From Caloramator sp. E03 (GTDB lineage Bacteria; Bacillota; Clostridia; Clostridiales; Caloramatoraceae), in assembly GCF_006016075.1 (NCBI RefSeq), contig NZ_CP040093.1, forward strand, positions 1,054,001 through 1,118,000: DNA of 64,000 nucleotides, in the 5' to 3' direction. The notes under the pieces are model-generated. The model saw only the letters and a list, made by a program, of their open reading frames with translations, made no database searches and was not told where the DNA came from. Position 1 is the stretch's first letter. Each line of letters opens with the position of its first letter. The translations under genes and the position numbers were made by a program. Below, piece by piece: positions 1 through 64,000 of the stretch.

Positions 1-262
1 GCGTATTTGCATCACCAGCAGCATTTGCTATCTGAACTTCAACCCCATCTTTTTCAAACATCTGCTTTACACTATTTGATAGATTAGCTAAAAAAGGTTC
101 TGAAGTATCAGGTATACAATATCCTATTAATTTTCTTTTATTTGTTGTTTCTTGATTTGTTGTTTTAGTGGTTGTCGAATTCCCACACCCACTTGTTATT
201 AAAACTGCAATCATAAAAAATACACATAAAAAAAGTGTTGAAATTTTGTTGAATTTTTTCAT
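1..262 (-). CDS. sugar-binding lipoprotein of an ABC transporter, N-terminal part only
   Basis: Partial gene: the start is at 262 and the rest lies beyond the left edge. A GGGGG ribosome binding site precedes the ATG. The first 26 residues are a lipoprotein signal peptide: two Lys, a hydrophobic core and the lipobox ITSGC with Cys26. A Ser/Thr/Gln-rich linker follows. Then comes RKLIGYCIPDTSEPFLANLS, which resembles the first strand and helix of periplasmic-binding-protein type 1 (RbsB/XylF-like) proteins. It lies downstream of the kinase and the degenerate ABC ATPase on the same strand. It is therefore either the transporter's binding protein or the extracellular sensor for the kinase. The ligand cannot be told. 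Confidence 0.8.
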   Translation of the reverse strand, partial: MKKFNKISTLFLCVFFMIAVLITSGCGNSTTTKTTNQETTNKRKLIGYCIPDTSEPFLANLSNSVKQMFEKDGVEVQIANAAGDANT

Positions 263-353
263 AATTCATCCCCCTTCTTCAATCTATTGAAAGTATATTT
301 ATTTTTCATTTATATAGTATCGTATGAATTTTTCGAAAACAATGAGAGTAAAT

Positions 354-1826
354 TTAGATTTGGTGGACTTTATTAATATCTTTTTCTTCATCATTTAAAA
401 TATATTGAACCATACTTTTATTAATTATTGCTATTCTATCACATACATTTAGAATTTCTGATTGATCTGATGAAATAATTATAAAAGAAATACCTTCCTT
501 TCTCATAAATTCAATTAATAAATGAATTTCTTTTCTTGACATAAGATCCATCCCTCTAAATGGATTGAACATTATAATAATATCCGGTTTATATAAAAGC
601 CATCTATACATAAGAATTTTCTGCTTATTAAGCCTATTTAGTTCTTTTATTTCTATATCTTTATCATAGCAATCTATATTCAATGTCTTTGAATATTCCT
701 TTAACACAAAATCTAAAATTTTATTTTTAATGAATAAAAATTTGCTTATATTTTTAAGTTTCATAAAAATTATATTTTCAGCTAAGCTCATATTATAAAA
801 AATACTTTTTTGAAGGCCATCTTCAGGTATTATTCCAATTTTATATTTTAATGCCTCTCTATAGTTTTTAAATTTAACTTCTTTTCCTTTTAAAATAACA
901 CAACTATTTTCTTTTCCTTCAGGAGAGAAAAAAACTTCTTTTAACAATTCCTCATAATTCCTTTCCACGTCCATTATTCCCAGTATTTCTCCCCTATACA
1001 GGTTTAAACTTATATCATTTACTGAACCTTTTACACGCAAATCCTTAATCTTTAAAATTTCCTCTTCAAAGCTCTTCTTAGGCTGTATTATTTTTTCATT
1101 AAAATGTATTCCTTTAAGTAATATGCTGATTTTTTCCCCACAGAATTCATCTTTGTATAAATTTTTTATTGTAGTACCTTCTCTTAATATCGTCATTCTA
1201 TCACATATACCCATTATATCTTCAAACTGATTATTAGTTATTATAAATGATATACCGGTATTTTTTAAAGCAAATATAACCTGCTTTAAATTTTCAATAT
1301 CCTTTTTTGAATATCCTCCAAATATATCATCTATTACTATTATCTTAGAATTAAGTGAAACAGCCTTAACTAATAAAATTAAATACTGTTCAGGTATTGA
1401 TAGATCCTCAATTAGCATTTTAGGATTAACATTCATATTAATCATTTTTAACAATTTATTTGTTTCGTTATTTATAGCATTTTCATTTAAAGTTATTTTT
1501 TTTAAACTATTTTCTCTGATAACAAATATATTATCTGATATCGTTAAGTTAGGTATTAATTGTAAATTATTATATATGCAAAAAATACCCATTTTACCTG
1601 GTTTTTTTATTCTGTCAGATATTATTTTTTTACCATATAAATATATATTGCCTTCATCTATAGCTTGTGTGCCATTTAATATTTTTGTAATAGTTGTTTT
1701 ACCAGAATCATTTAAACCTATTAATCCCAATACTTCACCATAAAACAAGTTAATATTAATATTGTGAAGCTGTATTTCATTATTATTTATTCTAATTCGT
1801 TCCATTCTTAATATTTCTTGTTTCAT
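354..1826 (-). CDS. RbsA-like tandem ABC ATPase with degenerate catalytic motifs
   Basis: 490 residues, with the length and two-NBD layout of sugar importer ATPases (RbsA/XylG/MglA). NBD1 keeps a Walker A (GLNDSGKTT). It has a changed Q-loop region (YNN where HQE is usual), a broken signature (LSIPEQ), a Walker B of IIVIDD without the catalytic Glu, and Asn in place of the switch His (ITNNQ). NBD2 has no GK in its Walker A region (GIMDVERNYEELL). Its signature is ELNRLNKQK and its Walker B is IIIMFNPFRG, with no Asp/Glu. Related RbsA proteins tolerate a weak NBD2, but not losses in both halves. RBS AAAGGG and the ATG fit. It sits between the kinase and a binding lipoprotein. I infer a regulatory or pseudo-ATPase role rather than transport power. 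Confidence 0.85.
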   Translation of the reverse strand: MKQEILRMERIRINNNEIQLHNININLFYGEVLGLIGLNDSGKTTITKILNGTQAIDEGNIYLYGKKIISDRIKKPGKMGIFCIYNNLQLIPNLTISDNIFVIRENSLKKITLNENAINNETNKLLKMINMNVNPKMLIEDLSIPEQYLILLVKAVSLNSKIIVIDDIFGGYSKKDIENLKQVIFALKNTGISFIITNNQFEDIMGICDRMTILREGTTIKNLYKDEFCGEKISILLKGIHFNEKIIQPKKSFEEEILKIKDLRVKGSVNDISLNLYRGEILGIMDVERNYEELLKEVFFSPEGKENSCVILKGKEVKFKNYREALKYKIGIIPEDGLQKSIFYNMSLAENIIFMKLKNISKFLFIKNKILDFVLKEYSKTLNIDCYDKDIEIKELNRLNKQKILMYRWLLYKPDIIIMFNPFRGMDLMSRKEIHLLIEFMRKEGISFIIISSDQSEILNVCDRIAIINKSMVQYILNDEEKDINKVHQI

Positions 1827-1837
1827 TTTTTTACCCT

Positions 1838-2818
1838 TTAAATTATAGTTTTATTCTCTTCTTTTCTTATTAATGGTAATACAATTTCTACATCAGTTCC
1901 TATTTCAGGTGTACTGTAAATTTTAATCCCATATTCTTCACCAAACAAAAGTTTTATTCTCCTATCAACATTAATAAGTGCAATCCCTGATTTTTTCTGT
2001 TCTTTATTTTCAGATATAAATTTAAATGCATTATTTAATTTTTCATTTAGAACTTCAACCTTTTCTTTCTCCATACCTATTCCATTGTCACTAATAATAA
2101 TTACTATCCTATCCTGCGTGTTATATATCCTTATAACAACTGTACCTTTACCTATTTTAGGTTCTAGGCCATGATAAATAGCATTTTCCACAATTGGCTG
2201 AAGAGTTAGTTTTGGTATACTACATTCTAAGATTCCTTCATCGCAATCATCAAATTTTTTTACTATATTAAACTTATTATTAAACCTATATTGTTGAATA
2301 AGAAAATAGTTATCAATATTTTTTAGCTCATCCTCTAAAGTTACAATAGAGCCTTTTAGGCTTATACTATATCTAAAAAAGTTTGCAAGTGCTTCTGTCA
2401 TATCTGCTATTCCACTAGCCCCCTCTATGAGAGCTTGTCCTCTAATTGATTCAAGAGTGTTATACAAAAAATGAGGCTTTATTTGACTTTGAAGTGCATC
2501 AATTTCAGTTTTTTTTGATAGATTATTCAATAAAAATTCTTTATCAGTTTTACATAAATCACACTTTAAATTGCTATTATTTTTAATTTCTTCTTCAAAC
2601 CTTAATATAAATAACACAAAAGAAACTATTAATAAAGCTAAAATAATAAGATTCAATACTATTAATATCTTTAAATCAATCTGGTATTTAATGCTATAAT
2701 ATATAAGGATAATCGTTTCAAATAGCAATATAAAAATTGCATTAAAATAAAATATTTTTAGATAATGTTCTTTATGTTTCAAAATTTTCTCAAGTATTTT
2801 CTTCAAATACTCAATCAT
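1838..2818 (-). CDS. LytS/YesM-family sensor histidine kinase without extracellular domain
   Basis: 326 residues from the ATG at 2818, which has GGAGG five bases upstream; an in-frame TTG at 2830 is less likely. Two transmembrane segments lie at about residues 21-43 and 50-73, joined by a loop of only a few residues, so the kinase has no sensor domain of its own. The His_kinase domain holds the phosphorylated His in SQIKPHFLYNTL (His116). The ATPase domain has an N box (IVENAIYHGLEP) and a G box (ISDNGIGM). Kinases of this shape, such as clostridial LytS, work with an extracellular sugar-binding protein. The lipoprotein at the left edge is the obvious candidate. It lies between the response regulator and the ABC-like gene in one operon. 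Confidence 0.9.
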   Translation of the reverse strand: MIEYLKKILEKILKHKEHYLKIFYFNAIFILLFETIILIYYSIKYQIDLKILIVLNLIILALLIVSFVLFILRFEEEIKNNSNLKCDLCKTDKEFLLNNLSKKTEIDALQSQIKPHFLYNTLESIRGQALIEGASGIADMTEALANFFRYSISLKGSIVTLEDELKNIDNYFLIQQYRFNNKFNIVKKFDDCDEGILECSIPKLTLQPIVENAIYHGLEPKIGKGTVVIRIYNTQDRIVIIISDNGIGMEKEKVEVLNEKLNNAFKFISENKEQKKSGIALINVDRRIKLLFGEEYGIKIYSTPEIGTDVEIVLPLIRKEENKTII

Positions 2819-2846
2819 CTTATCCTCCAAATTTAACTTCTAAAAA

Positions 2847-4456
2847 TTATGAATATAGCTTTCTATACTCTAAAGGTTTAATCCCCACAACTTTCGTAAA
2901 TAATTTGCTAAAATATTTTGAATCTTTGTATCCTACCATATCTGCAATTTGACATATATTATAGTTTTTATTTTTTAATAATTCCTTTGCTATATCAATT
3001 CTATAATTAATTAAATATTCACTAAAATTCATGCCTACTTCCTTTTTGAACATTACACTAAAATAAACAGGATTTAAGTGAACTTCATTGGCTATATCCT
3101 CTAATGTAATATCCTTTTTATAGTTCTTACTAATATATTGTTTAGCAACTCTTATTGGCTTGTTTTCCTGGGCTTTTTTATATTGAAGATGCATCTCCAG
3201 ACATTCATTTAATGATTCAACAATATTCTTAACAATCTCATTTAAACTTTTACAACTATCTATTTTTTGTATATTTTTTCTTTGATATAATCTTCATATT
3301 GAAAATCAGTTTTTTTCATTGTATCAAAAAATATTTCAATTATTTTATTGTACCCTTTAAATATTATTAGAGGATCTTCTTCTATTTTAAATCTAACTGA
3401 ATTAAAGAAATCATTAATCCAAGTTTCTATTCCTTTTTTATCAAAGGACTCTATATAATTTGTAAAACTTATTTCTTTTTCCACAGTTAATAACTCACTA
3501 ATATTTACACACCCTAAATTAAAGTTTGATGCATCTAATGTTTTATCTATTCCTAAAACTACCCTGCAATTTATTAAATCCAAAGCTGACTTTAATGAAT
3601 CGGGAATAAATTTTATATTATCAGCAACTAATCCAAAAGCCATAGTTAAATAAAAATATTCCTGTATCTCAAGATAATTTTTAACATCTTCAAATATTTT
3701 TTTATAAATTTTTTTCATTAAATTACTTTTTTCTTCACAGTAATTTAAGATACATACTACTCTTTTATTAAAATTTATCGTTTCTATATCTTGACATATT
3801 TCTTTTAAGTTTTTTTTAACTATTTCACATAGCTTATTAAGAATTATATTCTCATAGTTTTCATTTATATCTTCATTGTTTTTTTTATCAACTTTTAAAA
3901 TAATCCCTTGAAACTTTCCAGATTTAAAATTGAAATTATATTCATTATTTATTTTATTGATATCAGTATCTTCAACGTTGTTGATATTTAATAATATATT
4001 ATATAAAAATTGTTTTCTTATTCTCCCTATATTGTATGTGAGCTGTTTTCTTATCATCATTTCTTCTTCAAGTTTTTTATTATTTATAAAGTATCTATCC
4101 CTTAGCTTTATTAAAATATTAAGTAATTCTTCTTTATTTATTGGTTTTAGAAGGTAATCCTCTACACCGTATCTAACCGCATTTTGTGCATACTCAAACT
4201 GTTTATGCCCACTTATTATTATAAAATTTGTTTCTATGCCTGACTCTCTAACTTTTTTTATCAATTCCAATCCATCTATCCCAGGCATTCTTATATCAGT
4301 TATAACAATATAAGGCTTTTCATTTAAAATTGCATTATATGCGTCAATTCCATTATCAACTTCTGCAACAATTTTTATCCCAAGCTTATCCCAATCTATT
4401 AACTTTTCAATAAGTTTGCAAACCCATATCTCATCATCTGCAATTATAGCTTTCAT
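2847..4456 (-). pseudogene. YesN-type response regulator, receiver plus AraC HTH, split by a one-base frameshift
   Basis: The first part, from the ATG at 4456 (AAAGGTG upstream) to a TAG at 3260-3262, holds the receiver domain (ADDEIW; phospho-Asp in ITDIRMPG) and a long linker. The C-terminal double-HTH AraC domain (ending GIKPLEYRKLYS) is in another frame, 2847-3194. That second frame is open back to the TAG. Adding one base to the A6 run (T6 at 3263-3268 on the plus strand) joins the two into one protein of 536 residues, a normal YesN length. So this is a single gene with a frameshift: true mutation, sequence error, or slippage on the A-run. It would bind DNA and act with the neighbouring LytS/YesM kinase on sugar genes. 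Confidence 0.85.
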
Positions 4457-4485
4457 ACACATCACACCTTTTATAAATAAAATAT

Positions 4486-5970
4486 TTATTTAAATAAATC
4501 TGGTACAAATTTTTTAACATCTACATCTTTAAATTTTGCTCTTTTAAAAGATTCTTTTAGGTGAAATGGTACTGTACAATCAAAAATTACTTTGCATGAT
4601 ATTCCTTTTTGAGTTATAAATGGATTATATTCTGAAGTTTGTGAAGGATCTAAAGGATGACACCTAACCCCTGGAATAAATATAGTATCAATATCCCCTT
4701 GGTAACGTGTATTTAGAGCCCATAGCACATCATTGCTATCAAAAATATCCACATCTTCATCAACTAAAATTACATGTTTTAATTCTGAAAAAGCAGAAAA
4801 TGCTATTAAAGCAGCTTGTCTTTGTCTACCTTCATCACTTGGTATACTCTTTTTAAATTGAATTATAGCCATATATTTTCCACCACCTGATGAGTGACAA
4901 TAAACATTAACTAACTTACCTGGCATAGCTCTTTCTATCATATTAATAATGCTTGCTTCCGTCGGTATCCCAGCCATACTTACATGTTCTTCACTTGGCC
5001 CTATACATGTTTGCATAATAGGATTAAACCTGTGTGTAACCGCCTTTACTTTTATTACAGGAACTGCTGAGTCTGCGACTCCAATATATCCTGGAAATTC
5101 AGGCATTGCTTTACCTGTATTTGTATTAATATCTTCTCTTATTCTCTTATTTGGGATTATTTCTCCTTCAATAACATATTCAGCTTTAGCAATTGCTTTT
5201 TCATTAATTGTTAGGCATTGAACCAGCTCTACAGGTTCTTTTCTTATTGCCCCGGCAATACTTAATTCATTAAATCCAAGTGGTGTTGTTGGAGGCTCAA
5301 AACATGCCCCAATTTCTATTGCAGGATCTACTCCTATACTAATGGAAATAGGAAGAGGCTCACCTTTCTCTTCCGCTTTCTTTCTATAAGCATCTAAATG
5401 CCTACATCCAGGTGTGAAAAAAATAGAAATTTCATCTTTATTTTGAATACATAATCTGTGTATTGTAATATCTGATTCGCCAGTTTCAGGATCTGATGCA
5501 TAGCACATCCCCATTGTTATATAAGGGCCTGCATCTTCTTCTGTGTTTGTTGCTGCAGGAATAATTTTTCTAATATCAAAACCTTCCTTATTTGCATAGT
5601 GTACTACCTGCTGGCACGGTGCTTTTTCCTTAGGCACTATAATTGGCTCAATAGGATTTTTTACAGATTCATTTAGAAAAAATCCAAGTTTATCAGGCTC
5701 TGTACCTAAAAGCAGTGCAACTCTTTTGCGGCTAGCTAAAAGACCTATAATAACCCTTGCATCTTTATAACCATTTATATTATTAAATATCATTGCAGGC
5801 CCTACTTTTGTAGGACGCTGCACAGTTCCTCCTGCTCCTATATATCTATACACCCCTGCCAATTCTGCATGGAGATCAACTTCCTCATTTGTCTCAATTA
5901 ATTGATCAGGCACAGTTTTAAGCAATTCTATTGCCGAGCGTAAATCATTAACCTTTATATTTTCATTCAT
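4486..5970 (-). CDS. UbiD-family prenyl-FMN-dependent decarboxylase
   Basis: 494 residues from the ATG at 5970, with GAGGAG nine bases upstream; an in-frame TTG lies at 5991. It matches the UbiD/aromatic or acrylic acid (de)carboxylase family: YRYIGAGGTVQRPTKVGPA near the N terminus, DAGPYITMG, and the active-site region LGFNELSIAGAIRKEPVELV with the conserved Glu. These enzymes use prenylated FMN made by UbiX, and no ubiX is in this window. It lies 30 bp upstream of the YesN-type regulator on the same strand and could be read with it. The substrate cannot be assigned; menaquinone/ubiquinone synthesis is not implied. Residues about 60-460 cover the fold. Confidence 0.88.
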   Translation of the reverse strand: MNENIKVNDLRSAIELLKTVPDQLIETNEEVDLHAELAGVYRYIGAGGTVQRPTKVGPAMIFNNINGYKDARVIIGLLASRKRVALLLGTEPDKLGFFLNESVKNPIEPIIVPKEKAPCQQVVHYANKEGFDIRKIIPAATNTEEDAGPYITMGMCYASDPETGESDITIHRLCIQNKDEISIFFTPGCRHLDAYRKKAEEKGEPLPISISIGVDPAIEIGACFEPPTTPLGFNELSIAGAIRKEPVELVQCLTINEKAIAKAEYVIEGEIIPNKRIREDINTNTGKAMPEFPGYIGVADSAVPVIKVKAVTHRFNPIMQTCIGPSEEHVSMAGIPTEASIINMIERAMPGKLVNVYCHSSGGGKYMAIIQFKKSIPSDEGRQRQAALIAFSAFSELKHVILVDEDVDIFDSNDVLWALNTRYQGDIDTIFIPGVRCHPLDPSQTSEYNPFITQKGISCKVIFDCTVPFHLKESFKRAKFKDVDVKKFVPDLFK

Positions 5971-6085
5971 TGTTTGTTTCTCCTCACTCAAAATATAATA
6001 TTACTAATACATATAATATATTTTCATCTACAATTGAACAATTCATTATTGAATATAATAATATTCCTAATTGGAATAAATACTT

Positions 6086-6117
6086 CAAAAAATAAAAAAG
6101 GACGGGATTCCGTCCTA
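6086..6117 (-). terminator. intrinsic terminator of carAB
   Basis: On the minus strand an AGGACGG stem, AATC loop and CCGTCCT stem are followed by a T-rich tract (TTTTTATTTTTT). The carB stop codon TAG lies in the 5' arm, so translation ends inside the hairpin. Confidence 0.85.
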
Positions 6118-9100
6118 TTTGTTTAAATAATCCGAGAGGGGTCTAAAAATTACTGGCACATCATTCCTCTTTACATCTACTGCTTTTAAATATATTTTCA
6201 AGGTATCTAAGCAGGTAAAAAGAGGAACTTTAAGCTCAGCACATCTTTTTCGTATTTTAAATCCTGTTGTAGTATTAATATTCCCTACTGTTGGCGTATT
6301 TATTACAAAATCTATTTTCCCTTTTGATAGCATATTTAAAACATCATCCACATCTACTATTTCACACTCTATGCCATCTTTTATTAAAACCTTTGCCGTC
6401 CCTTCTGAGGATAATATTTTAAATCCTCTCTTTTCATATTCCTTAATTATATGTGCTGCTTCAAACTTATCGTAATCATTAAGTGAAACATATATATTTC
6501 CTTCTTTTAATATAGGTATGCCTGCCGCAGTAAAAGCTTTATATGCAGCCACATCAACACTCTGCCCTATTCCTAATACTTCTCCTGTTGATTTCATCTC
6601 AGGGCCTAAGAATATATCTGCATCTGCTATTTTTTCGTTTGAAAAAACCGGAACCTTAACAACGTAGTAGTCTTTGCTTTTTAAAAGCCCTATACCATAT
6701 TCGCTATCCTTTAGTTTTTTTCCAAAAGCTGCTTCAACTGCAAGCTTTACCATAGGAACTCCCGTTACCTTGCTTAATATAGGAACAGTCCTTGAGGCCC
6801 TTGGATTAACTTCAATTACATAAAGATCTTTGCCATCATAAACATACTGTATATTTATAAGCCCTATAGTTTTTAAACCTATAGCAATTTTTTTAGTATA
6901 ATCTACAAGCTTTTTAATAACATCATCAGATAAACTAATAGTAGGATATATTGTAACACTATCCCCAGAGTGAACCCCTGTTCTTTCAACATGCTCCATA
7001 ATACCCGGAATTAAAATATCTTCTCCATCGCATACCGCATCAACCTCTATTTCTGTTCCTCTAATATATTTATCTACAATCACCTGATATTCTTCAAATA
7101 TACTACTTGCCATATTCATATAATCAATTAAGCTTTTTTCATCGTAAATTATTCTCATAGCTCTACCGCCTATTACATAAGAAGGTCTTACAACAACAGG
7201 ATAACCTATTTCTTGTGCTGTTTTTAAAACTTCATTTATTTTTGTAACTGCACATCCCTTTGGTGTTGGTATATTCAGTTTTTCAAGGAACAGTCTAAAT
7301 TTATCCCTGTCCTCTGCAATATCTATTGATTCAACACTTGTCCCAAGTATTTTAACTCCCCTATCTTGAAGCTTTTTAGCAAGGTTTATTGCCGTTTGTC
7401 CACCAAGCTGCACAAAAACTCCAACAGGTTTTTCCTTTCTTATAACATTTAAAACATCATCAATGTACAGGGATTCAAAATAAAGTTTATCTGCAGTATC
7501 AAAATCTGTACTTACCGTTTCAGGATTGTTATTAATAATAATTGCCTCATATCCTAAAGCTTTAGCAGCCCATACCCCATGTACACAGCAGTAGTCAAAT
7601 TCGATTCCCTGGCCTATTCTAATAGGCCCTGAACCTATAACAACAACTTTTTCTTTACTGGAAACAATGCTTTCATCTTCACTTTCATAGCAGGAATAAT
7701 AATAGGGAGTCTGTGCCTCAAATTCACTGCTACATGTATCAACCATCTTATACACAGGATATATTTTGTATTCTTTTCTTATATTATCAAGCTCATCTTT
7801 TGTAGCTCCCGTTAAGCTACATATCTCATCATCGGTGAACCCCATAAGCTCAGCCTTTTTTATGGTATCCTTATCAAGCTTTTTCTCTTTAAGTTCATTT
7901 TCAATGTCAACTATATTTTTAATAGAATTTAAAAACCATTTGTCTATCTTAGTTAACTCATATAATCTGTCTATATCAACTCCAAGCCTTAAGGCTCTTG
8001 ATATTGCAAATATCCTCTCATCATCACACTGTTTTATCTTATCGATTACCTCATCTATACCCAACTTTTCAATCGAAGGTATTCTAAGCCCTGTTAAGTT
8101 CCCTTCAAGACAAGATATAGCCTTTAAAAGAGCACTTTCAAAGGTTCTGTCTATTGCCATAACTTCTCCTGTTGCCTTCATCTGCGTTCCAAGACTTCTC
8201 TTTGCATAGCTAAATTTATCAAAGGGCCATTTTGGTATTTTAAGCACAACATAATCTATTGCTGGTTCGAAAAAAGCACTAGAGCACTTTGTAACATAGT
8301 TTTTAAGCTCATCAAGGCTATAACCTATTGCAATTTTTGCTGCAATCTTAGCTATCGGATATCCTGCTGCCTTTGATGCAAGGGCACTTGAACGGCTCAC
8401 CCTAGGGTTTACTTCTATTACAATATATCTATCACTGTTTGGATCAAGGGCAAGCTGCACATTGCATCCGCCCTCAATATTAAGGCTTCTTACTATTTTA
8501 ATAGCAGCATTTCTAAGCATTTGATACTGCTTTTCGTTTAAAGTTTGAGAAGGTGCTACAACTATGCTGTCCCCTGTATGAACTCCTACAGGATCAACAT
8601 TTTCCATATTGCATACTATTATGCAGTTATCCTTTCCATCTCTTATTACCTCATACTCAATCTCCTTCCACCCTGCGACACTCTGTTCTATTAAAACCTG
8701 ATTTATTGGACTTAGTTTTAACCCCCTTTCGCAAACAGTTTTAAGCTCATCCATATTGTTTGCAAATCCGCCGCCAGTTCCTCCTAAAGTATAAGCCGGT
8801 CTTATTATAAGCGGAAATCCTATCCTTTCTGCAACTTCTATACACTGTTCCATGCTATTTGCAATAGCACTCTCAGGTATGGGCTCATTTATTTCAATCA
8901 TAAGCTTTTTAAATTCTTCCCTGTCCTCTGCCTTTTTTATTGCATCCTCCTTAACTCCTAAAAGCTCTACATTAAATTTTTCAAGTATTCCTTTTTGCTT
9001 TAATTGCATTGCAAGGTTTAAAGCCGTCTGACCTCCAAATCCTGCAAGTAACCCCTGAGGTCTTTCCTTTTCTATTATTTTTTCCAAGCTTTCTTCATTT

Positions 9101-9300
9101 AAAGGCTCAATATATACTTTATCTGCAATGTTAGTATCTGTCATTATAGTTGCAGGGTTGCTATTTACAAGAACAATCTCAATCCCTTCTTCTTTTAATG
9201 CTTTACAGGCCTGAGTTCCTGAATAATCAAATTCCGCCGCTTGCCCTATTATTATAGGCCCTGAACCTATTATCATAAGTTTATTATATTTTACTTTCAT
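6115..9300 (-). CDS. carB: carbamoyl-phosphate synthase large subunit
   Basis: 1061 residues, close to the 1070 or so of bacterial CarB. It has the duplicated ATP-grasp architecture: an N-half carboxyphosphate domain beginning IGSGPIIIGQAAEFDYSGTQ, a linker, and a C-half carbamate domain beginning VIGSGPIRIGQGIEFDYCC. The glycine-rich loops PAYTLGGTGGGF and PSYVIGGRAMRI are present, and an MGS-like allosteric domain occupies about the last 130 residues. It makes carbamoyl phosphate from bicarbonate, ammonia and 2 ATP for arginine and pyrimidine synthesis, using ammonia channelled from CarA. The start overlaps the end of carA by 17 bp and has AAGGAG upstream, indicating translational coupling. 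No key residue appears lost. Confidence 0.98.
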   Translation of the reverse strand: MKVKYNKLMIIGSGPIIIGQAAEFDYSGTQACKALKEEGIEIVLVNSNPATIMTDTNIADKVYIEPLNEESLEKIIEKERPQGLLAGFGGQTALNLAMQLKQKGILEKFNVELLGVKEDAIKKAEDREEFKKLMIEINEPIPESAIANSMEQCIEVAERIGFPLIIRPAYTLGGTGGGFANNMDELKTVCERGLKLSPINQVLIEQSVAGWKEIEYEVIRDGKDNCIIVCNMENVDPVGVHTGDSIVVAPSQTLNEKQYQMLRNAAIKIVRSLNIEGGCNVQLALDPNSDRYIVIEVNPRVSRSSALASKAAGYPIAKIAAKIAIGYSLDELKNYVTKCSSAFFEPAIDYVVLKIPKWPFDKFSYAKRSLGTQMKATGEVMAIDRTFESALLKAISCLEGNLTGLRIPSIEKLGIDEVIDKIKQCDDERIFAISRALRLGVDIDRLYELTKIDKWFLNSIKNIVDIENELKEKKLDKDTIKKAELMGFTDDEICSLTGATKDELDNIRKEYKIYPVYKMVDTCSSEFEAQTPYYYSCYESEDESIVSSKEKVVVIGSGPIRIGQGIEFDYCCVHGVWAAKALGYEAIIINNNPETVSTDFDTADKLYFESLYIDDVLNVIRKEKPVGVFVQLGGQTAINLAKKLQDRGVKILGTSVESIDIAEDRDKFRLFLEKLNIPTPKGCAVTKINEVLKTAQEIGYPVVVRPSYVIGGRAMRIIYDEKSLIDYMNMASSIFEEYQVIVDKYIRGTEIEVDAVCDGEDILIPGIMEHVERTGVHSGDSVTIYPTISLSDDVIKKLVDYTKKIAIGLKTIGLINIQYVYDGKDLYVIEVNPRASRTVPILSKVTGVPMVKLAVEAAFGKKLKDSEYGIGLLKSKDYYVVKVPVFSNEKIADADIFLGPEMKSTGEVLGIGQSVDVAAYKAFTAAGIPILKEGNIYVSLNDYDKFEAAHIIKEYEKRGFKILSSEGTAKVLIKDGIECEIVDVDDVLNMLSKGKIDFVINTPTVGNINTTTGFKIRKRCAELKVPLFTCLDTLKIYLKAVDVKRNDVPVIFRPLSDYLNK

Positions 9301-10396
9301 GATGCCACTCCTTATCCATAAGATTTATAAACTCATCAAATAAATATTCACTATCATTAGGACCAGGCGCACCCTCTGGATGAAATTGTACTGAAAATAC
9401 TGGAAGGCTTACATGCCTCAATCCTTCAACAGTTTCATCGTTTAAATTTATATGAGTTACTATAAGACCTGTATTTTCAAGACTTTTAACATTTACTGCA
9501 TATCCGTGATTTTGAGAAGTAATATAGCATCTATCCTTTTTCAAATCTTTAACCCCATGGTTTCCACCTCTATGCCCATACTTCATCTTATAAGTATCTG
9601 CTCCAAAGGCAAGGCTTAAAACTTGGTGTCCCATGCATATTCCAAATATAGGAACCTTGCCAATAAGTTTCTTAACTGTTTCAATGGCCTCAACAGCACA
9701 TTTTGGATCTCCAGGACCATTACTCAATAGTATCCCTTGGGGATTTATGCTTATTATTTCATCATATTTTGCATAGTACGGAAAAACAGTAATATCACAA
9801 TTTCTTTTGACGAGATTTCTGATGATGTTCTGCTTTACTCCAAAATCTAAAAGCGCAACTCGAAAGCCTTTTCCTTCAATTCTATATTTATTTTTAGTCC
9901 CAACCTTTTTCATATAATCGTCTTTTTCATTCTTAATTATTTTAAATAATGCATCCTTAAAGAAATTTTTTTCATCATCTACTTCATCTAATGTAAACTC
10001 ATTTGTAATTATACATTTTAAACTTCCACCGTTTCTTATCTTTCTTGTTATACTTCTTGTATCAACATCGTATATACCAACAACACCCATATTTTTAAGC
10101 ATCTGATCTATACTTTCCATGCTCATATAATTAGAGGGCGTATTGGAAATAGATTTTACAACAAGCCCTCTCGCAAAACTTTTAAATGATTCGTTGAATT
10201 TTTCATTAACTCCATAATTACCAATTAAAGGATAAGTCAAAGTAATAATTTGTCCTGCATAGGATGGATCAGTAAGTATTTCTTGATAACCAGTCATAGA
10301 AGTGTTAAAAACAATCTCTCCAAAGGCAGTTCCTTTATATCCAAAACCTTTTCCTTTATAAACCGTTCCGTCCTCAAGATAGAGAAATGCCTCCAT
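9284..10396 (-). CDS. carA: carbamoyl-phosphate synthase small (glutaminase) subunit
   Basis: 370 residues. The N-terminal CPSase_sm domain (GYKGTAFGEIVFNTSMTGYQ) is followed by a class I glutamine amidotransferase domain, with the nucleophile Cys in FGICMGHQVLSL and the His-Glu pair in VQFHPEGAPGP. It releases ammonia from glutamine for CarB. RBS GGAGGG lies six bases before the ATG. A sigma-A promoter and an ArgR-like dyad lie upstream. carAB forms a two-gene operon closed by the terminator at 6086-6117. No pyr or arg genes are beside it, so which pathway controls it is not shown. Confidence 0.98.
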   Translation of the reverse strand: MEAFLYLEDGTVYKGKGFGYKGTAFGEIVFNTSMTGYQEILTDPSYAGQIITLTYPLIGNYGVNEKFNESFKSFARGLVVKSISNTPSNYMSMESIDQMLKNMGVVGIYDVDTRSITRKIRNGGSLKCIITNEFTLDEVDDEKNFFKDALFKIIKNEKDDYMKKVGTKNKYRIEGKGFRVALLDFGVKQNIIRNLVKRNCDITVFPYYAKYDEIISINPQGILLSNGPGDPKCAVEAIETVKKLIGKVPIFGICMGHQVLSLAFGADTYKMKYGHRGGNHGVKDLKKDRCYITSQNHGYAVNVKSLENTGLIVTHINLNDETVEGLRHVSLPVFSVQFHPEGAPGPNDSEYLFDEFINLMDKEWHHESKI

Positions 10397-10413
10397 TTAT
10401 TACCCTCCGTTTC

Positions 10414-10468
10414 TGCATATATATACATACGTTTTAATTATTATACCAATTGTATGTTCATAAATCAA
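10414..10468 (-). promoter_or_regulatory. carAB promoter with a possible ArgR-type operator
   Basis: Minus-strand -35 TTGATT (10463-10468), 17-bp spacer and -10 TATAAT (10440-10445) form a near-consensus sigma-A promoter. Just downstream of the expected start lies the AT-rich dyad TATGTATATATATGCA (10414-10429). It resembles an ARG box in composition and position, but that identity is a guess. Confidence 0.65.
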
Positions 10469-10608
10469 CATTAAAAAATTAAATTTCTTGCAAATAGTAA
10501 ACTTTATTTTTATTTACCCGTTTATTATTCGTTAATTCAGATTCTTTCATGTTATATTTATAATTTTTTATTTTTATAAAAAATAGTATTGACTTGGCAC
10601 TAGTTGGC

Positions 10609-10682
10609 AGGACGGTTACTTATTCATGTTTTTCTCCATTCTCCGGTGCCTGGCACCTTTTTTGGGGACGGTTACTTATTTA
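10609..10682. repeat. family B repeat (GGTGCCTGGCACC) flanked by two GGACGGTTACTTATT units
   Basis: A TTTTCTCCATTCTCC segment leads into the palindrome GGTGCC-T-GGCACC, then a T-run. GGACGGTTACTTATT lies on both sides. The same modules recur in at least seven other gaps of this window. It sits between carA and the ABM gene; no ORF uses it. Such short dispersed palindromes resemble REP-type sequences mobilised by TnpA/RAYT-like transposases, but no such gene is in the window. Confidence 0.8.
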
Positions 10683-10719
10683 ATGTGCTTTGAAGCAAAA
10701 CATAAAAGGTATAAAAAAC

Positions 10720-10766
10720 GCTGTATAGGTTAGAACTTCCATAATTTTTTATCTAACCTATACAGC
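10720..10766 (-). terminator. terminator of the ABM/flavodoxin-fold genes
   Basis: A perfect 15-bp inverted repeat (GCTGTATAGGTTAGA and its complement) with a 17-base loop is followed on the minus strand by GTTTTTTAT. It lies 14 bp past the ABM-domain gene stop. Confidence 0.88.
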
Positions 10767-10779
10767 ACAAATGTAAAAA

Positions 10780-11067
10780 CTAAATCAATTTATTATAAAC
10801 ATTCAATTCCGTTTCTTTTATCATATATTTTTTTATATTTGGAACTATTCTCTTAAAATGCTGTGAATTAAGATGCTTATCTAAAGCCTCCCTGCTCTCC
10901 CACTCTTCAATCATGCATAAAATAGAGCTGTCCTTCTCATCCTGAAAAAGTTCATAGGTTATGCATCCTTCTTCCTTTCTTGTAAGTTCCACAAGCTCCT
11001 CATAAAGTTTAATTATTTCATCAAGCTTGTCCTCTTGAGCAAAATTTTTAGCAACAACCTTTACCAT
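10780..11067 (-). CDS. antibiotic biosynthesis monooxygenase (ABM/YgiN-like) domain protein
   Basis: 95 residues from the ATG at 11067 (RBS GAGGGG), matching the ferredoxin-like dimeric ABM fold. It begins MVKVVAKNFAQEDKLDEI and carries the typical EEGCITYELFQDEKD and EWESREALDKHLNS segments. Family members include putative quinol monooxygenases. It follows the flavodoxin-fold reductase by 24 bp, so they are likely co-transcribed. Together with the nitroreductase and DUF24 regulator nearby it suggests quinone or electrophile handling. The substrate is unknown. Confidence 0.85.
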   Translation of the reverse strand: MVKVVAKNFAQEDKLDEIIKLYEELVELTRKEEGCITYELFQDEKDSSILCMIEEWESREALDKHLNSQHFKRIVPNIKKYMIKETELNVYNKLI

Positions 11068-11091
11068 TAAATTCACCCCTCATTAAAATAT

Positions 11092-11712
11092 TTATCGTAT
11101 AAAATTAGTATATATTTTATTTTCCATCTCAGGTTCTTTAACAACATTCTTTCCGTTTTCACGAAGCTTTAAAAGATATGCCATGTTTTTCCCAAGAACT
11201 CTCATAATTTGGTTTCCTTCTTCATCCTGTGAGGCTTCTCCTATTGCTCTTCCATGTATAACATTCCAGTAATTAGAACTTGGCATGAGCATCTGAGCAT
11301 AGTTGATATAATTATTAAGCTGGTTAAAAGCAGAAACTCCTCCTGAACGCCTTACAGCAACAACACTGGCACCTACTTTATACCTTAGCTTTCTACCTGC
11401 CATATAAAAGGCCCTGTCTAAGAAGGATTTCATAGTTCCGTTTATTCCAGAAAAATACACAGGAGAGCCCAATATTATGCCGTCCGCATTAATCATCTTA
11501 TCTACCCATCCATTTACCTCATCATCTATTATGCACTTCCCATTATTTTTTGAACAGGCACCACAAGCAATACATCCTCTTATTGCCTTGTTCCCGACAT
11601 GAATTATTTCAACTTCTATGCCTTCTTTGTAAAGCTCATCAGCAACAGTTTTTATAGCATAATATGTATTACCATTTTCTTTAGGACTTCCATTAAATGC
11701 AACTACTTTCAA
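11092..11712 (-). CDS. NADPH-dependent FMN reductase / flavodoxin-fold oxidoreductase
   Basis: 206 residues with a TTG start (AGGAGG-like site upstream). The FMN phosphate loop region is FNGSPKENGNTYYAI. A Cys motif CIACGACSKNNGKCIIDDE is typical of the iron-sulfur flavoprotein/NADPH-dependent FMN reductase group. GSPVYFSGINGTMKSFLDR is the isoalloxazine-binding loop. It reduces flavins, quinones or nitro compounds in the cytosol. It lies upstream of the ABM gene and downstream of the nitroreductase on the same strand, with a 259-bp gap to the latter where I see no clear promoter. Confidence 0.9.
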   Translation of the reverse strand: MKVVAFNGSPKENGNTYYAIKTVADELYKEGIEVEIIHVGNKAIRGCIACGACSKNNGKCIIDDEVNGWVDKMINADGIILGSPVYFSGINGTMKSFLDRAFYMAGRKLRYKVGASVVAVRRSGGVSAFNQLNNYINYAQMLMPSSNYWNVIHGRAIGEASQDEEGNQIMRVLGKNMAYLLKLRENGKNVVKEPEMENKIYTNFIR

Positions 11713-11971
11713 AGCAATTCCTCCCTATATAATCTTTAATTTTTAATATACTATTTTTTCTTTGATTTTCATCTTTGATAAAGCAAATCCAATACAAAAA
11801 TTCATAATAAGTAGCTTTTCTTATAATTTCAGCTATACCTTTTATAGCATACATTTATAATTAATTATAAAGACGACTCTGTACATTGAGCTGTTTTTTT
11901 CTTCTTTTGCCGCTTGTCAGCTCAGCATTACCTTTACAACCTATTTTCTCCTTCACCATTGCCAAATACCT

Positions 11972-12472
11972 TTACCACCTGTCGTAATGTATTCTCTCCT
12001 TTTTAAACCTATCTGCTGCCTCCTTTTGCTCATCAGGATAGCCCACAGGTATTATAGATAGAGGAATTACACTATCTGGCAAATTCAAAATTCCTTTTAT
12101 AGCTTCTGTTCTGTCCATATGTGGATAAACTCCAAGCCATACAGCACCTAATCCCTTGTCCTCTGCAGCAATCAATATGTTTTCTGTTGCAGCAGAGCAG
12201 TCCTGTACCCAAAAGCCTTTAAATACCTCTTTTGACTCATCTCCGCAGACAACGATTGCAACATCAGCCTCAAGTAGCATTTTTGAATAGGGATGAACCT
12301 CAGTTATTTTTTTCATAACATCCTTATCCCTTAAAACTATAAACTCCCATGGCTGCTCATTCCCTGCAGAGGGTGCTTGCATTGCTGCCTTTAAAAGATA
12401 ATTTACTATTTCATCACTAACCTTAATGTCCTTGTATTTTCTAATGCTTTTTCTGTTGAATATAGCATCCAT
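11972..12472 (-). CDS. nitroreductase family protein
   Basis: 166 residues, of the short FMN-dependent nitroreductase type. The N terminus RKSIRKYKDIKVSDE contains the FMN-contacting Arg residues, AMQAPSAGNEQPWEFIV is the conserved flavin loop, and GLGAVWLGVYP is the C-terminal signature. RBS AAAGGAGG lies before the ATG. It is divergent from the HxlR-type regulator at 12717, with a dyad operator between them. That is the usual arrangement for a nitroreductase under a redox-sensing DUF24 regulator. It probably reduces quinones or nitroaromatics with NAD(P)H. Confidence 0.93.
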   Translation of the reverse strand: MDAIFNRKSIRKYKDIKVSDEIVNYLLKAAMQAPSAGNEQPWEFIVLRDKDVMKKITEVHPYSKMLLEADVAIVVCGDESKEVFKGFWVQDCSAATENILIAAEDKGLGAVWLGVYPHMDRTEAIKGILNLPDSVIPLSIIPVGYPDEQKEAADRFKKERIHYDRW

Positions 12473-12665
12473 TGTATATTCCTCCTTTATTATATTTTAT
12501 ATTAGGTTAAATAATCTATTCAAAATATCAACAACTTAAATTATAAACAAAACAGTTTTGGGGATTTACAATAACTTTTTATAAAATGCAGTTTTGAAAA
12601 TATCTAAAAACTTTTTTAAAATTATGCTATTATTATAAGTAATAAGTTTTTATATAACAAGTACG

Positions 12666-12685
12666 TACTATTTTGTAGTATAGTA
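12666..12685. promoter_or_regulatory. probable HxlR/DUF24 operator
   Basis: Inverted repeat TACTAT-N8-ATAGTA, overlapping a second palindrome GTACGTAC at 12661-12668, lies 31 bp before the regulator start and about 190 bp before the nitroreductase. TACT...AGTA dyads are the known site type of YodB/CatR-like DUF24 repressors. Confidence 0.6.
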
Positions 12686-12716
12686 CCTGAAAAGATACTT
12701 AGAAAGGATGAAAAAA

Positions 12717-13067
12717 ATGAGCACTAACTGCCCAGTATTAGAATTTAAAAATAAACATTATACCTGTACCTTTGAAATTACAATAGATTTAATCGGAGGG
12801 AAGTGGAAGCCCCTTATAATATGGCACCTTGGAACCAAGGGAACATTAAGATTTAACGAACTTAAAAAACTTCTTCCTAGTGCAACACAAAAAATGCTGA
12901 CACAGCAGCTTCGTGAACTTGAGGCAGACAAGCTTATAAATAGAAAGGTTTATCCTCAGGTTCCCCCAAAGGTGGAATATTCCTTAACTGATATAGGCAA
13001 AAGCCTCATGCCAATTCTTAACATGATGCGCGATTGGGGAAAAGAGTATCACAGTTTAAATCTTTAA
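12717..13067 (+). CDS. HxlR (DUF24) family transcriptional regulator
   Basis: 116 residues from the ATG at 12717, which has AAAGGA seven bases upstream; the ATG at 12708 sits on top of that site and is rejected. A winged-helix HxlR core follows [17 protein letters not shown], with recognition segment [19 protein letters not shown]. Two N-terminal cysteines (MSTNCPV and YTCTF) are placed like the redox-active Cys of YodB and related quinone/diamide sensors. It is divergent from the nitroreductase and probably represses it and itself until oxidation or quinone adduct formation on Cys. Confidence 0.93.
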
Positions 13068-13087
13068 ATTATATTTAAGATAAAAAG

Positions 13088-13182
13088 GAGCGGCACCTTA
13101 AGTTATGCCGTCCTTCTTATATTTTCTCCATTCTCCGGTGCCTGGCACCTTAATCAGGCACCTAAATTATGCCGTCCCTCTT
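13088..13182. repeat. family B repeat flanked by two ATGCCGTCC units, overlapping the rbsR stop
   Basis: Two TTATGCCGTCC units (around 13103 and 13168) flank TTTTCTCCATTCTCC plus GGTGCC-T-GGCACC. The region fills the gap between the convergent hxlR and rbsR genes. The last rbsR codons (Arg-Gly-Thr-Ala-stop) are read from the right-hand unit on the minus strand. Confidence 0.8.
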
Positions 13183-14165
13183 ATAATAAGCTTTGGGGTG
13201 TAGTAGTGAATCTTTTCTACATCTTCCTCTTCGTTTATCACTCTTAAAAGTATCTTAAATGAGTCCTTTCCCATTTCATATATAGGCTGGGCTATTGTTG
13301 TAAGCTCTGGTTCTATAAACTCTGAAATCTTTATATTATCAAAACCAATGATGCTGACATCCTTTGGTATATTGTATCCACTGCGAAGCAAGACTTTAAT
13401 CCCACCTATTGCCATAAGGTCATTGCTGTAAAATATAGCATCTAATTTATCGATATCTTTTATAAATTCCTCCGTTACTTTTTTACCTCCATCGATTGTA
13501 AAATCCGATTCAAAAACATAATCTTCATTATAAAGTCCATATTTATTCATAGTATCCCTATATCCTTCAAATCTCTGCTTCGAAATCTCAAGTTCATGGG
13601 GGCCTTTAACGAATACTATTTTTCTTTTTCCACTATTTAAAAGATATTCAACGCCCTCTGAAACACCTTCATAATTTCTGCAAAATACTCCATAAAAATT
13701 CTTAAAGCCGTCAATGTATCTATCAACTAAAACAAAGGGAATATTGTTATCCTTTATAAGCTTAAGGCTCTTTTTACTCTCACCACCTGCAATAAATATT
13801 ATCCCATCAACAAGTTTACTTATTAAAAGCCTTATATATTCTTCTTCCTTTTTTACACTGTTATCTGTATTACAGAGTATAACGTTATATCCTGAAAAGT
13901 TTGCCTCATCTTCAATTGCCCGTGCAATTTCAGAGAAAAAAGGGTTTGTTATATCTGGAAGAATAATTCCTATAGAGAAGCTCTTGTTTGTGGCAAGGCT
14001 TTTTGCAACAAAATTAGGTATATAGTTAAGCTCCTTTGCAACTTTATATATCTTCTCCCTTGTTTCTTCGCTTATATTTCCATCCTTTTTATTAAAAACC
14101 ATTGAAACCGTTGTTTTGGATACCCCTGCAATTCTTGCTATATCGCTTATTGTAACCTTCTTCAT
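13167..14165 (-). CDS. rbsR: LacI-family ribose operon repressor
   Basis: 332 residues. The N-terminal LacI HTH (VTISDIARIAGVSKTTVSMV) with hinge helix (PNFVAKSLATNKS) is followed by a periplasmic-binding-protein-like domain (IGIILPDITNPFFSEIARAI to the C terminus). It is the last gene of the rbs cluster, 55 bp after rbsB, with a GC-rich hairpin in the gap. It should bind the 25-bp dyad upstream of rbsK and release it when ribose is present. Its final four codons fall in a dispersed repeat that also supplies the stop. They still read as a normal LacI end, so function need not be affected. Confidence 0.92.
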   Translation of the reverse strand: MKKVTISDIARIAGVSKTTVSMVFNKKDGNISEETREKIYKVAKELNYIPNFVAKSLATNKSFSIGIILPDITNPFFSEIARAIEDEANFSGYNVILCNTDNSVKKEEEYIRLLISKLVDGIIFIAGGESKKSLKLIKDNNIPFVLVDRYIDGFKNFYGVFCRNYEGVSEGVEYLLNSGKRKIVFVKGPHELEISKQRFEGYRDTMNKYGLYNEDYVFESDFTIDGGKKVTEEFIKDIDKLDAIFYSNDLMAIGGIKVLLRSGYNIPKDVSIIGFDNIKISEFIEPELTTIAQPIYEMGKDSFKILLRVINEEEDVEKIHYYTPKLIIRGTA

Positions 14166-14185
14166 GCCATCACCCTTAAAACTAT

Positions 14186-14204
14186 GCGCCGCTTTTAGCG
14201 GCGC
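14186..14204. terminator. stem-loop between rbsB and rbsR
   Basis: A perfect 7-bp GC stem (GCGCCGC/GCGGCGC) with a five-base loop. No strong T-run follows on the minus strand, so it is more likely an attenuator or an mRNA-protecting structure that raises rbsB over rbsR than a full terminator. Confidence 0.6.
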
Positions 14205-14219
14205 AATTTTAATTATATA

Positions 14220-15137
14220 TTACTTCTTTATAACCTTTAGTGCAACAGGAATTTGCTTTTCAACGCTTTCACCCTTTATAAGTTTAACAGCGTTTTCAAC
14301 AGCATAGCTTCCCATTAAATCTGGCTGCTGTGCAATTGTTGCAGCCATTTCACCATTTTGAACAGCAGTAACTGCATCAGCTGTTCCGTCAAATCCTACA
14401 ACTACAGCCTTCTTATTTGCTGCAGTTAAAGCCTTTACAGCACCAAGCGCCATTTCGTCGTTGTGTGCAAATACTGCATCAAAGTCTGGAGTTGCCTGGA
14501 TTATGTTTTCCATAACGTTTAATCCCTTTTGTCTGTCAAAATCTGCTGCCTGACTTGCAACTACCTTTACTCCTTCTTTTCCGTCAACTGCTTCGTGGAA
14601 TCCTTTACCTCTGTCCCTTGTAGCAGAAGCACCAGGTATACCCTGAAGTTCAACTATTTTAGCCTTTCCGCCTAAAGTTTCAAGTATAAACTCTCCTGCA
14701 AGCTTTCCTCCTGCAACGTTGTCTGATGCTATATGGCAGGCAACATCAACGCCGTTTGCAGCTCTGTCAACTGTAATAACTGGTATGTTCTTATCCTTTG
14801 CAACTGAAATTGAATTAGCAACAGCATCGCTGTCAGTAGGATTAATTACTAAAACTGCAATACCCTGCTGAACTAAATCTTCAACGTTTGATCTTTCCTT
14901 AGATGCATCGTTTTGTGAATCGAGTACGATAACTTCATAGCCAAGTTCCTTTGCCTTCTTTTCAGCGCCTTCCTTCATTGTAACAAAGAATGGGTTGTTT
15001 AAAGTTGAAATAACCATACCTATTTTTTTACTTCCCTGTGTCGCACCCTGTTGCTGCTTATTTGTACATGCAGAAAAACTGCCAAGTATAAAAGTGAGCA
15101 TTAAAAGGATTGATAAAGATTTTAATAGTTTTTTCAT
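14220..15137 (-). CDS. rbsB: ribose ABC transporter substrate-binding lipoprotein
   Basis: 305 residues. A lipoprotein signal with lipobox SFSAC (Cys24) is followed by a Gln/Lys linker and a type 1 periplasmic-binding fold: IGMVISTLNNPFFVTMKEGA, the RbsB-type DSQNDASKERSNVEDLVQQG, and TPDFDAVFAHNDEMALGAV. It captures ribose outside the membrane and delivers it to RbsC/RbsA. RBS GAGGGGGG lies before the ATG. It follows rbsC by 22 bp in the operon. The length and order match a complete protein. Confidence 0.95.
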   Translation of the reverse strand: MKKLLKSLSILLMLTFILGSFSACTNKQQQGATQGSKKIGMVISTLNNPFFVTMKEGAEKKAKELGYEVIVLDSQNDASKERSNVEDLVQQGIAVLVINPTDSDAVANSISVAKDKNIPVITVDRAANGVDVACHIASDNVAGGKLAGEFILETLGGKAKIVELQGIPGASATRDRGKGFHEAVDGKEGVKVVASQAADFDRQKGLNVMENIIQATPDFDAVFAHNDEMALGAVKALTAANKKAVVVGFDGTADAVTAVQNGEMAATIAQQPDLMGSYAVENAVKLIKGESVEKQIPVALKVIKK

Positions 15138-15159
15138 CTTATTTCCCCCTCACAGAAAT

Positions 15160-16089
15160 TTATTTTTTATTCCTCTTGTCAATTAATACTGCAAGAAGAA
15201 TTACAAGGCCTTTTACAATTGACTGATAAAAAGGAGATACATTCATAAGGTTAAGTCCATTGTTTAAAACTCCTATTATCATAGCACCTATTATAGTTCC
15301 TGTTATGCTTCCTTCTCCGCCGGAGAGGCTTGTTCCTCCTAAAACAACTGCAGCAATTGCATCTAGCTCATAGCCCGAGCCCGCATTCGGAGATGCTGAG
15401 CCTATTCTGCTTGTAACTATAATACCGCTTATTGCAGATGCAATCCCTGAAACTATATAAACTATCATCTTTATCCTATCGGTATTTATACCTGAAAGTC
15501 TTGTTGAATCTTCATTCCCTCCAAGGGCATAAACATATCTTCCAAAACGTGTTTCGTTAATAATATAGTAAGCTATTAAAAATACTATAAGAGTTATAAT
15601 AACTGGGAATGGAATACCAAGAACCTTTGCATTGCCGATAAAAGTAAAGTCCCTTCCAAGGCCTGAAATAGGCGTTCCGTTAGTATAAACATAAGTTACC
15701 CCTCTGAAAATCGTCATCGCTGCAAGAGTTACTATAAAAGGCTGAATCTTTCCCTTTGAAACTATAATTCCGTTAAAGCTTCCTATAAGTGCTCCTATTA
15801 TAATTGCTGCTATTATTGCTAAAAATACGCTGTTTGATTTTACAATTATTGAAGCCGATATAGCCCCAGTTATAGCAAGTATTGAACCTACTGAAAGATC
15901 AATTCCCCCTGTTAGTATTACAAAGGACATACCTATTGCAATTACTGCATTAACTGAAACCTGCGTTAAAACGTTTAAAAGGTTGTTAACATTTAAAAAT
16001 CTTGGAGTTATTATAGAAATAATAACACAAAGAGCCAAAAGTCCAATTAAAGATTTAAATTTTATTATTACCGATTTTAGTTTATCCAT
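15160..16089 (-). CDS. rbsC: ribose ABC transporter permease
   Basis: 309 residues, highly hydrophobic, with eight to ten predicted membrane helices. It carries the BPD_transp_2 family segments GMSFVILTGGIDLSVGSILA near residue 60 and AIAAVVLGGTSLSGGEGSI near 250. It forms the membrane channel of the ribose importer with RbsA. A good RBS (AAAGGAGTG) precedes the ATG. It is 12 bp from rbsA and 22 bp from rbsB. The second permease at 61923 is a clear paralogue. Confidence 0.95.
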   Translation of the reverse strand: MDKLKSVIIKFKSLIGLLALCVIISIITPRFLNVNNLLNVLTQVSVNAVIAIGMSFVILTGGIDLSVGSILAITGAISASIIVKSNSVFLAIIAAIIIGALIGSFNGIIVSKGKIQPFIVTLAAMTIFRGVTYVYTNGTPISGLGRDFTFIGNAKVLGIPFPVIITLIVFLIAYYIINETRFGRYVYALGGNEDSTRLSGINTDRIKMIVYIVSGIASAISGIIVTSRIGSASPNAGSGYELDAIAAVVLGGTSLSGGEGSITGTIIGAMIIGVLNNGLNLMNVSPFYQSIVKGLVILLAVLIDKRNKK

Positions 16090-16101
16090 TTTCCCACTCC
16101 T

Positions 16102-17601
16102 TTAATCAGTAATTCCTACTGCATATTTCATAATTATCTCTTGATTTGCTTTATCTCTTTCAATCTGTCCTGTTATCCTGCCTTCGTGCATAACAAGTAT
16201 CCTGTCACTAACTCCAAGAATCTCCTCCATATCCGATGAAATCATTATTATTCCCTTTCCCTGTGCCTTAAGCTCATTTAATATCTGATAGATTTCCTTT
16301 TTAGCTCCAACGTCTATTCCTCTTGTGGGTTCATCTATTATAAAAACCTTAGGTGAAGTTAAAAGCCATTTTGCAATTATAACCTTTTGCTGATTTCCAC
16401 CACTAAGATTTTTAATAAGCTGATTTGGGGATGATGTTTTTATTAAAAGCTTTTTTGTATATGCTTTGCAGTCTTCAAGTTCCTTCGCCCTGTTTATTCT
16501 TTTAACTTTGCTTTCATATTTTTTTAAATTCGATAAAGTCATGTTTTCAAGAACAGAAAGCTTTAATATTAGTCCTTCCTTTTTCCTGTCCTCAGAAAGA
16601 TATGCAATTCCTTCCCTTATACCATCCTTTGGAGAATTGATTTCGGCTTTTTTGCCCTCGATGTAAATATTTCCGCTGCTTTTTTTGTATTCACCGAATA
16701 TAAGCTTTGCAACTTCGGTTCTCCCAGAGCCCATAAGCCCTGCAATACCTAATATTTCTCCCTCGAAAAGCTCAAAGGATACATCCTTTATCTTATCCTT
16801 CATAGAAAGGTTCTCAACCTTTAAAATTGAATTTCCAATCTTTGTATCAATTCGCGGGAACTGCTCCTCAAGCTTTCTTCCAACCATCATAGATATTAGT
16901 TTGTCCTTCGTTATTCCCTTTACATCCTCTTCTCCAATAAAGGTTCCATCCCTTAAAACCGTTATTTTATCGCATATTTTAAATATCTCTTCCATCCTGT
17001 GGGAGATATAAATTATAGCTACATTATTATTTTTGAGCCTTTCAATTATCTTAAAGAGCTTCTCCGTTTCAACTTCAGTTAGTGCAGTTGTTGGCTCGTC
17101 CATAATTATTATCTTTGCATCCTTTGAAACTGCCTTAATTATCTCAACCATCTGCATCTCGCCAACGGTCAATTCCTTTGTTAATGTCTTTGGAGACACT
17201 GTAAAGTCAAAACTTTTTAAAAGCTCCTCACTTTTTTTAATCATTTCTCTTTTATTGAGCTTAAAGCCACTTGAAATTTCATTTCCTAAAAACAAATTCT
17301 CATAGATTGTAAGGTTAGGAAGAAGGCTAAGTTCCTGATGAATTATTGAAATTCCAAGATTTTGAGCATCTTTAATTCCGTTTATTTCAACTTCTCTTCC
17401 ATCAATCTTTATAGTTCCCTCATCCCTTTTATAAACTCCGCTGAGTATCTTCATTAGAGTTGACTTTCCAGCTCCATTCTCTCCTAAAAGGGCCATAACT
17501 TCGCCAGAAAATGCTCTTAGATTAACGCCGCTTAAAGCTTTAACACCGGGAAATGACTTTGATATATTTTTCATTTCCAAAATAGGCATTTTTTCCTGCA
17601 T
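16102..17601 (-). CDS. rbsA: ribose ABC transporter ATP-binding protein
   Basis: 499 residues with two ABC domains. NBD1 has Walker [10 protein letters not shown], signature [11 protein letters not shown] and Walker [14 protein letters not shown]2 has the family-typical Arg-containing Walker [10 protein letters not shown], signature LSGGNQQKV and Walker [12 protein letters not shown]. It couples ATP hydrolysis to ribose import with RbsC and RbsB. It makes a useful intact comparison for the degenerate homologue at 354-1826. It is 11 bp downstream of rbsD. Confidence 0.96.
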
Positions 17602-17612
17602 CTTTATCCCCC

Positions 17613-18008
17613 TTAAAATACAACTCCCGATTTTAATATTACATTGGCATAGGGAGTCTGTTCTCCTGTTCTTATTACCGCTTTACAGTTTTTAAGCTCT
17701 TTTTTAAGCTCCTCATGGCTAATTACAGTTATCTTTACATCTCCAACTGCACTTTTAATATCTTCAAAAACTTTAGGGCTGACATCAATTGTTTCCTGTG
17801 CTAAAACAATCTCTTCAACTTTGAGTTCTAAAAGTACTGCCTTTAGAGTATCTATAAAGGTTGGTATATTTTTAATAAGTGCAAGATCAATTCTTTTAGT
17901 ATTATCAGGTATTGGAAGACCACAGTCCCCTATTGCTATGCTGTCTGTATGTCCCATTGATGATATAACTTCTGAAATATCATGATTTAGTATTCCGATT
18001 TTTTTCAT
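17613..18008 (-). CDS. rbsD: D-ribose pyranase
   Basis: 131 residues, the usual RbsD size. It begins [22 protein letters not shown], with the catalytic His in the GHTD segment and IGDCGLPIP next to it; it ends with [12 protein letters not shown]. It interconverts beta-pyranose and beta-furanose ribose before phosphorylation. The start overlaps the rbsK stop by one base, so translation is coupled. Confidence 0.96.
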
Positions 18009-18940
18009 TATATTTCCTCCCCGTACTTTTCATATACTTCCTTAAGATATGGCAGTGAGGACTGTGCCCCCTGTCTTGTTACTGCAATTGCTGAAACCTT
18101 ATTTGCAAATTTTACTGCACTGCAAAGAGTATCAAAGCTGAGACCTTTTTTAGATAAAAAGCTTGCAACTCCTCCAATAAAGGAATCCCCTGCGGCTGTT
18201 GTGTCAACTGCATCAACCTTATATGCTGCAATTTCTGCATAATTATCCTTTGAAACAATTGCAGCCCCTCTACTTCCAAGGGTTATTATCACAAATTCTG
18301 CTCCCTTATCTATAATTGATTTTGCTGCTGTTTTTATTTTTTCATCATCAGCAGGATTTATTCCTGTAATAATTTCAGTTTCAGTTTCATTTGGAACTAT
18401 AATATCAGAAAGTTTTATAAGCTCATCTGGTATTTTCCTTGCAGGGGCAGGATTTAAGATGGTAATCTTTCCATGCTCCTTTGCTATTTTAAAGGCCTTT
18501 ATAGTAGTATCAACTGGTGTTTCAAACTGAGCTATTATTATATTTGAATTTATAATTACATCCTTTAAACTATCAATATCTTCTTCTTTTATATTCATGT
18601 TTGCACCGGCATAAACGGAAATAGTGTTGTTTCCAATACTGTCAACGGTTATAAGTGCAATGCCTGTTGGAGTATTTTGTGCAGTCTTTATATACTTAGT
18701 TTCAATTTCATCCTTTTTGAGATTCTCAACTAAGATGTTCCCGTTATCGTCATTGCCAACGCATCCAAGCATTACAACTCTTCTTTTAAGCCTTGCAGCT
18801 GCAACAGCCTGATTTGCACCTTTTCCCCCAGGTACTTTCTTAAAGTCCTGCGCAAGAATTGTTTCACCTATTGCAGGAATTTTTTCAACATTTATAACAA
18901 GATCCATATTAAGGCTTCCTAAAACGCAAATATCAAACAC
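18008..18940 (-). CDS. rbsK: ribokinase
   Basis: About 310 residues of the PfkB family. It has the N-terminal [15 protein letters not shown], the substrate motif [14 protein letters not shown], and the C-terminal anion-hole/catalytic motif [15 protein letters not shown] with the catalytic Asp. It phosphorylates ribose at O5 in the cytosol. The GTG at 18940 has AGGAAGG eight bases upstream. An in-frame GTG at 18949 overlaps that site and is less likely. First gene of the rbs operon, about 45 bp after the expected transcription start. Confidence 0.95.
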
Positions 18941-18962
18941 TGTTTTCACCTTCCTATTTTAC

Positions 18963-19021
18963 TTAACCGATTTACTAAACCGGTTAATCATATTATATAA
19001 TATTCATAATTGTTTTGTCAA
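18963..19021 (-). promoter_or_regulatory. rbs promoter and RbsR operator
   Basis: Minus-strand -35 TTGACA (19016-19021), 18-bp spacer and -10 TATAAT (18992-18997). Five bases downstream of the -10 is a 25-bp dyad (18963-18987): 12-bp arms around a single central base with one mismatch, TTAACCGATTTA against TTAACCGGTTTA. It covers the transcription start, as expected for a LacI-family repressor site. Confidence 0.88.
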
Positions 19022-19120
19022 TTCAAAATAATTTTATTTTTATTGTCATATTTTTAACGTTTTGAAAGAATTTATTCATATTTTGATAAATTTTTTAACA
19101 CCTACATTTTACGAAGTAAT

Positions 19121-19155
19121 CTTCTCCATTCTCCGGTGCCTGGCACCGGAGAAGA
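19121..19155. repeat. family B repeat forming an extended hairpin
   Basis: CTTCTCC ... GGTGCC-T-GGCACC ... GGAGAAG. Here the copy is extended so that both flanks pair. It lies between the rbs promoter and the cheX terminator; no gene is seen in 18941-19249. Confidence 0.75.
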
Positions 19156-19171
19156 CCAGATGGACGCACGT

Positions 19172-19206
19172 AAAAAAGGGCGGCACACTACCATGCCGTC
19201 CCTTTT
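19172..19206 (-). terminator. terminator downstream of cheX
   Basis: AAAAGGG-GGCA pairs with TGCC-CCCTTTT with a small bulge. On the minus strand it ends in CCCTTTTTT, 43 bp after the cheX stop. It is built from the dispersed ATGCCGTCCC unit. Confidence 0.7.
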
Positions 19207-19249
19207 ATGTTTTATTCACTCTCTGCTACCTTTATGAATTTTTAAAATT

Positions 19250-19711
19250 TTATTTAATTGAAATATTCATTTCTAAAGAAAAATCCTCATCAAAAATAAA
19301 TGGTATGCAATTAATACAAGTACTCTTTAAGCTTAATTTAAGATTTTCACCTGTTAAAATTGTGGGAGGAGTTATATCAATATTAATTTTGTTTTTTGAA
19401 AAGGCAGTTGATACATGCCCTAATATCATATTACTTAGTTCAGCAATAGCACTCTTAGCCATTTCATCTAATGTAGAAATTGGAAATCCTCCCATCATTA
19501 AAGAAGCTATTTTTTTTGCTGAGTCATCATTTAACGATAAAATTGTGCTCCCATGAAAATCTCCAGCTATTCCTATTAATATAACTAAATTATTTCCTTC
19601 AAAAGGAGTCGTTTTTATATATAAATCACCTGTTTTAGGCTGCAATCCTGTAATCTGTCCTATTACTTCTTTACAAGAATCAATAAAAATATTTAAGTGC
19701 TCTAAAGTCAT
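19250..19711 (-). CDS. cheX: CheX/CheC-type CheY-P phosphatase
   Basis: 153 residues, of CheX size and pattern. FIDSCKEVIGQITG is the N-terminal helix, and the active-site helix SAIAELSNMILGHVSTAF holds the conserved Glu and Asn that attack CheY-P. The C-terminal half covers TPPTILTGENLKL. It dephosphorylates CheY-P as a dimer. It is the last gene of the chemosensory operon, 18 bp after cheB. No cheC or cheD is present. RBS AGGAGAGGAG is clear. Confidence 0.85.
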   Translation of the reverse strand: MTLEHLNIFIDSCKEVIGQITGLQPKTGDLYIKTTPFEGNNLVILIGIAGDFHGSTILSLNDDSAKKIASLMMGGFPISTLDEMAKSAIAELSNMILGHVSTAFSKNKINIDITPPTILTGENLKLSLKSTCINCIPFIFDEDFSLEMNISIK

Positions 19712-19729
19712 TATATTGTCTCCTCTCCT

Positions 19730-20788
19730 TTAAGTTGCATAATTTATTATTTGTTGATAAATATTGGATAATGGTACCTGAATATTAGCAAGTCCAGCTT
19801 CAAATACTGCTTTAGGCATTCCATATACAACGCAAGATTCTTCAGCTTCAACAATAATATTTGCATCAAACTTTTTAGCTAATTTACACCCTTCTAATCC
19901 ATCATTTCCCATTCCAGTAAGAATAACTATAAGCATTCTCTCCTTATATATATAAGCAGCAGAATTAAGTGTTACATTAATAGAAGGTTTATATAATATT
20001 TCATCATCAATACTATTTTCAATTTTAAAAGCTATTTCCCCAACATTATTCTTCTTTAATAAAGTTTGAAAACCTGAAGGTGCAATATATATACAGCCTG
20101 ATTTTAAAATCTCTTCATCTTCCGCTTCTTTTACACATAAATTGCACATTTTATCAAAACGTTCGGATAGCGATTTTGTAAAACCTGGCGGCATATGCTG
20201 TAAAACTAAAATAGGAACATTAATATCCTTTTGAAATTGTGGAAGTATATTTTGTAATGCTGCAGGTCCTCCTGTAGAACATCCTATTATAATAATATCA
20301 ATTTTCTTATTCGCAGCTGATTGTTTAAGCGTATTTACTTCTTCGTGAATATAATGTTTATTATCCACTAAAGGAACTTTAGCTTTTTGTGCTAATATCT
20401 TTATTCTATTTAAAAAATCACTAATCAATTCTTCACTAACATCTTCCTTGACTAATTCGCTCTTTAAAAAGAAATCAACTGCTCCTAATTCTAATGCTCT
20501 TAAAGTAACCTTTGCACCTTCCTCTGTATGATTGCTTAACATAATAATCGGCAATGGATGTTCTTTCATTATTTGTTCAACAGCCATTATTCCATCCATT
20601 TCTGGCATTTCAACATCCATAGTAACAATATCAGGCTTTAATCTTTTTATTTTTTCAATTGCTTCTATACCATTTCTTGCTATATCCACAACATAAAGCT
20701 GAGGATCCTTTTGAATAATTAAGCTAATGCACTTTCTCATAAAGGAAGAATCATCAACAACTAATACACTATATTTCTTATCATCCAC
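19730..20788 (-). CDS. cheB: protein-glutamate methylesterase/deamidase
   Basis: 352 residues from a GTG at 20788, preceded by AAGGGGG at nine bases; it begins four bases after the cheR stop. A longer in-frame reading to 20848 would run back into cheR and lacks a site. The N-terminal receiver domain has phospho-Asp in IVTMDVEMPEMDG. The C-terminal methylesterase has a catalytic triad in GCSTGGPAAL (Ser), LQHMPPGFT (His) and TGMGNDG (Asp). It removes methyl groups from, and deamidates, chemoreceptors when phosphorylated by CheA. Confidence 0.95.
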   Translation of the reverse strand: MDDKKYSVLVVDDSSFMRKCISLIIQKDPQLYVVDIARNGIEAIEKIKRLKPDIVTMDVEMPEMDGIMAVEQIMKEHPLPIIMLSNHTEEGAKVTLRALELGAVDFFLKSELVKEDVSEELISDFLNRIKILAQKAKVPLVDNKHYIHEEVNTLKQSAANKKIDIIIIGCSTGGPAALQNILPQFQKDINVPILVLQHMPPGFTKSLSERFDKMCNLCVKEAEDEEILKSGCIYIAPSGFQTLLKKNNVGEIAFKIENSIDDEILYKPSINVTLNSAAYIYKERMLIVILTGMGNDGLEGCKLAKKFDANIIVEAEESCVVYGMPKAVFEAGLANIQVPLSNIYQQIINYAT

Positions 20789-20792
20789 AACT

Positions 20793-21605
20793 TCATGCCC
20801 CCTTCTTATAGTAAAAAACTGATGGCGTATAAATAGTTTTAAAATCACTATTTATGCCATTTATTGTCTCAGCATGACCTAAAAGCAAGTATCCATCTTT
20901 ATTAAGTATATTAAAAAAAGATTCTATTATCTTTTTAATAGTATTTGAATCAAAATATATTAATACATTTCTACAAAAAATAATATCAATTTTTCCTAAA
21001 ATAGTCTGATTTTTCTCATCTAATAAATTAAGATTTAAAAACTTAACCATTTCCATTATAGAATCTTTAACTTTATATTCCTCACCTAAATCATCAAAAA
21101 ATTTTTCTAATGAACCCTCAGGCATCCTTCTAAATGAAAACGATTTTTTATTGTATATACCCTTTTCAGCTCTTTTTAAAACTTTTTTATTTATATCTGA
21201 TGCAATAATTTGTACTGCACCCTTCTCAAATAAGCCGCTTTCTTGAATTAACATTCCCAATGTATAGGGTTCTTCTCCTGTGGAACATGCAGCACTCCAA
21301 ATTCGCAGTGGATTTTGTGGAGTTCTATCAGAATATTGAGGAAGAATAACCTTTTGGAACTCTTCAAGTAGACTTTCTTCTCTAAAAAAATATGTTTCAT
21401 TTACTGTAATTAATTCTATTAAAATATCCCATTCATCTGGTTCCATATTAAGATAGCCGCAATATTCCCAATATGATAATCCCAATTCTTTAAGTCTATC
21501 ATTAATTTTGGATTCCAAATTTGTAAGAGATTTTTTATAATCTATGCCGCATTTATTATATATAATTTCCGCTAAATCTTTCAGACCAAATGCATTTATT
21601 GGCAT
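20793..21605 (-). CDS. cheR: chemotaxis protein methyltransferase
   Basis: 270 residues from the ATG at 21605 (GGGGGG eight bases upstream; the ATGs at 21611 and 21623 are too close to or before that site). An N-terminal helical domain is followed by a SAM methyltransferase: RIWSAACSTGEEPYTLGML, ASDINKKVLKRAEKGIY, and the catalytic-fold segment IDIIFCRNVLIYF. It methylates Glu side chains of MCPs. It is between the giant MCP and cheB. Confidence 0.95.
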   Translation of the reverse strand: MPINAFGLKDLAEIIYNKCGIDYKKSLTNLESKINDRLKELGLSYWEYCGYLNMEPDEWDILIELITVNETYFFREESLLEEFQKVILPQYSDRTPQNPLRIWSAACSTGEEPYTLGMLIQESGLFEKGAVQIIASDINKKVLKRAEKGIYNKKSFSFRRMPEGSLEKFFDDLGEEYKVKDSIMEMVKFLNLNLLDEKNQTILGKIDIIFCRNVLIYFDSNTIKKIIESFFNILNKDGYLLLGHAETINGINSDFKTIYTPSVFYYKKGA

Positions 21606-21667
21606 TATCATAACCCCCCACATTTTAATATGGCAATGAGGGAAGAAAAATCTTCCCTCTATAATAT

Positions 21668-24600
21668 TTACATTTCTAATCCTTTAATTTCTTCAAGAAC
21701 TAATTTCATTTCTTTTGTTAATGCTGAAATTTCCTTAGTAGTTTCCGCAGTTTTTTCTACATCTTTTATATTTTCATTAACAACTTTATTTATTTCTGCG
21801 GTATATTGAGTTAATTTTTTAACTTCATCAAGTTGAACTTTAGTTGCATTTGCTACTTCATTTGCTTGTCCTGCTACATTATTAACATTTTTAACAATAC
21901 TTTCAGCAGTAATTGTTTGTTCCTTCATTGCCGCTGTTATTTGTCTAACCTGCTCTCTTGCATTCTCTACTCCCTTTACTATCTCTTCTACTCCCTTTGC
22001 TTGTTCTACTACTGCCACTGCTACCTGTTCTGCCTGATTTGTTACATTCTCTACTGATACTACTATGTTTTGTCCCTGCTTTGCCTGTTCCTTTGTTGCT
22101 ACGGTTATTTGTCTAACCTGCTCTCTTGCATTCTCTACTCCCTTTATTATCTCTTCTACTCCCTTTGCTTGTTCTACTACTGCTACTGCTACCTGTTCTG
22201 CCTGATTTGTTACATTCTCTACTGATACTACTATGTTTTGTCCCTGCTTTGCCTGCTCCTTTGTTGCTACGGTTATTTGTCTAACCTGCTCTCTTGCATT
22301 TTCTACTCCCTTTATTATTTCTTCTACTCCCTTTGCTTGTTCTACCACTGCCACTGCTACCTGTTCTGATTGCTTTGTTACGTTCTCTACTGATACTACT
22401 ATGTTTTGTCCTTGCTTTGCCTGTTCCTTTGTCGCTGCTGTTATTTGTCTAACCTGCTCTCTTGCATTCTCTACTCCCTTTATTATTTCTTCTACTCCCT
22501 TTGCTTGTTCTACTACTGCCACTGCTACCTGTTCTGCCTGATTTGTTACATTCTCTACTGATACTACTATGTTTTGTCCCTGCTTTGCCTGCTCCTTTGT
22601 TGCTACGGTTATTTGTCTAACCTGCTCTCTTGCATTTTCTACTCCCTTTATTATTTCTTCTACTCCCTTTGCTTGTTCTACTACTGCCACTGCTACCTCA
22701 CCTGATTGTTTTGTAACATTTTCTATAATTTTAAGCATGTTTTGACCTTGTTTTGCCTGCTCCTTTGTTGCTACAGTTATTTGTTTAACCTGTTCTCTTG
22801 CATTTGCTACCCCCTTTATTATCTCTTCTGCTGCAAGAGCTTGTTCCTTTGTAGCAGTATTTATCTGATTTACCTGCTCTAAAACATTCTTCATTGCATC
22901 TAAAACTTTAACTGTTCCTTTGCTCTGTTCTTCAGTTGCAACATTAATTTGACGGATTTCAGTGTTTACATTATTTATTCCATCTACTATAGTTTCAATA
23001 ACCTTACCCATTTCATTGCTTAATTTTGTTCCATGTTCTACTTTTTCTGTTCCAACTTCAATAGCCTTTATAGCTTGCGATGTTTCACCTTGAATTCCTT
23101 TTATAAGAACAGCTATTTCTTTTGTAGCTGTAGCCGTTCTTTCTGCAAGCTTTCTTACTTCATCTGCAACAACAGCAAAACCCTTTCCATGTTCTCCAGC
23201 TCTTGCTGCTTCTATAGCAGCATTTAAAGCCAATAAATTTGTTTGTTCTGCAATATCATCAATTACTTCTATTATACTTCCAATTTTTTCAGAACTCTTT
23301 CCAAGATTATTTATAACCTCTCCTGCTTTAGATATAACCACCGATATCTCTTGTATAGCTTGCATAGTATCTTCTACTGCTTTATGCCCTGTTTTTGCTT
23401 CATTATGTAAATTATCACTTAATTTACCAACATTCTGAGCATTATTTGCAACCTGATTTATTGATGCTGCCATATTTTCTACTATTCCATAAGTTTCAGT
23501 TGATGCTTTTTCTAATTTTTCAGCATTGCCTGCTACTCCCTTTATTGATTTACCCATCTGTTCTATTGACGCTGATATCTGCTCTACTGCACTTGCTGTA
23601 GTTTCACTGTTCCCTGCTACCTGCTGTATACTTGCTACCATCTCCTGAGTAGCTGCAGCTGCTTCTTGGGCTGAGCCCTTTAAGCTCTCTGCATTTCCTG
23701 CTACTCCCTTTATGGATTTGCCCATCTCTTCTATTGATGCTGATATCTGCTCTACAGCACTTGCAGTGCTCTCGCTGTTCCCTGCTACCTGCTGTATACT
23801 TGCTACCATCTCCTGTATTGCCGCTGCTGCCTCTTGGGCTGAGCCCTTTAAACTTTCTGCATTGCCTGCTACTCCCTTTATGGATTTGCCCATCTGCTCT
23901 ATTGATGCTGATATCTGCTCTACAGCACTTGCTGTGCTCTCACTGTTCCCTGCTACCTGCTGTATACTTGCTACTATCTCCTGTATTGCCGCTGCTGCCT
24001 CTTGGGCTGAGCCCTTTAAACTTTCTGCATTGCCTGCTACTCCCTTTATTGACTTGCCCATCTGCTCTATTGATGCTGATATTTCTTCTACTGAACTTGC
24101 TGTACTCTCACTGTTTCCTGCTACCTGCTGTATACTTGCTACTATCTCTTGTATTGCCGCTGCTGCCTCTTGGGCTGAGCCCTTTAAACTTTCTGCATTT
24201 CCTGCCACTCCCTTTATGGATTTGCCCATCTGCTCTATTGATGCTGATATTTCTTCTACTGAACTTGCAGTGCTCTCGCTATTCCCTGCTACCTGCTGTA
24301 TACTTGCTACTATCTCTTGTATTGCCGCTGCTGCCTCTTGAGCTGAGCCCTTTAAGCTTTCTGCATTGCCTGCTACTCCCTTTATTGATTTACCCATCTG
24401 CTCTATTGATGCTGATATCTGTTCTACAGCACTTGCAGTGCTCTCACTGTTTCCTGCTACCTGCTGTATACTAACTGCCATCTCCTCTAATGAACTTTTT
24501 GACATATCTACAAGTTTTCTTAACTGTTCAGAATTTTTTACGACTCCATTAATAGAATCAAAAATTCTTTCTGTCATGCTGTTTGTTTCTTCAACAGAAG

Positions 24601-24760
24601 TTGATTGTTCAACTGTTCCTTTTGTAATCTGTTCAGTAATTACTGATAATTCTTTAACTTTTCCTTCAAGCTTACTATTAAAATTTATTGCCCTATTAAC
24701 ATTATTTGAAAAACCTTTATTTTCCAAATATTTAACGGCTATATTTTTTTTAAAACTCAT
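21668..24760 (-). CDS. giant soluble methyl-accepting chemotaxis protein with two 56-residue repeat arrays
   Basis: 1030 residues with no membrane segment and no recognisable sensor domain; virtually the whole protein is heptad-patterned coiled coil. The signalling tip ([20 protein letters not shown], then [17 protein letters not shown]) is near residue 523, almost the exact middle. Residues 101-436 are six copies of a 56-residue unit beginning [17 protein letters not shown], itself two 28-residue halves. Residues 633-968 are six copies (the first divergent) of another 56-residue unit beginning [14 protein letters not shown]. As MCPs fold back at the tip, the two arrays would lie against each other. 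The repeats are also nearly identical as 168-bp DNA. RBS GGAGG precedes the ATG. It sits between cheA and cheR, so it is probably the main receptor of this cytoplasmic array. Confidence 0.93.
21857..22696 (-). repeat. five near-identical 168-bp tandem repeats in the C-terminal arm of the giant MCP
   Basis: Encodes residues 689-968, each unit being 56 residues or eight heptads ([14 protein letters not shown] ... [11 protein letters not shown]). A sixth, divergent unit of the same length precedes it (residues 633-688, to about 22864). High DNA identity points to recent duplication or gene conversion. Confidence 0.92.
23453..24460 (-). repeat. six 168-bp tandem repeats in the N-terminal arm of the giant MCP
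   Basis: Encodes residues 101-436. Each 56-residue unit is two related 28-residue halves (VAGNSES... and VAGNAES...), so four heptads each. The last unit is diverged in its second half. The long open frames on the other strand here are by-products of the repeat. Confidence 0.92.
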
Positions 24761-24792
24761 ATTATTTACCTCCGAAACCTTTATATTTTAAT

Positions 24793-26868
24793 TCAATTTT
24801 CTTTTTCTATTAGAGATACTTTCTTACTTCCAATCATCTTTAAAATACCAGCAACATCTAATATACATGCAACGCTTCCATCACCTAATATTGTTGCTCC
24901 AGAATATCCTTCTATTTTACCAACATATGTACCAAGAGGCTTAACAACGATTTCCTGATTTCCAATAAGCTCATCCACAACAAGTCCAAATCTTTTCTCT
25001 GCAACGCCTAAAAGAAGAACGAAAATTTTCTTTTTCTTTTTCTGCCTTGGAATATTAAAATAATCCTGTAGCCAAATAAGGGGTATTAACTTTTCTCTTA
25101 TTGTAACAACTGCTTGTCCTTTAACATACTCTATTTCTTTCTCAGTCTTTCTAACGATTTCCAATACATTGCTCATAGGCAGGGCATATGCTTCCTCATT
25201 AATTTTAACTAAAAGTCCTGTCAAAATTGCTAAAGTAAGAGGTAATTTGATTGTAACCTTTGTACCCTTTGAAACTTTAGTCTCTATATCAATTATACCG
25301 TTCAGTTTGTCAATGCAATTTCTAACTACATCCATTCCAACTCCACGGCCTGAAACATCACTTATTTTTTCAGCCGTAGAAAGTCCTGAACAAAAGATAA
25401 GATTAATAATTTCCTCTTCAGACATAGAATCCGCATCCTGTTGTGAAATTATTTTTTTCTTTACTGCTGACTCCTTTACTTTGTTTAAATCTATTCCCCT
25501 GCCGTCATCTTCAACCGTTAATACAACATTATTTTCTTGATGAAAAGCACAAATGCGCAGCATTCCCTTTGGAGATTTACCTAATTTAACACGTTCCTCA
25601 GGAGTTTCAATTCCATGATCTATGGAATTTCTTATAATATGAATAAGAGGCTCGGTCATTTCTTCAATTATTGATTTATCCATTTCCGTTTCTCCGCCCT
25701 CAAGAATTAACTCTATATCCTTGTTTAGCGATTCAGATAAATCCCTGACCATTCTTGGAAAACGGTTAAACAGCTGCTGTATGGGAAGCATACGAGTTTT
25801 CATAACTACTTCCTGTAATTCACTTATAATCCTTGATACGTGCGTTGAAACTCCTAAAAGATCATCTGTTAAATTATCAGATGTATATTTATTATGAAGC
25901 ACATTCCCAATTTGATTTATTCTTGTATGTTCAATCAGCAATTCACCAACTAAATTCATCATTTTTTCAAGCTTATCTACATTAACCCTTACTGTTTGTC
26001 CTATCTTTTTCTCACTATTTTCAAAGTTGTTATTTATTTTGCTGCTTGAATTGCTGACTTCAGCATTTTTTGATTTACTAAAAGAGACTGCCGTATCATA
26101 TTCGCTTACAATAATTCTTTCAACATCCATAAGTTCATTTTTTGCTTTTCCCTCTAATGTTTTTGCATCTAATTTTGTTAATAATAAATACAAAATATTA
26201 TCAATTTCTCCATCTATTTGAGATTCCATCAAATTTGGTATAGTTTTAATAACTGAGCCTAATTCATTAAAGTAATTTAATATAAGATGTGCTCGAACTG
26301 ATTTCATAGGACTTTCTTTTGCAAGACTTACATCGCAAATAAAGCAATTCTGCCCTCCAATTACCGCCTGTTCTATTTGAGCTATATGTTCAAAATCAAG
26401 TTCAAAATCTATAGACTTTTTATTATCAATGCTAATTTCTTTAAGATTATTTTCCTTATTTTCTGCATAATCATTTCCTTCAAATATTTTTTTAAGTTCA
26501 TTTAATATTGGTGAAATATCTGTTTTAATATTATTCTTATCAAGAATAAATTCTTCTTTTAAAATTTTTAACAAATCTAAACAATGAAACAAAATATTTA
26601 TTACATCTTTTGTTGCTTTTATTTGATTATTTCTAATTTTATCTAAAACATTTTCCATCTCATGGGTTAGTATTTTCATCTTTTCAAATCCAATTGCAGC
26701 AGATGAACCCTTTAGCGTATGGGCAACCCTGAATATATTTTGGATTGTCTCAGATGTACCTCCATTATGTTCTAAGTCTAATATCCCCTGTTCAAGCTGC
26801 TGCAGCTGTTCTTCAGTTTCTTCATAAAAAGCAGCTAACATCTCAGGGCTATCAAAAATCCCTCCCAT
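24793..26868 (-). CDS. cheA: chemotaxis histidine kinase
   Basis: 691 residues with the standard CheA order. The HPt domain has phospho-His50 in FRVAHTLKGSSAAIGF. A CheY-binding region lies at about 160-270. A dimerisation helix pair begins near VNVDKLEKMMNLVGELL. The ATPase domain has N box HIIRNSIDHGIE and G boxes VEDDGRGID and GRGVGMDVV. A CheW-like regulatory domain lies at about 545-680 (ILTGLLVKINEEAYALP). It phosphorylates CheY and CheB under receptor control. RBS AGGAGGTG precedes the ATG. It lies 14 bp after cheW. Confidence 0.97.
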   Translation of the reverse strand: MGGIFDSPEMLAAFYEETEEQLQQLEQGILDLEHNGGTSETIQNIFRVAHTLKGSSAAIGFEKMKILTHEMENVLDKIRNNQIKATKDVINILFHCLDLLKILKEEFILDKNNIKTDISPILNELKKIFEGNDYAENKENNLKEISIDNKKSIDFELDFEHIAQIEQAVIGGQNCFICDVSLAKESPMKSVRAHLILNYFNELGSVIKTIPNLMESQIDGEIDNILYLLLTKLDAKTLEGKAKNELMDVERIIVSEYDTAVSFSKSKNAEVSNSSSKINNNFENSEKKIGQTVRVNVDKLEKMMNLVGELLIEHTRINQIGNVLHNKYTSDNLTDDLLGVSTHVSRIISELQEVVMKTRMLPIQQLFNRFPRMVRDLSESLNKDIELILEGGETEMDKSIIEEMTEPLIHIIRNSIDHGIETPEERVKLGKSPKGMLRICAFHQENNVVLTVEDDGRGIDLNKVKESAVKKKIISQQDADSMSEEEIINLIFCSGLSTAEKISDVSGRGVGMDVVRNCIDKLNGIIDIETKVSKGTKVTIKLPLTLAILTGLLVKINEEAYALPMSNVLEIVRKTEKEIEYVKGQAVVTIREKLIPLIWLQDYFNIPRQKKKKKIFVLLLGVAEKRFGLVVDELIGNQEIVVKPLGTYVGKIEGYSGATILGDGSVACILDVAGILKMIGSKKVSLIEKEN

Positions 26869-26882
26869 GCTGCACCTCCTTC

Positions 26883-27308
26883 CTAATCGCTTAGAATATG
26901 GTTAATTTCTAATATACTTGCCATTCCTTCTTCCGATATCCCTATTCCAGTAAAATTATTGCCATCTATTCCCGCTACCATATCAGGTGGAGGCTGAATA
27001 TCCGAAAACTTTATTACATGATTTACTCTATCAACAACTATTCCTATCATCTCATCATTACTTTTTACAAATATAATTCTGGTAGACTTTGAAACTTCAT
27101 AATTAGTAAGACCAAATTTTTTATGCAAACTTACAACAGGGACAATCTTTCCTCTAAGATTTATAACCCCCTCTAAAAAGGGTTTACTATTGTGAATTAC
27201 GGTTATCTTCTGCATTTTAATTATCTCATAAACATCACTTATTTTAAGTGCATACCTCTCATCTGATAGTTCAAATACTACATATTGCATTTCAAGCATA
27301 TCATCCAT
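26883..27308 (-). CDS. cheW: chemotaxis coupling protein
   Basis: 141 residues forming one CheW domain. YVVFELSDERYALKISDVYEI is the first strand pair, FLEGVINLRGKIVPVVSL the second subdomain, and DDMLEMQ the short start. It bridges CheA and the chemoreceptor tips. It lies between cheY and cheA with gaps of about 30 and 14 bp. RBS GGGGAGGTGAGG is strong. Confidence 0.96.
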   Translation of the reverse strand: MDDMLEMQYVVFELSDERYALKISDVYEIIKMQKITVIHNSKPFLEGVINLRGKIVPVVSLHKKFGLTNYEVSKSTRIIFVKSNDEMIGIVVDRVNHVIKFSDIQPPPDMVAGIDGNNFTGIGISEEGMASILEINHILSD

Positions 27309-27339
27309 AGCCTCACCTCCCCTCTGTTTTATAATAAAA

Positions 27340-27693
27340 TTATAGCTTGCTTAAAGTTTGAACTACATAATCTTCCTTAAAAGGTTTAACTATAAATCCC
27401 TTTGCTCCTGAAAGCACTGCTTCCTTTACAAAGCTTTCTTGCCCTAATGCTGATATCATTACAACTTTTGAACTCGGATCTAACTGCCTTATCGCCTTAA
27501 GTGCTTGTACACCATCCATCTCAGGCATTGTTATATCCATTGTAACTATATCAGGTTTTAATTCATTATACTTTCTTACTGCTACTGCTCCATTTTCTGC
27601 TTCACCAATAACTTCAAATCCGTTCCTTTCAAGCATAGTTTTAAGTGTCATTCTCATAAAAGCTGCATCATCAACAACTAATACTCTCTTCAA
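27340..27693 (-). CDS. cheY: chemotaxis response regulator
   Basis: 117 residues from a TTG at 27693, with GGGGG seven bases upstream. An in-frame GTG at 27720 gives nine extra residues but has no good site. Single receiver domain: acidic pocket VVDDAAFMR, phospho-Asp in DIVTMDITMPEMDG, Thr/Ser region VVMISALGQ, Lys in GFIVKPFKED. It is the first coding gene after the c-di-GMP riboswitch and terminator. With no motor genes in the window, its output may be flagella, pili or something else. Confidence 0.92.
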   Translation of the reverse strand: MKRVLVVDDAAFMRMTLKTMLERNGFEVIGEAENGAVAVRKYNELKPDIVTMDITMPEMDGVQALKAIRQLDPSSKVVMISALGQESFVKEAVLSGAKGFIVKPFKEDYVVQTLSKL

Positions 27694-27734
27694 ATTTTCA
27701 CCCCCATATTTTATTTTCACCCATTATTAACATA

Positions 27735-27767
27735 AAAAGGTAACACAAATGGTTGTGTTACCTTTTT
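27735..27767 (-). terminator. terminator of the riboswitch expression platform
   Basis: A long stem, AAAAAGGTAACACAA against TTGTGTTACCTTTTT, lies between the riboswitch core and the cheY ribosome binding site. Its position makes transcription termination the likely control point. Confidence 0.9.
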
Positions 27768-27785
27768 ATCGTTATACAATAAATT

Positions 27786-27855
27786 GGTAGCCCAGCCATC
27801 ATAGCATACGCTTTAGACCCGAGGCTTTGCGTCCCTGTCTTTCGACAAGTTTGCC
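27786..27855 (-). ncRNA. cyclic di-GMP-I (GEMM-I) riboswitch
   Basis: On the minus strand the core reads GGCAAAC, a stem closed by a GAAA tetraloop (TTGTCGAAAGACAG), GGGACGCAAAGCCTC, GGGTCTAAAG as tetraloop-receptor side, then ATGGCTGGGCTACC. This follows the GEMM-I consensus, including the conserved GGGACGCAAAGCC joining region and the 3' GGCTGGGCTACC. It stands between the GGDEF-EAL gene and cheY and is followed by a terminator, so c-di-GMP should control read-through into cheY-W-A-MCP-R-B-X. Whether ligand turns it on or off is not clear from the sequence. Confidence 0.93.
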
Positions 27856-27906
27856 TTTTTCAATTATGCTTAATTATTTATTTTTAAATGCACTTTTTAA
27901 AGATTT

Positions 27907-29193
27907 TCAATTATGCTTTACTAATTTTACAATTTCTTCCTTATCAACAGGCCTGCTAATATAATAGCCTTGTATTTTATGACATCCTATTTCTTTAAGG
28001 TATTCAAATTGATGCATACTCTCTATACCTTCAGCCACAATTAAATATCCTAAACTGTTGAATAAATCAATAAAGCATTTAATCATTAATTTTACCCTAT
28101 AGTCTTCACTTATTAAATCAACTATTTCCTTTGATATTTTTATATACTTTGCAGGTATTTTAATTACATTATTTATCTGAGAATAGTCGCTCCCATAATC
28201 ATCTAAAGCCAAAGATATCCCTAATTCTTGAAGCTTTTTTATAATTTGTCTTTTTTTTGAATCTGCCTTTATTAGCTGTGTTTCTGTAATTTCAAATACT
28301 ATTCTATTAGTATCTATATTATACTTTTCCTTTAAACTTTTTACTTTTTCTATAAAATTCATATCGCTTATCTGAACAGGAGATATATTTATATTTACAG
28401 TTAAATTAATGTTCATATTCTCCCATTCTTTAATTTGTCTAAATACCTTTTCTAAAACCGCATACCCAAAATCAATAATTAATCCTGTCTCTTCTAAAAT
28501 GGGAATAAATTCTACCGGGGGAACTTCTCCAAATTCTTTATTTTTCCACCTTGCCAATGCTTCAACTTCATATATCCTCTCTAAATTAATATCATATATA
28601 GGCTGATATACTAAATAAAATTCATCGTCTTCTAAGGCCTTTTTTAAACAAGCCATAAGCTTTGTCTTTCTTACAATTTTTTCTTCTAAAATCCCTTCAA
28701 ATACGGTCATCTTATTTACCTTAGTTCTTTTTGAATAATTTAATGCCACATCAGCCCTTCTAATTATTTCATACAAATCCTCATTAGGTTTTCCTAAATA
28801 AATACCTGCACTTACTGTCATTAAAAATTTTTTGCCTTCAAATTCAAAAACATCTTCAAATTCATCTATTATTTTAGTAATACTTTCATTAATCTCTTCT
28901 AAAGGCCTATCAACATATAAAACTATGAATTTATCACCACTGAATCTTACTATAAACCCTTTATCTTCATTTAATTTTTTAAGCTTTTGTGCTAATAATA
29001 TTAAAACTTTATCACCAAAAATATGGCCATATGTATCATTTATATATTTAAAGTTATCAAAATCCAATATAGCAAGACCTATTATTTTATCTTTATAATC
29101 TTTGTAAAATTTTTCTAAATAATATTTGTTATAAACATTGGTAATAGGATCAATATATTCAAAATTGTCTACGGCCAAATTGCTTTCTCCCAT
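27907..29193 (-). CDS. c-di-GMP phosphodiesterase with degenerate GGDEF and intact EAL domains
   Basis: 428 residues from the ATG at 29193 (GGGGGG five bases upstream; the ATG at 29217 overlaps the MCP stop). The GGDEF domain is about 20-170 with the signature changed to SGDKF (RFSGDKFIVL), so no cyclase activity is expected; it may bind GTP. The EAL domain, about 185-425, keeps EVEALARW, the NINISPVQ Asn, ITETQL Glu, LALDDYGSDYS Asp pair, the IKISKE Lys and VAEGIE, so it probably cleaves c-di-GMP. No membrane segment is seen. It lies directly upstream of a c-di-GMP riboswitch, which suggests a local feedback loop on the chemosensory genes. Confidence 0.93.
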   Translation of the reverse strand: MGESNLAVDNFEYIDPITNVYNKYYLEKFYKDYKDKIIGLAILDFDNFKYINDTYGHIFGDKVLILLAQKLKKLNEDKGFIVRFSGDKFIVLYVDRPLEEINESITKIIDEFEDVFEFEGKKFLMTVSAGIYLGKPNEDLYEIIRRADVALNYSKRTKVNKMTVFEGILEEKIVRKTKLMACLKKALEDDEFYLVYQPIYDINLERIYEVEALARWKNKEFGEVPPVEFIPILEETGLIIDFGYAVLEKVFRQIKEWENMNINLTVNINISPVQISDMNFIEKVKSLKEKYNIDTNRIVFEITETQLIKADSKKRQIIKKLQELGISLALDDYGSDYSQINNVIKIPAKYIKISKEIVDLISEDYRVKLMIKCFIDLFNSLGYLIVAEGIESMHQFEYLKEIGCHKIQGYYISRPVDKEEIVKLVKHN

Positions 29194-29216
29194 TTTATCC
29201 CCCCATTTTGTATACA

Positions 29217-30944
29217 TTAATTAACCTTAAATTTATTTACAATATTAGCAAGGTCTATTGCCATAGCACTTAGTGTCTGGGAAGTTGATGCTATTTCTTC
29301 TGATGATGCTGATATCTCCTGTGATGATGCCGAAACTTCTTCTGTTGCTGCAGTATTCTCTTCAACTACTGCACTTACTCCTTCTACCTTCTCTAATACT
29401 ATATCCTTAGATTTTACTATTTCATCCATTCCCTCATAGGTTCTATTCATTAAAGGTGCAATGTTTTCAACTGATTCTAATATTAATCCAAAGGACTCAA
29501 CAGTTTTACCTACCGCATTTGTCTGGGATTTTATAAAGTTTTCAACCTCATTTGAAGTTTTTATAACCTCATCTGTATCAGATTGAATTGAATTTACAAG
29601 CTCAATTATATCTGCAGTGGATTTTTTAGACTCCTCAGCAAGCTTTCTAACTTCCTCTGCAACTACTGCAAAGCCTCGGCCTGCCTCTCCGGCCCTTGCA
29701 GCTTCAATTGCTGCATTAAGTGCCAAAAGATTTGTCTGCTCTGATATTGAATTTATAACATTTGTTATATTATTTATTTCTTTAACAGAGCTTGTAAGAT
29801 TTCCAACTTTATTTATAACAACTTCAAAGGCATTTTTAATTTCTTCAATAGATTTAACAAGCTTGTCCATTTCCTGTTTTCCAATATTAGCTTTATCCGT
29901 TGCATTATCGGTTTCAGTTTTTACATTTCTAAGTTCACCATATACATTTTCAATGCTTTTTGTTAAATCAGCAATTAATTGAACGATTGACTGTAAATCG
30001 TTAGCTTGGGAAGATGCTCCATCTGCAACCTGCTGCATAGTATTTGCAAGCTCTTGAGAGGATGATGCCATCTCCTCTGATGTAGCCGATAGCTCCTGGG
30101 AACTTGCACTTAAAGTTTCAGTATTAGTTATAATTTCTAACAATGCCTTTTTAATATTTTCTACCACCATGCTCAAGGATTTATTCATTTGAACAAATTC
30201 GTTTTTGCCATTAGTTTCCATATCGACTGTAAAATCATACTGACTGAGCTTTTCAGCCACATTGTTAATCTGTGCCATTGAATTTTTTAATAGCTTTATT
30301 ACTAAATATGCTAATACTGCCGATAAAATAGTTAGTGAAATAGAAATCCAGATCATTATAGTTCTTGATTTAGAATAAAGTAAATTAGCCCTATCTACAG
30401 CAGCTTTAGATTCAGATGCATTCTTTTCAACTAAACTGTTTATAGCATTTTGAATGTTTACAGTTAAATTTCTTTGATTTTGAATTTCTTCTTGAGATAT
30501 AACCTGATTGGATTTTAATTTATTAACTAATAATTTTTCGTTATCCATAAAAATATTATATGTATTTTCAATTTCTCCAAGCATTCTCTTTTGTTCTTCA
30601 TTCATTTTTGTATTTCTATAGTTTAAAAGTATTTTGTCAATGCTTTCTTTTTTATTATTTATTTTTTGTTCTTGTTCTGCATCATATTTACCTGAAAAAA
30701 TCATTTGCGTTAATGATACTCTGATTTGATAAAATTCGGTTTCAAAAAGTTTTAATTGAAGGGAGGGAAGCATTCTTTCATTATATAGATTGTTCATATC
30801 ATTGCTTAATGTTTTCATGTCGTTAATACCAAGTAATGAAATAGAAATAAGTGAGGCTGCCATAATTAGTACCAAGATAATCAGTAGCGAAGTAATTTTA
30901 ATGTTCTTTAAAATATTAGTGCCTTTGTTATCTTTTTTTACCAT
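29217..30944 (-). CDS. membrane methyl-accepting chemotaxis protein with 4HB-type sensor
   Basis: 575 residues. TM1 is at about 14-40 and TM2 at about 195-217. The roughly 155 extracellular residues between them are helical, like the four-helix-bundle MCP sensor ([17 protein letters not shown] region). A HAMP segment is at about 218-270. The cytoplasmic hairpin has its tip at [20 protein letters not shown] near residue 420. It ends shortly after a Ser/Glu-rich methylation helix, without a CheR-tethering pentapeptide. RBS GGGGAG precedes the ATG. It overlaps the start region of the GGDEF-EAL gene, so both are co-transcribed. Confidence 0.93.
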
Positions 30945-31053
30945 TACACAACTCCCCTTTCTAAATTAATATTTTAAAAAATCATAAAAAACAATTTAAT
31001 AATAAAATTGAAAATTTAATCTATATTACATATTTCGCATATTTTGCTATTTT

Positions 31054-31081
31054 ATTATAACATACGACATATTTTATGCAA
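31054..31081 (-). promoter_or_regulatory. promoter of the chemosensory operon
   Basis: -35 TTGCAT (31076-31081), 16-bp spacer and -10 TATAAT (31054-31059) on the minus strand, about 110 bp before the MCP start. TGTCGTAT occurs in the spacer (31062-31069) and again at 31111-31118, with a T14 run between them (31092-31105). No SigD-type promoter is obvious. Confidence 0.6.
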
Positions 31082-31156
31082 TATATGTATATTTTTTTTT
31101 TTTTTACATAATACGACAAATATTAATTTTTTTAATATTTACCTCTTTAACAGACT

Positions 31157-31204
31157 AAAATATCCTCCTATATTAGAAATCTTCTTAATACAGGAGGATA
31201 TTTT
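31157..31204. terminator. bidirectional-type terminator downstream of the RNA methyltransferase gene
   Basis: AAAATATCCTCCT pairs with AGGAGGATATTTT around a 22-base loop. It closes the methyltransferase transcript on the minus strand, ahead of the MCP promoter. Confidence 0.75.
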
Positions 31205-31318
31205 ATAATTTCAAATAAGCAGTATTCTTTAATTTTAATCATTGTATTTTTTATTATACTTTCTCCACAATAAAACTGACTGAATATAACCACCTATAGA
31301 AAAAGTAATTATACACCT

Positions 31319-31345
31319 TTCTCCATTCTCCGGTGCCTGGCACCT
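31319..31345. repeat. family B repeat touching the stop of the RNA methyltransferase gene
   Basis: TTTCTCCATTCTCC plus GGTGCC-T-GGCACC. The last base of the palindrome is the first base of the complement of the methyltransferase TAG stop (31344-31346). The remainder of 30945-31343 holds the operon promoter and a terminator and no gene. Confidence 0.8.
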
Positions 31346-32456
31346 ATTGTGAAAAATACTGATAAAGGTAACAAAGTATTTTGCCGTTATAGAGCTTTCT
31401 GTTTTTATCCGCCTTTCTTCCAAAGAGCCTTTCAAATTCTAAGTGGCTTGTGAGTATAAAATAGGACCAGCCTTCAAGGTTTTGAAACACTTCTCCCATC
31501 CTTTTATAGAGCTTTTCAACTTCCCTAATCTGTCCTATCCTCTCTCCATAAGGAGGGTTGCATATTATAACTCCATTTTTCTTCTTTGTAGAAAGCTTTT
31601 CCATAGGAAGCTTTTGAACAAATACAAAATCTTCAACACCTGCCCTTTTTATGTTTTCCCTCGCCGTCTTTAAAACCCTTCCGTCTATATCCTGCCCTAA
31701 AATTTTAAACTGCTCATTATTAATCTCACTTCTTGCCCTCTCACGCATTAAATCCCAAACCTTTTTATCAATATGGCACCAATTTTCAGCATCAAAGCTT
31801 CTGTTCATCCCTGGGGCAATGTTTTTCCCAATAAGTGCCGCTTCAATTAATATAGTCCCAGAGCCGCAAAATGGATCTATTAAAAGTCTGTCACTTTTCC
31901 ACCTGCTTAAAAGTACCATTGCAGCAGCAAGGGTTTCCTTTAAGGGTGCCTCCCCTGCCTCAATCCTATACCCTCTTTTATGAAGGCCAATCCCCGATGT
32001 GTCAAGGCTTATAGTTGCAACATCCTTTAATAGTGCCACCTCTATTTTATATGTAGGGCCATCCTCTGAAAACCAGGTCTTTTTATACTTTTTTTTCATA
32101 GATTCCACAACAGCTTTTTTAACAATCGCCTGACAGTCCGAAACGCTGAAAAGCTTTGACTTTATTGATTTGCCTATAACATGCATCTTTGCATTCTCAG
32201 GAAGAAAATCCCCAAAGTTTATAGATAAAGTTCCCTGAAACAAATCCTCAAAGCTTAATGCAGTAAATTCCTTTAATTTTATATAAACCCTGTCCCCAGT
32301 TCTAAGGAATATATTAAGTCTTGCAATATCCTCATCATTTCCTTTTAAAGTTATCTTACCGTTTTCAACTTTTAAATCCTCAAATCCAAGATTTTTAAGC
32401 TCCCTGCTTGTTACCGATTCTATTCCAAAGGCCGTTGTTACTACAATATCATACAT
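31344..32456 (-). CDS. THUMP-domain class I SAM-dependent RNA methyltransferase (RlmL/YpsC-like)
   Basis: 370 residues. The N-terminal ferredoxin-like/THUMP region is about 1-155 (IVVTTAFGIESVTSRELKNL is typical of the group). The C-terminal Rossmann methyltransferase has motif I LLIDPFCGSGTILIEAA and motif IV VIICNPPYGERI. Family members methylate guanine N2 in 23S rRNA; this short single-methyltransferase form matches B. subtilis YpsC in length. RBS AAAGGAG precedes the ATG. It is monocistronic, closed by the hairpin at 31157-31204. Confidence 0.92.
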   Translation of the reverse strand: MYDIVVTTAFGIESVTSRELKNLGFEDLKVENGKITLKGNDEDIARLNIFLRTGDRVYIKLKEFTALSFEDLFQGTLSINFGDFLPENAKMHVIGKSIKSKLFSVSDCQAIVKKAVVESMKKKYKKTWFSEDGPTYKIEVALLKDVATISLDTSGIGLHKRGYRIEAGEAPLKETLAAAMVLLSRWKSDRLLIDPFCGSGTILIEAALIGKNIAPGMNRSFDAENWCHIDKKVWDLMRERARSEINNEQFKILGQDIDGRVLKTARENIKRAGVEDFVFVQKLPMEKLSTKKKNGVIICNPPYGERIGQIREVEKLYKRMGEVFQNLEGWSYFILTSHLEFERLFGRKADKNRKLYNGKILCYLYQYFSQ

Positions 32457-32554
32457 ACAAATTCTCCTTTATAATTTTAATAAAAGCGATAGTATAATAT
32501 TATCACATTAAATACGTTTTATACATATTAACATAAAATAAAAAGCAGCGCTTC

Positions 32555-33615
32555 CTATTTAATATTGCTGTAATATTTTATCCTGCTTAATACCCTTTGT
32601 GCATCACTGCCCTTAAGGGGTGTTGGCTGGTAGTTGTTTCTATAACTAACAGATGAAACAGATACAGGTATTATACTGTATTCCTTACTATCAACTAACT
32701 TTCCCTTTGAAAATTTGAATCTTTGCTGATATATAAAGGAATCCTTATCTGATGGGTTTTTATTTCCTCCAAAACAGAAATTACCAAGGCTGTATATTAT
32801 TTTTTTACCCTTATAATTTTCTATACCCTGAACTACATGGGGATGATGGCCAAGTATCAAATCAGCCCCAGAATCTATTGTATATTTTCCTAAACTCTTT
32901 TGAATATTATTTGGATAATATTTACCTTCATCTCCCCAGTGAAAACTAACTATTATAAGCTGTGCATCCTTTGATTTTAAATATTTTATATCATTTTTTA
33001 TTGTTTTTTTCACGAAATTGTTATACGTCCATCCTTTATATCCTAAAAGCCCAATATTAATTCCTTTAACTTTTATTAAGTCTCTTCTATTCATTCCAAA
33101 ATAAAGTATTTTACCATTTTTAAGGCTCTCTACTGTATCCTTAAATCCTTTTTCTAAATAATCATAGGTATGATTATTTGAAAGATTAACAGCTTCTATA
33201 CTTCCTTCTTTTAATATGTTTACATATAAAGGAGAGCCTTTAAAAGCAAACTGCTTTTCTGACCTTTTAGTTTCATTAGTTAGTGTACCCTCCAAATTTA
33301 CTATCGTCAAATCATCCTTTTCAAAAATTTCCCTTACGTTTTTAAAAAAATATTTATAGTCTTTCTTCTGCTTTATAAATTCATCATCAAAGGAACCAGA
33401 AAAACTGCTTTTTTCATCCCTTCCTAAAGCACAGTCCCCAGCAGCACTTATAATAATCTCAACTTCATCCTTATTCTTATCCTCTACAACCTGTGTAACC
33501 GTGGTATCAGTCTTTTGTGCATTTTCCTCTATTGAATCATTATCTTCACCTTTTACAATAAAAAAGCCAAAAAAAAAATAAAAATTGTTAAAATAATTAT
33601 CCTTCTTTTAATCAC
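32555..33615 (-). pseudogene. CapA-family poly-gamma-glutamate-synthesis-type protein, frameshifted at an A10/T10 run
   Basis: The intact C-terminal frame covers the CapA metallophosphatase-like fold: AAGDCALGRDEKSSF, TIVNLEGTLTN, VNLSNNHTYDYLEKG, SFHWGDEGKYYPN, LILGHHPHVVQGIE. That frame has no start codon back to the homopolymer. The only good start is the GTG at 33615 (GAGGAG seven bases upstream), which opens a basic-hydrophobic signal anchor but meets a stop after the T10 run (plus-strand A10 at 33569-33578). One extra base joins both parts into 353 residues. It is either an inactivated gene, a phase-variable gene switched by slippage, or a sequencing error in the run. Confidence 0.85.
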
Positions 33616-33727
33616 ACAACCACTCCTCATTGATATAAAATTACATATATATTTTTATAATACAATATTTGAGATTTTAAAGTTTTATGCATAATTTTAG
33701 CCAAGTCTATGACAACCCAGCAACCCA

Positions 33728-33955
33728 GGGGACGGTTAGTGTGAAAATGTCCATTTACAAAAAAGGAAAAAAGTTCAAGCCAAGGGACGGTTACTTATTT
33801 CATACACAATATCTGCAAAATCTGGGGGATATGTATAAAATATTATGTCTATTATTTAATATAATAAGTAACCGTCCCTTCTGTTACCTTTGAAAAACCA
33901 CAAACTTTTTCATGCCGTCGTTGTGGCTACTTTTAGTCATGACCTGTTACTTATT
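33728..33955 (+). repeat. family A long repeat, copy 1
   Basis: Begins GGGGACGGTTAGTGTGAAAA and ends TCATGACCTGTTACTTATT. Inside is a GGGACGGTTACTTATT ... AATAAGTAACCGTCCC inverted repeat of about 16 bp spanning some 110 bp. Copies 2-4 are at 39797, 55868 and 59563, all in this orientation. A family B palindrome follows at once. The 33616-34081 gap holds no gene. Confidence 0.9.
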
Positions 33956-33961
33956 ATATCG

Positions 33962-33994
33962 CAATTTTCTCCACTCTCCGGTGCCAGGCACCTT
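33962..33994. repeat. family B repeat
   Basis: CAATTTTCTCCACTCTCC followed by GGTGCC-A-GGCACC; it directly follows family A copy 1 upstream of the MCP at 34082. Confidence 0.8.
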
Positions 33995-34081
33995 CCCCAA
34001 ATGTTAAAGTTTATTAAAATATTAACGATAACTATTACATAATGGCATTATTGGATAAATTATCAATTGGAGGTATTCATT

Positions 34082-35563
34082 ATGAAAGACATGGAATTTA
34101 TGCACAGCAGAAACAAACTCTTAATCAAACTTCTTTGGGCTTCATTAGGTCTTGGAGTCCTTGTTGACATCGCCAACAAGCTTCCACTTACCGTAATCTT
34201 GACTGTACTTATTGGAGGCTCCCTTATCTGTCTTGGTATAACGCTTCTTGTCGTTAAAAAGAAACTTACAAATCTTATTATGTATTTTATATCAATCGCC
34301 CTTATAGTATTTTCATTTATGATACTTAACGCATCAACTGGTTCCACATCCTTTGTAAATATAATTATAATTTACTATGCCATAGCTATTATTTCTCTTT
34401 ATCATGATTACAGACCAATAATACTTACATCTATCCTTGGACTGCTTCTTACAAACTATTCCTTCTTTGCATACAAAACAACTTTATTCAATGGAGTACC
34501 ATCAAAAACCTTAATTTCACTTAATCTATACCTAATACTGTTTAGTACAGTTATAATCGCCCAAAGCAAACTTGGGGAAAAGATGAGGAAGGAAATAGAA
34601 AATGACAAATTGCAAACTTCAATATCAAAGAAGAAAATAGAAAATATCTTAAATGAAGTTAAAAAAAGCATAGATATACTCATTCACTTTAGCACAAAAC
34701 TTAAAGAAAACGTAAATGCAGCAGGACAAATATCACAGGATATTTCACAGGCTTACTCACAGATAATTAAAGCCGTTGATTCACAAGCGTCAAGCGTTAA
34801 TGAAATAAGCGAATCTACTGTCAAAGTTGATGGAAATGTTGATTCACTCCTTAATGAATCATCAGAATTAAAAAATGCATCAAAGGAAATAATGTTAACC
34901 GCTGATGAAGGAAAAACAGAGGTTAAAAAGCTCTCTGAAGATATGATAAAACTTCAGAGCATAATATCAAACACAGTAAAATTAATGGGAGAGCTTAGCA
35001 GCACAAAGGACGAAATATCTTCCATACTTAAGGTTATAAGCTCAATATCCGACCAAACAAACCTTCTTGCACTTAATGCATCTATTGAAGCTGCAAGGGC
35101 GGGAGAAGCTGGACGCGGCTTTGCAGTTGTTGCAACCGAAGTATTAAAACTCGCCGAAAGTTCTAAAAAATCAACCGATGAAATTGGAGAAATATTACTA
35201 AATCTCGAGCATAAAGCTGAAGATTTATCAAAGGAAATATCCCTCGGAAGCGAGGCTATGAATCTTAGCATAAAATCGAGGGAAAAGGTTGATGAATTAT
35301 TTAAAAACATACTAAATGAAAGCGAAAAAGTTCTTGGATATTCAAACACAATAGATGAAAGTCTAAGGAAAATAAAGGATTCTTCCTCTAATGTTGCAAG
35401 CGAAATCCAGTCAATTGCATCTATAACCGAAGAAAACTCCGCCGCTATGGAAGAAATTATGGCAAGCATAGATTCTCAGGAGGAGAGAATGAGAAATATT
35501 ATGGACAGCTTTAATGAACTTGAGGATATGACAAATAAATTAAGTTTAATTATTAAGGAATAA
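34082..35563 (+). CDS. chemoreceptor with polytopic membrane N terminus
   Basis: 493 residues from the ATG at 34082 (GGAGG eight bases upstream; the in-frame TTG at 34067 lies before the site). The first 160 residues form about six hydrophobic helices with almost no loops, not a classical periplasmic sensor. No HAMP is evident. A linker leads into the MCP hairpin: tip [20 protein letters not shown], then [19 protein letters not shown]. The C terminus is a Ser/Glu-rich helix. It precedes the two aconitase-X genes by 54 bp on the same strand, so it may sense their substrate or membrane/redox state. The signal is unknown. Confidence 0.9.
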
Positions 35564-35617
35564 ATTAAGACATACTCTCTATACTTTATTAAGAAATAAA
35601 CTTTAAGGAGGGGGAAA

Positions 35618-36892
35618 ATGGATTACAAAATGCATCTTACTCCAAAAGAAATTGAAATTCTTGAGGGTAAGCATGGAGAAACTCTTAAAAAGGCTCTAAA
35701 ATCAGTTGTTCTCTATGGTGAAACCTTTGGAGCAGAGGAATTAGTTGATATCACAGGTCCTGTACATCTTGTTACATCCTTTGGTATACCTATATTAGAG
35801 CCGGTTTTTGATATGATGGAGGAGCTTATTAGTGAAGGTTTTTTTACAAAGGAAAAGTTTACCGTTGATCCAAGGCCAATAGACTATGAAAACGTTAAAG
35901 CCAATTTGCTTGAAAAAATAGTATTTAAAATAATGTACGGAAAACAGAAGGAATATGAAAACCAGCTAAACAGGGTTGGACTTAAAGATAACAATGCCTT
36001 CACCTGCACCTGCTATCTTCCTGAAGTAGGCAATATTCCAAAGCGCGGGGATATATTATCTTGGGCTGAATCCTCCGCCGTTGTATATGCAAATTCTGTT
36101 ATAGGTGCAAGGACAAATAGAAACTCAGGCATTATAGAGCTTTTATCTGGAATTGTGGGGAAAACTCCAAAATTCGGTTTTTTAACCGATGAAGGAAGGC
36201 GTGCTAAATGGCTGATTGAACTTAAGACAAGCTATCTTCCAAATCCTCAGGTTTTAGGAAGCGCAATAGGAATGAAGGTTATGGAGGATGTTCCCTATAT
36301 AGCAGGACTTGACAGGTTTCTTGGAAATAATCTTTCGGATGATGTTAAGGACTACCTTAAGGATATGGGAGCTGCCAGCGCATCAAACGGGGCAGTAGGG
36401 CTTTACCATGTAGAAAACTTAACCCCTGAGGCGGTTGACTATAAAAGAGAACTTCTTGTAAAGGACTACAATACCTATATAATCGATGACTCTGAAATAG
36501 AAAGAATAATAAAATCCTACCCTGTTATGTGGAAAAATGAAGATGATAAGCCGAGCTTATGCTTTATAGGATGTCCTCATTTATCCCTAAATCAACTGAA
36601 ATACTGGACGGAAAAAATATCAAAGGAACTTGAAAAAAGGGAAAACAAAAAATTAAAAGTAAACACAATACTTTGCGCTGCCCCGGATGTTATTGAAGAA
36701 TTTAAGAAGGATTCTAAAAATTATGAGAAGCTTATATCATCAGGAGCAAAGCTTACATATATTTGTCCCCTTATGTATATGAACAACCCATTATGCTCAA
36801 AAAAAGCTGTAATAACAAATTCCAATAAGCTAAGAACCTATTCAACAGCAAGATTTTATACCGATGATGAGATACTTAACTATATTTTTTGA
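35618..36892 (+). CDS. aconitase X catalytic (large) subunit
   Basis: 424 residues, the former DUF521 family. It begins MHLTPKEIEILEGKHGETLK and shows ITGPVHLVTSFGIP, the Cys-containing FTCTCYLPEVGN, CFIGCPHLSLNQL and TYICPLMYMNNPLCSKKAV, which carry candidate iron-sulfur ligands. Type II AcnX enzymes pair this with a small swivel subunit, found next door at 36962. Known members are cis-3-hydroxy-L-proline dehydratase (bacteria) and a mevalonate 5-phosphate dehydratase (archaea). The first is likelier here, but unproven. RBS AAGGAGGGGG precedes the ATG. Confidence 0.88.
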   Translation: MDYKMHLTPKEIEILEGKHGETLKKALKSVVLYGETFGAEELVDITGPVHLVTSFGIPILEPVFDMMEELISEGFFTKEKFTVDPRPIDYENVKANLLEKIVFKIMYGKQKEYENQLNRVGLKDNNAFTCTCYLPEVGNIPKRGDILSWAESSAVVYANSVIGARTNRNSGIIELLSGIVGKTPKFGFLTDEGRRAKWLIELKTSYLPNPQVLGSAIGMKVMEDVPYIAGLDRFLGNNLSDDVKDYLKDMGAASASNGAVGLYHVENLTPEAVDYKRELLVKDYNTYIIDDSEIERIIKSYPVMWKNEDDKPSLCFIGCPHLSLNQLKYWTEKISKELEKRENKKLKVNTILCAAPDVIEEFKKDSKNYEKLISSGAKLTYICPLMYMNNPLCSKKAVITNSNKLRTYSTARFYTDDEILNYIF

Positions 36893-36904
36893 CCTAATAT
36901 AATC

Positions 36905-36943
36905 AAAATTGATTTTGTCACTTGTCACATGGGTGGCACTTTT
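36905..36943. repeat. family C repeat (GTCACTTGTCAC...GGTGGCACTT)
   Basis: TTTTGTCACTTGTCACATGG then GTGGCACTTTTAT, sitting between the two aconitase-X genes just before the small-subunit RBS. Related copies are at 40214, 46508 and 56112. Confidence 0.6.
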
Positions 36944-36961
36944 ATAAAAAGGGGTGATAGC

Positions 36962-37405
36962 ATGGCAAAGATATTTAAAGGAAGAGTAGTACTTGCTGGA
37001 AACATAAAAGGTGAGGCTGTTGTAAGCCACAGCGGAGTTAACATCCTCGCCTCCTTCCAAAAAAGCGCACTTAAAAAGGCGAAGAAGGTTATATGCGCCG
37101 ACCAGAATAATAGCGAGCTTTACGGTAAAGTTCTTACGGATAAAATAATGTGTCTTCCAAAGACAATTGGCTCTACAACCGGCGGTATGGTTTTGGAATC
37201 CGTTGCAAAACTCAATATAGCTCCATCTGCAATGCTTTTTTCAGAGCATATAGATTCCCTCGCTGCTGCAGGAGTAATATTAACCGATGTTTGGGTAAAC
37301 AAAAGAATAATAACGATAGACCAGCTTGGGGATGAATTTTTAGAGTATGTTAAAACAGGACAAACCATTGAAATTAAAGAAGACGGCACTGTAATAGTAG
37401 AATAG
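36962..37405 (+). CDS. aconitase X swivel (small) subunit
   Basis: 147 residues (former DUF126) from the ATG at 36962, with AAAAAGGGGTGATAGC upstream; the GTG/ATG-like starts before it lie inside a repeat. It begins KIFKGRVVLAGNIKGEAVVS and contains the conserved GSTTGGMVLESVAKLNIAPS, the active-site Ser loop. It closes over the large subunit to form the dehydratase active site. It lies 70 bp after the large subunit and 10 bp before the oxidoreductase. Confidence 0.9.
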   Translation: MAKIFKGRVVLAGNIKGEAVVSHSGVNILASFQKSALKKAKKVICADQNNSELYGKVLTDKIMCLPKTIGSTTGGMVLESVAKLNIAPSAMLFSEHIDSLAAAGVILTDVWVNKRIITIDQLGDEFLEYVKTGQTIEIKEDGTVIVE

Positions 37406-37415
37406 GGGGATAATT

Positions 37416-39584
37416 ATGGAATATAAAAAGCTTTTCGAACCCGAGAACATAGGAAAGTGCAAAATCAAAAACAGAATTATAATGGCACCTATGGGCAACA
37501 TAAACATGGCAGACCCTATAGGAAGGCCTTCACTAAAGATGATTGAATACTTTGGAGAAAGGGCAAAGGGAGGAACAGGGCTTTTGATTACAGGTCTTAT
37601 TCCTGTATCCTATGGTATCGACCCTACAGTTTCCGAGGATAACGATACTACTTATTTTCCAAGAATAGACGGCTCATCAAGGACAAGGCTCTCTGGATGG
37701 AGGGATTTAACAGCTAAAGTTCACTCCTTTGATTCAAAGATTTTTATACAGCTTACAGCAGGACTTGGAAGAGTAGGCTCTCCTGAACCTGCACTTAAAG
37801 GCAAAATACTAAAATCTGCATCTATAAATAAAAACTTTTATGTCCCACAGCTGCCCCACTTCCCCTTTACCGACAGACAGATTAAAAAAATAGTTAAAAG
37901 TTTTGGTCAGTCGGCAGTAAATGCAAAGGTATGCGGCTTTGACGGGGTGCAGCTTCACGGCCACGAAGGATATCTTATGGACCAGCTTACCTCAAACCCT
38001 TGGAACAGAAGAAGATTTGGAAGGTACAGCAACAAGTTTCAATTTGCAATTGATGTAGTAAGGGAAATTAAAAAAAGATGCGGAGAGGATTTCCCAATAA
38101 TATACAGAGTAGACTTAACCCAGGCTCTAAAAGAATCCTACGGTGATGAAATATTTAAGAAAAACTTTAAAGGAATGGAGAGAACAATAGAAGAAGGATT
38201 AGAGTTCTGTAAGGCTCTTTATAAAGCAGGGGTTGATGCCTTTGACGTTGATAAGGGATGCTATGATAACTGGTTCTTTCCTCACCCTCCAGCTTATTTT
38301 GACGACATACCCTATGTAAAGGAAATAGCAGGAACACTAAAGGAATACTTTAAAAAAGAAGGAATAAGTGCAAAGGTTATTGCTGTTGGAAAGCTTGGAA
38401 AGCCAGAAATTGCTGAGGATGTTTTAGATAAAGGCTATGCAGACTTTGTAATGCTCGGCCGTCCACTTCTCTCTGACCCCTACTGGCCTCAAAAGGTTTC
38501 TGAGGGAAGAGAAAAGGAAATAAACCACTGCATAGGAGATCAGGAGGGCTGTATACAGTCCTTTATATTAGGAGGACACCCATGCTGTAGTGTTAACCCC
38601 TACACTGGATTTGAAGATTGCAAAAAAATTGAAAAGGCATCTGTAAAAAAGAAGGTTGCAATAGTTGGTGGAGGGCCTGGAGGATGCGAGGCTGCTAAGA
38701 CTGCCTTTTTAAGGGGACACGAGGTTACTTTGTTCGAAAAGGATAATATGCTCGGCGGACAGCTTATAGCAGGCTCAAAAATGAAGATTAAACATGATGT
38801 TGAAAGATATATCAATAACCTTAATTATCAGATGAACCTCCTTAAAGAAAAGGGACTTGATATAAGACTTGGCTGTGAGGTTAAAAAAGAGGATTTAATT
38901 GGAAAATACGATGTTATAATATGTGCCAATGGGCTTTCACCCTTTATGCCACAAATTGATGGAATGGATAAAATAAGGTATATTGAGGCAAGGGAGTTTC
39001 TTAAAAATGATATGAATATCCCAAAGGATGTTAAAAAAGTTACCGTAATAGGAGGAGGGGTTGTAGGATGCGAGCTTGCCTATTCCCTATCCTATGAAAA
39101 AAATGTTGATGTAACTGTTGTTGAAATGCTCCCAAACCTTATGACAGGAGTTGTACACTCTAACCGTTCAATGCTTCTTTGGCTTATGATGGGGCTTGGC
39201 TCCCCTACAGGAAAAAAAGAAGATATTCTTAAAAATCCAATAAAAGCTTACACATCATCAAAGGTTGTAAAATTTGAAGAAAACAAAGTATATATAAACG
39301 CAAACAGAAAAAGAAAGGATCCATATACTCCTTGGCATACATTAGTTCCTGAAAACATACACAATCCCTTTGACAAAAAGCTTGATCCTAACGATGTTGA
39401 AGAAATAATAATAGATACAGATTATGTTATCTTCTCAACAGGAGGAAGGGCAAAGGACACACTATACTACGAGCTTTTAAAAGAAAAAGGTGCAAAGGAG
39501 ATTTACGCCATTGGAGATGCTAAAACCCCCGGCAGGGCATGGGAAGCAATAACCTCCGCCAACGAGGTCGCACGATTTATATAG
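37416..39584 (+). CDS. old-yellow-enzyme family NAD(P)H:flavin oxidoreductase (2,4-dienoyl-CoA reductase-like)
   Basis: 722 residues. The FMN TIM barrel is about 1-365 (KIKNRIIMAPMGNIN; GFDGVQLHGHEGYLMDQL with the active-site His pair; FVMLGRPLLSDPYWP). An iron-sulfur segment at 372-391 has Cys372, Asp375, Cys379 and Cys391. The FAD/NAD(P) domains begin VAIVGGGPGGCEAAKTA (about 411) and VTVIGGGVVGCELAYSL (about 547). This is the FadH/BaiCD layout for reducing enoyl or similar double bonds. Asp375 stands where the second Cys of the CxxCxxxC cluster motif is expected. It is the third gene of the MCP-AcnX operon, so it may reduce the dehydratase product. Confidence 0.92.
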   Translation: MEYKKLFEPENIGKCKIKNRIIMAPMGNINMADPIGRPSLKMIEYFGERAKGGTGLLITGLIPVSYGIDPTVSEDNDTTYFPRIDGSSRTRLSGWRDLTAKVHSFDSKIFIQLTAGLGRVGSPEPALKGKILKSASINKNFYVPQLPHFPFTDRQIKKIVKSFGQSAVNAKVCGFDGVQLHGHEGYLMDQLTSNPWNRRRFGRYSNKFQFAIDVVREIKKRCGEDFPIIYRVDLTQALKESYGDEIFKKNFKGMERTIEEGLEFCKALYKAGVDAFDVDKGCYDNWFFPHPPAYFDDIPYVKEIAGTLKEYFKKEGISAKVIAVGKLGKPEIAEDVLDKGYADFVMLGRPLLSDPYWPQKVSEGREKEINHCIGDQEGCIQSFILGGHPCCSVNPYTGFEDCKKIEKASVKKKVAIVGGGPGGCEAAKTAFLRGHEVTLFEKDNMLGGQLIAGSKMKIKHDVERYINNLNYQMNLLKEKGLDIRLGCEVKKEDLIGKYDVIICANGLSPFMPQIDGMDKIRYIEAREFLKNDMNIPKDVKKVTVIGGGVVGCELAYSLSYEKNVDVTVVEMLPNLMTGVVHSNRSMLLWLMMGLGSPTGKKEDILKNPIKAYTSSKVVKFEENKVYINANRKRKDPYTPWHTLVPENIHNPFDKKLDPNDVEEIIIDTDYVIFSTGGRAKDTLYYELLKEKGAKEIYAIGDAKTPGRAWEAITSANEVARFI

Positions 39585-39595
39585 TGGACATCCCC

Positions 39596-39720
39596 CGGGG
39601 ACGGTTAATTATTATATCACAATTCCATTCTTTTTCCGGTATCAGGCATCTTTCGGTAGGACAACCTCAGGGACGGTTTGTACAAGCCAAGGGACGGTTA
39701 CTTAATTTATCACAATTTTC
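39596..39720. repeat. degenerate cluster of GGACGGTT and GGTGCC-type units
   Basis: Three GGGACGGTT units and a decayed family B palindrome (CCGGTATCAGGCATC) within 125 bp downstream of the oxidoreductase stop. Nothing codes here. Confidence 0.65.
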
Positions 39721-39796
39721 ATCAACTAATCAGTGCCTGTTACTTTTTTAATATCATTATTTTCCTGATTTGTGACTCTTTTGGATAAAGCCTCAA

Positions 39797-40020
39797 GGAC
39801 GGTTAGTGTGAAAATGTCCCTTTACAAAAAAGGAAAAAAGTACAAGCCGAGGGACGGTTACTTATTTCATACACAATATTTGCAAAATCAGGGGGACATG
39901 TATAAAATATTATGTTTATTTAATATAATAAGTAACCGTCCCTTCTGTTACTTTTGATAAACCACAAACTTTTTCATGCCGTCGTTGTGGCTACTTTTAG
40001 TCATGACCTGTTACTTATTT
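39797..40020 (+). repeat. family A long repeat, copy 2
   Basis: Same start and end as copy 1 with a few base changes and a short deletion near 39915 (one TATT unit fewer). The internal GGGACGGTTACTTATT/AATAAGTAACCGTCCC arms are kept. It lies in the 676-bp gap 39585-40260, which holds only repeats and the hairpin at 40096. Confidence 0.9.
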
Positions 40021-40095
40021 CATATATTATATACTTTAAACTGACTACATGCTGGACATCCCTATGGTTGTTACTTATTTTATATACTAAAAATT

Positions 40096-40143
40096 AAAAA
40101 GTCCTTCTATATTAGAATTAATTCTAATATAGAAGGACTTTTT
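40096..40143. terminator. perfect 24-bp inverted repeat, strong terminator
   Basis: AAAAAGTCCTTCTATATTAG continuing to a central AATTAATT, then the exact complement ending in a T-run. It serves the minus-strand DUF5667 gene and possibly plus-strand read-through. Confidence 0.85.
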
Positions 40144-40213
40144 TGTGTTAAAGTGTAAAAATTACCATAATCGCCGCTAATACCGCAAGTATCACCATTT
40201 AAGATGTAAACAA

Positions 40214-40252
40214 AATTTGTCACTTGCTAACTCAGTGACACCTTTTTCCTTC
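40214..40252. repeat. family C repeat, diverged
   Basis: AATTTGTCACTTGCTAACTC then AGTGACACCTTTTTC, just past the DUF5667 gene stop. Confidence 0.5.
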
Positions 40253-40260
40253 ACTTTGTT

Positions 40261-41229
40261 TTATTCTGTTTTGACATCTGTTATCTGGGTTAAAGTCCCT
40301 CGAGTCTCATTTTTTACTTTGTTTTGTCTTTTCTCTTCAATTTTATTTTTTATCTCTTTTTTTATTTCCTTTTCCTTAATTTTCTTAGATAGCCCAAAAT
40401 TATTTTTCAGCTGTTTTTCAACCTCTTTTGCCTCTTTAATTGTAATATTTCCGCTCTTTACTTCTTGATTTAATACATCCTTTACTTCTTTTTTTAGTCC
40501 TGCATTTTTAACAGCTTCCCTTTTTAATTCTACTGCTTTTTTAAGTTCCTGCTTCTTTGCTTCAAAAGTTGTTTTTGCTGCATTTAAAGTGTCCTGAGCT
40601 TTTTTAATCTCCTCTTCATTTCCTGAAGCCTCTGCTTCTTTTAGCTGCTTTTCTGCTGTTTTTACCTGCTTTTTTGCATCTATCAATTCGTGCCTTTTAT
40701 CTACCATATTAATTACAGCTTCTTTTTTAGCTGTCTGCATTTCTATTACCTTTTGAATAGTTGGCTTTGCATTATCTGAAACCTTGTCCTGTATCTTTTT
40801 CAATACTTCTATTGACCATTTATATCTTTCTTCAATCCTATTTTTTAGCTGCTCAGCATTGTTGTCTATTTTCTGCTGAACATTTTGATTATCATTTGTT
40901 ACAACCTTTTCTATGTTTTCCTGAGCTGTATTCATTTTTTCTTGAAATGCCTCAACGGTTTGTTTTGCTAAATCTTCCTTATTCTCCTCTGCCATAACCT
41001 GTGCTTCTGCAAGCCTCTCCTGAGCAACCTGTTCAATCGTCTCTATTTTCTTTTCATCATCTGTTGTTAATGCAACTTTCACCTCATCAATAAGCTTATC
41101 TACTGGATATAATATACTGTCCGGTGTAATCCCTGCATTAACATTTACATCACTCTCCTCCCCCTGTGCCTTTGCAATAGGGTTAAATGTAATAAAGAGC
41201 ATTAATGTAAAAGCTATAAGTTTTTTCAT
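40261..41229 (-). CDS. secreted DUF5667-type helical protein
   Basis: 322 residues from the ATG at 41229 (AAAGGAGG eight bases upstream). A signal peptide of about 24 residues ends PIAKAQG. The mature start GITPDSILYPVDKLIDEVKV is the DUF5667 signature. The rest is Lys/Glu/Gln-rich long helix (ERLAEAQVMAEENKEDLAKQ and similar), likely coiled coil, with no enzyme motif. It is divergent from sigI-rsgI and has a promoter that mirrors the sigI promoter, so I infer that it is a SigI target acting outside the membrane. Function is unknown. Confidence 0.85.
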   Translation of the reverse strand: MKKLIAFTLMLFITFNPIAKAQGEESDVNVNAGITPDSILYPVDKLIDEVKVALTTDDEKKIETIEQVAQERLAEAQVMAEENKEDLAKQTVEAFQEKMNTAQENIEKVVTNDNQNVQQKIDNNAEQLKNRIEERYKWSIEVLKKIQDKVSDNAKPTIQKVIEMQTAKKEAVINMVDKRHELIDAKKQVKTAEKQLKEAEASGNEEEIKKAQDTLNAAKTTFEAKKQELKKAVELKREAVKNAGLKKEVKDVLNQEVKSGNITIKEAKEVEKQLKNNFGLSKKIKEKEIKKEIKNKIEEKRQNKVKNETRGTLTQITDVKTE

Positions 41230-41266
41230 ATATGTAGCCTCCTTTATTTGTAATTTCACTTTTTAA

Positions 41267-41295
41267 TACGAAAGTTTATAATAATTTAAAGGGGT
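41267..41295 (-). promoter_or_regulatory. SigI-like promoter of the DUF5667 gene
   Basis: Minus strand: -35-like ACCCC (41291-41295), 20-bp spacer, -10-like CGTA (41267-41270), about 38 bp before the ATG. ACCCC and CGWA match what is known of SigI promoters; no sigma-A -10 is better. Confidence 0.65.
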
Positions 41296-41324
41296 ACCCT
41301 TTTAAAAAATATATTTTTTTCGTA
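41296..41324 (+). promoter_or_regulatory. SigI-like promoter of sigI-rsgI
   Basis: Plus strand: -35-like ACCCT (41296-41300), 20-bp spacer, -10-like CGTA (41321-41324) inside TTTCGTATAA, 24 bp before the ATG. The two -35 elements share the palindrome GGGGTACCC at 41291-41299, making exact mirror images with the promoter on the other strand. Confidence 0.65.
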
Positions 41325-41348
41325 TAAATTATTGAAAGGGGGAAGTAG

Positions 41349-42005
41349 ATGGACATTATTAGTAATAAAGATGAATTTATAATAGAAAACAAACCCTTTA
41401 TATATAAAACTGCATCTAATATATGCAAAAGAAATCTCCAGTGGGAAAACGATGATGAGCTGAGTATAGCACTAATTGCATTTAATAAAGCTATAGATAC
41501 TTATGATAATGAAAAAGGAAATTTCTATTCCTATGCAAAAATGCTTATCAAAAACTCCCTTATAGATTATTTCCGCAATAACAGCTCAAAATATACTCTT
41601 TATTTTATAGATGAACAGATAATAGATATTCAAAACAAAAACTCTTTAAACCAATTTGAAATTGAAATAGAAAATAAAATAAGGGCACAGGAAATATATG
41701 AGTTTTCAAGAAAGCTTAAAGAATTTGGAATTGAATTTAAAGATCTTATAAAATCTTCCCCAAGCCACAAAGATACAAGAAATGAATTATTAAACACTGC
41801 TATCAAAATATCAATGAATGAGGATATAGTTAATCTAATGTATAAATCTAAGCAGCTTCCTATAAAAAAAATATGTTTACTAACTTCAAAAAAAGAAAAA
41901 TTCATAGAAAGCTGGAGGCGTTATCTGATTTCCCTTATAATTATTCTCTCAGATGACAGCTTTAAATATATAAAATCTTACCTTAATATAAAGGCAGGTG
42001 ATTAA
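41349..42005 (+). CDS. sigI: RNA polymerase sigma factor SigI
   Basis: 218 residues of the SigI group. Region 2 (FIYKTASNICKRNLQWENDD, then ELSIALIAFNKAIDTYDNEK and FYSYAKMLIKNSLIDYFRN) is followed by a C-terminal half without a standard region 4 but with the SigI-type helices (LTSKKEKFIESWRRYL). It directs polymerase to ACCCC/CGWA promoters and is held by RsgI. RBS AAAGGGGG precedes the ATG. It overlaps the rsgI start and has a SigI-like promoter of its own, so autoregulation is likely. Confidence 0.93.
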   Translation: MDIISNKDEFIIENKPFIYKTASNICKRNLQWENDDELSIALIAFNKAIDTYDNEKGNFYSYAKMLIKNSLIDYFRNNSSKYTLYFIDEQIIDIQNKNSLNQFEIEIENKIRAQEIYEFSRKLKEFGIEFKDLIKSSPSHKDTRNELLNTAIKISMNEDIVNLMYKSKQLPIKKICLLTSKKEKFIESWRRYLISLIIILSDDSFKYIKSYLNIKAGD

Positions 42006-42729
42006 ATTGATAAAAAAGGGAATTGTTATGGACTATGATGGAAAAAATGCAGTTTTGTTTACTGAATCAGGAGAGTTTATTAGCATTAAGACAAAAGAAA
42101 AGTTGTCAATAGGACAGGAATATGTATATAAAACAAAAGGAAAAATAATCCCTAAACAATTTTTAATTGCCGCCTCTATAATTTTAGTTCTTTTCTTAAG
42201 CTTTTTTTATAACCTTTATTACACCGTATATGCCTCCGTTACTGTGAGCATAAATCCTGAAATAAGGCTGGATATCAATAGATTTGACAGAATAATAAAT
42301 GCTGTTCCTCTTAATGAAGATGCAAAAAAGCTCCTTTCCGAAGCCAAAGTAAAATACAAAAAATTAGACAATGGTCTTATAATAATCGTTAACAAAGCAA
42401 AGGAGAAAAAATATATAAATAGTGAATACTACGAAGGTAACCCAAAATCAATAAAACTTTTAGTAGATGGGAAAAACATAAATCTTACAAAGTTTTATAA
42501 AGAAATTAAAAAGCAAAAATTAAATTTAAACACTTTAGATATAAAAACTATAAAAAATAATGATAATAAAACTAAATTAGAGAAAAAGGAAAAAGTTAAG
42601 GAAAACAAAATAAATCCCCCTTCTATCAAAAAATCAAATGATGTTTCTATCCCTTCTGAAAAGAAAATAGCAAAACCTAAATGTAAAGCTAAAAAAGAAA
42701 AGGTAGTACCTAAAGGAAAAAATAAATAG
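41998..42729 (+). CDS. rsgI: anti-sigma-I factor, minimal RsgI
   Basis: 243 residues from the GTG at 41998; a TTG at 42007 with AGGTGAT upstream is also possible. The RsgI_N domain (KKGIVMDYDGKNAVLFTESG) binds SigI. A transmembrane helix is at about 54-75. The extracellular juxtamembrane domain begins VYASVTVSINPEIRLDINRF and has Asn86-Pro87, the bond cleaved by autoproteolysis in studied clostridial RsgI proteins. The rest is a Lys/Asn-rich tail of about 80 residues, without a carbohydrate-binding or enzyme module. So the signal is probably not a polysaccharide bound by RsgI itself. It overlaps the sigI stop by 8 bp. Confidence 0.92.
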   Translation: MIKLIKKGIVMDYDGKNAVLFTESGEFISIKTKEKLSIGQEYVYKTKGKIIPKQFLIAASIILVLFLSFFYNLYYTVYASVTVSINPEIRLDINRFDRIINAVPLNEDAKKLLSEAKVKYKKLDNGLIIIVNKAKEKKYINSEYYEGNPKSIKLLVDGKNINLTKFYKEIKKQKLNLNTLDIKTIKNNDNKTKLEKKEKVKENKINPPSIKKSNDVSIPSEKKIAKPKCKAKKEKVVPKGKNK

Positions 42730-42739
42730 CTTACTTTAT

Positions 42740-42773
42740 GAGCCATGATAAAAAATTAATTTTATCATGGCTC
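42740..42773. terminator. terminator downstream of rsgI
   Basis: GAGCCATGATAAAA pairs perfectly with TTTTATCATGGCTC around a six-base loop, 10 bp after the stop. Confidence 0.85.
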
Positions 42774-42807
42774 TTATTGCCTATCAGCTATATCTGCCCC
42801 ATTGCCC

Positions 42808-42868
42808 AGGGACGGTTACTTATTATATCACAATTTTCTCCACTCTCCGGTGCCAGGCACCTTTTTCG
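42808..42868. repeat. GGGACGGTTACTTATT unit followed by family B palindrome
   Basis: CAGGGACGGTTACTTATTAT, then CAATTTTCTCCACTCTCC and GGTGCC-A-GGCACC with a T-run. The rest of 42869-43053 is AT-rich leader with no gene. Confidence 0.8.
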
Positions 42869-43053
42869 TCTTATCATAAATTATCATTTATACAAAATTA
42901 GCAAGCATTTATCAATAATATTATTCGCTTTTACAAAAGTTTTAATATTTTGTAACGATATAATATAACATATAATGTAAAGTTTAATTTAAAAATCATT
43001 AATTATTTAATCTTTCCATATAACAATATATAATTCATAAAAGGAGAATAAAA

Positions 43054-43914
43054 ATGCACAAAAGAATTTGGAGTTTTATATTAATCAGTGTATTAGTCTT
43101 TACAATATTATTTGATAATTATGCATTAGCTGCAAATAAAAATATAAATCTCAATGCCAAAGCTGTATATGCTGCAACTATAGATGGGAAAGTTATTTAT
43201 TCATATAATGCCGATAAACAGCTTGGAATTGCATCAACAAGCAAAATAATGACTTATCTTCTCTCCCGAGAACTTATGAAAAAACACAATATAAAATCTA
43301 CAACTCAAATAATACCTAAGATTACAAAAATGCCCAATGATGCTGTTACAATTCCATTAAGTTCAAAAAAGAAGGTATCATTAAGCAGCTTGCTGTCAAC
43401 TATGATGGCAATATCTGCAAATAACAGCGCCGAAGCACTAAGATATTATTTTTCAAGTATAGAAAAAAAAGATTTCATAACGTTAATGAATAACAAAGCA
43501 AAAAGCTTAAACATGAAAAATACAAATTTTATAAATGCATCAGGAATTACAGAAAACGGGAAATACAACAAGTCCACTGCAAGGAGTATGTATTTATTAG
43601 CAAGGGAGACAATATTAAAATATCCTGAAGTTTTGCAATATACTAATAAACAATATATAGTTTTTGAAAACAAAAAACTCCCAACTACTTTTAGCAGCTT
43701 ATTATCAACAGGAATTGATGGTTTAAAAACAGGATATACAGCTGCAGCTGGCAATTGTATTGTTGCAACAGCTACCATAAAAATAAATAACAAAAGTAAA
43801 AGAGTAATTATAGTTATATTAGGTGCTCAAAGTAGCAACCAAAGAAAATCGGATCTAATAAAATTATTAGCCTTAGCAAAGGAATTTGTTAAAAAGAATT
43901 ATAGTAAAACTTAG
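43054..43914 (+). CDS. D-alanyl-D-alanine carboxypeptidase (class A PBP, DacF-like)
   Basis: 286 residues. A signal peptide ends around NYALA (residue 26). The serine peptidase S11 motifs are all present: STSK (Ser61-Lys64), SAN (121-123) and KTG (225-227, LKTGYT). It trims the terminal D-Ala of cell-wall pentapeptides outside the membrane. It is shorter than PBP5/DacF, because it lacks the C-terminal beta domain and amphipathic membrane anchor, so it may be secreted or held by its signal. RBS AAAAGGAG precedes the ATG. Single gene with its own terminator. Confidence 0.92.
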   Translation: MHKRIWSFILISVLVFTILFDNYALAANKNINLNAKAVYAATIDGKVIYSYNADKQLGIASTSKIMTYLLSRELMKKHNIKSTTQIIPKITKMPNDAVTIPLSSKKKVSLSSLLSTMMAISANNSAEALRYYFSSIEKKDFITLMNNKAKSLNMKNTNFINASGITENGKYNKSTARSMYLLARETILKYPEVLQYTNKQYIVFENKKLPTTFSSLLSTGIDGLKTGYTAAAGNCIVATATIKINNKSKRVIIVILGAQSSNQRKSDLIKLLALAKEFVKKNYSKT

Positions 43915-43963
43915 AGCTTCTTTTGTTCTAAGTTTTAATTTTATTTTATATATTAAAAATTAT

Positions 43964-43997
43964 AAAACCCCTTTTGTTAAAAAACAAAGGAGGTTTT
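43964..43997. terminator. terminator shared by the carboxypeptidase and TIM-barrel genes
   Basis: AAAACCCCTTTTGTT pairs with AACAAAGGAGGTTTT (one mismatch), followed by T-rich sequence on both strands; it lies between convergent genes. Confidence 0.8.
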
Positions 43998-44014
43998 TAT
44001 TATTATTTTATTAT

Positions 44015-44917
44015 TTATCTGTTTATTGACGCTGCCATTCTAAAATATGTGTGTCTTTTCCCCCTTATTGCAACTGAATAAGTTAATATGTTTTCAGGTA
44101 TTGCAACTCCAGCAAGGCCACTATCACCTATATGATGTAGATCTGCCCCTGCCATTTTACATGCTAAGGCTATATTTCTTATTGTACCTTCATCTGAACC
44201 CTCCTGTGATGTACCTATTGATGTTATTGAAAGAATTCCCCTTAAATGTATATATTCTATAAGCTCCTTTACATATTCAACTGTAATTCCCGGAACTGTC
44301 ATAGGAGCAGGAATTAAAATCCCATCGGCACCTGCATCTATAAAGTATTTTATATCATCTAATGTTATTACTCTATTTCCCTGCTCATTTAAAATCCCTG
44401 AAGAATGCATTTTTCCTGCAAATATTATAACATCCTCCCCTACTGCCTCTTTTATATTGTATATTGAATTTATTATTTCTTTATTTGTAACTCCTACATT
44501 AGGATTACCTGTTAAAAGTATTAAATTTACTCCCATATCCCTTGCCTTTATCGCATTTTCCTTTGAAGCAACTCTGCCTTTTGATATAAAGATACCTTTA
44601 TCGCTACTTACAGGCTCCAAATTAATACCGACAATTCTTCCCGTAAGCCTTTTTATTTCGCGGATATATTCATTTTTATCATTAACGCTAATACCATTTA
44701 TTAAGGGGTTATTAACATCAAACATATTAAGAAGTAAAATATCTGCACCAAATGCACAGGCAAGCTCTGCATTGCTTATGTTAACCATTAGAGGCTGAAG
44801 GGTTCCAATTACCTCAGATATTATTACCCTTCCTTCACTTAATTTTATTGAGTTTATAATTTCTTTTTTATTCATTTTAAGCAGTTCATGGGAGAAACTA
44901 TCAATAAATCTTTTCAT
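44015..44917 (-). CDS. PTS-associated TIM-barrel protein of unknown function (DUF7916-like)
   Basis: 300 residues. Repeating strand-loop units (GADILLLNMFDVNNP, RIVGINLEPVSSD, GVNLILLTGNPNVGVT, DVIIFAGKMHSSG, AGADGILIPAPMTVPG, GADLHHIGDSGLAG) fit a (beta/alpha)8 barrel of the PEP-mutase or dihydropteroate type. Close relatives sit beside sugar PTS genes in other Firmicutes, as here downstream of the IICB gene with a terminator-like hairpin between. A phospho-sugar binding or processing role is possible. I do not recognise catalytic residues. Confidence 0.75.
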   Translation of the reverse strand: MKRFIDSFSHELLKMNKKEIINSIKLSEGRVIISEVIGTLQPLMVNISNAELACAFGADILLLNMFDVNNPLINGISVNDKNEYIREIKRLTGRIVGINLEPVSSDKGIFISKGRVASKENAIKARDMGVNLILLTGNPNVGVTNKEIINSIYNIKEAVGEDVIIFAGKMHSSGILNEQGNRVITLDDIKYFIDAGADGILIPAPMTVPGITVEYVKELIEYIHLRGILSITSIGTSQEGSDEGTIRNIALACKMAGADLHHIGDSGLAGVAIPENILTYSVAIRGKRHTYFRMAASINR

Positions 44918-44933
44918 AAAACCACCTCAAAAA

Positions 44934-44953
44934 ACCCCGGGATAACCCGGGGT
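44934..44953 (-). terminator. attenuator/terminator between PTS gene and TIM-barrel gene
   Basis: ACCCCGGG/CCCGGGGT with a 4-base loop, followed on the minus strand by TTTTTT and then the next gene's RBS. It should reduce expression of the downstream gene relative to the transporter. Confidence 0.8.
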
Positions 44954-44965
44954 AATTTAAAACTT

Positions 44966-46366
44966 TTAATTGCTTCCTTTCATTATTGCCTTAATATTTG
45001 TAACTAATATGTCTGCCATAGTCCCAACAATTATCTGGAAGTTATTTTTACCCATCTTTATAACTCCGGTAGCACCTAATGCTTTAAAATCCTCTTCTTT
45101 TATTATATCTGGATTGTTTACGCTAACCCTTATCCTTGTTATACATGCATCTATACTTATAATATTATCCTTTCCTCCTAAAAATTTCAATATCTCTTTG
45201 GCTTTTTCATTTAATTCAGAAGCTGAAAGCTTTGACATTGCTGTAGATTCTTCTTCTATTCTTCCAGGGGTTGGTATATTGTATTTAACTATTATATAAT
45301 AGAATACAAAATAATAGATTACACCAAAGATAAGTCCAACAAGCAGCAGTCCAACGGGTTTACTTGATATTCCAAAGTTTAATACATAATCAATAAGCCC
45401 AGCTGAAAATCCAAATCCACATTTCATTCCAAGTGCTGCAGTTATTGCAAGTGACAATCCACTTAAAAGTGCATGAACAATATAAAGAACTGGTGATAGA
45501 AACATGAATAAAAATTCGATAGGTTCAGTTATTCCTGTTAAAAATGATGTGAAAGCAGCTCCAAGTAGCATACCTGCAACTTCTTTTCTATGCGCCTTTT
45601 TAGCAGCCATAATCATAGCAAAACAAACTGCTGGAAGAGCAAACATCATTATTGGGAAAAATCCTGTCATAAAGGTACCTGCAGTAGGATCTCCTGCAAA
45701 GAACCTTGATAAATCTCCTGTAATTATCTTACCTGCTGCATCTTTAAATTCACCAAACTGGAACCATACAAAGGAATTAAGAACATGGTGAAGTCCAAAA
45801 GGAATGAGAAGTCTGTTTAAAAGTCCAAAGAAAAATCCGCCAACTGCCCCTGATGATGCTATTGCATTACCAAAGGAGCTTATGAAATTTTGAATAAGAG
45901 GCCATACATATCCTGCTATAACTCCAATAATTAATGAATAAAATGATGTGATAATAGGAATAAATCTTTTTCCTCCAAAGAATCCTAAAAAATCTGGAAG
46001 TTTTATAGCTTTGTATTTATTATACAGGGTTCCAGCTAAAATACCTGTTATTATACCTGCCAAAACTCCCATGTTTATTTTGTCGTTAAAAGTTGTTGCA
46101 ACCTTTGTAAGAACAAAGTATCCTACAGCTGCAGCAAGGCCGGCAACCCCATTATTTTCTTCTGCAAATCCTATTGAAATACCAACTGCAAATAAAAGTG
46201 CAAGGTTGCTAAAAATAGCATCACCAGCTGCATACATCCATTTTAGATTTAACACATCTGGTGCACCAAGCCTTAAAAGCAGTGCAGCTGCTGGAAGTAC
46301 AGCAACTGGTGTCATCAATGCCTTACCAAGTTTTTGTAAACTGGTAAGTATTTTGTTATTACCCAT
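44966..46366 (-). CDS. nagE: PTS N-acetylglucosamine-type permease, IIC-IIB
   Basis: 466 residues. The IIC domain has about ten membrane helices (GKALMTPVAVLPAAALLLRL; IPFGLHHVLNSFVWFQFGEF; FLTGITEPIEFLFMFLSPVL), as in the glucose/GlcNAc group. A linker leads to the IIB domain with phospho-Cys408 in IISIDACITRIRVSV. There is no IIA domain, so phosphate must come from a IIA encoded elsewhere. It imports and phosphorylates an amino sugar or glucose-type sugar; GlcNAc is the best guess from the sequence pattern. RBS GGGGGG lies before the ATG. Confidence 0.85.
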   Translation of the reverse strand: MGNNKILTSLQKLGKALMTPVAVLPAAALLLRLGAPDVLNLKWMYAAGDAIFSNLALLFAVGISIGFAEENNGVAGLAAAVGYFVLTKVATTFNDKINMGVLAGIITGILAGTLYNKYKAIKLPDFLGFFGGKRFIPIITSFYSLIIGVIAGYVWPLIQNFISSFGNAIASSGAVGGFFFGLLNRLLIPFGLHHVLNSFVWFQFGEFKDAAGKIITGDLSRFFAGDPTAGTFMTGFFPIMMFALPAVCFAMIMAAKKAHRKEVAGMLLGAAFTSFLTGITEPIEFLFMFLSPVLYIVHALLSGLSLAITAALGMKCGFGFSAGLIDYVLNFGISSKPVGLLLVGLIFGVIYYFVFYYIIVKYNIPTPGRIEEESTAMSKLSASELNEKAKEILKFLGGKDNIISIDACITRIRVSVNNPDIIKEEDFKALGATGVIKMGKNNFQIIVGTMADILVTNIKAIMKGSN

Positions 46367-46479
46367 TAAATTCCCCCCAAAACATTAATTACAAATTTCC
46401 TATTATTATTTTATTTTTCTATTTATAAGTTTATGTTAAAAAAGTAATATTAACATATTAATCCAAGATAAGCAGGTGA

Positions 46480-46592
46480 GCAGGGACGGTTACTTATTAT
46501 AGATAAAAGTGACACCCAATTTACTTTGTCACTTGTCAACTGGGCGGCACTTATTTCCTCTTTTCTCCTCTCTCCGGTGCCAGGCACCTTTT
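46480..46592. repeat. composite of GGGACGGTTACTTATT, family C and family B units
   Basis: CAGGGACGGTTACTTATTAT, then AAGTGACACCCA ... GTCACTTGTCAACTGGGC ... GGCACTT (imperfect hairpin, 46508-46551), then TTTTCTCCTCTCTCC with GGTGCC-A-GGCACC. It fills much of the gap 46367-46704 between divergent nagE and nadA. Confidence 0.8.
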
Positions 46593-46663
46593 CGCTTAAT
46601 AATTAACGTTAAAATTACTAATAATAAATTAAGAAAATATAGTTGTAATTGCGATTGCCTTTA

Positions 46664-46691
46664 TTTACAATAGTGTATATACAACTGTAAA
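46664..46691 (+). promoter_or_regulatory. candidate NAD-repressor operator upstream of nadA
   Basis: TTTACA ... TGTATATACA ... TGTAAA over 28 bp, containing two adjacent TACA...TGTA dyads, ending 13 bp before the nadA start. Firmicutes nadABC operons are often controlled by NiaR at such dyads. The match here is by eye only. Confidence 0.45.
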
Positions 46692-46704
46692 GCGAGGTGT
46701 AAAG

Positions 46705-47604
46705 ATGATAGATGAAATAAATAGGTTAAAGAAAGAGAAAAATGCCTTAATCCTTGCCCATAACTATCAGCTTTTAGAAGTTATAGATGTTGCTGATTAT
46801 GTTGGGGATTCCTTTTATTTGAGCGATATTGCAAAAAAATCCGATAAAGAAGTAATAGTCCTTTGCGGGGTTCATTTTATGGCAGAAAGTGCAAAAATTT
46901 TATCCCCACAAAAAACAGTTCTCCTTCCTGTTATTGACGCAGGCTGCCCCCTTGCTGACATGGTTGATACCGATAAACTTTCAGAATATAAATCAAAGCA
47001 TCCTGACGCCGCCTTTGTTTGCTACATAAACACAACTGCAGAGGTTAAAGCCCTTTGCGATGTTGTTGTAACTTCCTCAAACGCACTTAAAATCATTAAA
47101 AAGCTTGATAACAGAAAAATAGTTTTTCTTCCTGACAAAAACCTTGGGGAATACATAAAAGAGCAGGTTCCTGAAAAAGAGATAATTCTTTGGGAAGGAT
47201 TTTGCCCAACCCACAAAAAGATTTCAAAGGAAAGCATACTTATGCTTAAGGATGAAATAAAGGATTTAGTGGTTTTAAGCCACCCTGAATGCGAAAAGGA
47301 AGTCAGGGACATATCCGATTTTGTGGGAAGCACAAAGGAAATTATAGAATATGCCACAAATACAAACTATAAAAACTATGTTATAGCAACAGAAGAAGGA
47401 GTAATTCATACGCTAAAAAGGGATAACCCCCATAAAAATTTCTACGCCCCAGGGGAAACTGCAACCTGCCCTAATATGAAGAAAACAAGAATTAAAGATG
47501 TATATGAGAGCCTATTATATATGAAACACGAAATTAATGTTGATGAGGAAGTTGCAGACAAGGCAAGACGTGCCCTTGAAAACATGCTTCTTTTAGCAAG
47601 GTGA
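46705..47604 (+). CDS. nadA: quinolinate synthase
   Basis: 299 residues, the usual NadA size. LILAHNYQLLEVIDVADYVG is the N-terminal substrate loop. The cluster Cys are in DAGCPLADM, EGFCPTHKK and ETATCPNMKK. ITDDIK-type C-terminal helices follow. It condenses iminoaspartate with dihydroxyacetone phosphate using a [4Fe-4S] cluster. It is first in the nadABC operon, 4 bp before nadB. RBS GCGAGGTG precedes the ATG. Confidence 0.97.
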   Translation: MIDEINRLKKEKNALILAHNYQLLEVIDVADYVGDSFYLSDIAKKSDKEVIVLCGVHFMAESAKILSPQKTVLLPVIDAGCPLADMVDTDKLSEYKSKHPDAAFVCYINTTAEVKALCDVVVTSSNALKIIKKLDNRKIVFLPDKNLGEYIKEQVPEKEIILWEGFCPTHKKISKESILMLKDEIKDLVVLSHPECEKEVRDISDFVGSTKEIIEYATNTNYKNYVIATEEGVIHTLKRDNPHKNFYAPGETATCPNMKKTRIKDVYESLLYMKHEINVDEEVADKARRALENMLLLAR

Positions 47605-47608
47605 TAAA

Positions 47609-48904
47609 ATGGATATTGAGTGTGATGTTTTAATAGTGGGGACTGGAATTGCAGGGCTTTATTCTGCACTTAATTTAAGAGATAATCTAAAGATTGCCCT
47701 TGTATCTAAAGGAGATATTACACAGACTAATACATATCTTGCACAGGGGGGAATTGCAACTGCAAAGGATGCTTCTGATAAGCCATCCTTTATTGAAGAT
47801 ACATTACGGGCTGGAAACTACAAAAACGATTTGACTGCTGTTAGGATTCTTGCAGATGAGTCTATTGAAAATATAAAAAAGCTTATTGAGCTTGGGGTTG
47901 ATTTTGACAAATCAGATGATGATCTTTTATACACGCGGGAAGGTGCCCACAGCACAAACCGAATAGTCCACCACAAAGATTATACTGGAAAAGAAGTTGC
48001 AGACGCTTTAATTGAAAGAGTTTTAAAACGAAAGAATATAAAGATATATAAAAACTTCTATCTTTGTGATTTAATAACCCAAAATAACAGATGTCTTGGA
48101 GGAATATTTATTAAGGAAAACAAACAAATAAACATATTTTCAAAGTTTACTATACTCGCAACGGGAGGAATTGGAGGTCTATTTAAAAACTCAACAAATC
48201 AAAGGATTTTAACAGGAGATGGGCTGTCTATTGCAGTTAAAAACAGCATAAAGCTAAAGGACATACAATATATACAGTTTCACCCAACGGCTTTTTATGA
48301 AAATACAAATGAAAGAAGGTTTTTAATATCAGAAAGCGTAAGAGGTGAAGGTGCTTATCTTTTAAATTCTAAGGGTGAAAGATTTGTAGATGAGCTTTTG
48401 CCAAGGGATGAGGTATCATCAAAGATTTACAGTGAAATGAAAAAAACAAATTCCCCTTGTGTTTATCTTAGCCTTTCCCATTTGAATTCTTCTTATGTAA
48501 AGCATAGATTCCCTAAAATCTACAGCGAGTGTTTAAAAAGAGGAATAGATATTACAAAGGATTCTATACCTGTTGCCCCTGCACAGCACTATTTTATGGG
48601 GGGCATTGAGGTTGATTTATATTCTAAAACTTCTATGGAAAACCTGTTTGCAACAGGGGAGGTATCCTGCACCGGGGTTCACGGTGAAAACCGCCTTGCA
48701 AGCAACTCCCTCCTTGAAGGCTTAGTATTTTCAAAAAGGGCTGCGAATTATATTAATAACCTTTCAGATAAAACCCTTCTTAAGAAAGTAAGCCCTAAAA
48801 TTATAACTGACTTTGAAATGGTAAAAAGAGAAAACTTAAAAATAGCAATAGATTTAATAAAAGAGAAAAGGTGGGATCTTAAGGATGAACTTATCAGTCA
48901 TTGA
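47609..48904 (+). CDS. nadB: L-aspartate oxidase, short form
   Basis: 431 residues. FAD-binding N terminus CDVLIVGTGIAGLYSALNL; LAQGGIATAKDASDKPS; the active-site region FHPTAFYE with SESVRGEGAYLLNSKGERF; and GEVSCTGVHGENRLASNSLL. It oxidises aspartate to iminoaspartate. It is about 100 residues shorter than E. coli NadB because the C-terminal helical domain is reduced to a few helices, as in several clostridial enzymes. Anaerobic NadB uses fumarate or other acceptors. RBS AGGTGATAAA precedes the ATG. It overlaps nadC by 20 bp. Confidence 0.95.
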   Translation: MDIECDVLIVGTGIAGLYSALNLRDNLKIALVSKGDITQTNTYLAQGGIATAKDASDKPSFIEDTLRAGNYKNDLTAVRILADESIENIKKLIELGVDFDKSDDDLLYTREGAHSTNRIVHHKDYTGKEVADALIERVLKRKNIKIYKNFYLCDLITQNNRCLGGIFIKENKQINIFSKFTILATGGIGGLFKNSTNQRILTGDGLSIAVKNSIKLKDIQYIQFHPTAFYENTNERRFLISESVRGEGAYLLNSKGERFVDELLPRDEVSSKIYSEMKKTNSPCVYLSLSHLNSSYVKHRFPKIYSECLKRGIDITKDSIPVAPAQHYFMGGIEVDLYSKTSMENLFATGEVSCTGVHGENRLASNSLLEGLVFSKRAANYINNLSDKTLLKKVSPKIITDFEMVKRENLKIAIDLIKEKRWDLKDELISH

Positions 48905-49712
48905 TAAACTTATAATAGATGCTCTAAACGAAGATGTAACCTATGAGGATATAACAACTGAGTCTATAATCCCTGACAGCCTGCAAAACAGTGCAAATCT
49001 TTATGCAAAGCAGGATGGAATTTTAGCTGGAATTTTCGTATTTAAAAGGGTTTTTGAGATTTTAGGAGATGTTGATGTTAAGGTTTTAAAAGAGGATGGA
49101 AATGAAATTAAAAAAGGAGATGTAGTATGCACATTAAGGGGCAAAACCAAAAATATACTTATTGGTGAGAGAACTGCCCTTAATTTTATACAAAGGATGA
49201 GCGGTATTGCAACGCTTACAAGGGAATTTGTTAAAAGGATAGAAGGGACAAAGGCACAGCTTCTTGATACACGAAAGACAACTCCAAATCTTAGAATCCT
49301 TGAAAAATATTCAACAATGGTTGGAGGTGCTGTAAATCACAGGTTCAACCTGTCCGACGGCATATTAATTAAAGACAACCACATAAAGGCAGCTGGGGGA
49401 ATTTATAATGCAGTAGAGCTTGTTAAAAAAAGATACTCCAATCTTAAAAAGATTGAGGTTGAAACGGAAAATTTAGACATGGTAAGGGAGGCTTTAAAGT
49501 GCAGTGTTGATATAATAATGCTTGATAATATGAGCCTTCAGCTTATTAAGGAAGCTGTTTTGTTAATAGACGGCAGGGCTTTAACTGAAGTTTCAGGAAA
49601 TGTAAACTTAGATACTATAAGCGACATTGCAAAAACAGGGGTTGATTTTATATCAACCGGTGCCATAACCCACTCCTACAAATCCTTAGATTTGAGCCTT
49701 AGGATAGTATAG
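48885..49712 (+). CDS. nadC: nicotinate-nucleotide pyrophosphorylase (quinolinate phosphoribosyltransferase)
   Basis: 275 residues. LNEDVTYEDITTESIIPD is the typical start, ALNFIQRMSGIATLTREFV the helical segment, and LDTRKTTPNLRILEKY and NHRFNLSDGILIKDNHI hold the PRPP/quinolinate-binding Arg and Lys. It converts quinolinate and PRPP to nicotinate mononucleotide. Translation is coupled to nadB through the overlap. No clear terminator follows; a weak AGCAGT/ACTGCT hairpin lies at 49746-49772. Confidence 0.97.
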   Translation: MNLSVIDKLIIDALNEDVTYEDITTESIIPDSLQNSANLYAKQDGILAGIFVFKRVFEILGDVDVKVLKEDGNEIKKGDVVCTLRGKTKNILIGERTALNFIQRMSGIATLTREFVKRIEGTKAQLLDTRKTTPNLRILEKYSTMVGGAVNHRFNLSDGILIKDNHIKAAGGIYNAVELVKKRYSNLKKIEVETENLDMVREALKCSVDIIMLDNMSLQLIKEAVLLIDGRALTEVSGNVNLDTISDIAKTGVDFISTGAITHSYKSLDLSLRIV

Positions 49713-49800
49713 TGCCACCTAATTCAAAAATTACAAACCTATAAAGCAGTTGGTTATCAAATAACTTACTGCTTAATTCATAATATTATTATCAAAAATC

Positions 49801-49912
49801 AGGTTCTTTCAAAGTTAGTTGATGAGTAATATTTTGCTTTAATTTTAAATTGTAATTCTACATGAATATTCAGGCAAAATTTTACTTTTTCAACTAAGAG
49901 TAGAAAGAACCT
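49801..49912. mobile_element. 112-bp inverted-repeat element, possible MITE
   Basis: The ends AGGTTCTTTC and GAAAGAACCT are perfect inverted repeats. Inside them TTAGTTGA/TCAACTAA and ATTTTGC/GCAAAAT are nested. The end pattern is reminiscent of ISL3-family termini. No target duplication is visible. A T-run follows on the plus strand, so the structure could equally serve as a terminator for nadC. Confidence 0.45.
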
Positions 49913-49989
49913 TTTTTTATTTTATCAGTAACATGATTCGACAAATAATCATATTAGTATATAAGCAAACATTAGAAGGGTGTGAGAAT

Positions 49990-51660
49990 ATGGTTAAAAT
50001 AGCTGCTATTTTGGATGAGTTCAGTTATATTTGTTTTAAAGAAGAATGTGACCTTATATATTTGTCTCCATCAAACTGGAAATCTCTTATACAATCGCAA
50101 AATCCCCAGATATTTTTTATGGAATCAATCTGGTATGGAATAAATGGAGACTGGAGGCAATTAATAAGCGGCACTTTAGGGTTTAAAGTTAGTGTTATTG
50201 AGCCAATAATAGATTATTGTAAAAGACATAATATAAAAACAGTATTCTGGAACAAAGAAGATCCAATACATTTTTCCTATTTTATTGATTTAGCAAGACT
50301 TTTTGACTATGTATTTACTACTGACGCTGACTGCATTCCAAAATATGTAGAAAGTCTAAATCATACCAGAGTTTATGTACTCCCCTTTGCTGCACAGCCA
50401 AAAATTCACAATCCAATAAACCGCCTTGCTGAAAAACTCGGTCAAATAGCTTTTGCAGGAAGCTATCACAGCAAGGGGCATGATTTAAGAAACAGGGACA
50501 TGGAGATAATATTAAAGCCAGCACTTAAATATGATTTGTCCATATATGATAGAAATTTTAATAATCCAAATCCATATTTCCATTTTCCCAAAGATTATGA
50601 GCCGTATATAAAAGGAAGTCTGCCTTATATTCAGATGGTTCAGGAATATAAAAAATACTATATTTTTTTAAATGTGAATTCAATCCAAAATAGTCCCACT
50701 ATGTTTTCAAGAAGAGTTTTTGAACTTTTAGCCTGTGGAACAAATGTAGTAAGCGGTTATTCAAAAGGAATTGAGAATATGTTTTTAGGCTTGGTTCTTA
50801 TGAGTAAAAATAAAAAAGAAACTGAGGAGAACTTAAATAAACTTTTAAATAATGAAAAATTAAGAGATAGGCTCTCTCTTCTTGGACAAAGGGAGATATT
50901 CAGCAAACATACTTACAGGCACAGATTAAATTATATATTGGATAAAATAGGAGTTAATTATCTGAAAGAAAATAGTATAGGGGTAACAGTTATATCCTGT
51001 GCAAGCAGCTTAGAAGAGATATATCAAATATTAGAAAACTATAAAAGGCAGCTTTATAAGAGAAAAGAACTTATTCTATTAATTAAGGATTACTTATTAG
51101 ATATAGAAGAAATTAAAAATATTATTAGAAATGAAGAAAATATTAAAATTAAAGTCTTAAATACTAATGAGAGTATATATAAAAATATTGATAATCAAAT
51201 ACCTTCTGTTAGCTGCAGATATATATCTATCTTTCATCCACTAAGCTATTATGGCGAATATTTTCTATGGGATTTAATGAATGTATTTCAGCATGCAAAA
51301 GCTCAGGTAGCAGGAAAAGGTACTTATTTTGCATATTTAGAGAAGTATTCTAAACTAATATTATCAAATCCAAATAATGAATACAGGTATACTGATTTTG
51401 TAAATCCCTTTGCAGCAGTAATAGATAAAGATATATTTAAAAAAGTGAAATTTGACTACGGCTTAAATACAAAAGCTCCTTTATATATTCAAATTTGGGC
51501 TAAAGAGGGAATAAAAATGTATTCCTCTGACAAATTCAACTATGCCTATATAGTTAAATCACAAATTGAAGAAGAACGTCAAAAAATGCATAGTATTATT
51601 CTACATGAAATAGAGGATTTTGAGGTAACTTCAGATTATAGGCCGATTGTAACAGTTTAA
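49990..51660 (+). CDS. CgeB-like glycosyltransferase
   Basis: 556 residues from the ATG at 49990 (AAGGG upstream; an earlier ATG at 49933 lacks a site). The N-terminal half fits the CgeB/spore maturation glycosyltransferase family: VFWNKEDPIHFSYFIDLA, DYVFTTDADCIPKYVE, IAFAGSYHSKGHDLRNRD and the C-terminal signature PTMFSRRVFELLACGTNVVS. About 200 further residues (from EENSIGVTVISC) resemble a family 2-type glycosyltransferase remnant. Proteins of this type modify spore coats or cell-surface polymers. The same frame continues open for 48 codons after the stop (see next entry). Confidence 0.8.
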   Translation: MVKIAAILDEFSYICFKEECDLIYLSPSNWKSLIQSQNPQIFFMESIWYGINGDWRQLISGTLGFKVSVIEPIIDYCKRHNIKTVFWNKEDPIHFSYFIDLARLFDYVFTTDADCIPKYVESLNHTRVYVLPFAAQPKIHNPINRLAEKLGQIAFAGSYHSKGHDLRNRDMEIILKPALKYDLSIYDRNFNNPNPYFHFPKDYEPYIKGSLPYIQMVQEYKKYYIFLNVNSIQNSPTMFSRRVFELLACGTNVVSGYSKGIENMFLGLVLMSKNKKETEENLNKLLNNEKLRDRLSLLGQREIFSKHTYRHRLNYILDKIGVNYLKENSIGVTVISCASSLEEIYQILENYKRQLYKRKELILLIKDYLLDIEEIKNIIRNEENIKIKVLNTNESIYKNIDNQIPSVSCRYISIFHPLSYYGEYFLWDLMNVFQHAKAQVAGKGTYFAYLEKYSKLILSNPNNEYRYTDFVNPFAAVIDKDIFKKVKFDYGLNTKAPLYIQIWAKEGIKMYSSDKFNYAYIVKSQIEEERQKMHSIILHEIEDFEVTSDYRPIVTV

Positions 51661-51804
51661 ACTAAAATGATTAACCTGCCTCATGAAATACTTTCAGAAG
51701 GCAACTATATGATAGTAGTTCACTCTGCAAACACTCTTACTAACTTTGATAGGAGATTCAGAATAGGCATTATAGAAGATGAAGCTGAAAAAAAGAGATA
51801 TTAA
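51661..51804 (+). pseudogene. in-frame continuation of the glycosyltransferase after its TAA
   Basis: Directly after the TAA at 51658-51660 the same frame reads 47 codons to the next stop at 51802-51804. It has a protein-like composition (NYMIVVHSANTLTNFDRRF). An ATG at 51667 has no ribosome binding site. It looks like the former C-terminal end of the upstream gene cut off by a nonsense change, or a small orphan. I cannot name its domain. Confidence 0.45.
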
Positions 51805-51825
51805 AAAGATTCTTAGGATAACAAT

Positions 51826-51857
51826 AAATGATAGGTATTTTAAAATACCTATCATTT
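51826..51857. terminator. perfect 32-bp palindromic bidirectional terminator
   Basis: AAATGATAGGTATTTT and its exact complement, between the convergent CgeB-like and heparinase-like genes. Confidence 0.88.
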
Positions 51858-51861
51858 CACT

Positions 51862-53973
51862 TTATATTATTATAAAAGAACTATATATTATTGTCCTTTT
51901 GTTTCCTGATAAGTCCTTTATAAATACTTTAATTTTATAGTTGCCAACATCATAAGGTTCCCAAAGGAAATAATTTTTACTTGAATAAGAAGTAGCAAAT
52001 ATTTTTTCATTATCTTTATATACATACCATGCATAATTTAGATCATCACCTAATGCAGAGCAGCTAAAGGTAATCTTTTCCCCTAACTTTTGAGGACTTG
52101 GTTTATCAACTGAAATAGATTCAATATATATCCTTTTTTTTATTTCCTCATAAAGCTTTTGATTGTATATCTTAATCATTTTCTCTGTTCTGCTGTTAAA
52201 GATAATAAGTTTTTCATCATCACTTAAATTTAATTCCAGATTCCTTCCAACCAAAGAAATTTTTACAAAGTTACCTTCCCATAAAAAACATTCTACCTCA
52301 TATAAAGATGGTTTTAGATTTATATGAGTAGCAAAACGGACTTTTTTTCCACGCTGAATGAAACTTCCTGAAAAGCTTGGAGTCAGCTTGGCATATTCTA
52401 TAGAACACCAGCCCCTGAGAGGTTTTTTTTGACCTTTAACCAAGCTAAATTCCAATTCATTTTGAGCAAGCAAAGGTGTAAGCTGTATTCTGCAATTGTC
52501 ATTTATATATCCTGATATTTTGTTGTTATCAACTTTACAGTCAATATTAGGATAGAAATTAAAAATTTGCTCAAATTTATGTGTTTTATAGCCTGAAAGC
52601 TCATCTAAAATGATTATATTATAGGGTTTTAAGAAAATTACTGTTCTTTGATGCACAACTCCATGATATAAGCAGTGAGTACCAATTCCAATGCACAGCT
52701 CTTCACTCATATAGTAATCAGTTATTCCTGACTTTCCTATATTGTTTTTAGATATATCTGTATTCATATCATCTACTACTACAGTATTATGAGCCCTATT
52801 AGATTCTACATACTGTCTTTCAGGATCATTATAATTATAGTTATATTTTCCAGAGTCTATTAGAATAGGCTGATTATGTGCAAACAAAGTTATTGACAAA
52901 TCATCATGATGTTTATGCACATTTGAGTGGAAACTGCTTAAAAAAATAAGATGAACTGTATCTGAATCTAAATCCCATCTGTTGCGGGCTGATAAATATC
53001 CTCCAACAGGGTATATCATATCAGTTGTTGATGGAAATTCACCTATTATGCCTTTGTTTAAAATATAATCAAAATTGTCCAATGCTTTTTTAGGAGGATT
53101 TTTGAATTTTTTTATTTTTAAAAGTGTCCTTTGAGTATCACCTATAGGAGTTATTATACCGTCCGGTTGAAGCATGAAAGTAATGAATTGAAGCTGAGAA
53201 GCTATTATATTTTCAAGTTTTTCACTTATACAATCTCCATTTGACTTCATAAAGTTAAGAAAATTGAAAAGCCTCTGGCATACAAGATAGCTGTAACCTG
53301 GTGAGTGTTCAAGATAGCTTCCATCAAAGCCGAATATCTGATTCAATTGATTATAAAACCTTTCTAAAGCCAATTGACGCCACTGAGGTGCTTTTTCAAG
53401 ATTAGAAAATACTGTAGATGCTACATAAAGAGCAATATCCTGATCTAAGCCATGATTATGCTTTTCTTTGTAAAAATTGGGATCTGATAATTTGATGCAA
53501 TGGGCTTCTATGAGCTGTGCAATTTTAACTGCTGTATTATTATCCCAGTCACATTCCTTCCAGCTTTCAAAAAACTTGCATATAGCTATAACCCTTAGTG
53601 CTGTTGAATGGTCATGCCATGCCATTTCTGATTTTGAATTTGGGTAATTATGCTCCATCCAGTCTAATAGAATATTTTTTGCTTTAATAATTGAGGTAAT
53701 ATTTTTGGAAGATTCATAGACGTTTGTAAGATGTTGAATCATAATCAAAGTGTGAAGCCTAAACTGCCAGCTCCTGTCTTTTATTAGGTTCGAGTTCCAA
53801 ATATCCTTTTCCCATTTTACAGGTTTAAACTGTTTGTTAATATAGCAATATCCGCTTAAAAGATAATTATTTGCTATACTCAATTCTTTCTCAGTCCAGT
53901 TTCCGCCCAGATCAAAAACTTCTATTTTTTTTCTCCTTTTAAGATTTTCAATTGGAAAGGAAAACTTTATCAT
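51862..53973 (-). CDS. heparinase II/III-family protein
   Basis: 703 residues from the ATG at 53973 (AAGGG eight bases upstream, inside the end of the GT4 gene; a GTG at 53982 is also in frame). The N-terminal alpha/alpha-toroid (about 60-310; HNHGLDQDIALYVAS; GSYLEHSPGYSYLVCQRLF) is followed by the beta-sandwich heparinase II/III domain with HKHHDDLSITLFAHNQPILI and SNRAHNTVVVDD. A last segment of about 80 residues is an Ig-like strand pattern (FSCSALGDDLNYAWYVYKDN). No signal peptide is seen. In polysaccharide loci such proteins are lyases or polymer-processing factors. It overlaps or abuts the GT4 stop by a few bases, so they are co-translated. Confidence 0.85.
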   Translation of the reverse strand: MIKFSFPIENLKRRKKIEVFDLGGNWTEKELSIANNYLLSGYCYINKQFKPVKWEKDIWNSNLIKDRSWQFRLHTLIMIQHLTNVYESSKNITSIIKAKNILLDWMEHNYPNSKSEMAWHDHSTALRVIAICKFFESWKECDWDNNTAVKIAQLIEAHCIKLSDPNFYKEKHNHGLDQDIALYVASTVFSNLEKAPQWRQLALERFYNQLNQIFGFDGSYLEHSPGYSYLVCQRLFNFLNFMKSNGDCISEKLENIIASQLQFITFMLQPDGIITPIGDTQRTLLKIKKFKNPPKKALDNFDYILNKGIIGEFPSTTDMIYPVGGYLSARNRWDLDSDTVHLIFLSSFHSNVHKHHDDLSITLFAHNQPILIDSGKYNYNYNDPERQYVESNRAHNTVVVDDMNTDISKNNIGKSGITDYYMSEELCIGIGTHCLYHGVVHQRTVIFLKPYNIIILDELSGYKTHKFEQIFNFYPNIDCKVDNNKISGYINDNCRIQLTPLLAQNELEFSLVKGQKKPLRGWCSIEYAKLTPSFSGSFIQRGKKVRFATHINLKPSLYEVECFLWEGNFVKISLVGRNLELNLSDDEKLIIFNSRTEKMIKIYNQKLYEEIKKRIYIESISVDKPSPQKLGEKITFSCSALGDDLNYAWYVYKDNEKIFATSYSSKNYFLWEPYDVGNYKIKVFIKDLSGNKRTIIYSSFIII

Positions 53974-53978
53974 AATAT

Positions 53979-55571
53979 TCACCCTTTTGATTTCTCATAA
54001 ATATTTCTATAAATCTCTTCATATATTTTTACAATATTGTCCCAATCTCTATTGCTTTCAACCCATTTTCTTGATTTATTTCCCAAACTTATTTTAAAGT
54101 CTTTGTTTAAATATAAAAGCTGAATTTTCCTGCATAAATCTTCAATTGTATTATTAAAGATTAGCCCGTTTACTTCAGGGATTATAATTTCCTTCATAGC
54201 ATCTACATCAGAACATACAACTGCTTTGCCACAAGCCATAGCCTCAAGAGGCTTCAATGGAGTTACCATATCAGTAACCTTCTTTTTCAACCTTGGGTAT
54301 ACACATATATCAAAAGCAGAGTAAAATTGTACAACCTGGTTATGAGGTATTTTCCCTATGAAAATAATTGAATCCTGAAGAGAAAGTTCTCTTGAAAGTT
54401 CTTCTAAGTTTTTTCTACTTTCGCCTTCTCCCACAATAACAAGTCTAATATCTGAATATCCCTTCTTTTTAAGACATCTTAAAGCTTCAATAAGGTTCTG
54501 CAGCCCTTCATAATTTACTATACTTCCTATATAGCCTATAACAAAGCAGTTATACAAATTATATTTCTCTTTAATTAATTTATCAGGTTCTAAAGGTACA
54601 AAACGGTTGCAATCTACACCGTTAGGGACTATATAAATTTTATTTTCGTCAACTCCTCGGCTTATAAGCTCTTCTTTTAAATGTTCGCATATAACCACTA
54701 CAATATCGGCTTCATAAGATAGATATGTTTCAATAAGCTGAGACAGGCTAAATTCTTCAGAAAAAGCAAAAAGAGGTTCCTTTGATGCTTTAGATAATTC
54801 CCAAAATCCTCTTATTTCATATACAAAAGGCCTATTGTTCCCTCTGGCAGCGTTGAGGGCAGATAAGCCTATAACATAGTTCGAAGCAGCATGTATTATA
54901 TGTGGAGATTCCTTTGCTACTACATAACTTATAGCACCTGAAAAGTGTGATATATATTGTTTTATTGGGGTACAGCGCATAAATTCATTTAAATAAGGTC
55001 TATAGTAGTGTATATCATCAAAGGTTTCCAACAGGATTTTCTGGGAATTTAATATAGCGTTTGGGAAAAAATCATTAGGGAAACCCGGTCTTGTAACAGC
55101 AACAGGCTTAAATCCATATTCCTTTTGTTTTTTTATTATATAATCAGAGCGAATACTATAACCGTTATTCACATAAGGCATAGACGTATTTAAAACATGG
55201 AGAATTTTATTATATCCATCCATGTTGTAGATAGTATATTTATTTTTTATATATGGTGATGGGGATTTATGAGAAGTATCATTCAATAGTGCAAGTTTTT
55301 CTTTGCTAATATTGAGTTCCATATATAGAGAGTTTTTCTTAGGCTGAAGTTCTATCAATTTTTTTAAGATATCAATACTATAGGATATGCAGCCTATATC
55401 TTTAAGCCTTTGATATAATTTTTTTCCTACGTCACTCTTTATATTTCCATTGCTTTTATTAAAACGAAGTATTAAATCCTGTATTTCCTTTAAATTGTCT
55501 ATAAGCTCTGTTTCATATTCTTTTGAGGATTTTTGAAGCATTTTATTAAAATAGTTAAACATATAATCCAT
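53979..55571 (-). CDS. family 4 glycosyltransferase
   Basis: 530 residues from the ATG at 55571 (AGGTGA five bases upstream; another ATG at 55586 has no site). The first 120 residues are helical and unassigned. The GT-B fold covers about 125-525: LHVLNTSMPYVNNGYSIRSD is the usual N-terminal strand. The C-terminal donor domain has IYIVPNGVDCNRFVP, GYIGSIVNYEGLQNLIEAL and PLKPLEAMACGKAVVCSDVD with the conserved E-x7-E type segment. It transfers a sugar from a nucleotide donor to a surface glycan. Upstream of the heparinase-like gene in a two-gene operon. Confidence 0.9.
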   Translation of the reverse strand: MDYMFNYFNKMLQKSSKEYETELIDNLKEIQDLILRFNKSNGNIKSDVGKKLYQRLKDIGCISYSIDILKKLIELQPKKNSLYMELNISKEKLALLNDTSHKSPSPYIKNKYTIYNMDGYNKILHVLNTSMPYVNNGYSIRSDYIIKKQKEYGFKPVAVTRPGFPNDFFPNAILNSQKILLETFDDIHYYRPYLNEFMRCTPIKQYISHFSGAISYVVAKESPHIIHAASNYVIGLSALNAARGNNRPFVYEIRGFWELSKASKEPLFAFSEEFSLSQLIETYLSYEADIVVVICEHLKEELISRGVDENKIYIVPNGVDCNRFVPLEPDKLIKEKYNLYNCFVIGYIGSIVNYEGLQNLIEALRCLKKKGYSDIRLVIVGEGESRKNLEELSRELSLQDSIIFIGKIPHNQVVQFYSAFDICVYPRLKKKVTDMVTPLKPLEAMACGKAVVCSDVDAMKEIIIPEVNGLIFNNTIEDLCRKIQLLYLNKDFKISLGNKSRKWVESNRDWDNIVKIYEEIYRNIYEKSKG

Positions 55572-55867
55572 TTCATTCACCTGCATCTTATAATGTTTTA
55601 TAAATTTTCTATCTGCCTTAAAATTCCCCTTTAATTATGAAAAATTTTATAGAAGCTTTCTATATTTATATCTTTTATATCTGATATTATCTTCTCATGA
55701 GCATAAGCCAACGCATTATGATTTAAAGTTTAGCAAGCTGATACATTATCCTCACTCTATAGAATTTATTCCCCCACCCTAATAAATAATATGAAGATTC
55801 ACTTATTTTGGTGTGTCAAAAAATGTAATAACATGGCAGATAAATGCATAATACGTGTACAAGCTTA

Positions 55868-56095
55868 GGGACAGTTAGTGTGAAAATGTCCATTTACAAA
55901 AAAGGAAAAAAGTACAAGCCAAGGGACGGTTACTTATTTCATACACAATATCTGCAAAATTAGGGGGACATGTATAAAATATTATGTCTATTATTTAATA
56001 TAATAAGTAACCGTCCCTTCTGTTACCTTTGAAAAAACACAAACTTTTTCATTCCGTCGTTGTGGCTACTTTTAGTCATGACCTGTTACTTATTT
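55868..56095 (+). repeat. family A long repeat, copy 3
   Basis: Starts GGGACAGTTAGTGTGAAAAT and ends GACCTGTTACTTATT; internal arms intact. A TAG replaces CAG at about 55960, so the short ORF seen in copies 1, 2 and 4 is broken here. It lies in the 775-bp gap 55572-56346, which has no gene; 55587-55860 shows nothing recognisable. Confidence 0.9.
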
Positions 56096-56111
56096 ATTGA
56101 TTTATAAAAAA

Positions 56112-56176
56112 ACACCCAGCTAACAAATAGCAAACTTAACTATGTAAGTTTGTCACTTGCCAACTGGGTAGCACTT
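56112..56176. repeat. family C repeat
   Basis: AACACCCAGCTAAC ... TTTGTCACTTGCCAACTGGG then GTAGCACTTTTTT. The outer ACCCAG/CTGGGT arms pair, and an AAACTTA/TAAGTTT stem lies inside. Confidence 0.65.
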
Positions 56177-56180
56177 TTTT

Positions 56181-56340
56181 CCTCTTTTCTCCTTTCTCCG
56201 GTGCCTGGGAAGGCTCCGAAAAATAGCAGATTAAAATTTGCTGTAACAATATATAGTAGCGCATAATAGTATTGAAATACTATATATCGTATGTTTTTCA
56301 ATAAAACTTTATTTTTTCGGAGGTCTCCCTGGCACCTTTT
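56181..56340. repeat. family B repeat interrupted by an insertion
   Basis: TTTTCTCCTTTCTCC and GGTGCCTGG at the left end (to 56208); CCTGGCACCTTTT at the right (from 56328). Removing the insert and one CCTGG restores the usual palindrome. The panD stop is 7 bp away. Confidence 0.85.
56209..56327. mobile_element. 119-bp MITE-like insertion with 5-bp target duplication
   Basis: Flanked by CCTGG direct repeats (56204-56208 and 56328-56332). The ends are imperfect inverted repeats: GAAGGCTCCGAAAAA against GAGACCTCCGAAAAA. The inside is AT-rich with a TATATAGTA/AATACTATATA hairpin region and no ORF. It is too small to be autonomous. Confidence 0.75.
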
Positions 56341-56346
56341 TGAGCT

Positions 56347-56727
56347 TTATACTACCATTCCCTCTCTTTCCTGTATAATCCTCTCTACCCTATTATTATC
56401 ATCTACAAGCACAACTTTAGGCTTTATATCCTTTGCCTCACTATAGTCAACAAAGCAGTAGGACATTATTATTACCTTATCCCCAGGATGAACAAGCCTT
56501 GCTGCTGCACCGTTAAGACAAATCTGCCCTTTTCCTCTTTCTCCCTTTATAACATAGGTATCAAACCTTTTACCGTTGTTTATGTTTACAATCTGAACCC
56601 TTTCGTTTTCCAAAAGGTCTGCCGCATCCATTAAATCCTCATCTATTGTAATGCTTCCAACATAGTTAAGGTTTGCCTCTGTAACCGTTGCCCTGTGTAT
56701 CTTTGACTTTAGCATATTTAAAAGCAT
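56347..56727 (-). CDS. panD: aspartate 1-decarboxylase
   Basis: 126 residues, full length. It self-cleaves at Gly24-Ser25 in [18 protein letters not shown] to make the pyruvoyl group. Also present are the [18 protein letters not shown] segment and [20 protein letters not shown]. It makes beta-alanine from aspartate. It is the last gene of the pantothenate operon, 17 bp after panC. RBS AAAGGAGG-like precedes the ATG. Confidence 0.97.
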
Positions 56728-56744
56728 AATATCCTCCTTTACAT

Positions 56745-57596
56745 CTAATCATTACATTTTATTTTAATATTATCTATAAGCCTTGTTTTGCCTATTTTAA
56801 CTGCAAGGGCGATTAAAACCTCGCCTTTAATTATATTTATAGGCTTTAAATTTTCAGTATCAACAAATTCAACATAATCAATCTTTGCATCCTTTGCAGT
56901 ATTTATAAGTTTTATCATCTCGTCCCTAATTATTTTTACATCCCTCTCTCCCTTATCTATCATATTCTTTGCAAGGTTTAAGGATTTATAAAGGTTTAGG
57001 GCCTGTACTCTTTCATCCTCATTAAGATATGTATTTCTCGAGCTTAGTGCAAGTCCGTCCCTTTCCCTCACTATTGGGCATCCTACAACTTCAACATCCA
57101 TATTCAAATCCTCAACCATTCTTTTTATTACAATAAGCTGCTGAGCGTCCTTTTCCCCAAAGTATGCCCTGTCAGGCTTTACTATATTAAAAAGCTTTGT
57201 AACAACCGTTGCAACGCCTCTAAAATGCCCTGGCCTTGAAGCACCGCAAAGCCCCTCTGTTAAATTTAAAACCTCAACATAGGTTGAATAATTATCCTTA
57301 TACATATCTTGGCTCTCTGGCATAAATATAATATCACACCCTGCATCAAGGCATACTTTTTTATCCCTCTCCTCATCCCTTGGATATCTTTCAAAATCCT
57401 CCCCCGGTCCAAACTGAGTAGGATTTACAAATATGCTGACTACAACAGTATCGTTTTCTAATCTTGCCCTTTCAATAAGGCTTTTATGCCCATCGTGAAG
57501 ATATCCCATAGTAGGCACAAAGCCTATGCTCTTTTTAGTATTTTTAATATCCCAAATAACGCTTTTCATCTCCGTTACGCTTCTTATTATTTCCAT
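56745..57596 (-). CDS. panC: pantothenate synthetase
   Basis: 283 residues from the ATG at 57596, which has GGAGG five bases upstream and gives the normal family length; a longer reading to 57671 is rejected. Nucleotidyl-transferase fold: [15 protein letters not shown] holds the HxGH motif (HDGH). [29 protein letters not shown] and ALSSRNTYL (KMSKS counterpart) follow. It joins pantoate and beta-alanine using ATP. It is 138 bp after panB. Confidence 0.97.
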
Positions 57597-57733
57597 AATA
57601 TCCTCCATCCTGCCGCTTTTAAGTGGCACAATATTTATTTTGCTAATGTAATTATTAATATAATTAAGCAAGCCATTTTGGTATAGATATAAGTTTGTGC
57701 TTATAAAACAAAAATTTTAATTGTCTTATTTTA

Positions 57734-58570
57734 CTAATACAGCTTTTTTATCTCATCGGAAATTTCTTTATTAAGCTTAAAAGAATGTGCATCCTCAGGG
57801 AATTTTCCCTCTCTTACATCTTCAATATATTCTAAAATTCCAGACTTTATCTCCTCCCCAAGATTTCTATACCTTTTTACAAACTTTGGAGTAAAATCGC
57901 TAAAAAGTCCAAGCATATCGTTTATAACAAGTATTTGTCCATCGCAGTATTTTCCTGCACCGATGCCTATGGTTGGGATTGATATGGATTCAGTAATAAT
58001 TTTAGCAACCTCATCAGGTACAGCCTCTAAAACTATAGAAAATACCCCGGCCTCCTCAAGATACTTTGCATCATCTATAAGCTTTTTTATCTGCTCCTTT
58101 GATTTACCTTGCACCTTAAAGCCCCCAAGCATATTTACCGACTGGGGAGTTAAGCCTATATGCCCCATAACAGGAATTTGTGCCTTTATTATGGCCTTTA
58201 CCTTATCTAAAACCTCAATTCCACCCTCAAGCTTTACAGCGTGGCATCCTCCCTCCTGAATGAGCCTTCCTGCGTTTTTTACAGAATCTTCAACTGATAT
58301 ATGATATGAAAGAAAAGGCATATCTCCAACTATAAGTGCATTTTTAGCCCCTCGTCTTACTGCCTTTATATGATGAATCATATCATCAATTGTAACGGAT
58401 AATGTGTTTTCATAGCCTAATGCAACCATGCCAAGGGAATCACCTACTAATATTCCATCAATTCCTGCCTCATCAACAAGCTTTGCAAAGGAATAATCAT
58501 AGGCTGTAAGCATAGTAAGCTTTATACCCTTTTCCTTTGCCTCTTTAAAAGTTGCAACTGTATTTTTCAT
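57734..58570 (-). CDS. panB: 3-methyl-2-oxobutanoate hydroxymethyltransferase
   Basis: 278 residues. [20 protein letters not shown], then [19 protein letters not shown] with the Mg-binding Asp, VKLEGG, and [20 protein letters not shown] are all hallmarks. It makes ketopantoate from 2-ketoisovalerate and methylene-THF. The start overlaps the stop of the upstream DUF2520 gene by one base, so they are coupled. Confidence 0.98.
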
Positions 58571-59442
58571 TACTTATCTCCCCTTAACATTTTTTCTATT
58601 TTATTTAGCTTTTCCATTTTCTCCATGCAATCTTCATCTTTGCATCTTTTTAGTTTTTCCATTTCAATATTTAGTGCTGTAAGTCCTAAACTTTTATATA
58701 TTTCCTTATATTTTTCAATACTGTCAAGATGAAGCTTTATAGTGTTGTAATCTCCCCTGACTATTGGCCCTGTTAAAGAATCTTCAACACCCTTTTCTTT
58801 TATGTTTAAAATAGCTCCCTGCATAAGTGGATATATTGCATCAACTATAAACTTTTCATCCATATTGCACTCTAACAGTATTTCCTTGGAAATCTTGGCT
58901 AAAGACACGATATAATTTGAAGCAAATACTGCCGCTGCATGATATTTTGCCTTATCATTTTTATCTATTAAAAAATATTTAAGCCCTGCCAAATCTAAAA
59001 AAGATTTTATGTTATTTATATTTTCTCCTTCTACAGAAAAAATAACATCCTTTAAGTATTTATAACATTCTCTATCGGTAAAGGGATAAAGGGGATGAAG
59101 GGAATAGGAAAAAACCCCAATCTTTTTTGCATCACAAAAAACATCGGTGGTTAAACACCCGCTCATATGAAATATGCTTTTTCCTTTTAAATCAAAATTT
59201 TTAATGCTCTCCCAAAGGGATGATATAACATTATCAGGAGTTGTAATGAATATGTAGTCACAGGATAGGATTAGCTCCTCTAAGGATAAAACCTTTGTTT
59301 TTGTAAAGTCTGCAGCACTTTGACATGATAAAATAGACCTGCTGTAATAACCTTCAACATCAAGTCCTCTTTCAGTAAGATAGCGTCCAAAGGCACAACC
59401 TACCTTTCCAGCGCCAATAAAACCTATTTTCATTTTTTCCAC
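58570..59442 (-). CDS. putative ketopantoate reductase, PanG-like (Rossmann + DUF2520)
   Basis: 290 residues. NAD(P)-binding Rossmann start [56 protein letters not shown]; and a helical DUF2520 C domain with [20 protein letters not shown] and [17 protein letters not shown]. It differs from classic PanE. A PanG family with this build replaces PanE in some bacteria, and here it leads the panBCD operon, which has no panE. So it probably reduces ketopantoate to pantoate with NADPH. RBS AGAGGTGG precedes the ATG. The last 40 residues are Lys/Glu-rich. Confidence 0.8.
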
Positions 59443-59562
59443 CTCTTTAAATTAGTCCCACTCCAAAGGATATGGGCTAATTCTATTTTAGCACGAAACT
59501 TTTTATATATTTTAGTTTGTAATAAAAATTTAATAATATTTATATGAACTTGTCACTTTTTT

Positions 59563-59792
59563 GGGGGGACGGTTAGTGTGAAAATGTCCATTTACAAAAA
59601 AGGAAAAAAGTATAAGCCAAGGGACGGTTACTTATTTCATACACAATATCTGCAAAATCAGGGGGACATGTATAAAATATTATATCTATTATTTAATATA
59701 ATAATTAACCGTCCCTGCTGTTGCCTTTGATAAGCCTAAAACTTTTTCATGCCGTCGTTGTGGCTACTTTTAGTCATGACCTGTTACTTATT
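59563..59792 (+). repeat. family A long repeat, copy 4
   Basis: Starts GGGGGGACGGTTAGTGTGAA, ends GACCTGTTACTTATTTT. One arm has drifted (ATAATTAACCGTCCCTGC). It sits in the gap 59443-59882 between the pan operon promoter region and the terminator at 59828; no gene there. Confidence 0.9.
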
Positions 59793-59827
59793 TTATTTAA
59801 TTCTTAGCAATAACAAGCATAAAAAAG

Positions 59828-59868
59828 CACCCAGATTGAAATGACAATTTGTCATTTCAATCTGGGTG
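59828..59868 (-). terminator. terminator of the sugar ABC/Gfo-Idh operon
   Basis: A perfect 19-bp stem (CACCCAGATTGAAATGACA and complement) with a 3-base loop, followed on the minus strand by GCTTTTTT, 15 bp after the dehydrogenase stop. Confidence 0.92.
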
Positions 59869-59882
59869 ACAAACCTTTCTAT

Positions 59883-60917
59883 CTACAATCTAATTTTAAT
59901 ACCTTTTTTTGATGATTCTATTGCAGCAAAAACAACCTTTAATACCTTTAATCCATCTTCACCAGTTATAAGTGGTCTTCTTTTTTCAAGTATTGAAGAT
60001 ATAAATTCATCAATTATTCCTGTACTTGTTTGATTGTCATTAGTCTGAATAGCTCCTGTCCTATATAATATTTCATCTCCATTAAATTTTGTTATTATAA
60101 TTTGATATGAAGGATCACCATAAATTTTCATTATACCCTTTTCACAGTATAATGTTGTGCTATTATCTTCGTTACCATAATAAGTCCAGCTAAAAGCTGC
60201 AGTACCAAGTGAGCCTTTTTCCGTTCTTAAAATACATACCATATTGTCACTAACTTCTATTTTATTACCTTTATCATCCTTTTTATCAAGTGTGCTCTCA
60301 AAAGAACTAACCTCAACTATGTCATCTTCAAGAAGATATCTTATAAGATCAATCTTATGAATACCTAAATCCCCTGCAACTCCAAGAACTGAGCGATTTT
60401 TATTAAAAAACCATGTTGAATTGCTTTTATTTACACTCCAGTATTCAGGTCCCTTGTGGCCAAAAACAGTATGAAAAGTTAATACTCTTCCAAGCTCTCC
60501 ACTTTTTAAAATCTCCTTTGCTTTTATATGCCCTGCCGCAAGTCTTTGATTATGATCAATCATAAGTATTTTACCAGTTTCATTGCTTGCTTTAACCATT
60601 TCCTCAGCTAATTCAACTGATATTGCCATAGGTTTTTCACATAATACATGCTTATTATTTCTAAGAGCTTTACAAGTTACAATATGGTGCATCTCATTTG
60701 TAGAACAATCACTTATAGCATCAATATTAGGATCCTCTATTATTTCTTCATAGCTTTTGGCAACATACCCTCCATATTTTTCAACCATTTTTTCTGCTCT
60801 TTCTTCATTAGGATCATAAAATGCTACAATTTGGACATTGGGATTATTAGCATACTCAGGTGCATGCCTATACTGACATATAGATCCACAACCTACTATT
60901 CCAACTTTAATTTTCAT
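59883..60917 (-). CDS. Gfo/Idh/MocA-family oxidoreductase
   Basis: 344 residues. Rossmann NAD(P) site VGIVGCGSICQYRHAPEYAN; DAISDCSTNEMHH; the family EKP motif in HVLCEKPMAISVELAEEM with the catalytic Lys; and a C-terminal alpha/beta domain with GDLGIHKIDLIRYLL. It oxidises or reduces a sugar or cyclitol hydroxyl. It lies at the end of the transporter operon, 49 bp after the isomerase-like gene. That suggests entry of an imported sugar by oxidation (inositol-like or 3-keto-sugar chemistry); the substrate is unknown. Confidence 0.92.
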   Translation of the reverse strand: MKIKVGIVGCGSICQYRHAPEYANNPNVQIVAFYDPNEERAEKMVEKYGGYVAKSYEEIIEDPNIDAISDCSTNEMHHIVTCKALRNNKHVLCEKPMAISVELAEEMVKASNETGKILMIDHNQRLAAGHIKAKEILKSGELGRVLTFHTVFGHKGPEYWSVNKSNSTWFFNKNRSVLGVAGDLGIHKIDLIRYLLEDDIVEVSSFESTLDKKDDKGNKIEVSDNMVCILRTEKGSLGTAAFSWTYYGNEDNSTTLYCEKGIMKIYGDPSYQIIITKFNGDEILYRTGAIQTNDNQTSTGIIDEFISSILEKRRPLITGEDGLKVLKVVFAAIESSKKGIKIRL

Positions 60918-60966
60918 AAATAGCCCCCTCTTTTTTAATTAATACCTGCCTCCCCGTAATATCAAA

Positions 60967-61893
60967 TTATATATACTTTCTTAAAAAATTTTTCCCTAAT
61001 TCAAGTCCTTCTTTGATTTTTTCTATTGAGCCCTCATATTCCTTATCCTCATGTTCTATACTAATTACTCCATCATAATTTATTTCTCTTAACGTTCTAA
61101 AAAACTCATCCCAATTAATTTGTCCCCTTCCTGGTATCCTTCCAAAGTTCCATCCATTATCCCATTCATTCATCTTATTTATCTGTTTACCAAATATGCT
61201 GTAATATGAAAGCATTTCTTCTTTAATTTCTGTATCTTTGGCATGAATATGAAATATTTTATTTTTATAATCCTTTAGTGCTCTAATATAATCTACTTTA
61301 AGCCAAACAAGATGAGAAGGATCAAAATTGAGCCCAAAATTATCATAAGGGAGTCTTCTAAACATTTCATCCCAAAGTTCTGGTGAATAAGAAATAGTAC
61401 CTGAAAACCCATCCTTATTCCATCCAATCATCGGGCAATTCTCTATAATTATCTTTACATTTCTTTCCTTTGCATAATCAAGTATTTCACTAAAAACTGT
61501 TTCAAATAGCTTAAAATTATCATTTATAGTAAGCTTCATATTCCTTCCAATAAATGTTCCAACCATTTCTACATCTAAAAGCTGTGCAGCATCAATTACC
61601 TTTTTTAAATGATTATGATAGGATTTTCTTATCTTTAAATCTTCATGAAGGTTATTATCATAATAAGCCAGTGATGAAATAAAAATATTCTCTCTTTTAA
61701 GAATCATCTTTAATTTTTCAGCAATCTTTTCATCAAAATTTTCAACATCAATATCTGTACCTGAATAATCTCTTGTATTTACTTTAGGCCAGCATGATAC
61801 TTCAATGCAGTCAAACCCTTGTTTTTTTGCCCATATTATCTTTTCTTCAATTGGTATATCCCCAAGGCAACCTGTTAAAAATCCTAATTTCAT
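60967..61893 (-). CDS. sugar phosphate isomerase/epimerase family protein
   Basis: 308 residues of the xylose-isomerase-like TIM barrel (AP_endonuc_2). It has KLGFLTGCLGDIPIEEKI, GFDCIEVSCWPKVNTRDYSG, IIIENCPMIGW (metal-binding Glu), LNFDPSHLVW, IFHIHAKDTEI (His/Asp ligands) and VISIEHEDKEYEGS. Residues for one divalent metal are present. It is probably an epimerase, isomerase or dehydratase acting with the Gfo/Idh enzyme next to it. RBS TAGGAGG precedes the ATG. Confidence 0.92.
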   Translation of the reverse strand: MKLGFLTGCLGDIPIEEKIIWAKKQGFDCIEVSCWPKVNTRDYSGTDIDVENFDEKIAEKLKMILKRENIFISSLAYYDNNLHEDLKIRKSYHNHLKKVIDAAQLLDVEMVGTFIGRNMKLTINDNFKLFETVFSEILDYAKERNVKIIIENCPMIGWNKDGFSGTISYSPELWDEMFRRLPYDNFGLNFDPSHLVWLKVDYIRALKDYKNKIFHIHAKDTEIKEEMLSYYSIFGKQINKMNEWDNGWNFGRIPGRGQINWDEFFRTLREINYDGVISIEHEDKEYEGSIEKIKEGLELGKNFLRKYI

Positions 61894-61922
61894 AGATATA
61901 TCCTCCTAATTTAATATATAAA

Positions 61923-62894
61923 TTACTCTTTTTTCTGTAATAAGACTGCAGTTATTATTATTAATCCTTTAACTAATCCCTGAAGATAAGGTGATACGTT
62001 CATAAGATTTAATGTATTATTTAAAACACCAAGAATTAATATTCCAAAAAAAGTACCTATAACCTTACCCTTACCTCCAGACATCCTTGTCCCACCAATT
62101 ATAACACCAGCTATTGCATCAAGCTCATAGGATATTCCTGAACTTGCAGAAGAAATTGAATTTAGTCTTGAAGATTCAATTACTGCTGAAAGTGCTGTTA
62201 ATGTAGAACAAATCATATAAACTATGATTTTTATTTTATCTATATTTATAGCAGAAAGAAGTGCCGCCTTTTCATTGCTTCCAATTGCATAAACATACCG
62301 TCCAAATTTAGTTTTTTGTGAAAGGATAATCATAAGTATTGTAAGAAAAAGAAATATAAAAATAGGATAAGCTATACCTACAATCTCACCGTTTGCAATT
62401 TGTATATACTTTGGAACTTTTCCAGATATACTTCCACCTTTTGATATATATAATATTAAAGATCTTGCCGATGCCATAATACCCAGCGTTACAATAAAAG
62501 GAGTAATTTTACCTTTAGTTATTAAAAGCCCATTTATTAGTCCTATAGTAGCTCCTGATAACAATGCACAAAGTACCGATATTAATACACTTCCAGTCTT
62601 ATTTAAAGTAATTAATGAAATACCTCCAACAAGAGCCAATACCGATCCTACTGAAAGATCAATCCCTCCTGTTAGAATTACAAGAGACATTCCAAGTGAA
62701 ATTATTCCTATAATAGATGCCTGTCTGATAATATTAATTATGTTTGCTTTAGTTAAAAAATCTTTATTAATTACTGCAACAATTGTTACAATGATAAAAA
62801 AAGCAACAACAACACTATAATTTGTCCAAAACCATAAAAATTTAGAGATTAAATATTTACTTTTTTTATTTTTAACTACTTCACTTTCAATCAT
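61923..62894 (-). CDS. sugar ABC transporter permease (RbsC-like)
   Basis: 323 residues. After an N-terminal basic stretch there are about nine membrane helices, with GMSLVILTGGIDLSVGSVLA and LDAIAGVIIGGTRMSGGKG, parallel to rbsC in this window. It forms the channel of the second sugar importer. The start overlaps the ATPase stop (ATGA), and it is 29 bp before the isomerase gene. Confidence 0.95.
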   Translation of the reverse strand: MIESEVVKNKKSKYLISKFLWFWTNYSVVVAFFIIVTIVAVINKDFLTKANIINIIRQASIIGIISLGMSLVILTGGIDLSVGSVLALVGGISLITLNKTGSVLISVLCALLSGATIGLINGLLITKGKITPFIVTLGIMASARSLILYISKGGSISGKVPKYIQIANGEIVGIAYPIFIFLFLTILMIILSQKTKFGRYVYAIGSNEKAALLSAINIDKIKIIVYMICSTLTALSAVIESSRLNSISSASSGISYELDAIAGVIIGGTRMSGGKGKVIGTFFGILILGVLNNTLNLMNVSPYLQGLVKGLIIITAVLLQKKE

Positions 62895-64000
62895 GAAACT
62901 TCACTCCTTTTAACTCCAGCTGCATAAAGCATTATATTCTCTTCATTAGCTTCTTCTCTATTAAGTATCCCAGTTATCTCCCCATGATACATAACATATA
63001 TCCTATCACAAAGCTTAAGGATTTCAGGCACTTCAGAAGATAAAACTATTATTCCTTTCCCTTTTTCTGCAAGCTTCATAATAAGCTCATACATATCACT
63101 TTTGGCCCCAATATCCACACCTTGCGTTGGATTGTCAAGTATTATTATATCCGCATCTGCCTCAATCCATTTTGATAATACAACCTTTTGCTGGTTGCCT
63201 CCACTTAGATTAGTAATTGGCATATTAATATCCATTACTTTGATTTTTGTTTCTTCAATTCTTTCTTTACAGCTCTCAATTTCTTTTTTTGAATCAATAA
63301 TAAATCCTTTTACAAACTTTTCAAGAGAACTTATTGTGATATTTTCTACTACATTCATATCTTTGATAATAGCATTTTCTTTTCGATTTTTAGGGAGCAA
63401 TGCTATTCCTGATTTAAGTGCTTTATTGGGATGATTTATTTTACAAACATTATTTTTTATTAAAATTTCTCCCGTATTTAATTTTAAATATCCAAATATA
63501 CTCTGAAAAAGTTCAGATCTTCCATCTCCCGATAGCCCTGTAAATCCTAATATTTCCCCTTTATGCAATTTAAAATTTATATTTTTGAAATATTTACTAT
63601 TAAGACTTTTTACCTCAAGAACTACATCCCCTATTTCTCTTTTTCTATAGTATTCCAAAGTAGCTATGCTTTTGCCAACCATTAATCTAGTTAATTGTTG
63701 CTCATCTGTATCCTGTATATTTCCTGTACCAGTAACCACTCCATCTCTTAATACTGTATAACTATCACAAATTCTCATAACTTCCTTTAACTTGTGAGAA
63801 ATAAATATAATACTTACACCAGATTGCTTTAATCCTTTCATAAGTTTAAAGAGATTTTCTATTTCGTGGTCAGAAAGTGAAGTAGTTGGTTCGTCCATTA
63901 TTATTATTTTTGAATCCTGAAGCAATGCCCTTGCTATTTCAACTATTTGCTTAAAAGACACATCAAGCTCTCCAACATTTGTTTTAGGATCGATATTAAT
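62891..64000 (-). CDS. sugar ABC transporter ATP-binding protein (RbsA-like), C-terminal part
   Basis: Partial: the frame runs off the right edge, and the GTG at 63961 is internal. NBD1 from its signature onward (VGELDVSFKQIVEIARAL, Walker [14 protein letters not shown], switch ISHKLKEV) and all of NBD2 ([45 protein letters not shown]). The NBD2 Walker B has Asn in place of Glu, a variant seen in this family, where NBD2 is often weak. NBD1 looks catalytically complete as far as visible. The binding-protein gene is expected upstream, outside the window. Confidence 0.95.
   Translation of the reverse strand: MNIDPKTNVGELDVSFKQIVEIARALLQDSKIIIMDEPTTSLSDHEIENLFKLMKGLKQSGVSIIFISHKLKEVMRICDSYTVLRDGVVTGTGNIQDTDEQQLTRLMVGKSIATLEYYRKREIGDVVLEVKSLNSKYFKNINFKLHKGEILGFTGLSGDGRSELFQSIFGYLKLNTGEILIKNNVCKINHPNKALKSGIALLPKNRKENAIIKDMNVVENITISSLEKFVKGFIIDSKKEIESCKERIEETKIKVMDINMPITNLSGGNQQKVVLSKWIEADADIIILDNPTQGVDIGAKSDMYELIMKLAEKGKGIIVLSSEVPEILKLCDRIYVMYHGEITGILNREEANEENIMLYAAGVKRSEVS

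Follow-up and report, generated by a model that had tools for sequence, protein, structure and literature searches.

How long can the hairpin of a chemoreceptor become, and what keeps its two arms equal when its length changes? Both questions are raised by an open reading frame of the window (the whole 64,000-nucleotide stretch of Caloramator sp. E03 that was analysed, which sits inside one single 2.98-Mb contig). It runs from 21668 to 24760 on the minus strand and encodes a chemoreceptor (MCP) of 1030 residues, with the following parts:

21668..24760, minus strand: giant soluble chemoreceptor (MCP) of 1030 amino acids; open reading frame with a Pfam MCPsignal match (E 4.9e-66), without a membrane segment
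24461..24760, minus strand: N-terminal cap, residues 1-100, a short basic start and then helix; the basic start is common to most relatives
23453..24460, minus strand: N array, residues 101-436, made of six units of 56 residues (8 heptads) that carry methylation-type E/Q sites
22865..23452, minus strand: central core with the signalling tip, residues 437-632; Pfam match at 448-626, homologous to PDB 2ch7
23180..23212, minus strand: hairpin turn, residues 517-527; the helix of the fragment model breaks at residue 521 and nowhere else
21857..22864, minus strand: C array, six 56-residue units, residues 633-968, with a conserved core Gln every 28 residues
21668..21856, minus strand: C-terminal cap, residues 969-1030, and stop

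The MCPsignal domain (PF00015), which is the conserved signalling tip that marks an MCP, is the sole credible Pfam domain of the protein. The protein contains no proline. It has no membrane-spanning segment (maximum 19-residue Kyte-Doolittle mean of 0.89), nor has any relative (family maximum of at most 1.29), so that it belongs with the soluble, cytoplasmic receptors. In agreement with these data, a first-pass annotation of the DNA had described 1030 residues, no membrane segment and a tip at about residue 523; we place the tip glycine at residue 522. The Pfam search returned no ligand-binding or HAMP domain in this protein. Its other Pfam matches, including one to a phage tape-measure protein, and the coiled-coil matches to SMC and Rad50 were rejected as low-complexity helix matches. 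Two antisense open reading frames across the arrays (209 and 246 aa) were also discarded, since they are mirror images of the repeats.

Self-comparison of the protein gave a peak at a lag of 56 residues (77% on the N side and 73% on the C side), with a weaker half-period at 28. At the nucleotide level, Tandem Repeats Finder reported two 168-bp arrays of 5.3 and 5.8 copies, with 92% matches and no indels and with scores (1492 and 1546) far above chance. The units number six per side and lie exactly at residues 101-436 and 633-968, as had been proposed at first. Divergence is greater (67-79% nucleotide identity) in the tip-proximal unit of either arm and in the C unit farthest out, and the remainder share 86-99%. 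A check of the coiled-coil register, which the first-pass annotation had suggested, gave a single unbroken heptad frame: in profiles compiled from 190 N units and 198 C units of Clostridia and Bacilli, the a/d pattern, as assigned in this analysis, is continuous over all eight heptads. The window protein has about 147 heptads in total, or 72-75 paired heptads. The same profiles contain highly conserved polar and surface positions, and in each C unit two core positions 28 residues apart (unit positions 9 and 37) are occupied by a conserved Gln. An R-E-Q-V motif at positions 24-27 of the C units is, like these glutamines, highly conserved across Clostridia and Bacilli. With dN/dS at about 0.07-0.35 in most arrays tested, the units are mostly under purifying selection.

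For the fold, we modelled the fragment 325-745, which includes two units per side. The model (mean pLDDT 75) consists of two unbroken helices joined by one turn at residue 521, that is, an antiparallel helical hairpin around the tip. It aligns with the receptor 2ch7_A of Thermotoga over 309 columns (rmsd 2.9 Å, TM 0.86 by target) and also matches McpB models, and the sequence search agrees with homology to 2ch7. The full-length AlphaFold model, with a pLDDT of 55, was too uncertain to use and gives the outer arms at low confidence only. It has symmetric helix breaks near residues 239-256 and 788-805, which fit a folded-back hairpin yet may be a modelling effect.

At 10.5 Å per paired heptad (PMC6628036), the rod of the window protein would be about 76-78 nm long, compared with the 70 nm first suggested, and its relatives would range from about 60 to 110 nm, the longest at about 110 nm. 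The known MCP classes, 24H to 64H, comprise 12-32 paired heptads, and a few rare receptors are longer (PMC6628036, a 2019 study). The window protein, with about 72, and its matched relatives, with about 58-107, lie beyond these classes. They share with them the PF00015 tip, the antiparallel hairpin, continuous heptads and arms that vary in matched heptad pairs, but differ in that each arm of the giant family varies by 8 heptads at a time, in the form of recognisable repeat units. Likewise, Tm14 of Thermotoga maritima (3g67, 3g6b) and the Tm1143-type cytoplasmic domain (2ch7) have a homologous core and hairpin, and Tm14 also has no membrane segment; at 213 and 309 residues, however, both are without tandem arrays, whereas the giant receptor has arrays and 1030 residues. 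We found no description of the giant family in the open-access literature, to which the search extended, and an earlier mention elsewhere is possible; within this scope, its length, modularity and lock-step series appear to be undescribed so far.

Relatives were collected by a genome-contig scan and by searches of about 1,450 genomes, with three C units as bait. Including the window gene, the family comprises 29 open-frame genes, one of which (L145) is cut by a contig end, and one broken gene (L132), with homologues of 525 to 1478 residues. Measured from the tip glycine, the arms of typical members (N/C, in residues) are 409/394, 466/452, 521/509, 578/561, 634/620, 690/674 and 746/730, climbing by successive 56s on both sides alike. 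N and C unit counts are equal in 25 of the 28 complete intact genes and range from 4 to 10 (four units, n=4; five, n=3; six, n=5; seven, n=1; eight, n=3; nine, n=3; ten, n=6); all ten intact genes from single-contig genomes, nine genomes in number, are matched. This comparison of arm counts, which the first-pass annotation had put forward as a check, speaks strongly for its proposal of a hairpin with matched, adjustable arms far past the described classes. It had also worried that the units start at unequal offsets from the tip (87 and 110 residues), which carries little weight because the place at which a tandem array is divided into units is arbitrary and the two arms differ throughout the family by a near-constant 15 residues or so.

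On a tree built from CheA, CheR, CheB and the receptor core, the 25 matched genes require at least 13 changes of unit number. Among these 25 genes only, N- and C-arm lengths correlate with a raw r of 0.9989 and, by independent contrasts, with an r of 0.9976 and a slope of 0.997; adding the three mismatched intact genes lowers these to a raw r of 0.949 and a contrast r of 0.56. Every C arm measures a multiple of 56 residues with a deviation of -2 to +4, and length therefore changes in steps of 8 heptads, never of 1 or 4. In two genes, L143 and L146, recognisable unit sequence is lost from the outer blocks at approximately the same distance to the tip in both arms while the arm lengths are still equal, which is hard to explain unless the arms pair along their length.

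The equal-arm rule, though strong, has exceptions. Three intact genes are mismatched, each on a terminal branch of the tree: L056 (3 N and 2 C units, from a short-read draft), L058 (1 and 2 units, from a MAG) and L133 (G899:C1 4622000-4640000), which has 6 N versus 10 C units in an intact frame. N unit 4 of L133 combines parts of units 4 and 8 of L134, its 10/10 sister, joined at a clean recombination junction, and the units are only about 80% identical to one another. For both reasons, L133 looks like a true in-frame deletion of four N units and not like an assembly collapse. Its remaining units are still under purifying selection, so the deletion is probably recent. L133 is in effect a ready-made natural mismatched allele, 10/10 to 6/10. 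The broken gene L132 (G846:C1 2698000-2714000), from a single-contig genome, has 5 N and 6 C units and a TAA stop some 30 codons upstream of the tip, and is apparently a decaying copy.

The first-pass annotation had further held that N and C units were added in pairs. The counts fit this idea, the mechanism does not: averaged over 25 genes, the similarity of N and C units is no better when mirrored about the tip (r 0.34) than in the reversed control (r 0.37), and natural mismatches exist. We thus rejected co-duplication of N and C units as a general mechanism; a mirror pattern is present in L143 (r 0.89) and L146 (r 0.87). Across genes, the mean identity within the N array correlates with that within the C array (r 0.87), suggesting that the arms are of similar ages or turnover. 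Given the unmirrored unit genealogies and the mismatched alleles, the arms appear to change in separate events and to be kept equal by selection. The simplest account would therefore be that recombination between repeats alters each arm separately and that selection favours equality.

Selection for equality need not extend to length itself. A hairpin could need nothing more than equal arms, with recombination varying the repeats along a neutral ratchet and total length having no function of its own. Unit number does vary between close relatives (8, 9 and 10 within one Clostridium clade; 4 versus 5 within one Bacilli clade), so that no particular length seems essential. The independent unit genealogies of the two arms and the loss of unit sequence from some outer blocks would also be expected. 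However, most units are under purifying selection, with surface residues conserved in Clostridia and Bacilli, and we found no intact gene with fewer than two C units, though the three-C-unit bait would miss such genes. This reading is possible, and the strongest of the rivals, but we hold the odds to be against it.

The receptor gene lies in a cluster with the order cheY, cheW, cheA, MCP, cheR, cheB, cheX:

27340..27720, minus strand: cheY-like response regulator; Pfam and synteny
26883..27308, minus strand: cheW coupling protein; Pfam and synteny
24793..26868, minus strand: cheA, dedicated histidine kinase; Pfam Hpt, P2, H-kinase_dim, HATPase_c and CheW
20793..21623, minus strand: cheR methyltransferase; Pfam and synteny
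19730..20848, minus strand: cheB methylesterase; Pfam and synteny
19250..19711, minus strand: cheX phosphatase; Pfam CheX

An upstream cheW-cheA and a downstream cheR-cheB recur at nearly all relatives in Clostridia and Bacilli, and the cheA genes next to the relatives' receptors are 43-62% identical to that of the window. No cheA was found within the stretch examined for L127 and L128, and the neighbourhood of L145 is cut by the contig end. We infer from this conserved adjacency that CheA and CheW are putative binding partners serving the giant receptor. A second che cluster in the same genome lies among flagellar genes (CheA2, CheC, CheD, FliM, a FliY-like protein and FlgK), which indicates that the giant receptor is served by a signalling set of its own. 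The nine other measurable receptors of the genome have C arms of 153-157 residues or shorter ones of 84-85, compared with 509 in the giant receptor. Directly upstream of the cluster, at 27907-30944 of the window, are a GGDEF-EAL protein and a transmembrane-type MCP with a 4HB sensor. Elsewhere in the family, the genome G392 carries two receptor copies (L085 and L086), both 10/10 and each beside its own che genes.

The presence of cheR and cheB bears on the N arm, whose units have two E/Q pairs each, with E14 and E21 conserved. In the window protein, 11 sites conform to the strict methylation consensus, at -128, -149, -184 and farther out as far as -408; two ordinary receptors encoded by this genome likewise have consensus sites from -128 on, at this and adjoining positions. 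Across the family, the N-arm sites, 286 in number, all share the heptad phase of the Tsr sites, for which we assumed the usual Tsr methylation-site numbering. Together with the adjacent cheR and cheB, these sites make it plausible that putative methyl-accepting positions extend along the N arm. It is conceivable that the arrays expanded as an adaptation amplifier, with selection for more methylation sites and for finer or slower adaptation, and with arm matching as a by-product. The canonical phase, the conserved E14 and E21 and the proximity of cheR and cheB are in line with this idea, as is the number of strict N-arm sites in the family, 285 versus 199 (sd 11) in heptad-preserving shuffles, although this test is weak because units are not independent. 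The C arm, on the other hand, is not enriched in the methylation consensus (9 sites versus 8.2 expected), and on balance we consider such an origin of the arrays somewhat unlikely.

The N-terminal cap offers yet another possibility, namely that the rod is a spacer that links the CheA/CheW-binding tip to the nucleoid or to the membrane through its basic start, as in FrzCD, whose basic tail binds the nucleoid, and that rod length determines how far it reaches. A short basic start, e.g. MGxFxKxxAxKxM, is present in most relatives. To our knowledge, no long matched arrays are known in FrzCD. FrzCD of Myxococcus xanthus is a soluble receptor with a nucleoid-binding basic N-terminal tail (PMC5716589), and it resembles the giant receptor in being soluble, in having its own che cluster and in its basic N terminus. 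However, the basic start is weak or absent in L052 and L057, and its amphipathicity is modest, with a hydrophobic moment of about 0.45-0.7 in most relatives; a membrane-anchoring amphipathic helix at the N terminus was rejected because of these modest moments. An anchored spacer is thus doubtful. Finally, that an assembly artefact lies behind the equal arm counts or the repeat count of the window is highly improbable: exact repeats reach 161 nt in the C arm of the window gene and two of the mismatches stem from draft or metagenome assemblies, but errors would yield mismatches and not equality, the intact genes of the single-contig genomes all match, and many arrays have units just 60-75% identical, which cannot be collapsed.

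We favour, with a probability of roughly 0.6, a soluble MCP folded into a single, very long antiparallel hairpin, with arms kept equal by the packing of N against C units, in a private CheA/CheW array. The dimer would be a rod of four helices, about 76 nm long, in which the CheA/CheW-binding tip lies opposite the end that holds both termini, and each N unit would pack against a C unit. Lone gains or losses of units would arise by recombination between repeats, and the arms would stay equal because this packing makes a lone change harmful until the other arm follows. Together with its own CheA, CheW, CheY, CheR, CheB and CheX, the receptor would form a private cytoplasmic array, in which its length would keep it apart from the ordinary membrane receptors of the cell. 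CheR and CheB may tune it at the methylation-type sites repeated along the N arm. Since no sensory domain is recognisable in it, its input probably enters by way of the terminal caps or of adaptation itself. According to PMC7534058 (citing Herrera Seitz 2014), a one-heptad change of length suffices to segregate receptors, and soluble receptors of Rhodobacter sphaeroides and Vibrio cholerae form cytoplasmic sandwich arrays with two baseplates (PMC3964821). Taken together, these precedents make a private cytoplasmic array the most likely arrangement for the giant receptor. Baseplates in the R. sphaeroides and V. cholerae arrays are 27-35 nm apart, whereas the giant rods would permit about 150 nm.

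Receptor length decides which receptors share an array, and the two arms of a hairpin are expected to change together. The natural length series described here, which spans 4 to 10 unit pairs and includes a few mismatched alleles, would allow a direct test of this arm-matching rule: how arms stay equal, how much mismatch is tolerated and whether a conformational signal can travel along a coiled coil of 76-110 nm. More tentatively, and with the balance of probability tilted the other way, the paired units may act as a molecular ruler that sets rod length (about 60-110 nm) and hence baseplate spacing or reach; signals would then pass along the whole rod, tuned at some 10-20 methylation sites per monomer, and separate mutations of the arms would be restored to equality. 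The giant family roughly triples the described size range of receptor classes.

What the first reader, a model, noticed from the sequence alone, without database searches (positions are those of the whole stretch)
41229..41348. Mirror-image SigI promoters sharing one palindrome between sigI-rsgI and a DUF5667 gene
ACCC[C/T]-N20-CGTA occurs on both strands with identical spacing; the two -35 boxes are the halves of GGGGTACCC at 41291-41299. Known SigI promoters have ACCCC-type -35 and CGWA -10 boxes. Inference: SigI drives itself and a secreted coiled-coil protein from one switch, and two polymerases cannot bind at once. The DUF5667 protein would be the first-line output of this SigI.
Basis: partly seen in the sequence, partly recalled or inferred. 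Interest (0 to 1): 0.6.

Follow-up and report, generated by a model that had tools for sequence, protein, structure and literature searches.

The report
Stress sigma factor with one partner
In a heat-loving Clostridium relative, a membrane-controlled stress switch appears to turn on only itself and one secreted protein of unknown function, from two back-to-back start signals, and related bacteria keep the same pairing.

Summary
Two SigI-type promoters (ACCCY NNN AA N15 CGTA) face apart at 41267-41295 (-) and 41296-41324 (+), between a DUF5667 gene and sigI-rsgI, in a Caloramator genome. They are the only strict-pattern matches in 2.98 Mb. A model built only from sites outside the family ranks them first and second (26.8 and 24.8 bits; next 13.8). 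The pairing is conserved: in 60 genomes all 20 with DUF5667 have sigI, 18 with the genes close together. Of 21 loci taken as divergent pairs, 20 match at least 10 of 11 consensus positions on both strands. Dual SigI control, with DUF5667 as main and perhaps only output, is well supported by sequence. The palindrome and 'one polymerase at a time' are not: the -35 boxes abut in 3 of 20 loci and lie 6 to 823 bp apart in the rest. New: DUF5667 genes away from sigI mostly carry a SigI-type promoter or a c-di-GMP riboswitch, suggesting a regulated surface protein. Nothing was tested experimentally.

The parts
40261..41229 (-). DUF5667 gene, 322 aa, N-terminal signal peptide, helical, Lys/Glu-rich
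   Evidence: PF18915 E 6.1e-26, 91.2 bits, cut-off 27; all-helical low-confidence model, mean pLDDT 55.6; signal peptide read by eye
40100..40139 (.). long perfect hairpin about 120 nt beyond the DUF5667 stop codon, with a T-run on the + strand; possibly a shared terminator
   Evidence: sequence by eye
41267..41295 (-). SigI-type promoter of the DUF5667 gene: ACCCC TTT AA N15 CGTA
   Evidence: 11 of 11 consensus positions; 33.6 bits with R1; 24.8 bits with held-out R2
41296..41324 (+). SigI-type promoter of sigI-rsgI: ACCCT TTT AA N15 CGTA
   Evidence: 11 of 11 consensus positions; 35.3 bits with R1; 26.8 bits with held-out R2
41291..41299 (.). GGGGTACCC dyad formed by the two abutting -35 boxes
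   Evidence: sequence; the same abutting layout only in C. quimbayensis (L003) and G013 (L012) among 20 measured loci
41256..41256 (-). predicted DUF5667 transcription start (within GTGAAA)
   Evidence: inference from SigI numbering with the W of CGWA at -12 (PMC10575876, passages)
41335..41335 (+). predicted sigI transcription start (within TTGAAA), about 14 nt before the ATG
   Evidence: inference from the same numbering
41349..42005 (+). sigI, RNA polymerase sigma-I factor, 218 aa
   Evidence: TIGR02895 187.1 bits, cut-off 185; the only full-length SigI match in the genome
41998..42729 (+). rsgI, membrane anti-SigI factor, 243 aa, with RsgI_N, RsgI_M and a Lys-rich tail
   Evidence: PF12791 47.5 bits and PF23750 63.8 bits
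42740..42773 (+). hairpin after rsgI, separating it from the carboxypeptidase gene at 43054
   Evidence: sequence by eye; the scan lists another terminator-like site at 42849-42861

Best explanation
This is an autoregulated SigI-RsgI envelope-signalling module with one dedicated output. When RsgI loses its hold on SigI, SigI-RNA polymerase transcribes sigI-rsgI to the right (positive feedback plus fresh inhibitor) and the DUF5667 gene to the left from a matching promoter. The DUF5667 protein is exported and most likely acts at the cell surface or wall as the effector. Shown by sequence: the genes, both promoters, their uniqueness in the genome and their conservation. Inferred: SigI dependence, the start sites, the surface role, wall damage as the signal. 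The abutting -35 boxes are a compact Caloramator-type layout of a conserved divergent pair, not the conserved working part.
For: Strict pattern only twice in 2.98 Mb, both here. Held-out model R2 (15 sites: three from named Clostridium species, twelve from genomes outside family f1) puts the pair first and second in the genome at 26.8 and 24.8 bits, next 13.8; in the same-genus genome G001, without a full-length sigI hit, the best is 15.9 bits. 20 of 21 loci with at least 10 of 11 positions on both strands. A search for the mirrored DNA pattern alone in 225 genomes hit 14, of which 11 lie at DUF5667/sigI. DUF5667 in 20 of 60 genomes (own included), all 20 among the 22 with sigI at E below 1e-40, 18 with the genes divergent and within about 1 kb (Fisher p 5.5e-14, not corrected for relatedness). 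Unlinked DUF5667 genes of G138, G187, G165, G209 and G018 still have a site with 10 or 11 of 11 positions. Published consensus ACCCCC--AA 15(N) CGAA, and CCCYYAAA with CGWA for C. thermocellum SigI3 (PMC4711584, passages).
Against: No transcript or protein data. The boxes are not the literal Bacillales consensus (CGTA not CGAA; sixth base T). One of 21 loci (L015) lacks a sigI-side site (8 of 11). DUF5667 is absent from 2 of 22 sigI genomes (G020, G026). In the class sample 6 of 13 DUF5667 genes are unlinked to rsgI, and two of the 13 genomes gave no RsgI_N match. In Clostridium relatives other genes also carry such sites (kinase-like genes in G017 and G049, a lipoprotein gene in G007), so a regulon of one is not general.
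Confidence: 0.78

Rival explanations
1. Exclusive switch: the shared dyad lets only one SigI polymerase bind at a time, so sigI-rsgI and DUF5667 compete.
For: The -35 boxes abut and share TA; 13 of 20 measured loci have 20 bp or less between the boxes, so some interference is plausible.
Against: The gap is 0 in only 3 of 20 and reaches 823 bp, so exclusion is not what is conserved. At gap 0 the two ACCCY boxes do not overlap. By helical pitch their centres lie half a turn apart, on opposite faces (inference).
Confidence: 0.15
2. Feedback partner: the secreted DUF5667 protein acts back on RsgI or its signal, as CpxP does opposite cpxRA (comparison recalled).
For: Divergent, co-regulated, exported helical protein next to a membrane sensor; conserved pairing.
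Against: By consensus nothing else is under SigI here, so a pure feedback protein would leave the switch without an output. DUF5667 also occurs under c-di-GMP riboswitches, away from sigI in G217 and G007.
Confidence: 0.2
3. The dyad is a repressor operator or an intrinsic terminator, not a pair of promoters.
For: A nearly symmetric 22-bp sequence; the scan calls AAAGGGTACCCCTTT terminator-like.
Against: In 17 of 20 measured loci the two -35 boxes are apart, while each keeps its spacing to CGTA and its place before the gene. The symmetry follows from two abutting sites.
Confidence: 0.04
4. Vegetative promoters drive these genes and the SigI match is incidental.
For: A 10 of 12 sigma-70-like match toward sigI at 41255-41282; 6 such sites in the stretch against 1.5 in shuffles.
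Against: The region is A+T-rich. In G013 (L012), which has the same layout, the TATAAT is not kept (read), while both SigI-type sites are.
Confidence: 0.06

Closest known systems
SigI-RsgI systems of Bacillus subtilis and Clostridium thermocellum
   Same: sigI-rsgI operon, autoregulatory promoter with ACCCC/CCCYYAAA and CGWA elements (PMC4711584, PMC6056542, PMC10575876, passages); RsgI_N and RsgI_M domains
   Different: No carbohydrate-binding or enzyme domain was found on RsgI; a DUF5667 gene sits divergently under a second SigI-type promoter; no other consensus targets in the genome
B. [quoted passage not shown]
   Same: The RsgI here ends in a Lys-rich, probably disordered tail; the B. subtilis protein is described so in PMC10128001 (passages)
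   Different: B. subtilis SigI raises mreBH and lytE (PMC10128001, passages); no further consensus site was found in promoter position here
cpxP opposite cpxRA, and lambda PRM/PR (both recalled)
   Same: Divergent envelope-protein gene beside its own regulator; back-to-back promoters with starts about 80 bp apart
   Different: Two-component or phage systems, not a sigma factor reading both promoters

Membership tests
SigI sigma factors | Match to the SigI equivalog model over its cut-off | tested here: met
   TIGR02895 187.1 bits against 185; narrow margin; the PRK08311-type SigI models matched below their cut-offs
RsgI anti-sigma factors | RsgI_N and RsgI_M domains, encoded directly after sigI | tested here: met
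   PF12791 47.5 bits, PF23750 63.8 bits, both over cut-off; the ORF overlaps the end of sigI
SigI-dependent promoters | ACCCC-type box, AA at positions 9-10, 14-16 nt, CGWA, at a gene start | tested here: met
   11 of 11 positions on both strands; held-out model
SigI-dependent promoters | Literal Bacillales consensus ACCCCC--AA 15(N) CGAA | tested here: not met
   CGTA instead of CGAA and T at the sixth base on both strands; CGTA is within the clostridial CGWA
SigI-dependent promoters | Transcription needs SigI | not testable with these tools
   needs run-off transcription or a sigI mutant
DUF5667 proteins | PF18915 over cut-off | tested here: met
   91.2 bits, cut-off 27
Mutually exclusive divergent promoters | Only one polymerase bound at a time | not testable with these tools
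   only geometry is known: boxes abut, predicted starts 79 bp apart
Mutually exclusive divergent promoters | Overlapping or abutting boxes kept across relatives | tested here: not met
   gap 0 in 3 of 20 measured loci, 6 to 823 bp in the others

The most novel reading that the evidence does not exclude
SigI here is a sigma factor with a one-gene output, and DUF5667 is the output: a surface protein family that lineages place either under SigI or under a c-di-GMP riboswitch. Wall stress and the sessile-life signal would then converge on one unknown wall protein.
Probability: 0.4. Interest if true: 0.65.

Novelty: new variant of a known kind. Interest (0 to 1): 0.5.

Why it matters
DUF5667 has no assigned function, and no paper in the held library mentions it. 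Tying it to SigI across many Clostridia gives the family a first testable role. A sigma factor whose consensus regulon is itself plus one gene is also a very clean system for asking what a SigI-RsgI switch without a carbohydrate sensor is for.

Tried and rejected
Window-only statistics were too weak to decide (6 of 100 shuffles reach 2 hits), so I moved to the whole genome and to relatives. The AlphaFold model of DUF5667 (4 sequences, mean pLDDT 55.6) was too poor for a fold search and none was run; a profile search of PDB sequences found nothing. Covariation of -10 variants (CGAA against CGTA) between unlinked DUF5667 genes and the sigI genes of family f23 was inconclusive: no convincing site upstream of sigI in L152, L154, L155, L157-L162, and one 10 of 11 site with CATA in L153. 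The extra relaxed hits in the own genome (19 rows, some overlapping) are mostly inside reading frames; the promoter-positioned exception before an Asp-tRNA-synthetase-like gene (L074, named by eye) looks like a terminator stem. Strict hits elsewhere in 22 genomes were classified only for sites held as loci, not for all. Three of the 14 mirror-pattern genomes (G399, G502, G018) gave no tblastn hit to DUF5667, sigI or rsgI at that place; the reversed control pattern hit 6 of 225 genomes. Rows dropped: L008 (duplicate of L003), L002 (not SigI), and loci without a neighbouring DUF5667 (L004, L007, L016, L025, L026, L029-L036). Of the 21 kept, L017 shows only a signal peptide at a contig edge in place of the DUF5667 gene, and L019 has 1,012 nt between the genes. 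L015 has no usable sigI-side site and was left out of the gap list (20 loci). Literature searches for divergent promoters with a sigma/anti-sigma pair or back-to-back polymerases returned nothing, so the lambda and CpxP comparisons are from memory.

Full report
What is there. The window lies in a 2.98-Mb single-contig genome; its closest named relative is Caloramator quimbayensis (sigI 97% identical). Between the start codons at 41229 (DUF5667, - strand) and 41349 (sigI, + strand) are two sites of identical design: ACCCCTTTAA-N15-CGTA leftward and ACCCTTTTAA-N15-CGTA rightward. The first bases of the boxes are neighbours, so they form GGGGTACCC at 41291-41299. sigI is followed by rsgI (RsgI_N, RsgI_M). 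A hairpin after rsgI (read by eye) and another terminator-like site suggest that the carboxypeptidase gene at 43054 is separate.

Are they SigI promoters? The published Bacillales consensus is ACCCCC--AA 15(N) CGAA; for C. thermocellum SigI3 it is CCCYYAAA, 13-14 nt, CGWA (PMC4711584, passages). Both sites fit the -35 box, the AA, the spacer and CGWA; they differ from the Bacillales form in CGTA and in the sixth base. The strict pattern occurs twice in the genome, both here; the pattern read backwards occurs 36 times, an imperfect control because it contains no CG. A sequence model from 28 sites gives 35.3 and 33.6 bits here and 13.2 next, but these two sites were in its training set. A model from 15 sites, three from named Clostridium species and twelve from genomes outside family f1, gives 26.8 and 24.8 bits here and 13.8 next. 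The search tool scored only the best 150 of 8,824 first-look candidates in this genome.

Is the arrangement conserved? Of 60 genomes (own included), 22 have sigI at E below 1e-40 and 20 have DUF5667. All 20 are among the 22, and 18 have the genes divergent and within about 1 kb. G018 has them 33 kb apart and G007 on different contigs. The threshold was set after seeing a gap in the list between 2.3e-44 and 3.1e-33. In 291 genomes of the class, 13 have DUF5667 over the cut-off and 75 have RsgI_N; 11 of the 13 have both (Fisher p 9e-6). Read from the listed coordinates, 6 of the 13 are divergent neighbours, 1 is in tandem (G277) and 6 are unlinked. Both p-values ignore relatedness.

In 21 loci taken as divergent pairs, the best site has at least 10 of 11 positions on both strands in 20; the exception is the sigI side of L015. 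For single strands, shuffle frequencies reach 0.045, so some single sites are modest alone. No set of 400 shuffles matched both strands together except in L015 (0.0025). A search with the mirrored pattern alone, no protein used, hit 14 of 225 genomes of the order; 11 lie at DUF5667/sigI, including four loci not examined before (G424, G427, G428, G463).

The dyad. The gap between the boxes is 0, 0, 0, 6, 8, 9, 14, 14, 17, 17, 19, 19, 20, 50, 51, 59, 80, 191, 384 and 823 bp in 20 measured loci. Gap 0 is found in the window, in C. quimbayensis and in G013. Abutting boxes necessarily read GGGTACCC, so the palindrome carries no extra information. With the W of CGWA at -12 (PMC10575876, passages), starts are predicted at 41335 and 41256, 79 bp apart. 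Whether two polymerases exclude each other is open. SigIC reads the -35 major groove and the A-tract minor groove in an unusual orientation (PMC10575876, the section on the -35 element), so rules for other sigma factors may not carry over.

Regulon. In this genome relaxed hits other than the pair are mostly inside reading frames. In G002, G010, G012 and G013 too the model finds the pair and then falls to 16 bits or less. In relatives from other genera further promoter-positioned sites appear: kinase-like genes in G017 and G049 and a lipoprotein gene with a helical secreted neighbour in G007 (kinase and lipoprotein named by eye). So the one-gene output is a feature of some lineages, not of SigI in general.

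What DUF5667 may do. The protein has a signal peptide (by eye) and is predicted helical (low confidence). Unlinked DUF5667 genes of G138, G187, G165, G209 and G018 have a site with 10 or 11 of 11 positions upstream. The G138 site was matched by 14 of 200 shuffles, so it is weak alone, and no shuffle test was run for G018. G217 and G007 lack such a site and carry a c-di-GMP-I riboswitch instead; G277 (tandem with sigI) and G152 (DUF5667 below cut-off) also have the riboswitch. G318 has neither. None of 15 other loci scanned has the riboswitch. This alternation points to a surface or wall protein made under wall stress or on a sessile-life signal, and argues against a protein that only serves RsgI.

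Literature. The library holds 0 papers naming DUF5667 and 11 with SigI, RsgI, promoter and consensus. A search for sigI, rsgI, divergent, Clostridium and coiled-coil (4 of 5 terms) listed 8 papers, none by title or abstract start about this pairing. The B. subtilis view, RsgI with a disordered region postulated to sense the wall and SigI raising mreBH and lytE, is from passages of PMC10128001; the primary paper is not held. RsgI autocleavage in its periplasmic domain is from passages of PMC12203970. The RsgI here has an Asn-Pro in VTVSINPEI, which I recall as the cleavage motif.

Verdict. The useful result is a conserved SigI-DUF5667 link and a genome in which it seems to be the whole SigI regulon.

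Noticed in passing
window 27783-27865 (-): A c-di-GMP-I riboswitch (82 bits) precedes a run of CheY-, CheW- and CheA-like genes (27720-24793), directly downstream of a GGDEF/EAL-like gene at 27907-29217 (gene names by eye).
   Followed up: partly
L153, L154, L155, L156, L158, L159, L160: A site with 11 of 11 SigI-promoter positions lies inside the 3' end of sigI, over the conserved P-R-K-T-I-E-R-x-R-type segment and upstream of rsgI, in 7 of 11 loci from two families. It may only reflect protein conservation, or be an internal promoter for rsgI.
   Followed up: partly
L186, L093, L098, L099: c-di-GMP-I riboswitches upstream of DUF5667 genes.
   Followed up: yes
L029-L033: A separate sigI clade (32-33% identical) in genus g11 has no DUF5667 neighbour and no ACCCC box; upstream there is a recurring GTACCNAAA and TTGTATATAATAATGA instead (by eye), perhaps a different SigI promoter type.
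   Followed up: no
L014, L015: A second RsgI-like reading frame follows rsgI (tblastn hits at 3188-3652 and 3173-3655).
   Followed up: no
L139, L145: Kinase-like genes carry SigI-type promoters in two genomes of genus g9.
   Followed up: partly
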